From the NCBI GenBank assembly GCA_001630475.1, contig KV419417.1, positions 384,174 through 448,173 on the forward strand: a stretch of DNA of 64,000 nt. The letters run 5' to 3'. Position numbers and translations under genes: made by a program. Shown one piece after another: positions 1 to 64,000 of this stretch. The notes below the pieces were generated by a model, which saw nothing but the letters and a program-made list of their open reading frames with translations, was not told the DNA's origin and made no database searches. The number at the start of each line of letters is the position of its first letter. The first letter of the stretch is position 1. This DNA comes from Sistotremastrum niveocremeum HHB9708 (taxonomy: Eukaryota > Basidiomycota > Agaricomycetes > Sistotremastrales > Sistotremastraceae).

Positions 1-2437
1 CACCCAGTCCAGGACGTCACGCACCGTTATCTTTGGCATCACCTGTGGCTGTTTTACCTTCACGATCGCAAATGAATGGAATGTCATGGCCTGACTTGAC
101 GTCTTTGACGTCAGCACAACACCTGGCTTCGCTGAACGGGAATAATCCTTACGGCGTGCGGTTCGCTCCGGGAGTTGCCTCAGGCTCGAGTACGAATCCA
201 TATCCATCACCGACGAAACCAGCCTTTGGAATGTCCATGTCACGACCGCCTTCGCCGCACCGACAACGAGCACGTGCCGGACGATCGGCTTCTTACTCCA
301 ACGTGGCCCAGACATTCCAACGTGGCTTTGGCATGACCATGTCCAATTTCGGTCCTCCGCCCCCCGCCCCCCCTGACGATCGTGAACGCGAGCGAGATCG
401 AGATTTCGACTATCCCTCTTCCTCGATCCCGCCGTCGGCGGCTCACAGTCCCAAGTCGGAGTCAGACAGCTCGATGGATGAGATGGAGGATCGACGGGAG
501 CCTGATCTGTATGCCAGCGTGCAAAATATTCCCTATGCATATTATCCTGGGAACGACATCCCTACGGAGTTCAAGCCTCAGGTCGAGCGAATCTTTTTTG
601 AGTTCTTAAACAAAATCTGCTCAAACCGTGAGTCTTTACTTTTTTCCACTCCATTGTCTTTGCACTGCTGTTGGAAATCGTTTATTTCGGGAATGTAATG
701 CTAACTACGTGTCTTAGTCGAGGCTACGGATTCCAAGGGCGAAGCTATCCACCAAAAACTGATGGCCAAAAAGATGCAAAGACTTGACGAATCTAATGAT
801 TTCCGACCATTCAAATTTCGGATTCAGGCGTTTACGAAGTGTGTACAGTCTTCTTATTTCTATTGTACAACGTTGAACCATTCATTCTTAGTGCATTCCT
901 AGAAGAGGTTGGTACACTCTGCTAATTCCGTCGGGATGGCTAACATGTTCTGTTCCGCAGCTGAATAAGCAAGGGTATTCAGAAGACAAGATTCCCATGA
1001 AGAAGGTCCGTTCATAGTGCCACCTCATAATGCTAATCTCTTCTGAGCTTCTATCTTTAGGTCCGAGGCTACTTATGGAATCAGCCATTCATCTCTCGAT
1101 TCAACGAGGATGGCAAAAAGGCAAAGTCTAAAGGCAACCATATTTGGAACATCCATGCGAAAAAGGAACCTGAGAGCGGTGGCTGGATCTTCCGCAAGTT
1201 CCAGCGAAAAATCTCGGGACAGCCTCCAGGGACTGCGTGAGTGTTACCCTATATTCCTTCTTTCACATCATCTAATGGAAACGTCTTTTGGAAGTTATAT
1301 TGGATCCACATGGTCTTATACGCCTCACATATGGGATCCTCAACAGGCTCGTAAGAACGACACTGTGCGTTTCACGTCGCCGAACCTTCCTCCTTGGCTC
1401 TCTTGGCGAGGAGACACTTTGTCTGGAATACCACCTCCTGATGCGCAGTCGATTGACATTACGGTTGAAGCAAGAGTGGGTCCTCCTATCTCAACTGCGT
1501 GCAATATTGGAACTGATCACCTGCACAGTTCGTCGAAGACGGGCAACAGACAAGTCTCTCGAATACATTCCATCTTCTTGTTTCCCCCCTAGCCCCTAAC
1601 GATGTCACATATGTGACTGCTTCGTCGTTACCACCGCACCCAATGAGGCCAGCCCTCCTCGCGGATCATGGTCGACGTATAGCCAGTGACTCGGTGGTGA
1701 CCCAAACTCATGCTATTGCCTCAGGGTTCGTTTCCCATACTTGAGATGCCGTCGGAGCTTCTAACCCTGTCTTCCTATTCAGCTTCGGCCACGCTCGACG
1801 GCCTGCTCCTACAGTACCTCCGCCAACTCACACAGCTGCGGCCACTGAGCAATTCGTCTCAGTCCTTTCCTCCGCTGCTGAACGAGTCGCACTAGAAGCA
1901 GCTCAAGACCCTATGGGGTTTTCAGGCCCCCAGGTCCAGGCAAACCTCGCCAAACAGCAGGCAGTTCTCACTGTGACAGCGAACGCAATCACGGAGGGCG
2001 CTTTCCCACACGCTTCATGGGAAGACCACACTCCCGCCGATATCAGTGCAGTCGGCCGCGAAGTTGTCACTATCGCAGCTGAGCAAGTCGTCCGTGCTAA
2101 ACAGTCGATCATGGACTACGGGATCGTCCCTACGGACAAGGCCGCTTCTGTAGCTGAGGTCTCAGCTGCGACTCAGAATGCCGTGGCTCAAGCGGTCGAG
2201 AGCCTCGGTGCTAATTCCTCAGACGTGGCAGTGCTTCAGCAGGCCAAAGAGATCATGATACACAATGCCAATAATCCCCTCATGGTTTCCGAAGTCGTAC
2301 CTCAAGTACACCCTGCTGAGTTCGGCCGATCACAGTCCTCTAGCGCAATCATGGGAATGGCTTATCCGATGGATGTGCTGTTAGAGCAAACTGAAATGCC
2401 GAACCTTCCTCTTTCGTCGTTGTCCTCAGGCTCTTGA
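1..2437 (+). CDS. MedA (medusa)-like developmental regulator, 5' partial
   Basis: The reading frame is open from base 3, so the gene starts left of the window. The Ser/Pro-rich N-terminal part (SPHRQRARAGRSAS, acidic SDSSMDEMED) is followed by a conserved block spread over short exons: EFLNKICSN, then EATDSKGEAIHQKLMAKKMQ, DFRPFKFRIQAFT, KIPMKKVRGYLWNQPFISRF, SKGNHIWNI, and after it IDITVEARFVEDGQQTSLSN. I recall this FRPFKFRIQAFT...GYLWNQP...KGNHIWNI signature from fungal MedA/medusa proteins, which are nuclear regulators of conidiation and development. The Ala-rich C-terminal exon ends at the TGA at 2435-2437. The domain has no obvious enzymatic motif. The family name is from memory (about 60% sure); the CDS itself is secure because frame and splice sites agree over all exons. 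Confidence 0.75.
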
Positions 2438-3000
2438 CGAGGAGGCCAATGGCGCAAGATCCACCCAAAAAGCCTTTGCGCTCTTTGTCATCTAAAATTT
2501 GTTTTCTTTCGAGGTCGTTTATGCACGGGACTTTTTTCTCCTCTCATCTTCAAGCATAATCTAAAACGTTTCACATCAAGAATCTGTAACCGTAGGCTTT
2601 TGTTTTTGTCCGGAACAAGTACTTTTTGGGGACTTTGTGTTCAGGGCCAGTCGAGGATCACAAATAATTTATCATCATGTAGAGATCCTCGTGCATTTTA
2701 GATAGAATCCGAACCCGAATTTCACCATCAGTCGATCGGGCGGAGCTCATGGTTGGGAAGAAGGATGAGCCCAGAAGAGCGGATAGCGCCGTAAAAAGCT
2801 TGTGAGAAAAATCTCCCAGAACGGAATCAAGGAACCTTCAAGTCCGCTCTCCGATCATCATCACCGTGACCGTACGCCATCCCGCTCGCTGGTTCAGGTG
2901 CTTGCGCAAGAGTGTGGACGTACTGACCGAGCTCTGTCTTATCCACTAATAGAGCGCTTTGTGACTGCGAGGCGCTACAGCTTGGCTGCACTGTCTTTCA
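2438..3000. other. spacer between MedA-like gene and GAA1
   Basis: No supported gene. The first part is T-rich and probably the 3' UTR of the upstream gene. The short frames here do not continue across plausible splice sites. Confidence 0.5.
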
Positions 3001-5492
3001 ATGTCAATCGTGCAGAAGGTCAAGGCCATTCTCAGTCGCGATGAGATAACATCCGCAAAACTGCGCTTACAACGTCGTCGGAGAATCACGAATTTTTTGG
3101 TGCAGCGAATGACTCTCCTGAGGTGGGTCAATTGACCCTTTTACAGTGGTGCCACTGTCTATGATACGATGACGTTTTAGAGCCTTACTCTATGTAGCGG
3201 GCTATACTTGGCTGCTCTTGCTCCCACTGCCTCAGCTCGGCAGGGGAATCTACATCGACGAGAATGCACTCCAACCTGGCCAAGTAAGTGGAGTGGATCT
3301 CATTAAGAACCACAGTCTTATCGCAGGTCTCCGTACTCATAGGTGAACACTTACTGGGATTGGAGCAACGTTCATTCGGCCGATCTATATCTCGGTCAGC
3401 TAGAAGAACTACGAGACAGGAACGCTTCCAAAGCAGAGTAAGCGAAGACTCCTGGAGATCTCCGGGAAGTCTAACCACGATGATCATTCTTGAGCTGACA
3501 AGATTATCGATATTTCCAGACGCGCAGATTTCGTCCGCACGGAGCTTCTGAAAATGGGAATTTCATCCGAAGTTCAACCCTATACCTTTGCCCTCTCAAC
3601 AGAAGTCAACAAAGTCGTCATTTGTGGCGTATCAATTTATTCTGATGGCATGTTCTACCTTTGCAGGTGTTGACGGGGCAAAACGCGTATGGGGTTTTAT
3701 CTGCACCTCGATCCTCAGGGACCGAGGCGATCGTCATATCTGCCTCGTGGATTTCTCAGCGTGATGGGATCGAGACGTTAAATCTCCGAGGCGTGGCAAC
3801 TATTTTGGCTCTAGCAAAGTTTTCAAAAGGTCTGTATAGTTCCCTCTGAGCAAGTTAAAACCTAAAATCTTGAGCAGGTTACTCCCTGTGGGCAAAGGAC
3901 CTTATATTTGTCGTCACCGATGACTATATGAGTGGCATGCACGCGTTTTTGAGTGCCTACCATGACGCTGTTCCCAATAGTGGGTCTGCTAAACGTGCGC
4001 CCTCGCCAAATGGCTAAATTGTAGCACTAGACCTGGCTACCCCGCCTTTGAACGTAACCTCGGGTGTGATCTGGACTGCCCTGAATATCGAATACCCAGG
4101 TCATTCCTTCTCAGAAATAGGGATTTTCCACGGTAAGTGGAAGGCCGTCTTGACCGGCCGATATCTAATCTTCTAATCTTCTTTCCAGAGGGATTAAACG
4201 CGCGACTGCCGAACCAGGATCTTATCAATTCATTCCACGTTGTCAGTGCACATACGGGGCTTGTCCAGGTGACACTTTACGACACACTTTATGGCGCCAG
4301 GCCTTTCACCGAGCTCCGAAACCTGCTCCCAAGTGTTCTCAAAGATCATCCAATAGTTGATGGCTATCTTCGGCGGGCTAGATATATTTTGCAGCATACG
4401 AGTTTTCAGACGCTCGGGAAAGCTAGCGGACCACATGGCCTTTTCCACCAGTGAGTGATCTCCTTCTTTTGTTCTATTAAATCTTAGATATATGGGCGAC
4501 AAAGGTATCGAATTGACGCTTTCACACTGTATGCAATTCCTGCCACGGGACCTCATGGGTTTCATGCCATTGGAAAGTATGTGATACCGCATCTCTTATC
4601 AATTACGAAACTCAATAGGTGCTAGAATTATGGAATCAACCCTGCGAACGACAAACAATCTATTGGAAAGATTACACGCTTCTCTTTTCTTCTACATTTT
4701 CACCACATCCGGCACCTTCTTGAAAATCGGAGCTTATCTACCTTCGGTCATATGCATCAGTCTTGCTACTATGATCGCCGCCCTCCAAAGTTGGGTGAAC
4801 GCAGGCTGGCAACAAATACAAACAATCTCAGTCCCCGACAAGAAAGATAAAGAGGACGCATCATCAAAAGAAATAGTCAGCCTTGATGCATCGATTCAAT
4901 GGACAACGAGGCCGAGACCTGTGCTTCTCACGATCGTCGTTATGCTTCTGAGTCACGGAGCAATGGCAGTCGCATGGCGGATCATGTCTTACTCCTTTTT
5001 CCGACAGATACCTCGGGTATGAATCTTGCCTCATTCTAATTATGAGGCTGACACAACAATTTGACACAGCTTATGTATAGCTCAGTTGGTTTACTCGCTC
5101 TCAGCAGTTTGGTCTTGCCGGTGCTGCTCGTGGAACGAGAAATATTACTCTCGCCTGCCTTCCAGAAAACACTGAAGGCATTTTCTCTGTCGTTGACATC
5201 TACTGTCCTCTCCATCACATCACTCCTCAACTTCTCATTATCAGCTGTCCTTTCGATTGCTTTTCTGCCCACCAACTTTCCGATAAATGCGAATAACAAG
5301 GGCCTGAGAACCAACGAGCTCATTTCCCATCTGGTTCTCGCGTCGCTCGGCCTGATTTTGATTGATTCCCAAGAAAGTGTAAAGGACTGGGAGTTGTTCG
5401 GCGTCTGGTTTGCTCCTTTCATCACTATTGTATATATCCCCTTATTTTTGCAGGCGGCTCTAATACCCTTGATAAATATTTTGTACACCTAA
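3001..5492 (+). CDS. GAA1: GPI transamidase subunit GAA1
   Basis: GAA1 is an ER-membrane subunit of the GPI transamidase, which attaches preformed GPI anchors to proteins. The ATG at 3001 opens MSIVQKVKAILSRDEITSAK. After the first intron (3125-3180) comes the first membrane segment, LLYVAGYTWLLLLPLPQLGR, followed by the family motif YIDENALQPGQ. Later exons give DGAKRVWGFICTSILRDRGD, DGIETLNLRGVATILALAKF and DLIFVVTDDYMSGMHAFLSA, matching the M28-peptidase-like lumenal domain. The C-terminal third (from about 4620) is strongly hydrophobic with several membrane spans and ends at 5492. Order, topology and motifs match the Gaa1 family. The many small introns are typical of basidiomycetes; exact internal splice sites were inferred by eye. 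Confidence 0.9.
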
Positions 5493-5794
5493 TTAAGACT
5501 GTTTAGACTCTGTATTAGATCCCTTCTATGCATTCAGTTCGATCGATCTGATCAAATGTGCACAATTCGACTGCCGCTGTCACGGCATCTTGAGTCTCCG
5601 GCATTTTAAGCTTTTCCCGAACTTCCTGCCGCTCGAGTCAATTTGACTTGGATAGGCGAGTTCCGGGTCGTGAGTCTCCCCAGTACGTCTTAACATTGGC
5701 CTTCCTCTCATTGCTCAATAAGTCAACTGTAGGGTTCGAAAGCGCCCGCCTAACTATTTACAACCAGTTCGAGTTGGTTATCGCTTATCTTGTC

Positions 5795-6952
5795 ATGGGA
5801 CCGTCTAAAGCGCAGCCTCACGTCATCCTTCACGTTTGGCCATTGCCTGGCGGAGAAATACCTTGTATCGAGCCTTCTTGTCTAGCTGCTATTCTACACC
5901 TACAACTTGCTGTTCCTCACCATTATGCGATTGAGTACTCACTGCCCGAACTATCTCCTGATGGTGAGGTAGCTGTGGCATCTCGATGGGAGGTACTAAC
6001 GGACCGATGTAGGCCAGATGCCTTTCTTACAACATAAGGGCCACCAGTCGTTGTCCACTCTTTCTGGAGTAACCCGCTATCTCTCCACGAAGCATCCATC
6101 ACAGACACTTCACGACATCGATCTCACGCCCTTGGAACAAGCTCAGAGTACTGCCTACAAGTCGTATATCACTTCAAAACTAGGAGATCTAGTAGTAAGT
6201 CTACTTTCCCTGGCCCATGTAACTCATCTGATGGTTTGTCGGCGTCTATCAGAACTATATCTTATTTGGAAACACATCATACTTTTGGGGGTACACATCC
6301 CCTCATCTTTCATCTCACCTCCCTGTTCCTACAAGATATTATGTCCCGGCGAGGATCAGAAATCTATATCAGCCACGTTTGGAATCTATTGGTCTATGGG
6401 ATGCGGGAGAGGATGATGGTATGCCGAAGAAGAAGAGCAAAGGGTTAGGAGGCAAGACGGACGATATCGAGGAAGGTCGTTCCAAGATCAAGCAACGATT
6501 TGGGACTGAGAAGGTACGGCTACACTCGTCAGGCCTGCTGTCATCTCTAACTGACCTTTATCACTCAAGATCTTGGAAATGTCTAGGGAAGTCTTTGACC
6601 TCCTGACTAGACTACTGGGTGACAAACCGTTCATATTCGCCCAAGGGTAAGTGGCTAATCTTCCCAAGAGCCTAGGGCCCTTATTCAAGCTATGGAATAT
6701 CATAGATTAACATCTCTCGATATTCTCCTTGCTGCCCACGTCCTTTCAATCCATCACATGCCAATCCCGCGAACACACATCAAAGAACTGCTGCAAAAAG
6801 ACTATAGTACTCTTATCAAGCATGCAGCCCGGGTGTTGGAGCTGATCACGGGACAGCATGAAGAGACGGAAACTCGATCGAGAGCGATACCAAGAGTGCA
6901 GAGGAAGACGAGAGAGTTTCAGATATCTGCTCTGCTTCCCGCATGGGCATGA
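5795..6952 (+). CDS. SAM37: SAM37/metaxin-like outer mitochondrial membrane protein
   Basis: The predicted protein starts at MGPSKAQPHVILHVWPLPGG (ATG 5795). The first intron (starting GTGAGG at about 5963) joins SPDG to QMPFLQHKGHQSLS. Downstream are an acidic/basic linker (KKKSKGLGGKTDDIEEGRSK), the GST-fold helix EVFDLLTRLLGDKPFIFAQG and TSLDILLAAHVLSIHHMPIP, which resemble the metaxin/Tom37 C-terminal GST-like domain. Sam37 works in the SAM/TOB complex, which inserts beta-barrel proteins into the mitochondrial outer membrane. It lies 300 bp downstream of GAA1 in the same direction. The C-terminal end is uncertain: I chose the stop at 6952, but another frame continues to about 7077 if a further intron exists. 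The family call is fairly good; the orthologue name is inferred. Confidence 0.75.
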
Positions 6953-7211
6953 CCCTCCGGTTGCTTTGTCGTAATTCCACTTGTGCCACTCGAGGATGCT
7001 CATCGCTAGCTACATACATATCCGAGTCGAGTTCTCGATCGAGAGTTCCGGAACAGGGCAAATCGTTACTCAGGTAGACCATATCGATTACTAAACTACA
7101 TCATATATTCGTGGGGTATGTGGTGATATAACAGTGTTTAGTGCTACAGTGGAAAGAGACGAAAAACGGAATAAAAAGAATGAAAGAAAACAAGTATCAG
7201 AGCCGCATAGC

Positions 7212-9152
7212 TTAATGCATATCGACATCATCCCCATCACCTCCAAACAAGTCGTCCTCCTCCATCTCCTCTTCCTTAGTGGCATGCGGAGCAGGAATGA
7301 GCCCTGGAGGCATAGCAATGACGCTAACGTTCGACTTTTGCCTTGAATGTCCTGACCCTGGTACAGGGTGGATCGGCGGAGCAGCTCCTACTGCTAACGA
7401 CGCATCGATCTCAGCGGCGAGTGTATCGTCTTCGTTAGCCTGCGCTTGGTCATCTGCTTCAGGATCTGCTTCATCTTCCTCTTCTTCACCGTCAGCTGCA
7501 GAAGTGATCCCCATAGCATTTTCTTTGTCGCGACGGACGGTTTCGGCGAGTTGATCGCGCTGAGCGAGTTTGAGATCCAAATCTGCCCGGAGTTTCTTGA
7601 GTGATTCCTCGAATCGGCGCTGCAGTGAAGAGGAGTCATCAGTATTGCACCACCCCATGTATGAGTATTGAAAGACGCACTTTGATGAGGGGATTGTGTG
7701 ACCTCTCAATCTCCGTAGCTTTCTTCGTAACAGCAGCCTCGAGATCCCGAATCTCCTCGTTCAACAATCTCCTAGCCTGAACATTCTCATCGTCGTCGTC
7801 ATCGTCATCTTCTTCCTCATCCTCTTCCTCATCCTCTTCGTCGTCATCACTGTCTTCCTCCTGCGAATCAAGAGCGACGTCCAGCTCTGCGGCGAGCTCC
7901 TCGTCTATATCGCCTTCTTCTGAGTCATCTTCGTCGTCCTCTCCTCCTTCTGCACCACCTTCGCCGTCTGCGCCTTCGTTTCCGGCCATTGGCGTTGGTG
8001 CGTCACCTAATTCTGAGTCGGCGCGGAATGGAGTTACGGCTTCATCGCCAGGGAGATCATCGCGATCGATGAACTCTGAGTCTGACAGATCCGGGTTCAC
8101 GTTTTCCAAGACCTCTATAAGGCGATCTCAGAAGGGTAATATAGAGAAGACGGCGGACGTCGCAACTCACCGTATTTTGTCGTAGTCGCCATCTCATCCT
8201 CTCGAAGAAGCCTCTCGACCTCTTGCTCGACGGTTTCAATAGTCTATACACCATCAGAATCGTGTGAGATAGTCTAGCAAGGGTACACTCACTCTGCGGT
8301 TTAATCGCTTCCTGAAGCGACGCTTGCGGACGTGATGCAGGGGTGGGGTTATGCCATGGGGCCAGATGAAGTCATCAATGTTGAAGCCTTTTGATACGTG
8401 CGAAGCTTCGTCCCCTTGGATTTTCTCTTCCACGACCAGCATCTGGGCAGCTTCATTTCACGCTATCCAGATGGATTGAGGAGAAATGATGCGTACCTGC
8501 GAGATATCTGCCACCTTGAACATATGTTTTCCATCAAAATGCTTCTGTGACTCAATTATACATGGTAAATCGACAAGTTTTGAGGAATAGGTCGAGTTTC
8601 CGATGTGGAAGACACCACGTCGGGAATCTGTGAAGAGTGTTAGACAGCTTGACACGGGGGTGCATAAGCACACTCACCTTTGAACTTGAACCATACATCG
8701 TTTGAGATTTCCCTAGCTGCAACCATCTTTCTCAGCCTCTCCAAATCATCGCCAGGTGGCAGCCTCAGGATAAACTGCTCTTCAAAGGCCAACTCCTCAT
8801 CATCCGAGTCCAGCTCACGATCATAGTTTCCTAAGAACGACGATACGGGAGCCTGCGAAGCTGCTTTCTCCGAGAGCTTCAGTTTCAACTTGGGTTTTGC
8901 GCTTTTCGAAGATCGATGAATTGACGACCGGGTCGTGCGCTCATCCATGTTGCCCAGGATAGGCGTCGGTGCACTCGCAGCGCCTGGAGTTGCCAGAGTC
9001 GTCGCCGCTGCACTGGTGCTAGCATTGCCATTAGTTGGGATTTGGATTCTGGGTGCAGGAGGGGAGGGTGGACGCGGTGGTGGTGGTTCGGATTGGCCGT
9101 AGAGTCTCTGAATCGGCACGTCCTCGTCGACGACGATCACGTCTTCGTCCAT
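7212..9152 (-). CDS. TAF7: TFIID subunit TAF7
   Basis: TAF7 is a subunit of the general transcription factor TFIID. The minus-strand ATG at 9152 opens MDEDVIVVDEDVPIQRLYGQ. A Pro/Ser/Ala-rich stretch leads to DDEELAFEEQFILRLPPGDD, the hallmark opening of the TAFII55 N-terminal domain. Further exons give KFKDSRRGVFHIGNSTYSS, LVDLPCIIESQKHFDGKHMF, KVADISQMLVVEEKIQ, DDFIWPHGITPPLHHVRKRR and RFRKRLNRRTIETVEQEVER, all in family order. The C-terminal half is very acidic (D/E runs around 7780-7960) with a coiled-coil-like segment (RLLNEEIRDLEAAVTKKATE) and ends GGDGDDVDMH. Introns fall at about 8110-8170, 8240-8290, 8440-8500 and 8630-8680. Confidence 0.92.
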
Positions 9153-10325
9153 GATTTTTGTTGGAGAGGATGATTATGGCCCTCCTTGGGCTTCGTAAAC
9201 GTCGATGTTAGCGCTCTGGATGGCTCGTCGTCGCCATCTACCTCAGCGCACCGTGCAGTGAGACGATCGGAGTTTAGCATCCGGATGTCCGGGAGAATTC
9301 ACACTCCGACGGCCCGATGCTGTCCGGCTCCGAAACTGGCCTGCTCTTGGTTTCGAGCCTGCTTGCCAGCAATTATATTCACGAACACGCCAAATGCGAA
9401 CCTTGCGCTTTCTACATGGACGTCTAATCATACGAGATCTATACTCTCTGAAGGATATGACTTTGGAACGTTTCTTCTTTGGGCTGCGAGTCGTCGACTG
9501 CCAGTGGGGCTGCACAACTACGGTTACTGCAATTGATGGCATTTTGATGCGATCCGGACATCTCTGAGTCCTGTGAGCACGAAGGATACCTTGATTCTAT
9601 GTATACTTCCTGCTTTCGGCAACACAAAAAGCTAGATACAATACAGTAAGGGGCCGATCGAGTGAGGGAAGTAAACGGAAGCTCGATTGCACAACCTTCT
9701 CCCGGTTCTTGTGCGATAGAAGAAGAATAGCCACAACATGTCAAGAGCGGTGTTACGACACTTAGTACACTCGCATGTTGGCATCCTTCAGGCGTTGGAA
9801 AGGATGAAGATGGAGGCTCGATATCTGTTGCAATTGTGTAATTAACTCTGGGAGAACGCTGATATATCCTCCCACACGCCCAAGGCACCAAGACAATTGC
9901 CAGCGTTGGATTTCGAAAGGCCATGCAAATCAAGGGGGTCGATGTTCAATTCGAGCCAAAATTCGTTTGATCTTAATATAGACACCCTGAGATTACGATC
10001 AATGCCGATGTATTTATTATTCAAGAAGCCCAAGGCACGACCAGACTTCCAAAGCGTCAAAGCGTCATGAAAATCAAGGGAGTCGATGACAACATCCGTT
10101 CGATTTTCCAGTGAACCAAAGATGGCAATAAATAGTGGGGATTGGCAACAAGTATCGATTTCTCTACGCTACGTGACAGTAAATAGATCTATAGAAGTGC
10201 GAAATGAATATTCAGACAAGGTTCCGGCACATGACCCACCCAATAACAATCCCGTGCTAAGCACGAGAAAGTCGATGTGTGGGGCGCCAGAAAGTTGCAA
10301 GAATATTTGTTGACGGTGACGAGCG

Positions 10326-10470
10326 CTTGACTTATCGGGGTCGCCTAGAGATTGTTCGAACTCTTGACTTGTCGGAGTCGCCTAGAGAGTGATGGAAGTC
10401 TTGACTTGTCGGGATCGCCCGAAGATTTAGGTCTTGACTTATCGAAGTCGCCTGAGGAGATTTCGGGAAA
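10326..10470. repeat. about 37-bp tandem repeat, four degenerate copies
   Basis: Units beginning CTTGACTTRTCGRRRTCGCC start at 10326, 10363, 10400 and 10433, giving periods of 37, 37 and 33 bp. Copies differ by several substitutions, so this is an old minisatellite. Translated on the minus strand it gives the repeated DKSR motif seen in short open frames, which are not convincing genes. Confidence 0.8.
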
Positions 10471-10706
10471 TTTGAATGGCGGATCACACAGATCACACAG
10501 AAAGAGAGCGCATAGAAAGAATGAAAGGCGCTTACCGTGGGAGAGCGGCATAGGGGCGAAGAGCATATAAAGACTGCAGAAAAAAAAACACTTACTGTCG
10601 AAGACAGGAGGCCTAGAATGATCCCGCCGGGGCCAAGTTGAGCTCGCGCGACCTCGTGCTGAAGGATGGGGCGACGCACTGTGCTACTGACTAATAAAAA
10701 TATTGC

Positions 10707-10835
10707 GCATCAATCAAGTCGGAGTCGACCGAGATAGCGCCTTAAGAAGTTAAAATTAAATAAGTTATACGCATCAATCAAGTCGAAATCGACGGCAAGA
10801 CGATCCGACCGAGATAGCGTCTTCGAAGAAAGAAG
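10707..10835. repeat. direct repeat of about 60 bp, two copies
   Basis: CGCATCAATCAAGTCGRARTC occurs at about 10707 and about 10766. In both copies it is followed by CGACCGAGATAGCG(C/T)CTT; the second copy carries a short insertion between the two blocks. Confidence 0.7.
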
Positions 10836-11689
10836 GCGTGGCGCAGGAAGGAGATCGATGCGACTCGAGGGGGTTGCTGACAGCCGTCTATAGATGACGG
10901 TGATACTCGGTAAGAGCAGCGCAGTGAGGAGAGTCGACCGATCCGCCGTCCCGGCCAGCCAGAAAGTTTTGTGTAGCGAAGCGCCGGCCCACCGATCAGC
11001 AGAGGAAAGGAGAGCGATTGGTAACCCGACAACTGTTCCAATGCTGTTCCGCTTCAATATGGGATAGAACGGAGGATACAGATCAACCGCAGGCCAAGAG
11101 TGGAGAATAGATGACTCAGGTACATGTGAATGCAAGCCTGGACCGCGCGATGGGATGGGGAGTTCTAGGTGCTAATCAGCGCTGCCCAACGGCACGAAAA
11201 AAGTAACTCACTTTAAGATGATGTCGTAGAGACTTTTATCATCATAAGTTATCTAAAAGGTAGGTTAGACAAGGTCCCACACTGGAGGAGCCAATGACGT
11301 ACGCGGAGCATAAGAGCAGGGGGGTCGCTCAATTATTAGGAATATCTGGGATGAAGGGGTTAGAAGTCAATGCAAACAACTCAAAGAAAACATACTGTTA
11401 TCGCGCGGTCCGGCAGACCCAATGATGACGGGTAAGAGATTCGAGAAAGAGTACATAACTGCATAGAGGCATAAAGGCATAGGTTTGTCGGGACTTTTTC
11501 AACTTGAAGGGCATGGCGATGATGAAAGAACACCTTGAGGCACGCGTCTTGAGGCACGCAAGCAACTTTCGTTGGAGTGGAGAGAATTGTCGGTAATTGT
11601 CGATGTCGGCAGCGACGTTGACAGTGGTCTTGAGGTCTTGACGATGTCGCCAACAGCATTCAGAGACCAGCACAGGTGTCGATATCTTG

Positions 11690-11812
11690 AGGCATGAGAG
11701 CGCTATCGTTGGGAGAGGAGAAGGAGGAGGAAGGCTATGGAGGGAAGATGAGAGAACGAAGAGGATGATGGAGTACTGAGACGAAACCGGTCTCCTTATA
11801 TACACAAAAGCG
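11690..11812 (-). promoter_or_regulatory. putative promoter with TATA box and pyrimidine-rich leader
   Basis: Read on the minus strand, TGTATATAAGGAGACC (near 11795-11808) is followed by a CT-rich leader and an ATG at about 11694 in good spacing. This resembles the promoters of the well-supported genes in this window. The frame from that ATG closes after 11 codons (MPQDIDTCAGL), so if a transcript exists its coding part must be spliced or very short. Confidence 0.3.
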
Positions 11813-13958
11813 AGCTGAGAAGCCGAGTAGGCGGACTTTGAAATACTTCTCAATTTGGCAATTTGGGTTCGATGGCTACCGTCTCTCTCGGCAAAGCTCA
11901 TTTCGCTGGACCTCGGGGTTTTCTTCAGGGTGATTGAATGGTAGGTAGCATGTGATGACTGATCGTCGAATGATAAGACCAACCTCGCTGGGAAATCTAG
12001 ACCCTTTTCTGCGGATACACGTTTGCGTTCAGAAAGTCATTTTTATTGTTCATCTGCGAAAGAAAAGTGATTGAAGAGATGGACGCGCAGGGGACAATAG
12101 TCGAATTGGACTAGTGCCTGAATTCAGCGCACTCGAGGTACACTGACGGACGATGAGCATGACAGTCCTCCACTGGCGGGCTGTAGTCCTGAGGAATTCC
12201 GGCGGGCAGCACGATGCGATAAGGTGATGAGGGTGGAGCGAACATGAGGCAGGATATCCCCATCAGGAGCTGCTGCGGAAGTCGCTAGAAGATAGACGAT
12301 CACGGAACAAAGCCGACGCGCTAATTTCCGGGTCGCTTAGTGGGGCAGGCACGCCCTAAATGGTGAGTGGCGGAATCTGCATTTCGGTCAATTCCTCCCA
12401 AAATCAATGCGATTAGTGACGCAAGATCCCTTCACATCTTCCGTTCTGGTTGTATTTATTTCTGTCCAGGAAACCGCCGAAAATTGGATGCTTCTCCGGC
12501 CATTTCGGGCCCATTTCTTGTCAAAATCTTCTCCACTCGAAGCCTCAACAGGCTAGAGTTAGTTCTTATTATTGCGTGAGAAGATGGAACGGTGTACATG
12601 ATGCCTATGCCCTGACATGGGCTCCAGGATCATAGGAAACCTCGGACCAAAAGTCGGGTCTTGTGCTGTAGGGTTGACTAGACGAATTTAGCACAAGGCA
12701 TTCTCGACACAATCCAATATCCATGGGCAGTCCTGGTTGCCAATGACTACTTCTCGCTACACGACAACCTCAGTGATAAAATTTCACCCATGTATGAATT
12801 GGCCGAGCTGCCCGTAATCTGATGCGGTGTCATGGACCCACAATGGATGTACCGGAACGAAAAATCCGCCATGCGTAATTCTCCTTGAAAGGGGCCGGCT
12901 GAATCATGCTGTCCATTCAAAAGACCCTGATAACCCAATCGTGACTCCCGCTCGCTGACTACAGAAGGGCAATCGATACTAAATCGAGAGTTTTAAGTTC
13001 ATGACGGGGGGTCGAGGAACCAGAGAAGAAGCGGAGAGTGAGGCTACGGCGGTACTAGAGAGGGGGATCTCCGATTTTTACAAGTCACTTTACTGGCACA
13101 TTCGAGATAATATCCCCCCCCCCGTCAACGAGCTATTCCATCTGGGAGTCCGGGACGTCCTGTTCATCGGAGAGACCGTGCAGTCCTCACCCAAGTCTCG
13201 AAGGATTTTGCCTGTATTTCGAGTCATTCGCTTGCATGCCCCCAAGTATATAGACGCAATCCATTATCGATAACAATCGTCGTTTCAATTGTACGCGGAT
13301 TGCTCGCCCGTTCCTCCGCATCATTCGTTATCGATGGAACGGCACATACAGTTCCGCTGATGTGCTGACGCGGATCAGACCAGAACGGCCATTGGACGAG
13401 ACGGTTGAATTCGAACCAACATTTTGGCCAGGCTCTCAATCGATCCACCCAATTAATCCTTTGTTGAGAGAAGGGCGGAGGAAGGGAGGAAGTTGTGGCG
13501 CCAGAGACTGTCTCGAACATGTGTGCGATCGCTGGCTGAGCGATCCCCAGAGCTGTCTGCCTTTGCAGCCGAAAGCGTTCTCCAGAGGGTCCCCTGTGTT
13601 TCTGGGCTTGTGCAGTTCCTTCAACGAGGCCCTCCAAAGATATTCCCAGAACCGCTGATTGGAAGTCGCTCTGCCTCATCAGTCGCTGCATCAGAGCATC
13701 GATTTCAGCTCATATTGTCGCCGAAGATAAGTGTATCTGTAGCCAGGAATATTCAGGAGCCAGTGGGCTAACGTGCGTGGCTTCTCGAGACTTCAACTGT
13801 GGTGCCTCGAAGACAGTCATGCTAAAGGGAACAAGCGAAGAAGGGCCCCTCACAGAGCCGATAGGTGTGACCGACAATGTACGCCAGAACAACCTTTCAG
13901 CAGCTCATCACACTACTGACATCTCATTCAGAATCTTGAACTCTATCGGATCTATATA

Positions 13959-15202
13959 TTATCGACGAGAGCGATCTGCTCGCAAAGCCAACATCGCAGC
14001 TAGAACATTCATAGTCTTTTTGTCAATCTTCGCCTCCAACTTTGGCCACCGCTCCTGCTGGCCAACGATCTGACGATACTTGGCGTACTGCTTCTTCGCC
14101 TCCTCGCAGATGGTCCAAATTCGACGTCTCTCTCTCATACTATCCGTGCGATGAACGTGGCTGAGGTACAACAACCAATCACCATCGTGAGGTGAGTCGA
14201 CGCGATGGGCCTGCTTCTGGCTGTCGATGAATTCAGGAGGGTCCGAGTCCAGGAAAGGCGTTGTCCAGGGAAGATCGAGGACGTGTTTACGAGCGTATGG
14301 TTGAAGAGAGGTAAACGCATACCGCCTCATGGTGCGACACGTGGACACCAGAAAGATGAACGTCTTCATGTCTAGTACTGAGACGAGGGCATGGATGATG
14401 TCGATAGGCAGCGTGGTGAGAACATCGGATGTCTCATCTGGTTCAGCAACTGACGCGAGACGACCGTCAGAGACTTCTGGGTAGAATCGAGGAAATATGT
14501 TGGGACGAGCGAGAATCCAAGCATCTTTGCTAGCTTTGACTGTCCTCCACTCAAATCGGCCTTCTTGAAGCATAGGCATCTTCCAATAGTCTTCGGGATC
14601 GACCCCGCCGACTTTCGCGTAGTCCACGTTTGGGATTCGACTCATGCCGTCATAGGGGCCGCCTTCGCATTTGTTCATGATAAGCTCGAATCCGACGATG
14701 AGACGTATGTGGTCGGCCCTCATTTTTTGATATACGAGCGGGATGCCCATTACAGTTAAGAATGCATGAGAACACGTTGCATGTGCGATGAATCGCTGCA
14801 GTTCGATGAGAATCTTTGCGAGGGAAGGAGTGGCGAGGAAGGTACTCAACGGTCTCGCCCATTTCATCCCAAAGAATGTTAACCTGTGGGTGGGGAGGAA
14901 GTGGCCTGAATGTGTGTTGGTCTATTGAACATTGGAGTGACGTTCAAACAGTGAGAGACATGAGCTCATACCATTAATCTTCCCGAGATATTCTAAACCT
15001 AGTACAGCATGCGGTATCTCATATCCCATCGCCACAGCCGTGGTCAGAAATCTTTTCTGAGAGCTCGAGACGATTCCATCTGGAGGAAACGCCGGACGAG
15101 GTGCGTTCGGAGAAGGGTAGAATGGGAGCAAACAGATGCTACACGACTATCACGACGGACGAGTCAAGAAGTAGTTCAGAAAATGACCAACAAACTCACC
15201 AT
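13959..15202 (-). CDS. F-box-like protein
   Basis: Three exons read well on the minus strand. The ATG (15202-15200) is immediately followed by a GTGAGT donor. The next exon (from about 15147) gives SCSICLLPFYPSPNAPRPAF...GYEIPHAVLGLEYLGKING. An acceptor after ACACATTCAG joins HFLPTHRLTFFGMKWARPL in frame to a long last exon. This contains LPIDIIHALVSVLDMKTFIF and LVSTCRTMRRYAF, a degenerate F-box pattern (LP..I...V...LD...F..L..TCR), then a basic, helix-rich tail (RDSMRERRRIWTICEEAKKQ type) ending at 13959. F-box proteins usually recruit substrates to SCF ubiquitin ligases, and fungi carry large families of them. The TATA-like sequence ACTATATATACG near 15300 fits as promoter. The substrate is unknown. 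Confidence 0.7.
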
Positions 15203-17343
15203 TGCAGGATTGGAAAACGACCGGGACCACAAGAGTGATTGAGGGTCGGCCTTTGATCAAAGCTCAATATCGAGGGGTTCGGACATTGGGCTTTAACGTA
15301 TATATAGTATTAATGCCACAATGGACGGACTCGCAGGTGTTTCGGGCAGCTCCTAAGTGGGGATAAACCGGCACCGGCACGGGAGATGAGCCGAACCGAA
15401 ACATCCGCGAATCCGATTCCGCATCCGCATCAGCCGGACTCGAGCCAAATCTATTCATTTTGACTTCAATTCATACGCACTGCTCTCACTATTCGGACGT
15501 GAGTTGTGCGTAGGAGACCGTAGAGTCTCCCTTGTAATTGCCGCAACGCGGACGGTCACATATGGGCGAATCAGGACAAACTATGTCAAGGACTGTCTCG
15601 AGAACGCATGAGACCAGTCAGACAACTCCCGTTTGGCAACTCATTCACAAGTATCAAGACAATGACAGAACGTTGCTTAAAACAAGCTGAAGAGAATCAA
15701 GCCGAGCAAGACAATTTGATGATCCAGGGCAAAAGACACAATGGGGCGCTAAAGACCACAGCCGTTTATTTGGCTTCAGAAGTTGCATCTGATTGAGTTA
15801 TGGATAGGTAGGCAGTACACAGGGCATGGAAAGTCGTAGCCGAAGAGATTCGACTGCATCCGGAGAGACTAACGGGACTGGACTGCAAGGTTTGGAAAGG
15901 AGCGTTCCTATGAGGCGAAACGACACAATGTTTCCGCATGCGATCCGTCGCTATACCAATAGAGAGTAGTGGGATAGTAGAAGCTGAATAGAAGTGAATA
16001 CATTGAACAGTTGAACCTGAGAGTGCGGTATACTCACAATTTAGCACGATCGCCGCCTGAGAAAGGTGCCGGACAGTCCTCAGAATCGGGTACGCTGGAA
16101 TCAGTTGCATTCTCTTTGACGATATCTGGAATGATGTTTATAGCGTCTGTTGCGGGAAGAGTGGAATAGCTTACCTACAGTTCCTAGGCCTGTATGGCTC
16201 TGACCGCCTCGTAAGCTCATCTTTCCAGCCTTTGCTAAATCAATCGAAAATGAGGTCCGAAACGGTTACAGATTACAACACTCACTTATTATCGCTGTCT
16301 TATTCATGATTCTGTATAAGACCGAGCGATTGCAGGTTGGCTTCAAGTGGGTCAAAGGTCGCAAGAACTTATTGGAGCAGGACGCAGGTGTCGCGGCGAT
16401 ATATAATTGGTCTGTAAACATGACCATGGCTGGGCCATGGGCGACAGCGAGTATACCCGAGTAATCTTGCGCATCATTATCAGCAGTAGTCCAGCTGTAC
16501 GAGGGTTCAGACGGAGGGCAAGGGGTTTACGGAAATCGGAAACGGAATTCACCAAATGAAGGAACATACAAATATACCCCAACACAGATCCTATATAAGG
16601 GGCGATGCTTCGCTTATTTTTTCTCTTCACGCAACCTCTTAGACAGTGCCCTCTTGCTCAACATCCATAGTTTGTCCGGGGCGATTCGGTAATGCGGATA
16701 CGAATGGCTGGCTGGGTAAAAGAACTCACCCTTCAATGCTCAGTTTCTGGGCTTTTATGACGGTGTGGGTGTCAGACCTCTCCTACATTACAAAAGCTAG
16801 CATGTCCTTTTAGCATCTTACATAGTCATGTCCTCATCCTTTTAATGCAAATTTGAAACCCAAACGCCATATTCCCGCTCTATCGTACTCTCTCGCGCCC
16901 GTCGCTCATCTACTGCTGTCGACATCAAAATCATCACAATCAGTCGGGACTTTTGATGGGGTCGGACATCAGGCTCAGCTCGTGCATGATGCAGGCTGAG
17001 AGGCCCAGAGTCGCAAGGAAGGAGATCAGCGGACGCTGGGCTCACTTCTCTTTGCCTATCAGCAATGATGATGGTCTCCAACAACGTAGCACGCCAAGCC
17101 ATCTCACTGTCGAACACCCCTGTGGCCTCCATCCAGTCTTGCTCGGACGCCGGGCTTATCCCACCGATTTTGATCCACATCCTGTTCATTATTGTACGCA
17201 TGAATGATGCGCAAGCTCATCGACAGGGCAAGTCCTCGTCCGGATATCAAGCCTAGATCCTTGTCATCAAATTGTCATGTCGATTATCTTCCTAACATTT
17301 TGCGGTCGGGCTACGTCCCGAGTCGGTCCATCAAGACGCTGCA
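15203..17343. other. intergenic stretch, nothing supported
   Basis: Apart from the F-box gene promoter near 15300, I see only short frames without splice continuity. A CCGAATCCG/CCGCATCCG-like low-complexity patch lies at 15380-15440. Confidence 0.45.
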
Positions 17344-17349
17344 TATAAA
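17344..17349 (+). promoter_or_regulatory. TATA box of the secreted-protein gene
   Basis: GCATATAAATTC lies 159 bp before the ATG at 17503 and is followed by a CT-rich leader. Confidence 0.6.
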
Positions 17350-17502
17350 TTCAGCCTGTTGAGACGTCGGGTTCTTCAGGAATATCCTCATCCCTGCGAG
17401 CCAGGTCTCCCCGAACCCTCATTTCTGCAATTTCTGCTTTTGAGCCTGGTTGCTCCTTTTGATCTTTTGTCGAGCCATATATCTTCTCTCATTACTGTCA
17501 TC

Positions 17503-18575
17503 ATGTTCGCTTTCAAACTTCTCCTCAGTCTCTCCCTGGTTTTAGCTGCGTCTGCGACTCCGGCTCCGGTACCGAAAAACCCTAGCTTCGCTTTGGGCAA
17601 TGGTGAAGCCGCACAAGACCTCAACGCTTCATTTGAGAAGCTCTCGCAAAGCTCTAAATGCAAAGGTACGACCTTTTGACCTCACCTACTATTCCGCGGG
17701 TTGATCCTTTCGCAGCTGGTCAAAATGCTTGCATCGATGGCAAATTTGTGCAATGCGTAGACGGCAAATTCACGGCGGGTGTCTCGTGTGGCGAAGACCT
17801 TCAGTGTGTGGCCCTCCCTCTCGTCAACAGCAAGGGCACAAGCATCACATGCGATCGCGTGGCGGACGCGAAGCAACGCATTGCCAATACTGGTGCCAAA
17901 GGCGGCTTGACTGGAAAGAAGGTCAAACGAGGGTACGTAATAGTTTTACTATTGCTCATTCTTTCTGACATGTCATACGTTCAGCACGCCGACGGCACCA
18001 CCAGCCTGCAAGAACAAAGGCAAACGTTCTTTCCTTGAGCTAGCCTTTGGCAAACGGATTGCACAAAGCGACCTCGGTGACGTGGCCGAATCATGGCAGA
18101 AGCTCTGCTTGGAGAGCGGTGGTGATATCCAGACGAATTCACCCTGTGTCACTCTCGCCGGCATCAACGGCATCAACTCCCTCCTCGCCAACGCCGATCC
18201 ATGCGATCAACAGAAGAACGCTGATGCCATGGTCAAATTCGCTAAATCCAAGGGCGTCAAGAATAAGGATGCATTGATCGCGAATGCGAAAGCTTATCGC
18301 GAGCATCCCCGAAACGCTCTCAACATTGGCGGAATTACTCCTTCGACACCTTTCTGTCAAGAAGAGGCGGAGGAGCCTGAGATTCGCGGCCTTGTCAATA
18401 AGCAACTTGATGGCGTCGATCCTGGTATCTTTGGCGGTCCCAAGTTTGATCTTGTCGCATTCGGTGCTTGTGAGTGAATTTCATACCTTTCGAAGGCTTG
18501 GACTTATCATCATCTACAGCCGGAACATGTCCGTTTGGAAAGAAATCCAACGTCAAGACTTGCACTTGCGAGTGA
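17503..18575 (+). CDS. secreted cysteine-containing protein
   Basis: The ATG at 17503 opens a clear signal peptide, MFAFKLLLSLSLVLAASATP, followed by APVPKNPSFALGNGEAAQDL. After the first intron comes a cysteine-spaced module, AGQNACIDGKFVQCVDGKF, TAGVSCGEDLQCVALPL, SKGTSITCDRVADAKQRI. Its C-x-G-x-F-x-x-C...C-G...L.C spacing resembles small chitin-binding (CBM19-like) modules. The third exon includes KLCLESGGDIQTNSPCVTLA, GINGINSLLANADPCDQQKN and KGVKNKDALIANAKAYREHP. The last intron (donor in GCTT|GTGAGTG) leads to a short exon ending GTCPFGKKSNVKTCTCE, stop at 18575. I do not recognise the whole protein. A cell-wall or extracellular role is inferred from the signal peptide and cysteines. 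It lies next to the inverted-repeat copy at 18667. Confidence 0.75.
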
Positions 18576-18666
18576 AATCAGATAGAAATGATGGACGATG
18601 GAACGACAGCCGTAGCTTGATGACACCCGATGACACTCTTCACGAAGATCACTGGTTTGTTTCTTT

Positions 18667-19110
18667 ATTCACCGTAGCGAAGCGGAGGTGAATTTAAGTG
18701 TCCGGTTCTCGTCTTACGTCATCACGGGGTTAGCGGCGGAAAGGGATTGCTGGGGGGCTCTCGGATTGAAACTTGTGCATCTGGGATGTCGAGCGTCACT
18801 ACTCCTTTTCCTCACCGTTATTCCCCAAACTAAAGAGACAAGTTTGGTCTATATACTCTATTGTTCCATAATATCGCGTTGCAGCTGCCCATCCGCAGTA
18901 TTGAGCGAGCTGGATCAACGCTGCACCGGCTGTGGGCGCTTAGCTGTGACCCGAGGCCGGAGTTATCGGCGATATCATTGCTTTTACTGAGAGCAAGAAA
19001 AAATGAATTCGATTTACATGCCAGTCTACGTGCAAATTCTCGCCGTGTGTAATACGCTTAAATTCAGCTCCCTTCGCAAGGTGGGCTAAAGCACCGCGTG
19101 CTACGATGTT
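18667..19110 (+). repeat. 444-bp repeat, copy 1 (inverted pair)
   Basis: This copy is repeated in the opposite orientation at 22343-22786. By eye the two differ at only about two positions (GAGACAAG versus GGGACAAG, and GCTACGATG versus GCTGCGATG). The ends are partly self-complementary: GCGAAGCGGAGGTGAATTT near the left end pairs with a near match near the right end (reverse complement GCGAAGGGAGCTGAATTT). A small hairpin, AGCAC-CGC-GTGCT, lies close to the right end. It resembles a foldback MITE. No transposase is present and no consistent target duplication could be fixed. The 100-residue open frame inside is shared by both copies and is probably fortuitous. Confidence 0.85.
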
Positions 19111-19242
19111 TAAGTAGATTTATTTGCAGATATGTACATTAGCTCTACCCTATGCTTGGACATGGGTTAGCTATCGAGGGTAATAGAGGATTCCGGTCTC
19201 GGATTTTCTGGCGCACAAGCTTCCTGAACACTAACGATAAAA

Positions 19243-20690
19243 ATGTTCCGCTTCCGGAATCCGATCCCCAACGTGACCTTCGACTTGAACACCGTGACCA
19301 AATTTGAAGTTTAGTGATGTCGCTTTTCGACGCGACGAGACACCGTCATGGCATCCGACTACCAACCAGTCCATAGGCTTTCCAAAAAAGCACGAAAGAA
19401 CGGGTGGAATCTCTTCCTTTGGGGGCACAGTGCTACTGCCGGGACATGCATGAGACTCCACGGAGGTTTTGGCTTGAAATTCGTCTGCCCGACCAGTCAC
19501 TGACTATCTCTAGGAATCAACTTGGGTAGATTTCATTTCCTCACCACTGCATCTCTGTGCCGCTGGATCGGTCTCTTTTCAAGTCCCACAGATACCTTCG
19601 ACCTGCGCCCCATCAACGTCGTGCCGGACCCCGGAGGATTTCTTGCCTATTTTGAGCAAAAAACCAATTTACCTGCACTCAATGACAAGCCCTTCGAGCA
19701 TCCAATTCCAGGAGATTACGCTGCTTTTCGAAACGGTCTGCATTTTGCGTCTTATCCGATTCAACACAACATTTTTAGGCCCTGCAAACAGCTCAGAGTC
19801 CACCGCCCGTCTTGTCACCCTGGTGTTACAATGCGGACCATCCGGAGTGGTCGCGGGCCTTGGTTCCTCTCAAGGGCGCTCCTACGATGCAGAAAATGAA
19901 CGAGTCCGAATTCAAGCACGCACACGCACATTTGGTCTGTCCACTTGATTTGCAACTGATATTTGGCTGACCAAACGAAAGGATGTCATGCCAGACTATA
20001 TGGAGGATCTAGTTCGAAAACGCAGTCACAGCTGTAGCATCACCGGTCGTCACGATTCTGGAGTTTCCCAGACACTCAGTGTAGTCTGGATTGTCCATCC
20101 CACGCATTGCCGTTTTGCGAGTGATTTTGTAACTAATTTCCTACCCTCGTTGACTGATTTTGGATGCCAGTTCTCTTCGTATTCCTGGACCGAAACGGAA
20201 GATGAGATAAAGACCTTCGTAGTCCCCGAGAACGCTATACTTCTGCGTCCTGATGTGGCCGGAGCTTTTCGAGAGAACGCTTTCGGTATTGATGTGGACG
20301 TACGTGTTAACAAGGCTGAGAATGGTAACAAACTGACTAGCCTCCGTGCAGGACAATTATCGAATCGTTCAATTCATTGACCTTCCAGCACTGGAGCTGC
20401 CTTCTCATGTCCCCGAGGCGCAAAAGGCTCACCTCGAGCCGTCTGCAGACAAATTCCTTCGGTTTCACTTCATGTGGTGTCTCCGGGTGAACATCTGTGG
20501 AGGCCATGTGATGGATGACTTTGATCGAGGTGAAGTGTTGGGGATGATGGAGGAGCTTGGTTTAACAGGGTCCGGTTCGGAGATGGCACCTGTTACTGAC
20601 CCTCGGTGGAAGACAGAGATCGGCAAAATATGTTGGGAGATGGCCATGAACTCCCGTTTTGCTAGTGACAAGGAAAAAGACAAATGTTGA
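19243..20690 (+). CDS. HNH nuclease-like protein, subfamily I, copy 1
   Basis: Exons from about 19510 read well: GINLGRFHFLTTASLCRWIG, DLRPINVVPDPGGFLAYFEQ, PIPGDYAAF, then SHSCSITGRHDSG, VVWIVHPTHCRF, VPENAILLRPDVAGAFRENA, FGIDVD, DNYRIVQFIDLPALELPSHV, CLRVNICGGHVMDDFDRGEV and DPRWKTEIGKICWEM. The C.(I)TG...NAILLR.D...F..N.FG core matches the fungal HNH_2-type nuclease fold, but the usual His-rich AHI.P strand reads VWIVHP, so catalysis is doubtful. The same modules in the same order occur in the minus-strand genes at 26736 and 29127. The 5' part is uncertain: an ATG at 19243 and a NLFLWGHSATAG segment match the paralogues, but frames there are not continuous. The gene lies between the two 444-bp inverted repeats. 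Confidence 0.6.
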
Positions 20691-20785
20691 ACACCGTACT
20701 GAAAGTAGTTTGAGGGACATGCAACAGGTCTGAATCAAAGTCGTGTAAGTTCAAATGCACATGATTCCTTCAGTGCGCCGAGCTC

Positions 20786-22247
20786 TCAAGCCCTGGCGAT
20801 TTCGTCCTCTTTAGTACACTGCCATATCTCGATAATCCCAGTTGCTTTGCGGGTCAGCCCGGCAATGACGACAAAGACATCTTCCCCGACCTGCACGACA
20901 GCTAGATCGTTCACCTTGAAACACTCCGCAGTCTGCCCGTGACCAATCTTCTCCATCTTGCCATCACTTTCGCCGAAGACGTTAAGGCTTCCACCAAGCG
21001 TCGTCATAAACAATCGATCGTCCTCAGACCAGTTCCTATCCAACAAGAGTCAGAGAAACTCGTAGGACGTATGGATGAGGCATACATTCCGACGATCGGT
21101 CCTTCCGCAACCCTCTCTACAGTGCTTGTCGATGCCCTGAGTCCTTCCCATTTCCGACGTCTCTTCGCTCGAGGGCCAGTATTTGACTCTTTTGATCCAC
21201 CAGTCCCAACGAAGAGTCGACCATCGGCGGTGCCTGCAGCGACTGTACCGTGAGGTGAAATAGCTAGTGACTGGATGAAAGGGGGAGCCAATGAGATGCT
21301 TTCGGATGGCTCTTGGGGTTGCGAGCTCGATTGTGCTTCGATATCATGAGTTGACTCCACGCTACACAGATGGCGATAGACACACCAATGTCGAACTTAG
21401 AAAGAAGTGTTTGCAGTTGAAAGTCATGATGCAGAAGACAAGAATCATAGCCACCGGAAAGCACTGTGCAAGGACAAATCGGTGAGGGGCATCAATAGAA
21501 AGTTCGAGTGTCCGTACATTCCCTCGGTCGATTCGGAATAAAAGAGACATGTGAAGCGATCTACAAGTCGTAAGGGCAACGTAAACGACAATGACAGAAT
21601 ATACACCTGTTCATGAGATGTCTTCATCAGTGTCCGAGTTTTGGAGGCGAGATCGATGTATCCAACAATGCCAGAATCACAAGCAAACGCTAGATGATGG
21701 GGGCTGACAGCGATCTAAGTTGTCGGCAAAGTTAGATCGAAGTCGATAGGCAGAGGAAGCGGTGGCACCTCATTCACATCGTCGTCGTCATCTTCGGTCA
21801 AGAGCAGTCTCTCAGTAGCATCATCTCGTGACAAAATCAACTTTTCAGAGGCGAGATTGAATTTCAGTGCCTAAGATCGACACGATTATAGCTCGAATAC
21901 GAACATGGGAGAAAGGGCTAGGCTCACTCTTCTCTCCACCGATATCCATACATCCGTTAGATCCGTTGTGGCCTTCCCTACCCCGAAGGCCACACCAGAG
22001 ATCTCGCCATCCAAGTTTCTTATTGCTTTCTGGACTGATGTGGCAGGTAAGGTGTAGAATCTGACCGAGCCGTCAGCTTGAGGACACTTAAGTACTTGAG
22101 CCATGTTCGTTCCAGGTGACGCGCCGACTAACCTGCCCCTGCAGCAAGCCAAGGTGACAAAGGTCGAGAATGCAAACACGTTACTGGGCAACTATGTTTG
22201 ATAGTATCCCGCGAGACCAGGATGGGTGGTTGACTGGAAGCTGCCAT
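20786..22247 (-). CDS. WD40-repeat protein (WDR53-like)
   Basis: The minus-strand ATG at 22247 opens MAASSQPPILVSRDTIKHSC. An intron (donor GTTAGT, acceptor CCTCAAG) restores a WD blade, PVTCLHS...WLAAGADGSVRFYTLP. Further blades are GEISGVAFGVGKATTDLTDV, TQIAVSPHHLAFACDSGIVG (weaker), MLSGGYDSCLLHHDFQLQTL, PPFIQSLAISPHGTVAAGTA-DGRLFVGTGG and the last exon DDRLFMTTLGGSLNVFGESD, ending at 20786. A basic patch, RAKRRRKWEGL, lies between the last blades. About 6-7 blades fit a beta-propeller scaffold, and the arrangement recalls WDR53. This probably ordinary cellular gene is enclosed, together with an HNH gene, by the 444-bp inverted repeats; its start is only about 95 bp from the second repeat. 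Confidence 0.75.
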
Positions 22248-22342
22248 GGGCTGTACTACCGTACCCCTGCCTGCCCCAGGCTTTCTTGCAGCGGCTTTGA
22301 GTCCCGGATTCCGACTCCGAGCTGAGGAACCGCATTACTAAT

Positions 22343-22786
22343 AACATCGCAGCACGCGGTGCTTTAGCCCACCTTGCGAAGGGAGCTGAATTTAAGCGTA
22401 TTACACACGGCGAGAATTTGCACGTAGACTGGCATGTAAATCGAATTCATTTTTTCTTGCTCTCAGTAAAAGCAATGATATCGCCGATAACTCCGGCCTC
22501 GGGTCACAGCTAAGCGCCCACAGCCGGTGCAGCGTTGATCCAGCTCGCTCAATACTGCGGATGGGCAGCTGCAACGCGATATTATGGAACAATAGAGTAT
22601 ATAGACCAAACTTGTCCCTTTAGTTTGGGGAATAACGGTGAGGAAAAGGAGTAGTGACGCTCGACATCCCAGATGCACAAGTTTCAATCCGAGAGCCCCC
22701 CAGCAATCCCTTTCCGCCGCTAACCCCGTGATGACGTAAGACGAGAACCGGACACTTAAATTCACCTCCGCTTCGCTACGGTGAAT
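22343..22786 (-). repeat. 444-bp repeat, copy 2 (inverted pair)
   Basis: Reverse-oriented near-identical copy of 18667-19110, of the same length and with the same ends (ATTCACC...GATGTT). The flanking sequences are unrelated to those of copy 1. A (CTA)n microsatellite, ACTACTACTACTACT, follows at about 22817. Confidence 0.85.
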
Positions 22787-23253
22787 TAATACTAGTACAC
22801 TTGCTAGTACAACCACTACTACTACTACTACTCTCAATGTACGGTACAGTATGTAGTATCTGATGACAGACCGCAAACTGCCTCTCAATCTCTCTAGACG
22901 CTCGAAATATTGGACATTGCGACTTCGGCGAGCTGGATCTTACGTCAACCAACTCAAGATATCCACTGGTCAAATTTAAACAAGCCCGGCCGGGCCTGCT
23001 CTTGCATCTGCTCATTCATTGTAATGGACCAAACTTGCAGTTCCAATGTGCCATTTTTCAGTATTGCCACGATTACGTCGGCTGCTCCATTCACTTCTCC
23101 TCTTGAAAATCATGCACTGCACGTGGTACTGCTCGACCTCTGGTGGTATGCATATCATATGCTAGGGCTAGTCTCCGAATCCCAATAACCGGATAAGTCG
23201 ATCAAACCGGAAATTTTTTCAGAGTGCCCCAATCTGCCACGGCCATATTGCTA
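22787..23253. other. spacer, nothing supported
   Basis: Contains the short CTA microsatellite and no convincing gene. Confidence 0.4.
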
Positions 23254-23708
23254 AGATATACCCAATGCACGTACGACCACATCACGTGCGGGCGCTTGTC
23301 ACGCTCCTTCCTTTCTTGCAGGGATTTCGGAGTATTCTGCTATAGGCTTTATGACTGGGCTCTGTAGACAAAATCCAAGCTGAACATGTTGTATCTCAAG
23401 TACTTCGTCATATGATGTTCAGCTCGAATTTTTGAATTTCTTTGACATGCGAGAGGAGATGATTATATAAGTAGCAGCCTCCCGCTCGGTAGTCTCGGTC
23501 CCAGGTTACACTCCCTGCGGTTCCTCACCTCAACTTCATGCTACGACCTCGCCTTCAGTTCACATCATGTATAGATCCGGTTACACAAATATTCTTGACT
23601 TTGTGGAGCACTCTGTGCGTATATAGTTACAAATGAGATCGCAAGAGACGGTCTACACGTGATGGTCACACGTCGTCACGACTAGTCGCGCGTGCATTGG
23701 GTATATCT
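23254..23708. mobile_element. MITE with 18-bp terminal inverted repeats and TA duplication
   Basis: The left end AGATATACCCAATGCACG (23254-23271) and right end CGTGCATTGGGTATATCT (23691-23708) are perfect inverted repeats, flanked on both sides by TA. The 455-bp length and TA target fit a Tc1/mariner-type non-autonomous element. It contains a TATA-like GATTATATAAGTAG at about 23461 and short frames only. A degenerate partial copy of the terminus, GCGTGCACTGGGTGTCT, lies just outside at about 23733. Confidence 0.65.
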
Positions 23709-23967
23709 TATAGGAGCGACCTAAAGCCGCTGCGCGTGCACTGGGTGTCTGATCTAATTAAGGAACAATGGTTTTCGGTTTATAATGGCGTCAATGCATC
23801 GAACACTTGTTGGCTGATGATCGTTGAGCTGCGGGGTTCCTGATCATTTCAGTCGTCTATAGAATCTGCATCTCTCGGACCATCAGTCATCCGAGAGCGA
23901 GTCCTGGATACTGGACTGAAATTCGGCCCTTACCAAGATCGCGAAGCTCATTCGGAGAATACCCCAG

Positions 23968-25959
23968 TTGTCGGAGGACACGGTAGAACACAATAGACCA
24001 CTCCCAGGCGCCGCAACCGCACCGTGGAGAATACCAGTGCAAGCCCGCCTAGAACTCCGAGGTTACGACGGTACTCGAGTATTCACATCCAGGACTGGGC
24101 TCTTTGATGATAAGGAACTTCCCGAAGCAAGAAACGTTCTATTGGATTCTGTTCGAGTGGCGAGCACAATTCAGATCGTTCAGACGTACGTTATTCGTTA
24201 TTTATCCGGTCGACTATTTTTGACGCATGCTGATCGCTCCAAAATAGTAAAACAATAGGCATCGTAGTGGCGGCGCCATGCATATATCTGTCTTGCTCGC
24301 TATCTCTGATCCTCCTTGCTCTTTTCTTCTTTCAAGTCAACCTCGTGAAGATCTTCAACTCATTCAGGATCTCTTGTCCTCGGAGCAAACCCCATCTCGC
24401 GCTTATGACCACGTTCGTAAAAAGAGCATATGTTAACGAGGATGTCCGCAACATACACATCTGGAGTTCGCGGATGAAAATGGGGCACAATAAGGTTGAT
24501 GCTATCCTGGTTGCTGGTAAGGAGAAACCGCCGCCATTACGTTGTAGATCACCCAGGCTGACGCCAGCTCTCCAGGTTTTTTTGTGTCCGATGATCGTCC
24601 CGTATCTATAGAGCATGTATATCAGTGGTTGCAGGTCGTTGCGGTCCCGAAAGACCGTGCGCTACGTCCGATTACGCCTAAGGTTCGCATAGGTCCCAAC
24701 GGTCCTCGAGGTCAGTCCTTGTTGATACTTCGTCTCCTCCAATTTGAATGCCCAACTCTTCATCTTAGAATTCGTGGCACTCGTGAAGCTCCCAAACATG
24801 ATGGAGTTCTGGGACGAGCGTAATCGATTCGATCACAACGGTTTCACCGAGGCTTTAGATGACGCCAAGCATGAACAGCACAACCTAGTCCTTCCGGAAG
24901 AGGTCGGTTTCATTCAAGAAGGTCACTACGGTCTCTTTTGGGGTGAGTGGCTGTTCGGGCTATTCTACTCAAGGGTCATTGAGCTGATTGATTCCATCCA
25001 TCTAGTGAAAGAAAGTACAACCACTGAAGATGTCCAGTATTTGATGGAAGAAATTGAGTTTGAGAAAGTGGCCTCGGCGATTTCTAGCAGAAACACAAGC
25101 AACTCCCGAAGTGGTCAGGACACAAGTGGAAGTTCTGGTTCACGGGCAAGTACTCCGTCCAATTTCCGACATGTATCATCTGACATGGTCTGCAGAAATT
25201 GAGCACCAAGACTAGCGTACGTCTTAGGGATATGAAGTGTCGTATATCTGGGCAGCCAGCGAAGTCTCGAAATCGAGGCGCCAACTTTGTTGGCTTACAC
25301 GCTTCTCATGTTTATCCGGTCTCTCACTTTGCAGACGTAAGCGTTCAAAAAATCTCCTTAACGATGTTGGCATGCTTCTCGTTCAAATTACGTCCTATTC
25401 GCAGGTTGGTACTATATTCACAAGAGAAGAGCAGAAAGCATTGAAATCGAGGAAGCTTTGGGACGATTTTGATCAGCCCTTCAATGTCATGATTTTGCGA
25501 TCAGATATACATGCTGCATTTGATAAGTACGAATTTGGATTGCAGGTATGTAACAGCTAGTTCTTTCTAACTTCCAAGTCCGACTGATGTCTTGTACAGT
25601 TGGTTACTCAGCCAGACACCGGCAAACACGTGCACTACGTGCAGATCTTCGAAAGAAGGGCTGCCATAAGCATCCGAGAGATTGAAAAAGCGAGAGAGGA
25701 ACACCTATATCTCCTGCCAAAGGCCCGTCTTAGGCCGCGTGAGAAATTGGAGGAAAAAGACGCGCTCAGGGCACGTGATGTCTCGCCCATTGTTCTCGCT
25801 CAACATTTCAAAACTGGATTACTTTGGCATGTTGCTGGAATGGGCATGGAAAAGCCAGCTAACGCTGTGGATGAGATTGACTTGGACGCTGACGACAGCA
25901 ATAAAAGTGACGACGACGACGACGAAGAAGAAGCTCATGAAGACCAAGAAGAAGACTGA
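23968..25959 (+). CDS. HNH nuclease-like protein, different subfamily
   Basis: The N-terminal exon reads RIPVQARLELRGYDGTRVFT, SRTGLFDDKELPEARNVLLD, SVRVASTIQIVQT. A middle part (24260-25200) contains VEHVYQWLQVV-like and AQLFILEFVALVKLPNMMEF, EEVGFIQEGHYGLFWGEW. The 3' part has the HNH core: LRDMKCRISGQPAKSRNRG, NFVGLHASHVYPVSHFADV, EEQKALKSRKLWDDFDQPFN, VMILRSDIHAAFDKYEFGLQ. Here the HASHVYP histidines are present, unlike in its neighbours. The C-terminus is acidic (DLDADDSNKSDDDDDEEEAH) and ends at 25959. The true start codon and the central introns are unresolved; 23968 is the beginning of the conserved frame (TTG), not a proven start. I infer a nuclease or DNA-binding role. The substrate is unknown. 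Confidence 0.6.
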
Positions 25960-26735
25960 GTGGCCTTTGCTTCGACAAAGTAGATGGCTGATAGTGATTC
26001 AATATGGAATTCAATGTCATTTTTAGAAGTTTGCTTGAAGATAATGTCGAAAAAGTGGATGCAAAAACTTGAGATACTGTGCACAATTCGTCAGACCGTC
26101 TCAGACGCAGTCGGCATCTCAACTCAGTCCTCGAACAGGAGTCAAGCTGGGCCTCATGGCGGTACTGGTCACTGAACATCTTGAATGACTTCGATATTGT
26201 ATACCAAGTACCAGTGCTCTCGCATTCTTTTCAGATCTTGAGACGACGTCGACGTCGAAAGAGTCGAGGCGAGGAGCAGGTTATCGGCGTTCGCCGCACT
26301 CAAGGATCACGATCCTGTTTACTTCGGAAAATGTGTCTTGATCATAGCACCCTGGAGACCGGATTGCCAAATTGTATGATCCGGGCATGGGTCGCTGGTC
26401 CGTTTCGCTGATAATTGAGTCGTTTCAACCAGCGTCCCGGGTTTCACTGGCATTGACAGCACTTGATCGACGACAAATATCATGACCCAGTTGTCGTTTT
26501 AGCGGCTCATGATTAAGACAGCTAGTAAATTACACGTCTCGTGTGCTGAGTCTCGAGGTTATGCAACCTCATACCGAGGAGCCATATCCGATTTTACTAA
26601 CTCTCCAACCGAGGGGCCTCTCAAGAAACGGATCAAGGGATCAGATCGATCAGATGGTGCTTTCGGGGTATCATCTTACTATTGTTGTAGATATCGTTTG
26701 AGGACCGATCAATATACTTGCTTGATTACATTTTT
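25960..26735. other. spacer between two HNH genes
   Basis: Only short frames, none linked by splicing. An Arg-rich frame at 26240-26410 looks fortuitous. Confidence 0.4.
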
Positions 26736-28492
26736 TCACAAGAAAAGGTGCCGACTCTCCGCCATACGCGAGTACAGACGCATTCGAAAGCAAATCTTCC
26801 CGATCTCTGTCTGCCACCGCGGGTCTTCCATGGGAGGTTCCTCCACGTCGTCATCGAATCCCATCCCGAGCTCATTCATAGTTTGCAAAATTTCACCTCT
26901 GTTGTAGTCGTCAAGGATATGTCCTCCACATATTTGAACTAGCAAACACCATCTAAAGTGTTGCCGCAAAAATATCTGCGTACATGCATTGAATTGGTGG
27001 GTTTGATAGTCTGGGACGTGTGATGGAAGTTGAAGGCCGTGGTATTCATCAAACTGGACAATTCGGTAGTTGTCCTGCAGAGCGATAGGATCTGTATTAA
27101 CAACCTAAGTCTCTCGGTAGTGGCACTCACATCAACATCAACGCCAAAAATGTTCTCATGAAATGGTTTAATCAGGTCATTGCGTAAAAGGATTGCGTTG
27201 TCGGATGTGACGAATGCCTCCATGTCAAAATCCTGTGGCAATTTCCCCTTGACCTGCAATTATCGTGACTTCTGCAATGCTTTCAAGAAATTGACAGCAT
27301 ACCAATCTGGCTTCCCCTGGAGGAAATATCCATACAACACCCAACTCCTCCTTCGATTCCCCGGAGCCTGTAATATTGCATAAATTGTACTTTTCTCGAA
27401 CAAAGTCCTCTACAGCGGGAGGCATAACATTCTGAATATATGTGAGGGAAGCCTAGACGGAACAATAGTGATCGTACCAGATGAGCCGTTCTTGAATACG
27501 AATTCCAAACCCCCTCCAAAGTAGGAGCCTCACTAAGGGCACCCAGGAGCCCTGACCACCCGCGGCTGTGGACTGTAGTCATGTCAGAGATACGATCTAC
27601 ATGCATATAGTTGGAAAATCTTTCCTTCTTCTCCCGAATAGGTGTCTCCGTCTTCTTGAGGAACATAATCAATCGGAGTTACTGAGTTCACAGGATGAGT
27701 AAGATCAGCTACTGTATCATTTCGCACATACCCCGACAGAATGCAGCATAGTCTCCCGGGGGAGGCTTATCATTTGACTCCTCGTCTAGAGTGTATAAGG
27801 TTTCTTCCTCTTCAGTATAAGCAAGAAAAGCCTGGGGAGCCTCTCGGACGCGTATTGCGCGTAGTTTGAATGGCGCATAGTCATTACAAATGAGACGGAT
27901 CCAGCGATACAGTGTGGCACAAGTCAGGTAAGGAAACCTCCTGGTATTGATACCTGAGGAATGTCAAAGTCACTTTATGCCCCAAAACACCGTAAACATA
28001 CCTCCTGCGAGAGTCAAACTGAACGTGCCCGGAATGCTGTGATCCCAAAGAAAGAGGTCTCGGCCCTGTTCTTTAGATCGTTTAGAAAGCACATGTATGG
28101 GATGACCCTCGGGAAACATGTTGTCGACGGAGAGATTTCCTGTTTATGCGCAGTAGCCTTGGAAAACACACCGTCGCGTCTTTCGGTTCGCCAAGACGAG
28201 CGAACAGTGGTGCTTTTGAGAGTCGTCGGATTCGGATCTTCGGAGACAGACAATTGCAAGCTCTTGCTTACTGGTAAATCATAAAGAATCTTAGTGGCCC
28301 CGTAGGTGCAAGATCTCCGATCAACCACCAACCACTCTTCGACGTCCAATCGAGGTACAATACCCATTCCAGTCTTGCAAATGGATCAGCGCTCAGCATC
28401 CGCATCTTCGGGGACCTTGTGTTTGCTGGTACAAAGTCGATATTATTATCCCGCGTCATCTCATATGATACTAGTTCGCCAAACCATTGCAT
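26736..28492 (-). CDS. HNH nuclease-like protein, subfamily I, copy 2
   Basis: This is the best preserved member of the subfamily. From the 5' side: MQWFGELVSYEMTRDNNIDF with WVLYLDWTSKSGWWLIGDL, then LFLWDHSIPGTFSLTLAG, GINTRRFPYLTCATLYRWIR, LRAIRVREAPQAFLAYTEEE, PPPGDYAAF, VEDFVREKYNLCNITGSGES, ELGVVWIFPPGEA, DMEAFVTSDNAILLRNDLIK, FHENIFGVDVD, DNYRIVQFDEYHGLQLPSHV, CLLVQICGGHILDDYNRGEI and DPRWQTEIGKICFRMRLYSR, stop at 26736. The order is identical to the gene at 19.2 kb. The HNH core keeps C-x-x-TG and N-AILLR-x-D but has VVWIFPP where a His is expected, so it may bind rather than cut nucleic acid. The first exons are less certain than the last five. Confidence 0.7.
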
Positions 28493-29126
28493 TGGGGATC
28501 GAGATTACTTGACTACCTCTGACAAGACAACAGCTGGTATTGGCTGCCAAATGCTTCAAAGCTGCCACTTAAGTCATAGCTTGGTCATAGCAATGTTGCC
28601 TTTCGCCCAGGCTGCGCATTTCATGGCCATCAGAAGCAACAATGGCAAGACAATTGATTCTGTTCTATGGATGGCTACCGATCCCGTCACTCCGTCGCCA
28701 CCACTGGAGTGAAAATTCACCTACTTCGGTCGCGGTCGATTGTTTGGACAAGGGGGCGATTACATTACTACCGGTGCAACACAGTCAACGCATGAGAATT
28801 CACTCGGCCATTCTCAATTGTCCTCCCGGATCGAGAGCCCTCAATGAATGTCAAGTTTCAAGGAAGATGTTTAAATTCTGAACCGGGCTCTATGCCAGCC
28901 TGGCAGTGGGTGCCTTGACCCGATGCATTGATTCGATAGCGCTCCAAGTCGAAAGTTCATGGCGCGCTGGTATTTGCGATTTTCGATCTAGAAGCATCAG
29001 TACTGGTGCTAGGGGTCGAATGCAACCTTGAATTGACGCTAGGCCAGTCTGAGTCCCTGTGCGATACTTCGTTCCGGGTCATACCACACTATTGAGTACT
29101 AAGGAAGTCTAGCCCTAAGCCACCAT
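28493..29126. other. spacer between two HNH genes
   Basis: No supported gene or repeat seen. Confidence 0.4.
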
Positions 29127-30504
29127 TCAGCTCCCCGAATACGCATGGCTATCTTCCAAAGCCTCGCGATATTCGAACTGAGATTCCATGTACATTTCGT
29201 ACACCAGTTTACCGATCTCTGTCTCCCATAGAGGATCGTCCTCTTCGGCGAGAGAGATTTCAGGATCCGATCCTATGCCTAAAGCTCTCAAGGTATCTTC
29301 TACTTCCTTGTCACTGAAGTCGTCCCGCACGCTCCCTTCACAAATGTGAACACGCAAAGACCACGAAAAGTGTTTTCTCAGGAAATACTTCAGCGAAGGA
29401 TCGAACGTCTCAGCCTGAGCATGTGGTACATGAGAAGGCAGCGAGAGATTTTCAACACCAGGGAAACAGATGAACCTGTAGTCGTCCTATAGCAGAATAA
29501 ATGCGACCATAGATTTGTGAGATCAGATCACATACATCAACGTCGACACCAAACTTATTCCCGTGGAATGCTTCGATCAGACTCTTGCGCAAGAGAATCG
29601 CATTCTGAGAAGTCACGAAAACTTGCTCGTCAAATCCAGTACGCTGGTTATCCCTTAGCTATGTGAGCTGTTGAGAATTATCGCAATAAGCAGAGGCGGG
29701 ATCTCGATTTCTCACCGGTCGGGAATGTTTTGGCGGAAATATCCAGGTAATCTCCAGCTCCTCCGATTCGCCGGAGATTCCTGTGATATTAGTATCATAT
29801 TACAGAGAGAGCTTCTTTGCCTGACAGCGTCTTGTATGCTCGGTGATAATGTGTTCTACTAAAAATCAGAATTTAGTAACGTTGATTGTCCGAGAAGTCG
29901 AGATACAAACCAAAGAAGTCCTCCTTTCGTCCGTGTCGTATATCACGGCGAGGACAGGTGCAATTCTGAGTGCTCCCATGATGTTGGACCAGTCAGGATG
30001 TGGAATATTCTGAAGTCGATCTTGGACAAAATATCACACTATTTCCTCAAGGCTAGGCTTGTCACTTACCCCTCTCAACGTCATTAGTGAGAACAGGGAC
30101 TGTGGTGTTACGCACTCAGTCAATTGCAACACTGCACTGTCGGAAAATAATTCACCATCTCTAAAGGCGGCATAATCTTCCGGCGGAGGGGCTTCTGAGG
30201 AATCCTCTTTAAGCGCTGGTAGATCTGATTCATCGGACGCAGTTCGAACGGAGACTTCTCAATTTCTGTCACGATACAAATCCATCGATATAACGTAGCA
30301 CAAGAGAGATGAGGAAAAGCCTGATTGTTAAGCCCTCGGAAGAAAATAAAGATTCAGATCATCATCAAAACCTCATTGAGACTTACCTGCACTCAATTGA
30401 AGGAACGTATGTCCGTCGATTCCGTGATCCCAGAGGAATAGATTACAATTTTGTTGTCTTGATCGTCGAGATAACCGGTGAGTCGGAACATACTCTGTTG
30501 ACAT
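29127..30504 (-). CDS. HNH nuclease-like protein, subfamily I, copy 3 (possibly broken)
   Basis: The ATG at 30504 opens MSTEYVPTHRLSRRSRQQNC, then NLFLWDHGIDGHTFLQLSAG, FPHLSCATLYRWICIV, FELRP, NITGISGESEELEITWIFPP, FDEQVFVTSQNAILLRKSLI, EAFHGNKFGVDVD, DYRFICFPGVENLSLPSHVP, SLRVHICEGSVRDDFSDKEV and DDPLWETEIGKLVYEMYMES. It is a clear paralogue of the 26736 gene, head-to-tail with it on the same strand. Near 29790-29820 the CNITG motif is interrupted by about 10 extra bases relative to copy 2 (TGTAATATGATACTAATATCAC), which shifts the frame unless an unusual splice removes it. It is therefore possibly a pseudogene. Confidence 0.55.
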
Positions 30505-30809
30505 TCGGAAGAGGTTTGGAGCGCTTCTTATGCGTAGGGAGCTTCAACTTGAGTACAGAGCTGGCAGTGACACAAGAGGTTGCACGGTGCACCCTGGATT
30601 TTATTACGTAGTCACCGTATCATACTGCCAGTCGGGCTGAGAGCCTGCGGTCAAGCATGAACGTCGGGCCTAAATTGCGTAAATTGCGTTGCCGTTGGAG
30701 AACAGTTTAGAGACTTCCGTTGAGCCTGACGAAAGTCCGAGTTGAAGTTGACGCCTGGAATGAATTGGCGCCCGGTTGTACTCCTTACACCATTGCAGCC
30801 TCTGGGACT

Positions 30810-33037
30810 ATGACAGCGACCACAGGGGCTCCAAAGAGCCTAGATGATCTCCAAGTCCTGTTGAAAGACGACAACAAGATCAAGGTTGCGGGTAAGCTCA
30901 GTTTGATTCGATCTAAACCAGAAACTCAAGTCGGAAGCAGGTGTCGACGGTAAGCCGGGCTATTATTGTAAGCTGGAGATATCAAACTTATAAGTACGAA
31001 GTGGATGGTGTGCTTCGAGGCAAGTTCATGGTGCGCCATTGATGTCTTTTGAAGACCGAGAATGATGCTCATTACCGTTTGTAGTCGAAGTCGAAATTCT
31101 TGAGCGCCGCAAGCTCGGACGGCTTTGGGTTCTGCAGCGTCATCTTGTAGCTGTCCCCGACTTCATAGCCCTCCATTGACCTTCTGAATCCCCTCTTCTC
31201 ATACCAGCGGCTGGGACATCCACGACGGCCTCTATTCCCGCGAACTCCTTATCTCGAATAAAGCTAACGGATATAGAGATATCCTGGCGAAGATTGATTT
31301 ATCGACATATCGACGGATTCCTTGGGAGAATAACGTCCCTTTCTTCTTGGTCTCGTTCTATGATCCTGATACGTTGAAGCCTTTGAGCGTATGTCCTCGA
31401 GGAACGTTGAGCAAGGCATTATCTCAGGCTGGGGAATATAATTGGAATTGTATCGCTGGTGTTGAATATGAAGTACGTCCTCAAACCACCCATGACCGCG
31501 ACCCTTTTCTCATGGTCTGCGTTACTAGTATTTCCAATTCTCAGGTATGTCTGACTGTCGAACATCTAGGTACTACATAGCATGACCTTCCGACCAAGAA
31601 ACGGCGCACACGGTGGCAGAAAAAGGGTTTACAAATCTCACTCCCCTTACGCCTGGAAGTGAGTACAGACTCAACAATCTCCCTCCGGCCGTAAACTTAA
31701 GCTCTCAGTGCATGGATATTCACTCCTTCGAACGAACTTGAACTCGGAGTACTTCAATGACCTATTCGACGTGTCAAATGCCATGGGTATCGAAATCGAA
31801 GGACATCGTGAGCGCACAGCCGTACCCTAATTTCTTCTCTCCTCTAAATGATCTCCTTTCCAGATACCGAGACCGGCCCTGGTACGTAGTCTCGTCCATT
31901 CTCAATTCTAGAGCCTCATCTGTCCAAAAGGCGTCTTTGAAACTGCTCTTGCCTATACATACGCTCTCCGCATGGCCGATAATGCTCAGCTATTCAAATT
32001 CGTCGCCAAAAGCGTAGGAATGCAGAACGGCATAATGCCGAGTTTCATGGCTAAGCCATGGGGAAATGTACGCCCGCACTGCTGAGCCTGTTCCTCACAC
32101 TCATCATGCCAATCAGCTCCCGGGATGCAGCGGGTACTATCGACCTTATCCCCTCGATAGCAAATATTGATGACTTTTAGGCACGTTCACGTCTCTCTGA
32201 GAGATAGATCGGGAAAGAACGTATTCGCTCTTCCGGAATATGAATTGAAAACTGGCCGAGCGAATGCGGCTTATCAAGATACCAAGTTCATGAGTCAAGA
32301 AGGAGAGTGGTTCCTTGCTGGTATCTTAGATGGACTCACCGACGGTGCGTCGTGTATTCTAGCGTTGACCTGAATACTGATTTCTCCCGTGTAGTCGTAC
32401 CCCTAGTACGTCTCATATCATTCGCATTGCATCTTCTGACTAATCTCGCAGCTCGTACCAACAATCAACGGATATAAACGTCTGGTCGGAGGAGAGGTAC
32501 TGTGATAATTCTGTCCCACTAATCACCCGTGCTCATCATATTTCAGACGTTCTGGGCACCAAATGCCGTAACATACGGATACGACTCCCGCGCTGCGTCA
32601 ATTCGCATCATATCACCTCCCTCCGTACCCCCTTCCGCAACCCGTCTCGAAATCCGCGTCCCCGGCGCAGACATGAACCCCTATTTCACACTCTCTGCGA
32701 TCTTCAAGCTAGGCCTTCGCGGAATAGCATTGAAACTCGCACTCCCCAGTCCTCCCATTACACAGTACGGTGACGGTCCTGGATTGAAGCCTAAGAGCGA
32801 AGTGGTTAGGCTGGCTACGAGTTTGGAGGGTGCTACGAAGCAGATGATGAGGCCTGGGAGTGTTGCGCGCGAGGTATTTGGTGATGAATTTGTGGATCAT
32901 TATGGTGGGACGAGGGAACATGAAGTATTCTTGTGGAATCAAGCCGTGACTAATTGGGAAGGTAATTAATATCTGCTCTTCAATCGGATTCATATGCTGA
33001 TGCTTCGACAGTGGAAAGATATCTAGAGCTGGCCTAA
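30810..33037 (+). CDS. glutamine synthetase family enzyme
   Basis: The ATG at 30810 opens MTATTGAPKSLDDLQVLLKD. Two introns close together rebuild VDVDGVLRGKFM, the start of the beta-grasp domain. Then follow SKSKFLSAASSDGFGFCSVI, FGWDIHDGLYSRELL, PWENNVPFFLVSFYDPDTLK, CPRGTLSKALSQAGEYNWN, GVEYE (catalytic-domain Glu), the C-terminal RIISPPSVPPSATRLEIRVP, GADMNPYFTLSAIFKLGLRG and finally NQAVTNWEVERYLELA. The last intron (donor G|GTAATT) splices to a stop at 33035-33037. The pattern fits the about 450-residue fungal GS-like (GlnA/lengsin-type) enzymes, ATP-dependent ligases that may act on amines other than ammonia. The substrate is not deducible. An upstream in-frame TTG at 30720 was not taken as start. 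Confidence 0.85.
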
Positions 33038-33096
33038 GGAATTAATTTAGTCGTGCTAACGTACGAGAAGTTAAACAAGATGCTATACGATTAAAA

Positions 33097-34180
33097 TTAT
33101 GACGAGTCTTGACTCTGGTCTGGTCTCTGCTCAAGACCGTGTTCCGATTCTCTCGCTCGTTTTAGGGTCTCCTCCTTCAGCTTGTTCTCGTTCTCTTTCA
33201 ATTTTGCGGAGAATTCGTCCTCCGATATCTTATGGGGCAGAAAGGTTCTCCATTTTTTGGTAATGGTGTCATTCCAAGACATTGCCTCTTGTTTTGGTGC
33301 ATCGGGTAGTGATTCAGATGCCACTGAAGTCGAAGGCCCGTGCGAGTACACGATGCGTTCTTCTTGTCTAGACAATACCCGCAAACGAATGATGGATGAT
33401 TCGTTGAAGCCCGATTGGCACAGAGTTCCGATGAGTGAAGCGGTGAAGAAGCCAGGTATTATACGGCTTGAGCCACCTACAGGTACAAAGTCGAGTCGTC
33501 ACAAAATATTCAAAAAATATGATGGAGGACGTACGTCGAATACCATTGAAGAAGGCTCCTGTGATGCCCGCCGCGAGACACGTATCCAGCAGGTTCCTTC
33601 GCCGAATGTCACTCCATGTCGTAGGACCCAGGCGTTCCAGACTTTCTTCTTCGGATTCAGTGACCCCGTGATGTGAGGTTTCGCGTTCGGCTCTTCGTCT
33701 CGTGTATTGCCGCCAGGGCACATGTGAGGTTAGCGTAGGACTGATGATGAACTCTCTAAGACCTGCACACTGTAGTGAACATGAAGGCAGCGTCACGATG
33801 CCACAGGCGATAAACTCACCAAAAAATGTCCAACCTAGTAGACCACTATTCACACCCGCCATAGCAGCTAAACGGGCTACTCGTTGTCGTTTTATGACTG
33901 CATAGGCTGAAGCACCAGATGCCCCGACCGCACCTAAAGACACCAATAATTCACTTATCAATATATTTCTCGACATGCTGCTGGAGAAATTACTTGTCAT
34001 GAGGCCTCCCATCGCGACTGTCCACAATGCAGATGGATTGTCCATGTCGTCGAACAATAATAACGAACTGCCTTTGTTGCTGTAAAAAGAGAGGTCGGAG
34101 ATAACCGGAGTTCTATGCCTTTGCCAAAGCTGTCGAGCTCGATACAGTGCGCTGCGGCGTACTCGATCCATCTGTTCCAT
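33097..34180 (-). CDS. multi-pass membrane protein, Tim17-like pattern
   Basis: Three exons join cleanly. MDRVRRSALYRARQLWQRHR leads to NPSALWTVAMGGLMTSNFSS and LISELLVSLGAVGASGASAY, ending AMAGVNSGLLGWTFFG. An intron (GTGAGTTTATC...CTACAG) leads to GLREFIISPTLTSHVPWRQY, LLDTCLAAGITGAFFNGIRR. A second intron (GTACGTCC...CCTGTAG) leads to GGSSRIIPGFFTASLIGTLC and a charged tail (DEFSAKLKENENKLKEETLK) ending QSQDSS. Glycine-rich helices with AAGI.GAFFNG and a charged C-terminus suggest a mitochondrial inner-membrane protein of Tim17/22-like style, but this is inference. The most 5' ATG overlaps the ATG15 start on a shared CATG; the second ATG at 34171 may be the real one. Confidence 0.65.
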
Positions 34181-35530
34181 GTTCACTTGGAGCCTGTGTC
34201 TCTTGCTGCTCAGCGGCATCTCTAGTGCTGAGCAATTACGGCTCAGCCAACCTGCTATCGACCTGACATTCCGTCCTGTCTTCACCCATTATGCCAGAAT
34301 AGCCCAGGACGGCGTCATCGACGTTCGGTTTACTGCTATCGATGGGCCAGAGGCGACAAAGCACACCGGAGATCCACCAACAGCTCACATCCACACCGTC
34401 CGCACGAGCCCTATGATGATACAGAGGCCACGATCTCCATCCGCCTTTCAGGAGGCTCGTCGGAAGTCCTTCTACGACGCTCAATCTGCGGTGCTGGATT
34501 GGGACGAAGTAGAGATCCTTGGACCAAATATCACCGATAAATACACGCTCTCCCAGCTCGCAAGAATGAGCGGAAACGCGTACGCGTTGCCGGAGCAGTC
34601 GAATTGGTGGGATATCGACGAGAAGTGGAATCGGAGCTCTCCAGTGGGTTGGGAAGATCCGGATATGAATGGATTCAGAGGCCATGTCTTTGCCACGCCA
34701 GATAACAGCACAATCGTGTTGTCTATCAAGGGTACGACTACCTACGGTGGAACGGCGAAGCAGGACAAGTTGAATGACAACCTGTTGTTCTCTTGTTGTT
34801 GCTCTCGTTCGCCTTGGATCTTCGGGACGGTTTGTGACTGCTACTCTGGCAAGTCAAGATGCGATAATACTTGCCTTCATGAAGCTCTCATGGACGATAA
34901 TCTATTCTATGCTATTGGTCTGGTATGCTCGAAGTCGCGCTTCATTTCGTTCATAGTCTGACCTAGGCATACCAGAACCTGTACAACAATCTCACTCAAA
35001 TCTATCCAGAGTCCAATATCTGGCTTATCGGACACTCCCTCGGCGGCGCTGTCGCTTCTCTCCTGAGTGCAACCTTTGGATCACCCTCAGTAGCCTTCGA
35101 GTCGCCAGGCGAAGCACTCGCCGCCAAACGTCTATATCTCCCACCACCTCCATCAAACGAAGTCCATCCCGGCATCATCCACGTATATCATACAGCAGAT
35201 CCCATTCCGCAGGGAGCATGCACTGGCCCTTTCTCATGGTGCATTCAGGCCGGGTACGCATTGGAGACCCAGTGTCATCTGGGAAAGAGCATCGTATACG
35301 ATACAGTCACAGAGTTGAAATGGAGAGTAGAGTTGAGGAGACATACTATCAAGACGGTGATCGAAGAAGTGCTCGAAAGGGAATGGGATGTTCCGGAAGC
35401 AACGCCCGAAGAGGAATGTATTGTGAGTCACTCGGCTTGCGTTCGGCCATTTGGGTTTATTGACGTCTTTCTTTAGGACTGTTTCAAGTGGGAATTCGGG
35501 GAGTACAAGAATGAGACACAATCGGCATAA
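34179..35530 (+). CDS. ATG15: ATG15 autophagic lipase
   Basis: Atg15 is a vacuolar phospholipase that lyses autophagic bodies; it reaches the vacuole as a membrane-anchored precursor through the multivesicular-body route. The ATG at 34179 opens a signal anchor, MFTWSLCLLLLSGISSAEQL. The lumenal domain shows TDKYTLSQLARMSGNAYALP, GFRGHVFATPDNSTIVLSIK, GTTTYGGTAKQDKLNDNLLF and SCCCSRSPWIFGTVCDCY, the characteristic cysteine block. After an intron (about 34929-34972) comes YQNLYNNLTQIYPESNIWLI and then GHSLGGAVASLLSATFG with the catalytic Ser in GHSLGG. Downstream are HVYHTADPIPQGACTGPFSW (Asp and His region), CIQAGYALETQCHLGKSIVY and a final exon DCFKWEFGEYKNETQSA. All key motifs are intact. 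It is head-to-head with the membrane-protein gene. Confidence 0.93.
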
Positions 35531-35919
35531 TTATCACTTCTAAACTATCACGATCAAGAGCCGCTCAATACTGTATAGTTGTATTCTTAGATGGGGCACT
35601 CGTCCACCCAATTAATCTCCGTGTAGCCCATGCTGCCCATCCCTCGCCAATGTTGCGGTCACGGAATATTCTTTTCAAGATAAAAATGTTTATATATCCT
35701 CACAGGAGAGCGGACCCAACGGCTCTCCTGAGATAGAACTTGAAGCTTGAAGCATCGGGCCCAGTCAACATTCATTTCGGAGGTTGAGTCAGTAAACGTA
35801 GCGGGGTTTGAATGCACTCAACCTCAATCACACCCTCACGTTAATTTTAAAATTTCTGAGACTACGGCATAACAGTCTCAGGGATAGAAAGCTCCTTTTC
35901 TTCCCCCAGCAGACAGTGT
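35531..35919. other. spacer downstream of ATG15
   Basis: AT-rich UTR-like sequence; nothing else supported. Confidence 0.4.
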
Positions 35920-36601
35920 ATGACCCGACATCGTCGTCGAAGACTCTGGACACCAAATATGGAAACTGAAGGACATAAGAGGTCTGCATCGGCCAGTGAA
36001 GTCGATAAACTGGGCTTAGCCAGCCCGAGTTTAAGCACGAGATCGGGGTCTGCTAGTCTCAACTTTCCTTTTGAGAAGGCGAAAAGCTCTGCAGTTCGCA
36101 TCGAACAACCTCCTTCGATTGTCACACATATTTTGAAGAGGCCGCCTCCGCCAGTGGTGGCCCCAGCCAACACTGCACAGAGACCGCCATCGAACCCGAT
36201 TCCTCATCCACAGAGTCCTATATATAGGGTGGAAGCCCCAGGATCTAAAGTTCGTCATCCCCTTCCCTACTGAACCCAACCTAATATTTGGTATAATATA
36301 GGACGCACGACGAAGTGAACTCGCGAGAATAGCTCATGGGAAGCTCCATTCCGCACGTTGTCGATACGCAGAAATCAGCGAAGCTCTGAAGATCCATAAA
36401 ATAGAACTTGAATTCGCTCGCCTCACCGTCAACCAGGATGAAACACAGCTGAATTGCCTTGTGCAGGAAATCAATAGCCTGAGAGTTGTGTTGATTGGTT
36501 TGGGACTCAATCCGGATGGGGGTTTGACTCGTCCTATTCCTCAGGAGCATGTCCCTACACCCTATGATTTCACAGACGGCGCGCCGCCTCTCCTGGAGTA
36601 G
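35920..36601 (+). CDS. small hypothetical coiled-coil protein
   Basis: Two exons. The first opens MTRHRRRRLWTPNMETEGHK and continues as a Ser/Pro-rich, disordered region (SASASEVDKLGLASPSLSTR, KRPPPPVVAPANTAQRPPSN). An in-phase intron (AAA|GTTCGT...AATATAG) joins GSK to DARRSELARIAHGKLHSARC, then helix-forming EISEALKIHKIELEFARLTV, NQDETQLNCLVQEINSLRVV and a Pro-rich end TDGAPPLLE, stop at 36599-36601. The heptad-like spacing of hydrophobic residues in the second exon suggests a short coiled coil. I do not recognise the family. It may be a structural adaptor, but nothing in the sequence shows a partner. Confidence 0.55.
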
Positions 36602-36954
36602 CAGACGAAGCTGGTCGCATACCCGTCTCGAACTCCACATTCTTTACAACACGCATAGGGGAACGGATTTTCTCTTCGATATACCTTCCGAAAAAGTACT
36701 ATATTCAAATTTATACGCGGAGATCAGTTAGTTAATTGAATGGAAGCTGTATGTCGCGGTCTCTTGCAAGGGGTTGGTAATCAACTCGTTCAACCAGCCT
36801 GGTAACATGGAACAGGCCTCGTAAATTTGAACTGCCATCATCCTTGGGAAGCATCCTTCGAGATTTGTGGTGGGTTAAAATTAAATGAATGAGGCGAAAC
36901 TGCAATATTTATGTACACTGTCATCACGACCCTCATCAACTCAATGCTGCATCT
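36602..36954. other. spacer, nothing supported
   Basis: AT-rich UTR-like sequence between convergent genes. Confidence 0.4.
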
Positions 36955-38652
36955 CTATCCCGAGAAGTTCTGTCCGCCAATTAATCTTCCTGCAACCCAA
37001 ACTTCAGCAATATTCCGGTCATCTCCACAGAACAAGAATTTCTCTAGTCGTTCTCTCAAAAGCTTCTCTGAATCAGCACCTTTAAATCCACTCGGATCTT
37101 CGTAAGCCGATATACCGGGGTTCTTCGTTCGGGGATTTAATGAAATCCGCAGAGCATCGAAACTCTTGCCGACTTCGAATGAACCAACTGTATCCTGGAG
37201 GTTGCAGACTCGTGCACCGCCGACGGTTGCGAGATATAGAAGAGTAGCGACGGGGAGTGGTTTATCGGCGAAGGTTGAGTCGGATTTGGAAGCTGTGCTA
37301 TTGACCTTACCCCGGGCTTCGAAACTGACCACTTTGGACATGATGCTCGCGTGTTGGACAACAGTCAGGATAGATGCTGCAAAGCCACCGGAGCAATCAG
37401 TTCCCAAACCAACCTAATACAGGCTTCATCGTCAGCTTCGTTTTAGTTCAATGTTGTGGGAAGCAAACCTTAATTCCTTTATCAAGCATTTCGCCCACTT
37501 TGACACTCCCACTGCTCAGATTGAGGTTACTCGTCGGACAATGACTTATCCCTGCATTTCGCGTCTTGATCAACTCGATTTCCCTCGGCTCGAGATGCAC
37601 GGCGTGCGCCAAGATAGTATTATGCTTCAACAATCCATGCGAATCATAGACATCCGCATAAGTCTCGCAGTCCTTGAACAGACTCTTGGTGAATGCAATC
37701 TCGGCAAGGTTTTCCGAGATGTGAGTTTGGATGGGTACGGTAGGATCTTTAGCTGCTAGAGCGCCAAGTTGATGGAGTAAGAGTGAGGTGCATGAGATGG
37801 CGAAACGAGGGGTGATAATAGGGTGGACGAGAGTGGTGGGGAGGGAACGGATGTATTTGATCAACGCCTCGGTGTCGGCGACTGACTGCTCGGGAGAAGA
37901 TTCGATGTAGGTTGGAGGGCTTTCTCGGTCCATGTTGCATTTCTGCGATAAATTGGTAAGTTCACACGGGTTGAATGGTGATTGATCGAGCAAACACACC
38001 CCGATATATGCTCTCTGCCCGCTTGCATGAGCTATGTCCGCGAGGATCTTCGTTGATTCAAGATGTAACGATGCGTAGTAACAGCATGTCGTTGTCTGAA
38101 CAGGGAATCAGGATTACTATAAGCATTGAAATGAGCTGCACGAACGCCATTGCTGATCAGGCGCGTCAAGACTGAAGGATAAATTTGTTTGGCGTATGCA
38201 GTGTCGGCAAATTTAGCTTCGGTGGGGAAGGTGACGTTTTCCAGCCAGTCAAGAAGTTGATATTGCTGGCCGCTATTCGCGTATTAGAGCTAAGCAAACT
38301 GAAACGACAGCATCAGGCGTACATTCCAATGTTAGGAAATTGACACGCATGCTGCGAGAATTTCAATCAATGGATCAGAATCAGGATGTAATCATGAGAA
38401 TATGCGTACTGTGTGTGTATCAATAAATCCAGGCATGAGCCAATCCCACTTATCAAGAGCGAAGAGTTCAACGTCAGACCACGAATGCTTCGCCAATAAA
38501 TCTTGGACTTGATGATCTTCAACATCCTTCTCGAGCCATGCAATCTCCCCATCTGACGTTACACCAATCAAAGCCCGAGGTAAAGCATCGAAGTGTCGGA
38601 GGTCGACAGGGTTGATGATAGCTCCGTAGTATACTCGCGCTGATGTCGTCAT
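36955..38652 (-). CDS. GUD1: guanine deaminase
   Basis: Guanine deaminase converts guanine to xanthine in purine salvage and catabolism. The ATG at 38652 opens MTTSARVYYGAIINPVDLRH. Next is the metal-binding motif WLMPGFIDTHTHACQFPNIG, restored by splicing out a short intron after THT. Then come YQLLDWLENVTFPTEAKFAD, RLISNGVRAAHFNAYSN, the exon with VPIQTHISENLAEIAF (metal/substrate His), DSHGLLKHNTILAHAVHLEP, GISHCPTSNLNLSSG and GLGTDCSGGF (metal Asp). The C-terminal exon includes LYLATVGGARVCNLQDTVGS, FEVGKSFDALRISLN and RNIAEVWVAGRLIGGQNFSG. Motif order and length fit the amidohydrolase-fold guanine deaminases. An upstream in-frame start at 38721 is possible but less likely. Confidence 0.9.
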
Positions 38653-38944
38653 TGTCGTCAAATTCGAGACTGGTCGTTGCTTTGCTAGCCCTAGAGAGAA
38701 GGGACGTGGCTCCAAAACCAAGACAAGCAGTCGAAGGTCCTTATCTACTTATACCTCACAAGCTTCGTCGCTACGTCGAAAGACTCGTGCGTGATGAATC
38801 GGAAGGTATGGGAGTCGGCCGTTTGGTGCGGTTGTGATCGGAAAAAGCAAGTGTTAGTTCGTTTTTGACGTGGCTGCGGTCCTTGTACGTGTGGCCGCTT
38901 GTACCAGAACGAAAGAGGTGGCGAGGAGATAAGTCCATGTTCCT
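38653..38944. other. upstream region of guanine deaminase
   Basis: Probable promoter and 5' UTR of the minus-strand guanine deaminase gene; no TATA box stands out. Confidence 0.4.
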
Positions 38945-39715
38945 GATCTGACCGGAATTGACGTCCGTACAAAGTATGACGTCATGATCCGAACATAATC
39001 CCGCTCGGGATTACCTCGATTGGTCCGTCCTGAGTGCTTCCAGCCCCGCTTGTTTTCAATCCCCGCCACAGCTCTTCTCTGCTCACCGTCGTCGCCATTG
39101 CCATCGCCGCCCCCCTCGTCCCCGCCGCCCCTCCTCTAGGCCCCCCTCATCCGAAACAGACCCCCCCGGCACATCCAGTGACATCAGCCACCCCAAAGAG
39201 GCCCCAAAACGGCGCTCAAGACACACAAAAAAAAACAGCAGTCACCATCCAACGCGCCGCCGCGTTGTCGAGGAGCGAGATATCGCGTCTGAATGGGGTT
39301 CACAGCGCGTTGGTAAGCATAGCACGCCGTTATCGTTACTCCCGCCCCTCCCCGCCCGCCTATCTTCTTCAAAACCCATCATTTTCTGAGTTTCCCCTCT
39401 CCCTCCTTTCTTCCCTTCTTTTTTCTCCCCTCCATCCGCCTCCTTACATACCCCCAGCATGTAATGTATATACTTGAATACATATATACCAGTTTAATTA
39501 ACCGACCGACTGAAACAAGTGTTTAAAAAGAGAGAAATCGCCAACTAAGAGTGGGTCAAAACTCGACAGTCTTGACTTAGACACAAAAAACTGATGACGG
39601 GCATAACGCTATGATCACCGAAATCAAGGATTATCGGACATAGCATGCTTATATCCATATAGACGCTGATCATTATGATGTCATACTTTGTACGGACCTT
39701 ACATCCGATCTGACC
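38945..39715. repeat. inverted-repeat-bounded segment, possible MITE remnant
   Basis: GTCCGTACAAAGTATGACG at 38963-38981 recurs inverted at 39675-39697 with one mismatch. Similarity extends into both flanks (GATCTGACC outward, TCATRATGATC inward). The enclosed 700 bp is pyrimidine-rich with a Pro/Ser-rich open frame (39034-39477) that I do not accept as a gene. No target duplication could be fixed. Confidence 0.45.
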
Positions 39716-39783
39716 AGACGGCGTAAATCCGGCCAGGAGATAGGGGCTAGGCGCCCAAGAGAACCGCGACGTCTTCGCTGACT

Positions 39784-40393
39784 CTAAGTCGCCAGTTCGA
39801 CCCTCTGTCGCAGCACTGATTTCAGATCTGACTCTCTGGATTCATTTTCGAGTCTTTTGATATGTCTGAGGAAAACCATATCAAAGCTGGATTCGCTACA
39901 TTTTATGAGCGCCACAGTATCTTTTTTCAGCCCAACTTGAAGGTGTGGAGCCTTTTCAGTCCACCGTTTAACGGGATACTTCAATGAACCAGAACATCAT
40001 GATTTCAGGAGATAGTAATAGGTGGAGGATTTGAGGCTGATGCATCGGCGCTCCCAATATCTCTCGCTCGAGCAGATTTATACGACATCAGCACCTTCGA
40101 GCGAAAGCAAGAAACTGAGGGTAATCAAGGTGCCCACCTTTCATAATCGCCTTCACATCCACAGGGCGTATGTTTCCATCTATGATAACCAGTTTGAGTG
40201 TTAAAAGAGTCGCCAGAGTCAGCTTGACTCTATTAAGATGTCAACACGAAGGCTGCTGAGATTGCGCCTATCGTGTTCCGCGTCTTATAAGATACCGGCT
40301 GCACACAAGCAGAGAGAGAAAATGAAGGCACGACGATGGCTGGGTATATAACTAGAGCTGGCCAAGTCCACGGGTGAGCAAACCGATACAAGC
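39784..40393. other. gene-remnant-like sequence beside the hAT elements
   Basis: A minus-strand 66-residue frame (39784-39984; KAPHLQVGLKKDTVALIKCS, DMVFLRHIKRLENESRESDL) has a protein-like composition. It lies on the same strand as similar fragments at 41238-41786, on the other side of an inserted element. It may be the remains of a host gene; nothing is recognisable. Confidence 0.3.
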
Positions 40394-41238
40394 GTCATCG
40401 CTAAGGATCTCAACGGGTATGGGTCTAGCCCGGATATCCGTCCTGATACCCGTGGGAAAACGGATAACCGCGTGACGGATATCCGTGACGCGGATATGTC
40501 ACGGGTGGCGGATATGGCCTTTGGAATTTCCGGATATCCGCGGCGAATATTTAAATGATTTATTTATTATTTATATTATTTATATTATTTTATATGTTAT
40601 TTATATTTATTATTTATATTATTTACATTACATTGGTGAATATTACGATGATTATCGACATTATTTTGATGATTATTACAGAATGTCCCCTGCACATCCT
40701 TGCACCCAAGCCTACATCCATCCATCCATCCCTCCATCCATCCCAAATCCATCTATTTTCTTCTCCAAATGTGTTGCCAGTGGGTGTAGATGATGTTGAA
40801 CACTTGATTGGAGGTGGTTGTTGCATGGGAAGGGGGTGGATGCGTTGGATGGTGGCTGGATGAGGTGCTGGTGGAGAGCCGAGTGCACGAGCTGAGTTCG
40901 AAATGCAAGGTCTGTTGTTTGTTTGCGTTCGAAGTGCTGGGTTCGAAACGACGACGCGCGTCGTTGTTTGCGTACAAACAACGCGAAAACATTAAATATA
41001 TTAATTTACAATAGAACGAATATATTTATTAATTTAAAACCCGCGGATATCACGGATATCACGGGTATCGAGACCCGAATACCCGAGACCCGGAAAAACC
41101 GCCGATATCCGCGTATCAGACCCGGCGGGTGGCGGATATGGCCTCTCGGGATTCCCGCGGGTCCCGGGTATGGCCTCGGAGATTCTCGCGGATATCCATA
41201 TCCGCGGGTGTATACCCGTTGAGAACCTTAGTCATCGC
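40394..41238. mobile_element. non-autonomous hAT-like element, 829 bp, with 8-bp duplication
   Basis: The element spans 40402-41230. Its ends are TAAGGATCTCAACGGGTAT and, inverted, TAAGGTTCTCAACGGGTAT. The 8-bp target duplication GTCATCGC flanks it at 40394-40401 and 41231-41238. Both subterminal regions carry many copies of the palindrome CGGATATCCG or variants, as expected of transposase-binding arrays. The centre is AT-rich and holds TCCATCCATCC microsatellite runs. There is no transposase frame. Confidence 0.85.
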
Positions 41239-41786
41239 GGAACAGTTTGGTTCGCCAGTGTGGACCGCTCCTGAGGAGAACCTCTGAAATTTGCCCAGAA
41301 ATGTCTCACTGCTCAATCTTATCATTTTAAACGTAAAAGCACTCTTGTGAGGGAGATCGTGAGGATGAAGTGGTAGATAGTCGTCGAGGTAGTGGCGTAC
41401 TGGTCCGAGGAGCATAGACTGCCAGTAATAACGAGGACCGTGAAAGCACTTATTTACGGTCATGTCCACGTACCGACTCAGAAGTCCTGTGAAGGCATAA
41501 TATCTCCAAATCAGTACTTTGAGAACAGGATTTTTTGTAGAAGTGCCCGAAGTTCATTGTGCTGAGTCCTCGCTTGCGTTTGAAGCCTATGGACTCCTGG
41601 CTGTTTTGATATGATTGATCTTGAAATATCCACATCCAATAGCTCCATCGATGACAAGGGACGAGAGGGTCCCTCGAAGGACGAGCCTGCCATGGTACAA
41701 TGTGCCCTGACATGTTTGACTCAAGTTTTCGCTGGAAAGAGCGCTAGCCGGGCCAAACACAGCACAACAAACTAGTAATCGATGAT
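41239..41786 (-). pseudogene. possible fragments of a host gene between two insertions
   Basis: On the minus strand, frames such as MAGSSFEGPSRPLSSMELLD, QTQARTQHNELRALLQKILF and VDMTVNKCFHGPRYYWQSML with VRHYLDDYLPLHPHDLPH read like real protein. They are short and flanked by transposon insertions on both sides. No family is recognised. Confidence 0.3.
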
Positions 41787-42300
41787 CCCAAAGCCAAGGG
41801 GTTTTCGGAACCTTAAATCCGTACCCTGGGCCAGGGTGTGTGTGTGGGTCTCGGGCCCTTCCACACGCAAGTGCCCACCCATAAGTAATATATATATTAA
41901 TTTTTGAATAATTATATATGAGTTTTGGAGTGCTCCAGTATCTATTGAAAGCCTCAAAAATGTGTTTGGGCCTCTGCAACAGCTAAAAATCATACAATAT
42001 AGCAGTATCTAGGGTCTGGGGCTTGTATATGACCAAAAATCAATACATTAATTCATTTTATATATACATTGGTGTAGTGTTTGAAAGTCAGGTTAAGTTA
42101 GGTTATGGGCCCCTTGGAGGCCCTAACCGTAACCAAACCACGGTTATGGTTAATGGGTTTTGCTGTAACCTATAACCGCCAACGGTCACGGTTAAGCCAA
42201 AATTGGGTGACCATGACCTGACTTTGACCAGTTAATGCGGTTATGACCTCAAAAAAGTCATAAATCTCCACTTTTTACTACTTAATCTAGGTTATTGGTC

Positions 42301-43036
42301 CTCATATATAGTGATGTGAAATATGATATGATATGATATTTTCCCCAAATTTTGGAATACTGATATCGTGATCGATATCGCAAATCCCAATATCTTGGAA
42401 ATATCATATCGATATCGCGATATCGATATTTTGTTTTCAAAATCAAAATATCGCATCGATTTAAATCGATTTTTATCACTTGTGTGATTTAAATCAGTTT
42501 GATATCAGTTTTTATCAATTTAAATTGCAATTTTTTCTCATAACCTTCTCTAATCCACATATACCCTCCAGTATATCATGATATCATGGTACTGTGGTGC
42601 TATATCAGCCTATACATGCAGTCCCCAGTGATATCTGTGACTGAATGATGACCTCATGGGAAGGTTCAGCACCTGTGGGACCTGTGACGGAGGGTGACGT
42701 GGGTGACATCTGGTCCCCAGAGGGTGGGAACTTGCCTATATATGAGGGGTATCACAGTATTATAGCATATAGGAGGCTATATATCACTTGGAAGGTGATA
42801 TATACTGAGATATTGANNNNNNNNNNNNNNNNNNNNNNNNNNNNNNNNNNNNNNNNNNNNNNNNNNNNNNNNNNNNNNNNNNNNNNNNNNNNNNNNNNNN
42901 NNNNNNNNNNNNNNNNNNNNNNNNNNNNNNNNNNNNAATACTGATATCACATATCATATCACTTTGCGATATGATATGATATGATATGCGATATTTTGCG
43001 ATATTAAATATCCGTTTTTGCAACACTACTCATATA
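42301..43036. mobile_element. innermost hAT-like element, contains assembly gap
   Basis: The element spans 42309-43028 with ends TAGTGATGTGAAAT and, inverted, TAGTGTTGCAAAAA. It is flanked by the 8-bp duplication CTCATATA (42301-42308 and 43029-43036). The interior is dominated by GATATC/ATATGATATG palindromic repeats on both sides of the run of Ns, so the gap probably reflects this repeat. Confidence 0.8.
42817..42936. other. assembly gap (120 N)
   Basis: A run of undetermined bases inside the innermost hAT-like element. True length unknown. Confidence 0.98.
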
Positions 43037-43862
43037 TGATGTATATGACAAGCAGAACACACCAGAAGGCCTGGGGAAGGCTGTAGACAAGGATCTACCC
43101 ATGTTGGTCAAGGCAAGCGGTTAAGGATTCCGGGGAGGTCTATGACTGTGACTTGACCACCAGCTCTGAGCCATGACCATTAACCATGGTTAGGTCACAA
43201 ATGGTTAAGTTACGGCTAAGTCGCGGTTATTTGGCGGTTAAGTGACCTGACTTGCAAACACTACATTGGTGTGTACTATTCAAAGAAGGATCCTTCATAT
43301 AACCTCCTGGGGCCTTGATAACTGGGTGTACGCAAAGCTGAGTTCGAAACCATAGTTGAAAAGGGATCCCCGGGTGTCGGAAATATTCCGGAAGCGTCCA
43401 AAAATGGAGATAGTCTCGGAGATAACGGACTTAAGAGGTGTGTGTGTGTGTCCCAAGGCCTTCCCCGCGTAAGGTGGCGTATGTTCCGTGTTTGCGATTC
43501 CGAAAACCCCTTGCCCAAAGCTCGGCGAATTGGAACTTGAAGCTGATAGCTTTAGCCGGCGACTACTTGCAGTCTTCGTGGATGTTGCTGCAGAATAATC
43601 AGGACGATCTCTCTCTCAGTACCCCGCCGAACGCCTGGGGTTGGCCGCGACGACAGAATCGGCTTGCACGTGCAGTCCATTAGCAAGTTTGCCAACAAGC
43701 GATGCAATCAAAGCTCTTGGGCCTCGTGGTCCCCTCATGACTGTGGGCTGTCTTACTGTCGATATGCTGCCAGCCAGTGGACTCATTCGTGCCCGGATCC
43801 CGCACGATCATAGCACTACACGCACCGCTTTGGGGGATGAACTCTACGCCCTTCCGCCCACG

Positions 43863-43868
43863 TATAAA
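43863..43868 (+). promoter_or_regulatory. TATA box of low-complexity gene A
   Basis: CGTATAAACCC lies 95 bp before the proposed ATG at 43958. Confidence 0.5.
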
Positions 43869-43957
43869 CCCACACGAAATTGACGAGCAAGTTCCTTCGA
43901 AACTACGATACCATTTCGATTGATCAATCTAATCGAATAAGTGGTGAAAAGAGGTTA

Positions 43958-44480
43958 ATGTGCCTGTGCTTTCGTCATCTTTTCAAATCGAATAAACGCG
44001 TTTTCCGTGAGCACCATTACTCTACCCGCAATTCTTCATGCGGCTCTAATGTCAATACCATTCTCCATGCAGGGGCGGGAGATGGTGGAAATGGAATTCA
44101 AGGCGGGATCGGCGGCGGCGGCGGTGCCTTTCTATTATCTCCAGCAGAATTGGGCAATCCGCAGGGTTTGAGTAAGTATCTGTGTCTTTAAACTGACTGT
44201 TTATGGCGGATCTCAAAGGATTTCTTCATTAGTAGGCTTCAACTCACCTACGCCACCAGCGTACGCCGTTTCGTTAACCGAAACGTACATATGTCTTATT
44301 CAGTCTGATTTCAGCCCTGCTTTCAGCCCATCACCGTCACCAGGCTGGTATCCTCAGTCTCCTCCAGGTTCTGGATATGGATTTCCACCTACTTATCCGC
44401 CGCCGCAAGTTGGGGCGCCCTACGTGCAGTATCAACAAGGCTACAGTCCTCAACACTGGGGGAGCTCACCCTACGATTAA
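43958..44480 (+). CDS. Gly/Pro/Tyr-rich low-complexity protein A
   Basis: Proposed exons: MCLCFRHLFKSNKRVFR, joined by a short intron (GTGAGCACC...CATGCAG) to AGDGGNGIQGGIGGGGGAFL and LSPAELGNPQGL. A small exon, SFNSPTPPA, leads to a last exon PAFSPSPSPGWYPQSPPGSG, YGFPPTYPPPQVGAPYVQYQ, QGYSPQHWGSSPYD, stop at 44478-44480. All phases match. The plan (Gly-Asp-rich first half, Pro/Tyr/Gln-rich second half) is the same as in genes B and C. Such composition is typical of disordered, prion-like or phase-separating proteins. It lacks a signal peptide. The first exon is the least certain part, and it lacks the terminal Trp of the others. Function unknown. Confidence 0.6.
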
Positions 44481-45222
44481 GACGACGCATCGATGAAGCC
44501 ACTTCCACCTTTATTCAATCACCTCTCATTGAATTGTCATGGGCCGCAAACTCAAAACATTCGACCCTCATCGATCAATCCCAGCTGGAATTTCAAGCGG
44601 TCTTCGATCGTTGAAGATAGCCAGCGGGCAGTTACTCAAGTACTCGGAAGGGCTCTTGAGGCTTAGGTGCTTGGACGAAGGACTCGACAATGCGCGACGC
44701 ACGTACATGTATTTATCTCAGTCGCCGTGCACTGGCAATAAGAGCCTGAGGCTAGCACGATCTTTATCCGGGAATTAACTGCGTGTACCAGTACATCGTT
44801 TTCCACTGCGACTCCATAAATATGGAGCAAATTCGCCTGAAATTTCCCCAACTCAGGTGCTGAGAGCGCCGAGATCTCGAGACTCGGAGGGTGAGGGAAA
44901 CAAGCGCCGGTTAACCGGTACCCTCTCGACCCCTCTTCATGGCACGTTGACGTCCGAACTATTAAACTGGTACCGATCTCTCAAGTTGGTGGCTAACTGA
45001 ATCTATGGTCCCGTGCTGTCAACATTGTACTTCGTGGATATTCGCGGTCTGCCCCTTGAGTGCTCGATCCCATTCTCATCTGGCAACTCCGAGGTAAAAC
45101 AATGCGGTTCGATCGAATGTCCCTAAGCCTAAGACAAAGGAACGTACAACAGTATCGAATATCAGTACGGTTGTCTTCACAACAAATATTCAAAGCCCAG
45201 AGATGCAAATGGAACAGCGAAT
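44481..45222. other. spacer between genes A and B
   Basis: No supported gene; only short frames. Confidence 0.4.
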
Positions 45223-45812
45223 CTACCACCCTCTGGATCCGTAACCTCCGTGAGGTGGATAACCCCATCCTGAATAATTCGGTTGAGGGCCGGGATATCC
45301 TGAATTTGGATAGCCTTGGCCTTGAGGAGGATATTGAGACTGATACCCCTGTTGCTGATACTGAGGTTGTGGTTGATAGCCGTACTGTGGGTATTGTGGT
45401 TGATACCCTTGTTGAGGGTACTGCCCTCCGGAGCCCGCTGGTTCAGGCCTCCTTGAACTGTTCTGGCTCATGGAAGACCATACTCTGCCGAAGAACATAA
45501 CCGTAAGTTCCACTTTCACAGTTTTACGACGTGGTCACTCACCGATCTACTTGGCTAGCCTCGTATCCTAACATCATACTACCTCCATTTCCTCCGCGGC
45601 TGTCCCTTCCCACCGCGTCGCCACCATTACCACTGTCTTGAAGTGTTTCGAGTCAGCACCAAAAGATTACGAACATCATATGGCAACTCACTTATGTCAT
45701 CAAACTTGTCTATCGCTTCAAAGGCCAGAGCTGCACGACCACCGTCGCCCGCCCAGCCCCCATCTTGTCCGTTTCCGCCATTTCCACCATCTAAGCCAAT
45801 ATAAGACGCCAT
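45223..45812 (-). CDS. Gly/Tyr/Gln-rich low-complexity protein B
   Basis: Three exons on the minus strand. MASYIGLDGGNGGNGQDGGW, AGDGGRAALAFEAIDKFDDI is followed by an intron (GTGAGTTGCC...TTCAAG), then NSGNGGDAVGRDSRGGNGGS, MMLGYEASQVDR. A second intron (GTGAGTGACC...CGGCAG) leads to VWSSMSQNSSRRPEPAGSGG and a repeat tract QYPQQGYQPQYPQYGYQPQP, QYQQQGYQSQYPPQGQGYPN, ending SGWGYPPHGGYGSRGW. The YQP/QYP repeats and G-D-G-G motifs make it a prion-like, intrinsically disordered protein. It shares architecture, exon phases and a terminal Trp with C and D. On the minus strand, a TATAAATA sequence occurs about 130 bp and a TTTTAAAA about 45 bp upstream. Not recognised as a known family. Confidence 0.75.
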
Positions 45813-46634
45813 ACCGGTGTGAATTCAAGTGACGTACTGAATTTTCTGACCATGGCTTTTAAAATCTTTTGGTCGTTGAGAACGATGACGATAAGACCTT
45901 AAACTTTCCTGGGAGCCCGTTCTTGAAACCTGCTATGGCTTCCTATATTTATAAGAACATGATAGGTTGCAGGGTATGTGAGACACGCTTCGCTCGTTCC
46001 GACCTCAAGGCTCGTCGCTGTTTTGATCAGTGAATGATAGGTGCACGAATATTACCTCAAACGTCAACAATCTCAGTGTCTCTGATCGAATTGAATGTGT
46101 TTCGTACCGGCGAGGCAGTGAACCCATAGACTCATGACGCGATCGGCTTCAATCGATGACCCAGCTAATGCATCTCGGCGCAAGGGCATGGACTCGACTC
46201 AAAGATGGAAATTCAACATGAACTGATTTTAGCCCGACCCCGGATAGGACCATATCCCCGTGATCTTTCGCGATATTAAGCTGGGCTAATGGCAATTCTT
46301 ACTGCATGAGGCTATTGTACAAGTTCATCCCCTTTCATACGTTGCCCAGACATACTTCCGCAGTCTATGCCCGGCACTCAGATGGACCGAGCGCCTTTGT
46401 AAACGCACACTTTAACGACTTTGAACATGAGACTGTACTCTCCTGTCTTCCTTGATCGATCAATCCCATCAAGCATGGCAATGGACGTTGCACGCTGCAA
46501 AGATGAAATGGTATCATAATGACCCTAGCCCTACGAGGTCTCCGATGAGGCCTACTCACGTTGATAGCTGTTTAAATTGCTGAGACTTACCTCTGTCCCG
46601 TCTTTGATTGCTTAAGGAGATCGACCGAGACCAT
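45813..46634. other. spacer between genes B and C
   Basis: Presumed shared promoter region of divergent genes B and C; no gene seen. Confidence 0.45.
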
Positions 46635-47240
46635 GACACGAACTATTCGTAAGCCCCCGTCAGTTTAACATTCCTTGTTCACCGTTGGTTGACCTTTTTT
46701 TTCAAGGCACTGGGGATGGCGGAGACGGGAGAAGCGGAGGTCATGCAGGTGATGGAGGTGATATATTCTCTTCCTTCAATGACCGTGCTAATTTGCGTGA
46801 GTCTGGTGAGAGGAATGACCCTGAGCGTTGACTGAATCCTTTGACAGGGAGTGGAGATGGAGGCAATGCCTCGGGAAAAGGGAGCATCGGAGGTTCTGGT
46901 GGTTCAATTTCCTATGCCTCCCGTCCTGATCGCCCAACAGCCTCGTCGTAAGCATTTCTCATCGACCTTTATGATGATGAATTCCGATCTAGCAAATTCA
47001 ATTTTCAGGCAACCCTCTAGTGTGTCGCGAAGTAGGCCGTCCAGCCCTCCCATGCCCAATTCAGGGTGGGGATATGGCCCACCACCACCTACTTACCCAA
47101 CTCCCGGATGGCAACCTCAATGGAATTCCCATCCTGGATATCTCCCATCGAATGTCTCGCCGCAGGGTTATCAAGATTATCCTTACGGAGGATACCAGCA
47201 GAATACGCCTCGGGGAAACTGGGTTAACAATCGTTGGTAA
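46635..47240 (+). CDS. Gly/Pro/Tyr-rich low-complexity protein C
   Basis: Four exons (46635-46650, 46707-46796, 46848-46947, 47009-47240) give a 145-residue protein with consistent phases. MTRTIR is followed by TGDGGDGRSGGHAGDGGDIF, SSFNDRANLR, SGDGGNASGKGSIGGSGGSI, SYASRPDRPTASS, then QPSSVSRSRPSSPPMPNSGW, GYGPPPPTYPTPGWQPQWNS, HPGYLPSNVSPQGYQDYPYG and GYQQNTPRGNWVNNRW. The GDGG repeats and the Pro/Tyr/Trp-rich half mirror gene B. There is no signal peptide or enzymatic motif. The terminal NNRW resembles the ends of B (SRGW) and D (NRRW). It probably belongs to an unnamed, locally duplicated family; its role is not deducible. Confidence 0.75.
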
Positions 47241-48407
47241 GCTAATTCGGAGGACGTGGTCGCTTTCGAATTTTTTGCATCAAACATGTGCCGAATTTGT
47301 TGAGCTTGTCGGATGACTGAAATGAAACAATTGGACTGACATGTCATATTTCTTTGCTATGAAAGTGTTGCGCGAGTGGGATGAATGACACGCACATTCA
47401 TCTCAGCGAGACCACCCATATGCTTGTCTTTTCGAAACCTCAGATTGAGAACCTTAATTGGAGGTCTTTGTACCTGATCGTGATTAGCGCTTATGTAACG
47501 ACGAAGCTAGAAAGGCTAATTACGGGGAACGCCGCCTGCCGGCATTTCGGCATTCCCTTCTGTTCCTGTTCCGTTCTGGCTCGGAGCTTCTGCAGGCTCT
47601 TCCTTGGGTTCTTCAACTCGTTTCTGCACATCATCGCGAAATCTTGCCCGTCGCCCAGTCTAAGTTTAGAAATCCCCAAGACACGCTTCTTCTCCTTTTC
47701 GCTGCAACTCTGAATCACTACTGGTTTCACTGGCCGATTCGCTGGCCGATAGCTCAAACTCTCGCCCGCTGGCAGTCCAATCGGGAGGCTCCATGTTGCC
47801 TTTGCTGAAGCTCAAACTGTCGAATTATAAACGCAATGCGTTTCGGACCGACAGAGCTCTTCTGAGCCCATGATGTTCTCATTGTTATCAATAGAAGGAG
47901 AAGAATGCAACACGAGGCTCGTGTTCGGCAGCGGGATGGTCATATCGTACGCACAACTGCAAAATGCGGACTTGAGCACTCAATGTCGCCAGTATGCGCA
48001 TACGTTTCATTTCCGTCTCTATTTATCTCGCCTCTCTATGTGATCAGCTGGATCGAAGAGTTTATCGTGATGAAGGCTTCATTTCGGCTAGAAACACATT
48101 GTTTCTATCACCATCGATAACGCTATGAAACGAAATCATCCATCGAACTCCTAATCTCGGAATCAAGTGCTCGAATTCAGTACTGTTCATGTTGAAGCTG
48201 TACTCCAATTCTCGCAACTTGGCTCTATCGATTTCATTGCGGCCGGGATGGCCTGATGACCGACCTTTGCCCACCATATCCTCAATTTATCCCCTAGTTT
48301 CGATTTCACGAGGTGATTGAAGGCAAATCAGCTTTGCCAGCGCTCATGTTGGCTTTAAAACAACCTTTGTCTTCGCCAGTTGGTCTATCCTTAGTACTGA
48401 AATCAAG
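47241..48407. other. spacer between genes C and D
   Basis: A minus-strand 88-residue frame (47491-47757) and shorter ones are open but unsupported. GGCTTTAAAACAACC, about 55 bp before the gene D ATG, may serve as its TATA element. Confidence 0.4.
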
Positions 48408-48871
48408 ATGTCTGGCTACCCTGGCTACCCTGGCTATCCCAACTACCCTCAACAACCACAACAACAACCAGGCAACATCCGTATGAGACGTTCATACCCA
48501 TATCCTCTCACTCGATATTGATTCCTTGACCTTCAGGACTTGCCAACGGTGGTAGCGGAAGTTACTACGGTATAGGTGGTCGTGGTGGTCAAGTCAGCGT
48601 TGAAGCCCTTCGAGCTCTCCAGCCATCTATCGGCGGCGGTTCTGGTTCGTCACTTCTGTAAATCGCTGATATCTTAGGATTGATATTCGTCGACAGAGCT
48701 CGCTAATGGTGGCCAAAGCGGCAACTATGGCCACGGTGGTGACGGTGGTTCTCTCGGTTACCAACAACAGGCCCAGGCTAAGTAGTGAGTGGTTCTTGAG
48801 CTTCACTGATCGTGGATTAACTTGAGACCCACAGTTTCGCTTATCCCTATGACCCCAATCGCCGCTGGTAG
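48408..48871 (+). CDS. Gly/Tyr/Gln-rich low-complexity protein D
   Basis: Four short exons with consistent phases give about 104 residues. MSGYPGYPGYPGYPNYPQQP, QQQPGNIR is joined by splicing to LANGGSGSYYGIGGRGGQVS, VEALRALQPSIGGGSE, then LANGGQSGNYGHGGDGGSLG, YQQQAQAKY and FAYPYDPNRRW, stop at 48871. Here the PGY/Gln tract is at the N-terminus and the Gly-rich part follows, so the module order is swapped relative to A-C. The N-terminal GYPGYPGYP repeat resembles prion-like or annexin/synaptophysin-type tails. The internal VEALRALQPSIGG is the only non-repetitive segment. Fourth member of the local cluster; function unknown. Confidence 0.75.
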
Positions 48872-49931
48872 AAACTTTGTTCGACCGAACGATCTCTGAG
48901 TGGGAATAGATCGTTTTGTTTGTATCACCGTTCTGAACTATGCAATAATTTTTGTCCCGGTCAAGTTCATTCATGGATTATGCATGAATAGGCCTACGCC
49001 AAACCGGTGCCTGATTCCTGATCTCATCAGTTATCGACATGCACGTCAGAGACTGAGAATGACCATAAGCGCTGATTTCGAATGACTAACAAGTTCGGAA
49101 GGCGCCAAATCAAACTCCGCCGGAGGTTGTTTGACGAGCTCAACCAGTGCCTTGCTTGCTTGACGTCAACGTCGGTCGAGTCAAGCGACTGATGGGCACA
49201 GAGCGTCATTTTCCCAGGGTCACAGATCTTGAAACCGAAGTGCATGATCTTGGGCAATCGCGGATTTCGATCAACCGAAGCCGTCGATCCTGTGCTGATC
49301 ATGTTTTAGGTTGGTGGCTGTGCGTCAAATGACCGTGTTGAAAAGGCCCTGATCTATGACACTATCTCCAATACTTTGGGCAGGCTGTTAGATATTCGCG
49401 ATGCGCATATAGCCTCTTTGATCTACCAGGAAAGTTGATCGCACGTTGGCGCGGTCCCGACAATTCTAGACTTCCGCCATTTCCCAATATTGGCAGTGCT
49501 TTGTTATTGTTTGAACTCAAGTTAGTATCTTTCTTTGCGCAGCTAAGATTGTCTTGTGCTCGGTGCTCGGTCTATTGCCTTCATCCTGGCCCAGTTTCAA
49601 CTCAGCTGAAACAGGTACGAAGAACAGACTCGCTAAAATACAAGATCTCCATACAGATCCACAGAAACGACGCTCGGATATCTGGCGGCCTTCGGGATAT
49701 CAGGCCGTTCCTGACATATGGACTGGGGAGCCAAGCTCATATGCACTTAGCGGTCGTACTAGACTTGGTTCGCTACGCTGTCTACGCTGTCGCTCGGTGC
49801 TATGCCATTGCCTAACGCTCTCATCAATATGGACCGATGACCAGGTCGGTCAGGGATATCACGCATAATATCCTGCTGGATACGCAGCGCGCCACAAGCC
49901 TGAGGCATTGCAAAGCCCCAAGCGTTCACAA
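48872..49931. other. spacer before peptide gene 1
   Basis: No gene supported; short frames only. Confidence 0.4.
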
Positions 49932-49937
49932 TATAAA
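49932..49937 (+). promoter_or_regulatory. TATA box of secreted peptide gene 1
   Basis: AATATAAATACC lies 105 bp before the ATG at 50037 and is followed by a CT/CA-rich leader. Spacing is nearly the same as in the second peptide gene. Confidence 0.65.
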
Positions 49938-50036
49938 TACCAGCCATCGTATTCCAAGTCCACATCAAACAACACTTCAGCATCCGTCTCCGAGCTCCAT
50001 TCATCTATTTGAACACATCTTATTCTCATGTTTAAT

Positions 50037-50201
50037 ATGCAATTCCTCGTCATCCTTTTCGCCATGGTCTTCATCCAATCTGTCGCCTCGGCGCCAACCA
50101 GCACCCACATTATCGAGCCTGAAAATATTGCGACGGGCGCTATTGTTAAGGGATCGATCCAAGCTCGCGGTTGTCCCGGCTGCCCTCCTGGTGGACCCTA
50201 A
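50037..50201 (+). CDS. secreted peptide precursor 1 (C-terminal RGCPGCPPGGP)
   Basis: A 54-residue precursor. The signal peptide MQFLVILFAMVFIQSVASA is followed by a propeptide, PTSTHIIEPENIATGAIVKG, and a C-terminal SIQARGCPGCPPGGP. A second gene at 55951 ends in the same 11 residues. I chose the ATG at 50037, not the one at 50028, because its MQFL start matches the paralogue. Both cysteines lie in the terminal decapeptide, so the mature product is probably a small peptide released after the Arg, with a possible disulphide. The sequence alone does not prove processing. The exon ends 3 nt after the stop, followed by a 50-nt intron in the 3' UTR. It does not match pheromone precursors (no CaaX end), and I recognise no known peptide family. 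Confidence 0.8.
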   Translation: MQFLVILFAMVFIQSVASAPTSTHIIEPENIATGAIVKGSIQARGCPGCPPGGP

Positions 50202-50204
50202 AAG

Positions 50205-50254
50205 GTGAGTTGGCGACGCAGCTTTTCTCGGCCAAGTAATCTGATAATTTGCAG
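50205..50254 (+). other. 3' UTR intron of peptide gene 1
   Basis: The donor GTGAGT starts 3 nt after the TAA and the acceptor is TTTGCAG at 50254. The paralogue has an intron at the identical position. Confidence 0.6.
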
Positions 50255-52200
50255 GCCATCCTCCGGTTAATCATGCCTAATTATCACTATATATTCGCAT
50301 TCGGAAGATATCTTCGTTCACATATAATCGTGCTCGCAGCACATTAATCTCTGCGTTACCCTACATCATATATTTATTCCTCTCATAAACTATTACCGTA
50401 TAAATAGGCACCACTCCTAAGCTATGACCTTTTATCTAAGACTATTCCTCTTCCTTCTCTTCCTTTCTCGATATCTATTGCTATATTTTAGTCCTTTGCG
50501 ATGTTATGACTGTAGTTCGATGGATCATGCACTCATCACATCGTTACGCCCTCGAGTTTATCCGTAACCATAAGCACTGTTGAATCTTCCAAATATTCGC
50601 AGATACTTCACCATGTGTCACCCGTATACGGAAGAGTCCTCTCTCTGTCGTCGGCTCGAAGCCTCGACCTTTCCGAAGGTCATACAGGTTCCGAGTCAAA
50701 ATCGAATGTCGAGATGAACCTTCCCAATCGTGATTTCTGATGAACCATTTGAATGAACTTCGTGTGCCTTATTGTTCTCCTTATCGGGTTGTTTACAGTG
50801 ATTGTTGAGAAACAGGACTTGTTAGGGCGGAGTTGGAATTCCGATGTTGAACTCGAACACCCATCTGTTTTTCCAAACGCCCCTCAATGCGATTGGCCTC
50901 TTCTACAGCACTACAAAATCAAGTGACTGTATGAGCTCACTTCTTGGACACGTACTAGTCTTTACTGACCTCCTTCGCTGTTGCAAAGCCTGGGATGCCC
51001 CTCGGACGATGCTTTACAGTGGCTCGGGCTGTAACGATTGCGGTGGCATAACCTTGGTCCTATCTACACTCGAGCGGATATACACAATGCATCTCTCCGA
51101 GCAGCTCAGGCGAGCCACTGGTTCTGGTACCTCTCAGTCACAGTGAGTCCACAGTCTGGAGTCGCTCAGGACCGTACCGTACACACTTCGCAGACCTTCT
51201 TCGATGCTGGAAACCTCAGAGATGATCAAGCTTGGAGAGCTCATTCCTCCCAGGGCATGCTCCCACCTGTCCCGTTTGAAGGGCCTGTGCATCTTTCTGA
51301 TCATGAACTGCAGACTCACGACCTTGATGCTTGCCGGCTTCTAGTGCAAGTCATGCTTCGCCTCCCAGTATATCCGCTTAGAAGTTGGATCACCTGGATG
51401 ATACCTGGATGAATGAAACGCCCAGAATTCACACTGCTGCTGCTATTCCATCTCCATACTCGAAACACCTGGTCCTCCAAAAACTCCGAGACTCCAACTC
51501 GCCGTACCTCCGTTTTCGAGACATCACCGTGGGACTTCTTGTATGATGAGCTAAACGTCCTTCGCTGTCTTCAGTTTGCAAAGTTTTCCATTTGGACTCA
51601 GGATCGTCAGACTCCAAGTCAACAATGAACGTCAACTGAGCTTATAACCAAGGCAACGCCTCATACGACGCGTCATCCCAAAGAGGAAGTTCACGGGCTA
51701 AACAACCAACAACAACGCGTCTCGGAAAGCAAGGCGTCTACCATTTCAAAGTCCGCTACCTTTCTCGAGGACGTCGTCCCCGTCGTACAGACAGGTCCGC
51801 TCTACTGCTACAGACGATGACAACGACAGTACATCCGGGACGCTGTTTTGATACACAAGGGCAGCTTTCTGGGAGAGGAGAGGGCAAATCCAGCTGATCA
51901 AGCATGCCAAAGCAACCACGGAGACTCAAGCCGATGCCACATTCTTGCTCTCCGTCGTATTGTTGTCGTCGATATAAAAACCACTTCGTTCTCCGCCATG
52001 CTCTTTTTTCTCTTTCTCCAGTACCAGGATCATCGCCCGGGCAGTACTCCTCTCCTTGCCTTGCGAACGTGTTACTCAGTTTTCTCGTTCTAGACCCCAA
52101 TATCCCCCTCCCCGGCTCGTTCTAATCATTCACCTATCAACAGCCAAGCTTCAAGCGCCCCAGTCAACGTCCGACAGCCTCTCTCGCTCAAGTTGCAAAG
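50255..52200. other. spacer between peptide gene 1 and the 52.2-kb gene
   Basis: The first 200 bp is AT-rich 3' UTR. Several 60-120 residue frames between 50.8 and 52.1 kb overlap on both strands, with no splice logic and no recognised motif. CGATATAAAAACC at about 51969 may be the promoter of the gene at 52201. Confidence 0.4.
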
Positions 52201-52653
52201 ATGCCTTCGAGCCCGGTTCTTCACGATCTTTTCAAATTCGACATCGATCTTCCCTCTCTGGATGGCGATAGGAACCTTCATGGCGCCAGTCCTATCTACT
52301 TCAACAGGCAAGCTCCTATGGAGGGCATATCTTTGTTAGACCCTCAAAAACGCGTTGCTTCGGCTTCCCGGGTCTCCGCAGAGAAGGTCAATATGCCAGC
52401 CTCGTCGAAGTTGAAATGGGCTGACGCCATCGGTTCTTATCACTACATTGAGGTCGCGGACCGTTCTCAAAGTCTTGAAACAATCGTCAAGCTCATCAAG
52501 GAGGAAGTTCAGCGCTATCTTATTGCGGCGGGAGCGGCCAAGGAATTGCTGGCCCAGTTAAGCTTGGTGGGCATGAGGCAGACTGGTCCCCGGGAATGGC
52601 AGGTAATGTTCAAGGTTCGTGCTCGTGTTTTCATCGGCTGTGCTGGTTACTAG
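52201..52653 (+). CDS. small single-exon hypothetical protein
   Basis: A 150-residue intronless frame that opens MPSSPVLHDLFKFDIDLPSL. It contains PIYFNRQAPMEGISLLDPQK, then a more structured half: KLKWADAIGSYHYIEVADRS, QSLETIVKLIKEEVQRYLIA, AGAAKELLAQLSLVGMRQTG, and ends VRARVFIGCAGY. A CT-rich leader and a TATAAAA at about 51972 precede it. No signal peptide or membrane segment. Lack of introns is unusual in this window. Not recognised; it may be an orphan. Confidence 0.5.
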   Translation: MPSSPVLHDLFKFDIDLPSLDGDRNLHGASPIYFNRQAPMEGISLLDPQKRVASASRVSAEKVNMPASSKLKWADAIGSYHYIEVADRSQSLETIVKLIKEEVQRYLIAAGAAKELLAQLSLVGMRQTGPREWQVMFKVRARVFIGCAGY

Positions 52654-52844
52654 TGTCGTTGCTGCTATATGCTATCTTGTCGCTTTTAAGATATTGTAAT
52701 TTGCATGTATACTTAATTGATTCTTTATTCTAATACACTCGATCTTGCTATAAAATCATCTGTTCAACTCTCGTTTGGTTCAAGAAGCCCCGGAGGGTGC
52801 TATGACAATACACATGGAAAATAAGTGGGAGGACTGCGGAAAAT

Positions 52845-54526
52845 TCAGAACGCCTCAGCGTCCGATATGCTCGCGTACGGTATATTTGACATGCTTGTAA
52901 GATTCGAAGTGGGATGGGCAATATGGGAGGGATCAAAGCTTGATCGTTGCGGGGCGAGGGCGGTTGACAACGTCTCCTCAGCGTATTGGTCGGAGTAGTG
53001 TCTCAATGCATCGATGCTCGGTGCATGCGCTAGATCGTGTTGAGCGTGGTGATGTGGTGCGAAAGCAGGGAATGGTTGATAAGTGTCAGTGCTAGCCGAT
53101 GCCGCTAACGACCCAAAGAAGGGCATCGCATCGTGGGCGGCCTGAATGTGCATAGCGAGTTCAGGCTCGAATGAGGACAGCGAAGGGTGGGGATACAGCT
53201 CTCGTTGTGCATGTTTTTGTGATTGCCGATTGCGTGGAGTAGAAACGCGTGAGCGATATGGATGGTAACGTTGAGCAGGGGTGGAGGGCCCAGGTATCGA
53301 CTCTCTACCAGTGCTGAGATGAGGACTGGGCAAGTCACCGAATAGAGCCTCTGTGAATTGAGCAGTGCGTGGACTGGCGGTGATTGGAGCGCCGTCATCA
53401 TAGAATGGAAGAGAGTAGCCTTCCGGAAGAATGATGGGGTCGAAAAGTGTAAAGCCGATACTATCGGCTGGTCCGCCAATATTGTCTATTGCCGGAATTT
53501 GGGCCGGTTGGGGGATGTCGTAGTTGGTGATATCAGGGTCGGCATTCTTCGAGGTGGAGGCGCTCTCTCTGTTAACATCACCCTTCCTCGTAGAGAGAGG
53601 TTTAAAGGTAAAGAGCGGCTTCGCGCTGTCCTTCCTGATCAGGGAAGACTGAGCTTCGGTTTGCTGGTTGGAAGATGAGTGAGAAGTGGAGGATGGTTGG
53701 ATTTGAACATTGGGGTCTGCATATATAATTCCGGGGATTTGCAGCTGAGGACAGAAGTCTCCAAGATTTCGCCGTGTCCAATACATGTTTGGTAGGTACA
53801 TGCCACCGGGAGTTTGGAACATCTCATCTCGTGCGCGTTCGGTGACGAGGCTGAAGTTGGGCCACCAAATCCCAGGCGCGACGTTTTGGATATCATGGAG
53901 GACAAGATCCTCTAACCGAAAGGGAGCAACAGAATTGAAACCCGGATGCTGTCGAAGTTGTAGACTCTAGGATATCCAGGCTTCAGTGAAGCTGTGACTA
54001 TATCGGCGATACGCTCACGTCAAAGAGGTCTCTTGCATGTCTCCACACCTGATAGACGAGATGAAGGCGCAGAACACCGAAACCTTCAATCTCGACAGTA
54101 TTGAGAGGGTTATCTTCCGCGCCAGGCCACTATGCATTGTCAGGATGTGATCGTGCACCTCGAAGGAGAACGCACATCAAATTTGAGCGTAAATTTTGAG
54201 CCACGAATGAACAGATCCGTTGCTTTGTTCAGCCTTGGGTCATATAACTTGTGATTGCCGTGGACGAGTTGCATTCCATATTGACCCTCATGTTCCACAA
54301 GACGAACACCGGTGGCTTTCCCTCCTCCTCCTTCCTCGCATTGGAAATTCCTGAATTCCAAGAAGTCATGTCTCTGGGTTTCTATAAACCGGGTATGAGA
54401 CACTCCTCGGCTTCTGCAGAGTGCCCTCTGACGAGCTCTGACTCTCTGACGGTATTCATTCGTGATCAAGAATTCAAGTTTGCCGAGGCGGCTTGTCGGG
54501 GTACCAGGATCAGGCCGTTCGAGCAT
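52845..54526 (-). CDS. hypothetical regulator-like protein
   Basis: The minus-strand ATG at 54526 opens MLERPDPGTPTSRLGKLEFL, then RFIETQRHDFLEFRNFQCEE, VRLVEHEGQYGMQLVHGNHK, DLFIRGSKFTLKFD. Introns lead to WPGAEDNPLNTVEIEGFGVL and RLHLVYQVWRHARDLFD, then SLQLRQHPGFNSVAPFRLED, NVAPGIWWPNFSLVTERARD and a 325-residue exon. That exon is Ser/Pro/His-rich and disordered (STSHSSSNQQTEAQSSLIRK, FAPHHHAQHDLAHAPSIDAL) and ends SISDAEAF. A folded N-terminal part with a long disordered tail suggests a nuclear or regulatory protein, but no DNA-binding motif is visible. Exon joints are plausible but unproven. Family not recognised. Confidence 0.6.
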
Positions 54527-55841
54527 TGCGGAAGGAAGGGATAATTGGTTACGATGTATCTCGAGTACGAACAGGTTTGAAGAAGGGAAATGATGGGTAG
54601 TAGGAGAGTCGTAGATGGGAGAGGCTCGAATCCAGTTATAAAAGAGTCAACCGTGGCACTAGTATTGTTCGACAACGAGAGTCAGCGTGGCTACCCTTGG
54701 ACCCACTACTGTGATGTGGCCTCGTGCTCCTTTGTTACCAAACTTACCATAATTGGTCCACTCTAGAACCAGTGGACGGTAGTCCGAAGAGCCGTCCAAA
54801 AAATTGCGTAGGATAATACTCAGCAACTAGCATGGGTCTAGCATAGGACCCGAGTGGACGCAATTTTGTGTCCGTTTTTCGGCTTTCTTCATCAACGACA
54901 TCGTTGACAGCGTGAGGAAATGCAAGGAAATAATGTCATGAGTTGTTTCAGATCATTTCATACTCCGCTATCGAGCTGCCCGACGGCCATGATGCTGACC
55001 AAGATGGCTCTGCTTGTGAACAGCTCAGCTTAGTTCACCGCAATCCGGATTTTTATTTTCTCAGTGCGATATACTCCTTGGCGAAGTCAAAGCTGTATCC
55101 CACGCAACACGGACCCACAGGCCCTGACTTGCCTCTGAAACAAGCTTCGATGGGCAATCACGGACGAGGATCAGTGGATCAGTATCATCCACAATGGATC
55201 GACTTGAATCCTACAATCACGGCTGGCTGTGCTGCTCCTGATATCGGTTGTACCGTACCGGGGCGCGGGTACATCAATTTCAAAAAGCGCAGCTAAATTC
55301 TCCAATGCACGCCTTTCTCTCGTTGAACTCGAATTCTGCTCTCGCGTCTACCAACACTAGGTACTGTGTCAACCTTGCAATTTATTGCAGTGCTGGCTTG
55401 AGTCCTTCAGTCGAGAGTATGGATCATCCTGGGCTGACTTGGGTCTGCATACTTGTGCGCTAGGACTAGGCTGTCTCGAATTTCACGGTTTCGGCTACGG
55501 TCATCAGGTGAAACGGCTCGGTATGAAGGTATCAATCCCAACTGTCAGGTTCAAACTGCCTTGCTATAGCAACAAAGCCGGGTATCTCCAAAGTTTTTGA
55601 CTTACTACGGCGTGTATGGCACAGGGTTCTTGTTCTTCAGCCACTCCTGCAGGTTTTGGCGTCAAATTGTCCGCGACGTACGCGTAGTGTACGCGCTCGC
55701 ACGGGCTAATACCTAGCCATTCCTATCAACCTGAACAGCGTCGGCCAGGGACATCTTGCATGACAGTTTTGCCTAGTCAATACTCGAGAGGTGAGACATG
55801 GGCAGACGCAAACGCTTTGAAAAGCTCTGTGGCATCATGGG
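54527..55841. other. spacer before peptide gene 2
   Basis: Frames at 54943-55296 and 55248-55600 are open but unrecognised and have no promoter-like context. Nothing else seen. Confidence 0.4.
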
Positions 55842-55848
55842 TATAAAA
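55842..55848 (+). promoter_or_regulatory. TATA box of secreted peptide gene 2
   Basis: GGTATAAAATTC lies 109 bp before the ATG at 55951, matching the spacing of peptide gene 1. Confidence 0.65.
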
Positions 55849-55950
55849 TTCTGGGCATTTCGAGTCAAACCTCATCATCCAACAACTCCCACTTGAGTCT
55901 CAAGTCCTCTCAGATTCAAACTTCTCATCTATTTTTATATATTCTGAACT

Positions 55951-56124
55951 ATGCAATTCCTCAGCATCCTCTTCATTGCTATCGCTTTCCAACTCGTGGC
56001 ATCTGCGCCAGCAGTCCCATCCCCCTTCGATAACGTCGAATCAACAACATCCACAACCTCCACGACTACTGAGACTCCTATCCAAACTCGTGGCTGCCCC
56101 GGCTGCCCCCCGGGTGGACCTTAA
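55951..56124 (+). CDS. secreted peptide precursor 2 (C-terminal RGCPGCPPGGP)
   Basis: A 57-residue precursor. The signal peptide MQFLSILFIAIAFQLVASA is followed by PAVPSPFDNVE, a Thr/Ser run (STTSTTSTTTET) and the end PIQTRGCPGCPPGGP. It has the same plan as the gene at 50037. The signal peptides are alike (MQFL.ILF...F..VASAP), the propeptides unrelated, and the last 11 residues identical. Across those 11 codons I count about six synonymous differences and no amino-acid change. This points to selection on the terminal peptide. The Thr-rich stretch could be O-glycosylated. The stop is followed after 3 nt by an intron of 46 nt. The gene lies about 6 kb from its paralogue on the same strand. 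Function unknown: effector, signal or antimicrobial peptide are all possible. Confidence 0.8.
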   Translation: MQFLSILFIAIAFQLVASAPAVPSPFDNVESTTSTTSTTTETPIQTRGCPGCPPGGP

Positions 56125-56127
56125 ACG

Positions 56128-56173
56128 GTCAGTCTTTACCCTTGATTTGGAACTTGATCTAACATCACAATAG
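56128..56173 (+). other. 3' UTR intron of peptide gene 2
   Basis: The donor GTCAGT starts 3 nt after the TAA and the acceptor is ACAATAG at 56173, the same position as in peptide gene 1. Confidence 0.55.
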
Positions 56174-56672
56174 ATTGGATGACACGAGAGCCAGTTATAT
56201 ATATATGTACGACCCGTATTTCCGGCCTAATACTATCGAGGTCCAATTAGGGCACCAATCATCCGTCCTCTATCCTGCCATATCCTTTCTACCTCTTCAT
56301 CATTGCATATATTTATATATCATTATCTACATTATAGGCTCTCGTTCACGCACTTGTACGCATCGGTCTTGCTCTCCTTCATGTCCACCCAACCTTATCG
56401 TAGCATGGTTGCCTTACATAGCATAGTGTCCGGCTGTAATGCTGTCTTTATCGCTCGAAATCGAGACCTAATTCACCTTCCCTTAAAATCTTCGAATTCT
56501 TCCTAATTAAGTCGATGAGACTGCAACGAGAACTGAATCTTTGAATATTTTTAAGTGCAGAAGAGTGCAGAGCTAGAGCTTAGCTATAGGCGCCAGACGA
56601 GCGTCTACCGCTCTGTTTTCGTACGACTGGCAGCGCTGGCATAACTCACGAGCACATAACTCAACTTGAGAC
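56174..56672. other. spacer before OGG1
   Basis: AT-rich 3' UTR of the peptide gene, then the OGG1 promoter region; no gene seen. Confidence 0.4.
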
Positions 56673-58095
56673 ATGACAAGCATCTTAGCTCCTCCTGGAT
56701 TCCGCTCACTGTCTATCCCATTATCCCAATTGTCTCTAGCGACAGTCCTGAAATGTGGCCAGTCATTTCGTTGGCACATATTCGCTCTCCCGAATGAGAC
56801 GACAGATCCACAATACCCAACTCATGAATACCGACTCGCACTTCATGACCGTGTCATATGTCTCCAACAAGCCCCAGACAGGCTTTTCTATCGCTCAGAG
56901 CTCTCAGAACGCGTTGCAGAACGCGACTTTGAACTTCGACAGGAGGAGACGCTGGTGTGGCTTCGAGATTATTTTCAGCTTGATGTGGACCTCTTGAATC
57001 TTTATGATGAATGGTCTCATAAAGATGAGGTTTTCAAAAGTTTGAGACATCGTTTCGAAGGCATCAGGATGTTGAGGCAAGACCCTTGGGAAAACTTGAT
57101 ATCGTCGGTCCTACTTCTTAGTAACGTCCTGGACCTATCTCATCTCGCTCAACACAGATTCATATGCTCGTCGAACAACCATATTTCGCGCATATCAAAA
57201 ATGGTCCAAAACCTCTGCACCCATTTCTCCTCGCCAACTCTGTCCATGGCTTCTCCCTCAACCCCTGAATCAACAATATACTATCCATTTCCTCCGCCTT
57301 CAGCTCTTGCAGATCCAAGCGTCGCTGAAAAATTGCGATCGCTCGGCTTCGGATATCGAGCCAATTTCATTCAGAAAACAGCCCAGATGCTGTTAGAGCA
57401 AACCGGATCAGATCAAGCTGCCATTAAATTCCTGTACGAGTTACGGTCTCGTCCGACAGACGAAGCTCGGGAGGAACTGATAAAATTCATGGGAGTTGGG
57501 AGAAAAGTGGCAGATTGCGTTCTCCTCATGAGCATCGATAAGGTATATCCACCCGTTTCATCCCACCGCGAACCCTACTGATGAATAACTTCATGCCTAG
57601 AGAGAAGTAGTCCCCGTCGACACCCACGTTCACCAAATCGCGGTCAAACACTACAAATTCCGAGGTTCACCAACAAAAACCGCCATGTCACCCAAATTAT
57701 ACGACGAACTTCAGTCAAAAATGTCCAAGATCTGGGGCCCTTGGGCGGGCTGGGCCCACTCCGTATTATTCACCGCCGATCTCAAGTCGTTCTCGACCTA
57801 TGGCCTTCCCACTCCATCCCCGTCACCTGAAAAACCTCGCCCTTCGAGAGCCGTATCGGATACTCAACTGTTGACGACGCCGACGAAGAATGGCAAGCGC
57901 AAACGAAAGGATGAAGGAGCCCCGTCTACGTTCCTACAGGAAGCTAAGACGGAAATTCTCTCAGAAGCCATTGCAGAGCTTGAGCTAAAGGCCCCCATGA
58001 GCGACGTCGCATCAGAAGACCTCTCTATGAACAGTCTTGCGGAGCGCGTCAAAAGACGAAAGCGCACCCCGTTGCAAAGGACGCAGACGCGATGA
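56673..58095 (+). CDS. OGG1: 8-oxoguanine DNA glycosylase/lyase OGG1
   Basis: OGG1 removes 8-oxoguanine opposite cytosine in base-excision repair. The ATG at 56673 opens MTSILAPPGFRSLSIPLSQL. LATVLKCGQSFRW is the N-terminal OGG motif. LDVDLLNLYDEWSHKDEVF and [27 protein letters not shown] follow after a short intron (GTCGGTCC...CACAG). The helix-hairpin-helix/GPD region reads LIKFMGVGRKVADCVLLMSI, with the catalytic Lys in GRKVADC. An intron then gives REVVPVDTHVHQIAVKHYKF, with the conserved Asp in VPVDTHV. The end has WAGWAHSVLFTADL and a basic tail with nuclear-localisation-like clusters (KNGKRKRKDE; RVKRRKRTPLQ). All catalytic residues are present. Convergent with UFD1. Confidence 0.94.
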
Positions 58096-58263
58096 AAGAT
58101 ATCGCAAGAGTCCTTGTTTTGTACAATTCTAGAACCAGTGGGCAATAACTTATTCAACATATAGTATAATTGTGAAAGCTATGATCGATGCAGCACGCTC
58201 TGATAATGGAAAATATGTGGGAAAAGGAATCACTAAGCGGAACAAAGTCTACCAACGAAACTC

Positions 58264-60027
58264 TCAATCGCTATCAATCATAATGACATCGTCATCGTCC
58301 ACACCCCAATCAGGTGTAGGACTTCGCTCTCGAGCTTTCTGCTTCCCTTTACTGGGTGGCTTCGCCGCGCCTCGCGGTGCATTGGAATTACTGAGTGAAT
58401 GTCCTTTGCCCCAATCGTGTTCGGGTTTCGGAGGGGCTGGTGCGGGTGCGGGTGCGGGTGCGGGTTGGGGTGCTGGAGTTGATCGATTTGAACGTGATCT
58501 AGATGAAGGACCAGTCAAAGTGTTCCCACTTCCAGTGAACGCCGGTCGCGACTGGGGTTCCTCGGCCTCTGGGGACTTGGGAGCTTCCGGTGTAGGTACG
58601 TGCGGAACGACATTGTAGCCAAAGAAGAGTTTACCGAAGGGAAGATTCAGAGGCGCAGGCGCTTTGGCATCCGTCTGTAATGTCTCATTGGATATGATAT
58701 GAGGTCTGCAAAAAGGCGGGGTTATCGGTGACCTGTACCAATGAAGGTATTATGATGACGCACCCAGTTCGATAGATCTTGGAGTTCGTCTGTTGATCTT
58801 CGATCTTCCGGACACTCACTCCTTTCCCTTTGGTCTTTCTACCCGTCAGGCTTTCACCCTTGCCCTTGAAAGCTTCCCAATCCTGTCCATTCTTGCTTAC
58901 TCCGCCGCCTCCCGACGTTCCGGCAAACGCGCCAGACAGTGCCGACCCTGGCCGCGATGACCCAGGTGTTGAACCGTTAACGTCAATGTTCAGCTTCGAA
59001 GCCATGGTCGGGGGAGGCGCGGGAGCCGGTCGTTTGGGTTCAACATATCCTTTTGGCGCGGCGAAATCGACTGACAGGTCGACCTCGAATATACTGATGC
59101 CGGGGCCAGCAGGTTGGATTTCCATGATAAGAATAGAGAAAGTGATCGAGTTATAAGATATTTCGATGATATCGCCTTGTGTTAAAGCAGTGAAATTACG
59201 TAGAGCTTGTTCCAGCCTGATTGCATATAAGAAAACGCGAGAATGCGACCTTGAAAGAGGGCTTACACGGCTTTGGGGTCGGACACTTCGAGAAAATCGA
59301 CTGTCTGAGGCTGCAGTTTGACGAGTTTGCCTTTCGGCAGTTGGGCGCCTGTTATTCGGATAGGATCTCCTTCATTTAATCGCAGTGTCTTCATCATCTG
59401 AATGGCAACATTGGTCACAGGGTTCGCACAGCCAGCACTTTGCCACGCACCCAATATGGAAGATGAACGACACCCTCTTCAGCGATGAATTCAAGCACAC
59501 CGGCATGAGTCGAGGCGGCAGGATTGGAAGGGTTGCGTAATTCGAACATCCAAGGACTCTCGAGTTCAAGCTCGGCTAATCGGGTACAATCAGTTACAAC
59601 TTCGGTGAGATTGGAAAAACCAATGCTCACTCAGAGAAGCAAGTGCTGAAGGGGGCATGATGACTGGGTAGATGCAACATGTCAGGAAGGCCGAAACATC
59701 GCAGAGACCGTGAAGACGCACTCTTGCCACCGTAGCTGACGTTCAATCGTTCCTTGCCTGGCAACATCGCGACCGAATACGCTTTCAAGAATTCATCATA
59801 TTGTCTTGGTTGACCTCTCCTAAACGGAGGACCTTGGAAGCCTCTGGGTAATGTCAGCCTAAAGATGAACTTCGACGTGAATGCAGACTCACTGGGCTAA
59901 CTGGTTGAATAAACCGGCTGGACCAGCACCAAATGGATCTTGTCCACCAAACTGCAGAAGAATATTAGAAACAATATCCACATCATAAATGCTGCTCACC
60001 ATCTTCTGAAAGGTCGTGTAATGAGGT
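58264..60027 (-). CDS. UFD1: UFD1, Cdc48/p97 cofactor (first exon unresolved)
   Basis: Ufd1, with Npl4, links Cdc48/p97 to ubiquitinated substrates in ER-associated degradation. Exons read PHYTTFQKM, FGGQDPFGAGPAGLFNQLAQ, FRRGQPRQYDEFLKAYSVAM, LPGKERLNVSYGGK, MPPSALASL, then ELESPWMFELRNPSNPAAST, HAGVLEFIAEEGVVHLPYW, MMKTLRLNEGDPIRITGAQL, PKGKLVKLQPQTVDFLEVSD, ALRNFTALTQGDIIEISYN, and EIQPAGPGISIFEVDLSVDF. This covers the double-psi barrel domain. The C-terminal part is disordered with an Ala/Pro repeat (PAPAPAPAPAP) and ends DDDDVIMIDSD. The most 5' exon I can join starts at 60027; the initiator codon must lie upstream. Divergent from CCT4. Confidence 0.88.
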
Positions 60028-60226
60028 CTAAGGGAGATGTGCGTCAGCGCGTACCGGACTTTGAAATAGTCTTGCGAAAGAGAAACGCGTCTCTATTACG
60101 TAAGGCGTAGCTTTTCCAAGAATGTCTGCCCAACCTTCAAGCCATGCGTCTGGTAACCCCTCTGGGTCAAATAAGTCGTTTAATGACAGGGTATAGCTTC
60201 TGTCATGCCTCTAATTCTTCAACTAA

Positions 60227-62243
60227 ATGCCTCGAACGCAGGGAAAACCAATCGAAGTGCGACTGTCTAATTTGACCGCGGCGAAGGGTACGTGCCTGCA
60301 GGTGAAAATATTGGCGTGCACTGATCTTCGGTTGTATAGCTATCAGCGATGCAGTCAGAACGTCTTTGGGACCCAAGGGAATGGACAAGATGGTGTGTTT
60401 CTCGATGGGACGTCGCGAGCTTCCCTGAGGCTTAAAACTAGATCCAAACGTCGCAAGGCGAGGTTATCATCACCAATGACGGTGCAACTATCCTTCGAAA
60501 TATCCAGGCCATGCACCCCGCTGCTAAAATGGTTTGTCTTGCAAAATTCACGATCGGCATAGTCTGACAAGAGCGTAGTTAGTCGATTTGTCTGCGGCCC
60601 AAGATGTTGAAGCTGGCGATGGAACGACGAGTGTGGTGGTCCTTGCAGGGAGCTTTTTGGGTGCAGCTGAGAAGATGCTTTCCAAAGGTGCGCACGCTAT
60701 GAATTCCAAGTCTGCCATCATCTGACCTGTGGGAATAGGGATGCATCCTACAATCATCGCCGAGTCTTTCTTGAAAGGGTCTGCCAAAGCCGTGGAGTTT
60801 TTGAACGAGATTTCAACGCCAGTCGATCTCGATGATAAGACAAGCTTGCTACGGGCAGCAAGCACCTCTTTGAACTCCAAGGTAAAGTACAGAGTGGCTC
60901 GTCCCAGTGACTATTTTAAACATTCATTCAGATCGTGTCACAATACTCATCTACCCTCTCCCCCATTGCTGTGTCCGCCGTCACCCGACTTGTCACCCCT
61001 ACCTCCTCGAACGTCGACCTTAGAGACATCAGAATCGTCAAGAAGGTCGGCGGTACTATTGAAGATACCGAACTGGTTGACGGCGTCGTGTTGAACCAAA
61101 ACGTAGTGGTTGGTGCCGGTGGCCCTACGCGCATTGAGAAGGCGAAGATCGCCATAATCCAATTCCAGCTCAGCGCTCCTAAGCCTGACGTGAGCCTTTC
61201 CGCTTGATAAAACTTGTTTTGTGTATTAATTGTTTTCAGATGGATAACACAATCGTTGTAAATGACTACCGACAAATGGATAAAATCTTCAAGGAAGAGC
61301 GTCAGTATCTTCTTAACATGACGAAGAAGATCAAGAAAACCGGCTGCAACGTGCTTCTCATCCAAAAATCCATCCTTCGTGACGCCGTTAACGAAATTTC
61401 CCTGCACTTCCTCTCAAAGCTCAAGATCCTCGTTGTCAAAGACGTTGAACGCGACGAGATTGAGTTCCTCTCGAAGAGTCTCGGGTGCAAACCCATCGCC
61501 GATATTGAGGCGTTCACGGAGGATAAGCTTGGGCAAGCTGATCTTGTGGATGAAGATAGCAATTCCGGCGTCCGTGTTGTTCGCATCACTGGTATCAAGA
61601 ATCGCGGGAGGACTGTCAGTATTCTGGCCATGGGTTCTAACTCCCTCGTGCTGGAAGAATGTGAACGCAGTCTTCACGACGCACTTTGCGTGGTGCGCTG
61701 TCTTGTAAAGAAGCGGTGAGTATCTGTTGTCGAAATATCCAGTAATCATTCACTGAGCAAATTTCACTGCCAGTGCTCTCATTGCAGGAGGAGGAGCACC
61801 CGAAATTCACGTGTCACGGCAACTTGCCCAATATGCTCAATCGCTCAAAGGAATGGAAGCATACTGCCTACAAGCCTATGCCGATGCATTCGAAGTCATC
61901 CCCACAACATTAGCAGAAAACGCTGGTCTTAACCCTATCGCTATTGTGACCGAATTGCGTAACCGACATGCATTGGGGGAGAAGAACGCTGGTATCAATG
62001 TTCGAAAGGTAGGCTTATTTGCTTTCTGGCTCATTGAGCTTTGGGGCTGACTGCGTGGCTTAGGGTCTTATTTCAAACATCTTGGAGGAGGAAGTCGTGC
62101 AACCGCTTCTGGTATCAACCAGTGCTGTTGAGCTCGCGACAGAGACTGTTTGTCTGTTATTGAAGATCGATGACTGTGAGTACCATAATGAGAACTAAGT
62201 GTCTCGATATTGACCTTCTCCCTAGACGTCATGGCACGATAAA
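60227..62243 (+). CDS. CCT4: chaperonin TCP-1 delta subunit CCT4
   Basis: CCT4 is one of eight subunits of the cytosolic chaperonin TRiC/CCT, which folds actin and tubulin. The ATG at 60227 opens [20 protein letters not shown]. Introns then rebuild [53 protein letters not shown] and [20 protein letters not shown], with the ATP-binding and hydrolysis motifs [16 protein letters not shown] and GDGTT. Later exons include [116 protein letters not shown] and the C-terminus LLLKIDDYVMAR. The stop is at 62241-62243. All expected domains are present. Confidence 0.95.
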
Positions 62244-62493
62244 GGAGAATCCGTCATGTAGTAAAAGTACCATCTAGCGCTAATCGTAGAGTCTTCATCT
62301 TGCTGATCCGATCTCACGTTATTCCTCACAATCCGCTTTTCGATTCGTCATGTTGCAAATGCGCATCATATTTGCAGTCAGGGGTTGTTATGAACTAATA
62401 GTACAGATGATGTCAGTCTATTAGGAAGTACACTAAGCTTTCGTATCAAGAGAGATTCGGGGGATAGCAGCGCAGTATATCAAGTTAATCAAG

Positions 62494-63812
62494 TCAATCT
62501 TCAAGCTTACGGGGGAGCCTGTCTATATAGCCGGAAACATAGTCGAAGACGGTCCATAAAAGACCATGTGTGGTAACACTGCGCAAAGCGCTGACACCCA
62601 ACCCACGATAAAGGCGCGTAATGCCGCTAACGACAGGTTTGGGATGATCGGGATCAGGACCTGAGGATACCCGGTCATTTTCAAATGCAAGTCAGGAAGA
62701 ATCGGCGCACCCCTAATAAGACGATGTAAGGTCTCGAGAACGGTGCGCCGGGGCTTGCCGGCCAATGCTCTTTGCTGTACTTTCGTCTTCACCCTAGATC
62801 GCGTTAATTTGACAAGAAACGCGTATAACGCGATGGAACGTACACATCAAGCGGATAAATTAGAGCCCATGACGTGACGCCAGCTAATGAGCCGCATAAA
62901 AACGGAATGAGTGTAGGATGAATGGGAAGCCAAGTAGGGGGATCGCCTTGTTCCCCAGAAAGCCTTCGACCCATGAGATATCGAAAGCCGTCATACTCAA
63001 GAAAATAGAGAGCAGTGCCTGAGGTGTCACGGACTGGATTCACAGACGACAATGATCAGCGATAAACCGCTGCGGAAAGATATTATATTGCTTACGGAAG
63101 TGAAGTCGGAAGCCGGTATATAAACCGCGAAACCCAGCCACTTGTATGATGTCCTTCAGGGCCTGCAATGTTCCAGGCGGTTTCAAGCATTTTTGCCCTT
63201 TCTCTAGCGCAATACTGAACTCCAGCTGCCGCCGAATCTATCAGATGCTGATATTAGTATTATCTAGCGGGAGGAAGTTGGGATCGCACCTTCATCAATT
63301 CGAAAGCTATTAAAGCGAGAAAGTTTAGAAAACTTGAGCACAAGGAATATGGACTGAGGACTGACGAGCGCTCCCAAAGGAAATTAACGCGCCAGCCATT
63401 GCACCACCAAGCCCTCCTGCTCCCGCGACGTTCAAGAAATTAAATTTTGTGAGCAGATCACGAGTTTTCAAGAATTCTTTGGTGTTGCCATAGATCGTGA
63501 AAGACGCCGCGCCTAACACAGAATGGTCGTTAATGCTGCTCTCTGTGGAGACAAAAGGCGCACTCACGGACTGCAGAGATAGTCATTAACGGGATCCACA
63601 ATCCTCTGAAGAATCCTGCTACCCCCTCCTCGCGAAAAACAGCGACTGCCAAGCTCGGCACTGACATGGGGACTCTTGAGGCTTGGAGTCGAGACTTTAG
63701 GGAGTCCAGCTGGCGATATGGTCACCATTAGGAAATGAAATGAGATGCGACTCATATATGCGTACCGGATAGCCAGCCAGAGTTGACACGAAGCTGGCTG
63801 CTGTGGCACATG
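62494..63812 (-). CDS. mitochondrial carrier family protein (5' end unresolved)
   Basis: Carrier signatures appear in order on the minus strand. ACATAASFVSTLAGYP plus an intron gives YPLDSLKSRLQ (first Px[DE]xx[KR]), GLWIPL, AASFTIYGNTKEFLKTRDLL, FNFLNVAGAGGLGGAMAGAL, FELMK/IRRQLEFSIALEKG (second repeat variant), GLYTGFRLHF, RDTSGTALYFLEYDGFRYLM, IPFLCGSLAGVTSWALIYPL-DV plus VKTKVQQRALAG (third repeat) and GITRLYRGLGVSALRSVTTH, ending SGYIDRLPRKLED. Six membrane helices are expected in the inner mitochondrial membrane. I cannot name the substrate. The first coding exon lies between 63813 and the right edge or beyond it. The terminal 200 bp shows a possible donor (AAA|GTGAGT) at about 63989. 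Confidence 0.85.
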
Positions 63813-64000
63813 CTACAGTTTTATTTTCTGAAAAATTATGAGCACCGCTACCCTCAGTGGCAGAGCATGCCTCCTACGTTGCAAAGCATCGACGATAACA
63901 ACGCGATTTAATACGGCATTTCCGGATCTACTTGAACTTCATCATAAGAGGTTGCGGCTGTAGTGCTGTCATCGGAATTTTTGGACTCACTTTGAATCGT

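Follow-up and report, generated by a model that had tools for sequence, protein, structure and literature searches.

Two short genes on the forward strand of Sistotremastrum (now Sertulicium) niveocremeum, 5.9 kb apart within the window (the whole 64,000-nucleotide stretch of DNA that was analysed), each encode a precursor with a hydrophobic leader, a middle region that diverges between the two and the same C-terminal end, RGCPGCPPGGP; the question raised by this locus is what kind of product ends in these residues. The reading favoured here, to which a probability of roughly 0.6 is given, is that both genes belong to a new family whose secreted peptides each come as a single core at the C-terminus and would be released by a Kex2-type cut after Arg to act as extracellular signals. 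The features of the two genes are collected in Table 1.

Table 1. Coordinates of the two precursor genes and their associated signals, numbered from the first letter of the window.
Feature	Position	Strand	Basis or remark
Gene 1 CDS	50037..50201	+	54 aa plus stop; other possible in-frame ATG at 50028
Gene 1 hydrophobic leader, presumed signal peptide MQFLVILFAMVFIQSVASA	50037..50093	+	Kyte-Doolittle mean 3.37, 11 residues; cleavage point putative
Gene 1 divergent propeptide, last residues IQAR	50094..50168	+	Sequence comparison
Gene 1 core GCPGCPPGGP, putative mature decapeptide	50169..50198	+	Same residues as gene 2 core
Gene 1 TATAAA box	49932..49937	+	105 bp upstream of ATG
Gene 1 predicted 3' UTR intron GTGAGT..TTGCAG, 50 nt	50205..50254	+	3 nt past stop; splice signals only
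Gene 2 CDS	55951..56124	+	57 aa plus stop
Gene 2 hydrophobic leader, presumed signal peptide MQFLSILFIAIAFQLVASA	55951..56007	+	Kyte-Doolittle mean 2.94, 11 residues; cleavage point putative
Gene 2 divergent Ser/Thr-rich propeptide, last residues IQTR	56008..56091	+	Sequence comparison
Gene 2 core GCPGCPPGGP, putative mature decapeptide	56092..56121	+	Same residues as gene 1 core
Gene 2 TATAAA box	55842..55847	+	109 bp upstream of ATG
Gene 2 predicted 3' UTR intron GTCAGT..AATAG, 46 nt	56128..56173	+	3 nt past stop; splice signals only

A sequence-only reading of this DNA had described an identical 11-residue end in the two genes, with about six synonymous and no replacement differences in its codons; RGCPGCPPGGP is indeed read in both, and 6 of the 11 codons (Arg included) differ, all of them synonymously (Sd 6.0, Nd 0.0). 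Its description of the propeptides as unalignable needs correction in part, since some of the sequence before the core can be aligned; the leaders have MQFLxILF in common, the residues before the core have I-Q-x-R in common, and overall identity is 52%. The conserved TATA spacing and 3' UTR intron position that it had pointed out are both recovered, with TATAAA present at 105 and 109 bp, a GT donor 3 nt past each stop, and acceptors that give predicted introns of 50 and 46 nt.

Three further genes of the same architecture (g3, g4 and g5) are found in the 34.7 Mb genome, with the ends RGCAGCPPGGP, RSCAGCPPGGP (that of g4) and RTCAGCRPGAP. The frame of g4 reads GGPW; the sequence GTGAGC overlaps its Trp codon, and splicing there would leave GGP as the end. 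The pattern CxGCxPGxP has exactly five matches in the genome compared with about 0.6 expected and none in a reversed-pattern control; all five stand at the C-terminus (followed by one Trp in g4 if unspliced) of ORFs that are 54-64 aa long and have a hydrophobic leader. When the five are aligned, with g4 entered without its possible final Trp, the residues R, C, G, C, P, G and P do not vary (R-x-C-x-G-C-x-P-G-x-P), and strict conservation starts at the Arg. The pattern search reaches cores close to CxGCxPGxP, and more diverged cores would escape it; with one mismatch allowed, the 35 matches (5 exact, 30 inexact) amount to background when set against 28 in the reversed control. None of the 25 inexact matches inspected by eye, from the 30, resembled a leader-bearing precursor; L034 and L042 also stop directly after the match.

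Hydrophobic leaders are present in all five precursors by the Kyte-Doolittle measure, that of g4 being short and the weakest (1.94). The TATAAA box of g3 lies at 102 bp, and genes 1 to 3 carry this box at 102-109 bp; g4 and g5 have no more than a TATA-like site, TATAAG at 140 bp and TATTTATA at 115 bp, respectively. In each of the five genes, splice signals predict a donor at the stop or close to it. As a query, g4 finds genes 1 and 2 weakly (E 0.009 and 0.17) and misses g3; g3 does not recover g4, and g5 recovers no other family member, while a profile built without it would score it at E about 800. The kinship of g4 and g5 to the others leans mainly on the core and the architecture. The genes, at least five, are taken to form one family of prepropeptides in S. 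niveocremeum.

Two protein-database searches returned 604 and 608 candidates, with none at E <= 10 and no relative in other species, and the five genes are therefore apparently unannotated. In a local HMMER control with the database size set, the five-sequence profile scores its own members at E 5.6e-16 or better, by construction; when each member is left out in turn, four of five are still found at E <= 10, and g5 fails (E about 800). Core-only controls exceed E 10 in three of five cases with the five-sequence profile and in four of five with a four-sequence profile; since most do so, a relative with the core alone could escape the protein search. Pfam gives matches below the cut-off only, namely DUF1505 for gene 1 (E 0.2) and New_glue for gene 2 (E 0.003), both attributed to the composition of the leader and to Ser/Thr content, and none for g3 to g5. 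The core pattern has no match in viral contigs, and Rfam gives no match at the gathering threshold in the window. Among the papers searched there were analogues only, with neither the core strings nor a described relative; the earlier remark that no described fungal peptide family with this core is known agrees with the literature and protein-database searches alike. The proposal of a ribosomally made peptide with the C-terminal decapeptide as its mature part is supported, with three more paralogues of the same architecture.

Replacement and synonymous divergence were computed separately for the core and the part before it, as had been suggested, and pN is low in the core only. Across the 10 gene pairs pN is 0-0.26 in the core compared with 0.40-0.61 in the N-terminal part (leader included), while pS is similar in both (0.53-0.93 and 0.57-0.78, respectively); Fisher testing covered two of the 10 pairs, g1/g2 (p = 4e-5) and g1/g3 (p = 3e-6). 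Strong constraint is limited to the core. Recent segmental duplication as the source of the core identity is unsupported; when the 9.9 kb regions that surround g3, g4 and g5 are compared with 45-62 kb of the window (E 1e-2), alignable DNA is found only at the g3 core, and the stretches common to the window and these regions measure 26-48 nt at the cores, with none at the g5 core. Because the surroundings of g3 to g5 have no alignable DNA beyond the core stretches, the core identity does not appear to come from a recent block copy. These values also bear on whether the five genes are decaying copies of a formerly functional family, or chance ORFs, which is considered highly improbable: the apparent lack of annotation and the absence of a canonical TATAAA box in g4 and g5 would fit such an origin, however all five frames are open, the core is constrained despite pS of 0.5 or more, the TATAAA spacing of genes 1 to 3 and the splice donors of all five recur, and the motif matches outnumber both the expectation and the control.

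In the favoured reading of a secreted, single-core peptide, the leader would bring the precursor, 54-64 aa long, to the secretory pathway, and a protease, most likely of the Kex2 type, would remove the fast-evolving propeptide by cutting after the one conserved Arg, which would free the decapeptide [GST]-C-[PA]-G-C-[PR]-P-G-[GA]-P from the C-terminus. A disulphide within the CxxC probably closes this decapeptide, whose Pro/Gly tail would be rigid, and the peptide would most likely serve as an extracellular self-signal between hyphae or colonies, like Cryptococcus Qsp1 and the ascomycete alpha-pheromones. We infer secretion, cleavage and the disulphide for the five precursors, and by analogy a signalling role for the decapeptides. 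The sites before the core are IQAR, IQTR, IEIR, GQTR and FEPR, none of which is dibasic; scored against the Kex2 site preferences described in PMC8528282, P2 fits in four of five, P4 in three and both in two, the misfits being P2 of gene 1 and P4 of g4 and g5. P_proprotein domains, a mark of Kex2-type subtilases, match two places in the genome (subtilase P-domain sequences), and several peptides from Coprinopsis precursors in Pichia are reported to appear cut after single Arg residues (PMC9769878).

The monobasic sites, imperfect for Kex2, would also suit a propeptide that stays uncut, with the whole 35-45 residue secreted protein acting and its C-terminal tail docking to, for example, a wall component or receptor; the Arg is invariant, as if it belonged to the tail. 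This is thought improbable, as the part before the Arg varies freely at the pN values given above (leader included), as for a discarded propeptide. The core may instead be a RiPP substrate, in which modification or cyclisation of Cys and Pro would yield a peptide that is toxic, antimicrobial or metal-binding; two Cys in CxxC and a conserved core behind a leader suit modification or metal binding, and the UstYa family (PF11807) is abundant, with 53 exon-level genome matches of which one lies about 41 kb from g3 on contig C16. However, the precursor genes also lie on C24 and C44, where none of the 53 matches is found, and a Pfam scan of 25 open frames nearby (part of those found, and ORF fragments, not gene models) recovers a single metabolic enzyme, an amidohydrolase that lies 12 kb upstream of gene 1. 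Dikaritin-type cross-links need Tyr in the core, and the core here has none; the RiPP explanation is considered unlikely.

To our knowledge, few basidiomycete self-signalling peptides are known besides the prenylated mating pheromones. Named cases are Cryptococcus Qsp1 (PMC7537855) and peptides from repeat proteins, described as largely unknown in role (PMC9769878). A defined ten-residue core, encoded by five genes in one fungus, makes synthesis and direct testing on growth, fusion, density response and development feasible. The genes also suggest that small single-core precursors can be wholly missing from annotation, and annotation-based fungal secretome surveys may therefore overlook a peptide-signalling layer. 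A broader reading is doubtful: that [GST]C[PA]GC[PR]PG[GA]P marks a class of peptide hormones with one core each, so far undescribed, in mushroom-forming fungi, with a Cys-plus-PGxP build as the functional counterpart of the ascomycete alpha-factor and a receptor for self-sensing that is encoded elsewhere than at the mating locus; such a class would have been overlooked because its genes have fewer than 65 codons, one core, a monobasic site, and a core in the C-terminal fragment that a large repeat-protein survey omitted.

Basidiomycete CaaX lipopeptide pheromones have short precursors that occur as several paralogues, as is seen here; however, a CaaX mating pheromone is rejected, as the sequence-only reading had done, since the five precursors have a hydrophobic leader and end in GGP or GAP (GGPW if g4 is unspliced), with no CaaX end, and the 25 STE3 matches are confined to C13 and C35, away from the precursor contigs. 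The ascomycete alpha-factors, such as WCGRPGQPC and RCGHPGQPCG of Leotiomycetes (PMC10569646), are alike in their length of 9-10 residues, in having two Cys of which one is at position 2, and in xPGxP (here CxGC[PR]PG[GA]P), but the second Cys of the five-gene family stands before, not after, PGxP. The family also differs in its single core without repeats, its lack of XA/XP spacers (STE13 dipeptides are absent and the core follows the Arg directly in all five) and its basidiomycete host, basidiomycetes being described as a group whose sexual reproduction does not involve alpha-type pheromones (PMC6339444); the partial resemblance to WCGRPGQPC is a lead only.

KEX2-processed repeat proteins (KEPs), among which are alpha-type pheromone-like KEPs of Basidiomycota, are alike in having a leader, a short peptide freed by a Kex2-type cut (presumed here) and a mostly unknown function. 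They occur in Agaricomycetes (PMC9769878), and one KEP group, #80, is listed for the genus Sistotremastrum (PMC7329392). The five precursors are set apart from KEPs by the features tested, with one core each rather than the threshold of three repeats, a single Arg with no KR, RR or KK site, and no XA/XP dipeptides. A 2019 KEP survey demanded at least three repeats and excluded the C-terminal fragment from analysis (PMC6339444), and would miss the family for these reasons. The precursor features of a dikaritin RiPP of the ustiloxin type, defined by repeated cores between dibasic Kex2 sites (PMC9769878), are likewise absent, with a single core and a monobasic site here.

Cryptococcus neoformans Qsp1 is likened to the family by description, with no sequence kinship claimed; both have a basidiomycete host and a pro-peptide, secreted in Qsp1 and presumably so here, that yields, or here would yield, a short C-terminal peptide rich in Pro and Gly. 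The core of Qsp1 carries no prenyl group and is not known to contain Cys, compared with two Cys in each core here. Qsp1 is described as a secreted pro-peptide matured to an 11-residue quorum-sensing peptide, with extracellular maturation by Pqp1 and import by Opt1 (PMC7537855).

Two short genes of the window, g1 and g2, lie 5.9 kb apart and end in the same eleven residues, RGCPGCPPGGP; three paralogues, g3, g4 and g5, are found elsewhere in the genome. By pairwise alignment g1 and g2 are 52% identical, with shared residues mostly in the leader and the last 14 residues; in the 11 core codons (the putative mature decapeptide, or core, and the Arg preceding it) six synonymous and no replacement changes are seen, and TATAAA is located 105 and 109 bp upstream of g1 and g2, respectively. 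A sequence-only reading had proposed secreted precursors with a shared C-terminal peptide; from the sequences, the core codon changes, and the spacing of TATAAA and splice donors, its description therefore holds, with one exception: the leaders and an I-Q-x-R stretch before the core can be aligned. Open frames between g1 and g2 (52126-54646) are present at 52201 (+), 52848 (-) and 54143 (-), none with a Pfam match at E 1. The G+C content of the window is 0.41 at 42001-44000 and 0.46-0.51 in the remaining 2-kb steps; an array of the TATTTATAT type is found near this dip at 40548-40630.

Table. Family members and the gene adjoining g2; window positions unless a contig (C16, C44) of this genome (G000) is named, with extracted loci (L005, L006, L017) in brackets.
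Feature	Position	Strand	Sequence or domains
g1	50037-50201	+	MQFLVILFAMVFIQSVASAPTSTHIIEPENIATGAIVKGSIQARGCPGCPPGGP
g2	55951-56124	+	MQFLSILFIAIAFQLVASAPAVPSPFDNVESTTSTTSTTTETPIQTRGCPGCPPGGP
g3	C16:428622 (L005)		MQFITFSAIFFIAQIVTFSSALPISGVELEVASKTIEPTTPAIEIRGCAGCPPGGP
g4	C44:201888-202082 (L006 1495-1689)	minus	ends ATIPGQTRSCAGCPPGGPW
g5	C16:401509 (L017)		MLFVYLITLVQFVSFISCLPTSIGASPGPAPLDVSTIPTVDGVVFEPRTCAGCRPGAP
OGG1 (8-oxoguanine DNA glycosylase), just downstream of g2	56673-58095		PF07934 + PF00730

With g2 as the query, a search of the window's own genome (34,710,156 bases, 111 contigs) returned two further places, one weak at E 0.62, and a pattern search added one more. The exact pattern CxGCxPGxP occurs five times in the genome, in g1-g5, against about 0.63 expected under a first-order Markov model fitted to the window; the reversed pattern is absent. 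Allowing one mismatch gave 35 matches versus 28 in the control, which is background level; of the 30 inexact matches 25 were inspected, and none was a sixth member. Whole-protein searches give clear links among g1, g2 and g3 only; g4 and g5 are linked chiefly through the core and the architecture of the precursor. Judged by sequence, g1-g5 form a five-member family known from one genome. Like g1 and g2, g5 and g3 are a same-contig pair; they are separated by 27 kb and have the same orientation.

Protein-level constraint is limited to the C-terminal stretch. In the five-sequence alignment, with the possible Trp of g4 left off, the last 11 columns hold invariant R, C, G, C, P, G and P; over the 10 pairs pN is 0-0.26 in the core codons versus 0.40-0.61 in all preceding codons, the four highest core values each being from a pair with g5. 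Fisher's test, run on two pairs with rounded site counts, gave p = 4e-5 for g1/g2 (0 of 23 vs 39 of 97) and p = 3e-6 for g1/g3 (1 of 23 vs 55 of 96). Synonymous divergence, by contrast, is as high in the core codons (pS 0.53-0.93) as elsewhere in the genes (0.57-0.78 in preceding codons), so gene conversion or recent copying does not account for the identical cores. When 45-62 kb of the window was compared with the 9.9-kb surroundings of each of g3, g4 and g5, only short stretches at the cores aligned (E 1e-2).

The unspliced frame of g4 ends in GGPW; the consensus donor GTGAGC overlaps the last (Trp) codon, and with the acceptor TTTTCAG it delimits a candidate intron of 52 nt containing a branch-point-like ATTAAC, the splicing of which is predicted from these signals to leave GGP and a stop. 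Donors are located 3 nt after the stop in g1 and g2 and 9 nt after it in g5, with candidates at 3 and 11 nt in g3. The predicted splicing of g4 and these nearby donors suggest that an intron at or just past the stop may be ancestral in the family, and that all five cores would end in Pro. Depending on whether the g4 intron is retained or removed, the peptide would end in GGPW or in GGP.

The best match of the OGG1 frame is a DNA glycosylase annotated in Sistotremastrum niveocremeum HHB9708, identical except for 18 additional residues in the unspliced query, evidently an intron; the protein database thus contains at least one protein annotated in this genome. Profile searches of that database with four and five family members returned nothing at E <= 10. 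In a local control run at the size of the database, the five-sequence profile scored the members from which it was built at E 5.6e-16 or better; g1-g5 thus seem to be missing from the deposited annotation, unless the protein search omitted them. Relatives sharing the core alone could be missed, since three of five core-only controls scored above E 10. Among the papers searched, none contains the core strings. The current NCBI name of the fungus is Sertulicium niveocremeum (Sistotremastrales, Agaricomycetes); it inhabits decaying wood.

The leaders of g1-g3 and g5 are strongly hydrophobic, that of g4 less so, and the cores are preceded by IQAR, IQTR, IEIR, GQTR and FEPR. A review describes Kex2 sites as having Arg at P1, Lys at P2 (alternatively Arg, Thr, Pro, Glu or Ile), and Leu or another aliphatic residue at P4 (PMC8528282); against these preferences P2 fits in four of five precursors, P4 in three, and both in two (g2, g3). 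Several products of Coprinopsis precursors expressed heterologously were apparently cut after a single Arg (PMC9769878), and domain-level matches to P_proprotein, a mark of Kex2-type proteases, are found at two places in the genome. Most likely, the leader would be removed, the precursor cut after the Arg, a disulphide formed within CxxC, and a 10-residue peptide released. For this peptide signalling is considered the most likely role, since the core hardly varies and the propeptide is disposable, since a scan of 25 neighbouring open frames (part of those listed around the genes, and including an amidohydrolase) revealed no RiPP-type modifying enzyme, and by analogy with Qsp1 (PMC7537855). UstYa-family domains (PF11807) give 53 exon-level matches across many contigs of this genome; so many matches suggest that the fungus has RiPP-type clusters yet to be explored.

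Of the known kinds compared, both the C-termini of the precursors and the location of STE3 exclude CaaX pheromones. The precursor features of dikaritins are lacking in g1-g5; of the UstYa-family matches, one lies about 41 kb from g3 on C16 and none on the contigs of g1, g2 and g4. KEPs require repeats and dibasic sites, and g1-g5 have neither; a survey of 250 secretomes required at least three repeats and omitted the C-terminal fragment (PMC6339444), and would therefore not have seen these genes. In a later survey, Sistotremastrum is listed with a KEP group (PMC7329392); a protein built of repeats would not fit the single-core g1-g5. Ascomycete alpha-factors such as WCGRPGQPC and RCGHPGQPCG (PMC10569646) resemble the core in size, in the Cys at position 2 and in having an xPGxP stretch; however, their second Cys follows PGxP while that of g1-g5 precedes it, and g1-g5 have no XA/XP spacers. 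Chance may account for the likeness of such short motifs, which is taken as a lead rather than as kinship. The five genes would work like secreted single-core peptide precursors, and stand outside every family whose defining features were tested.
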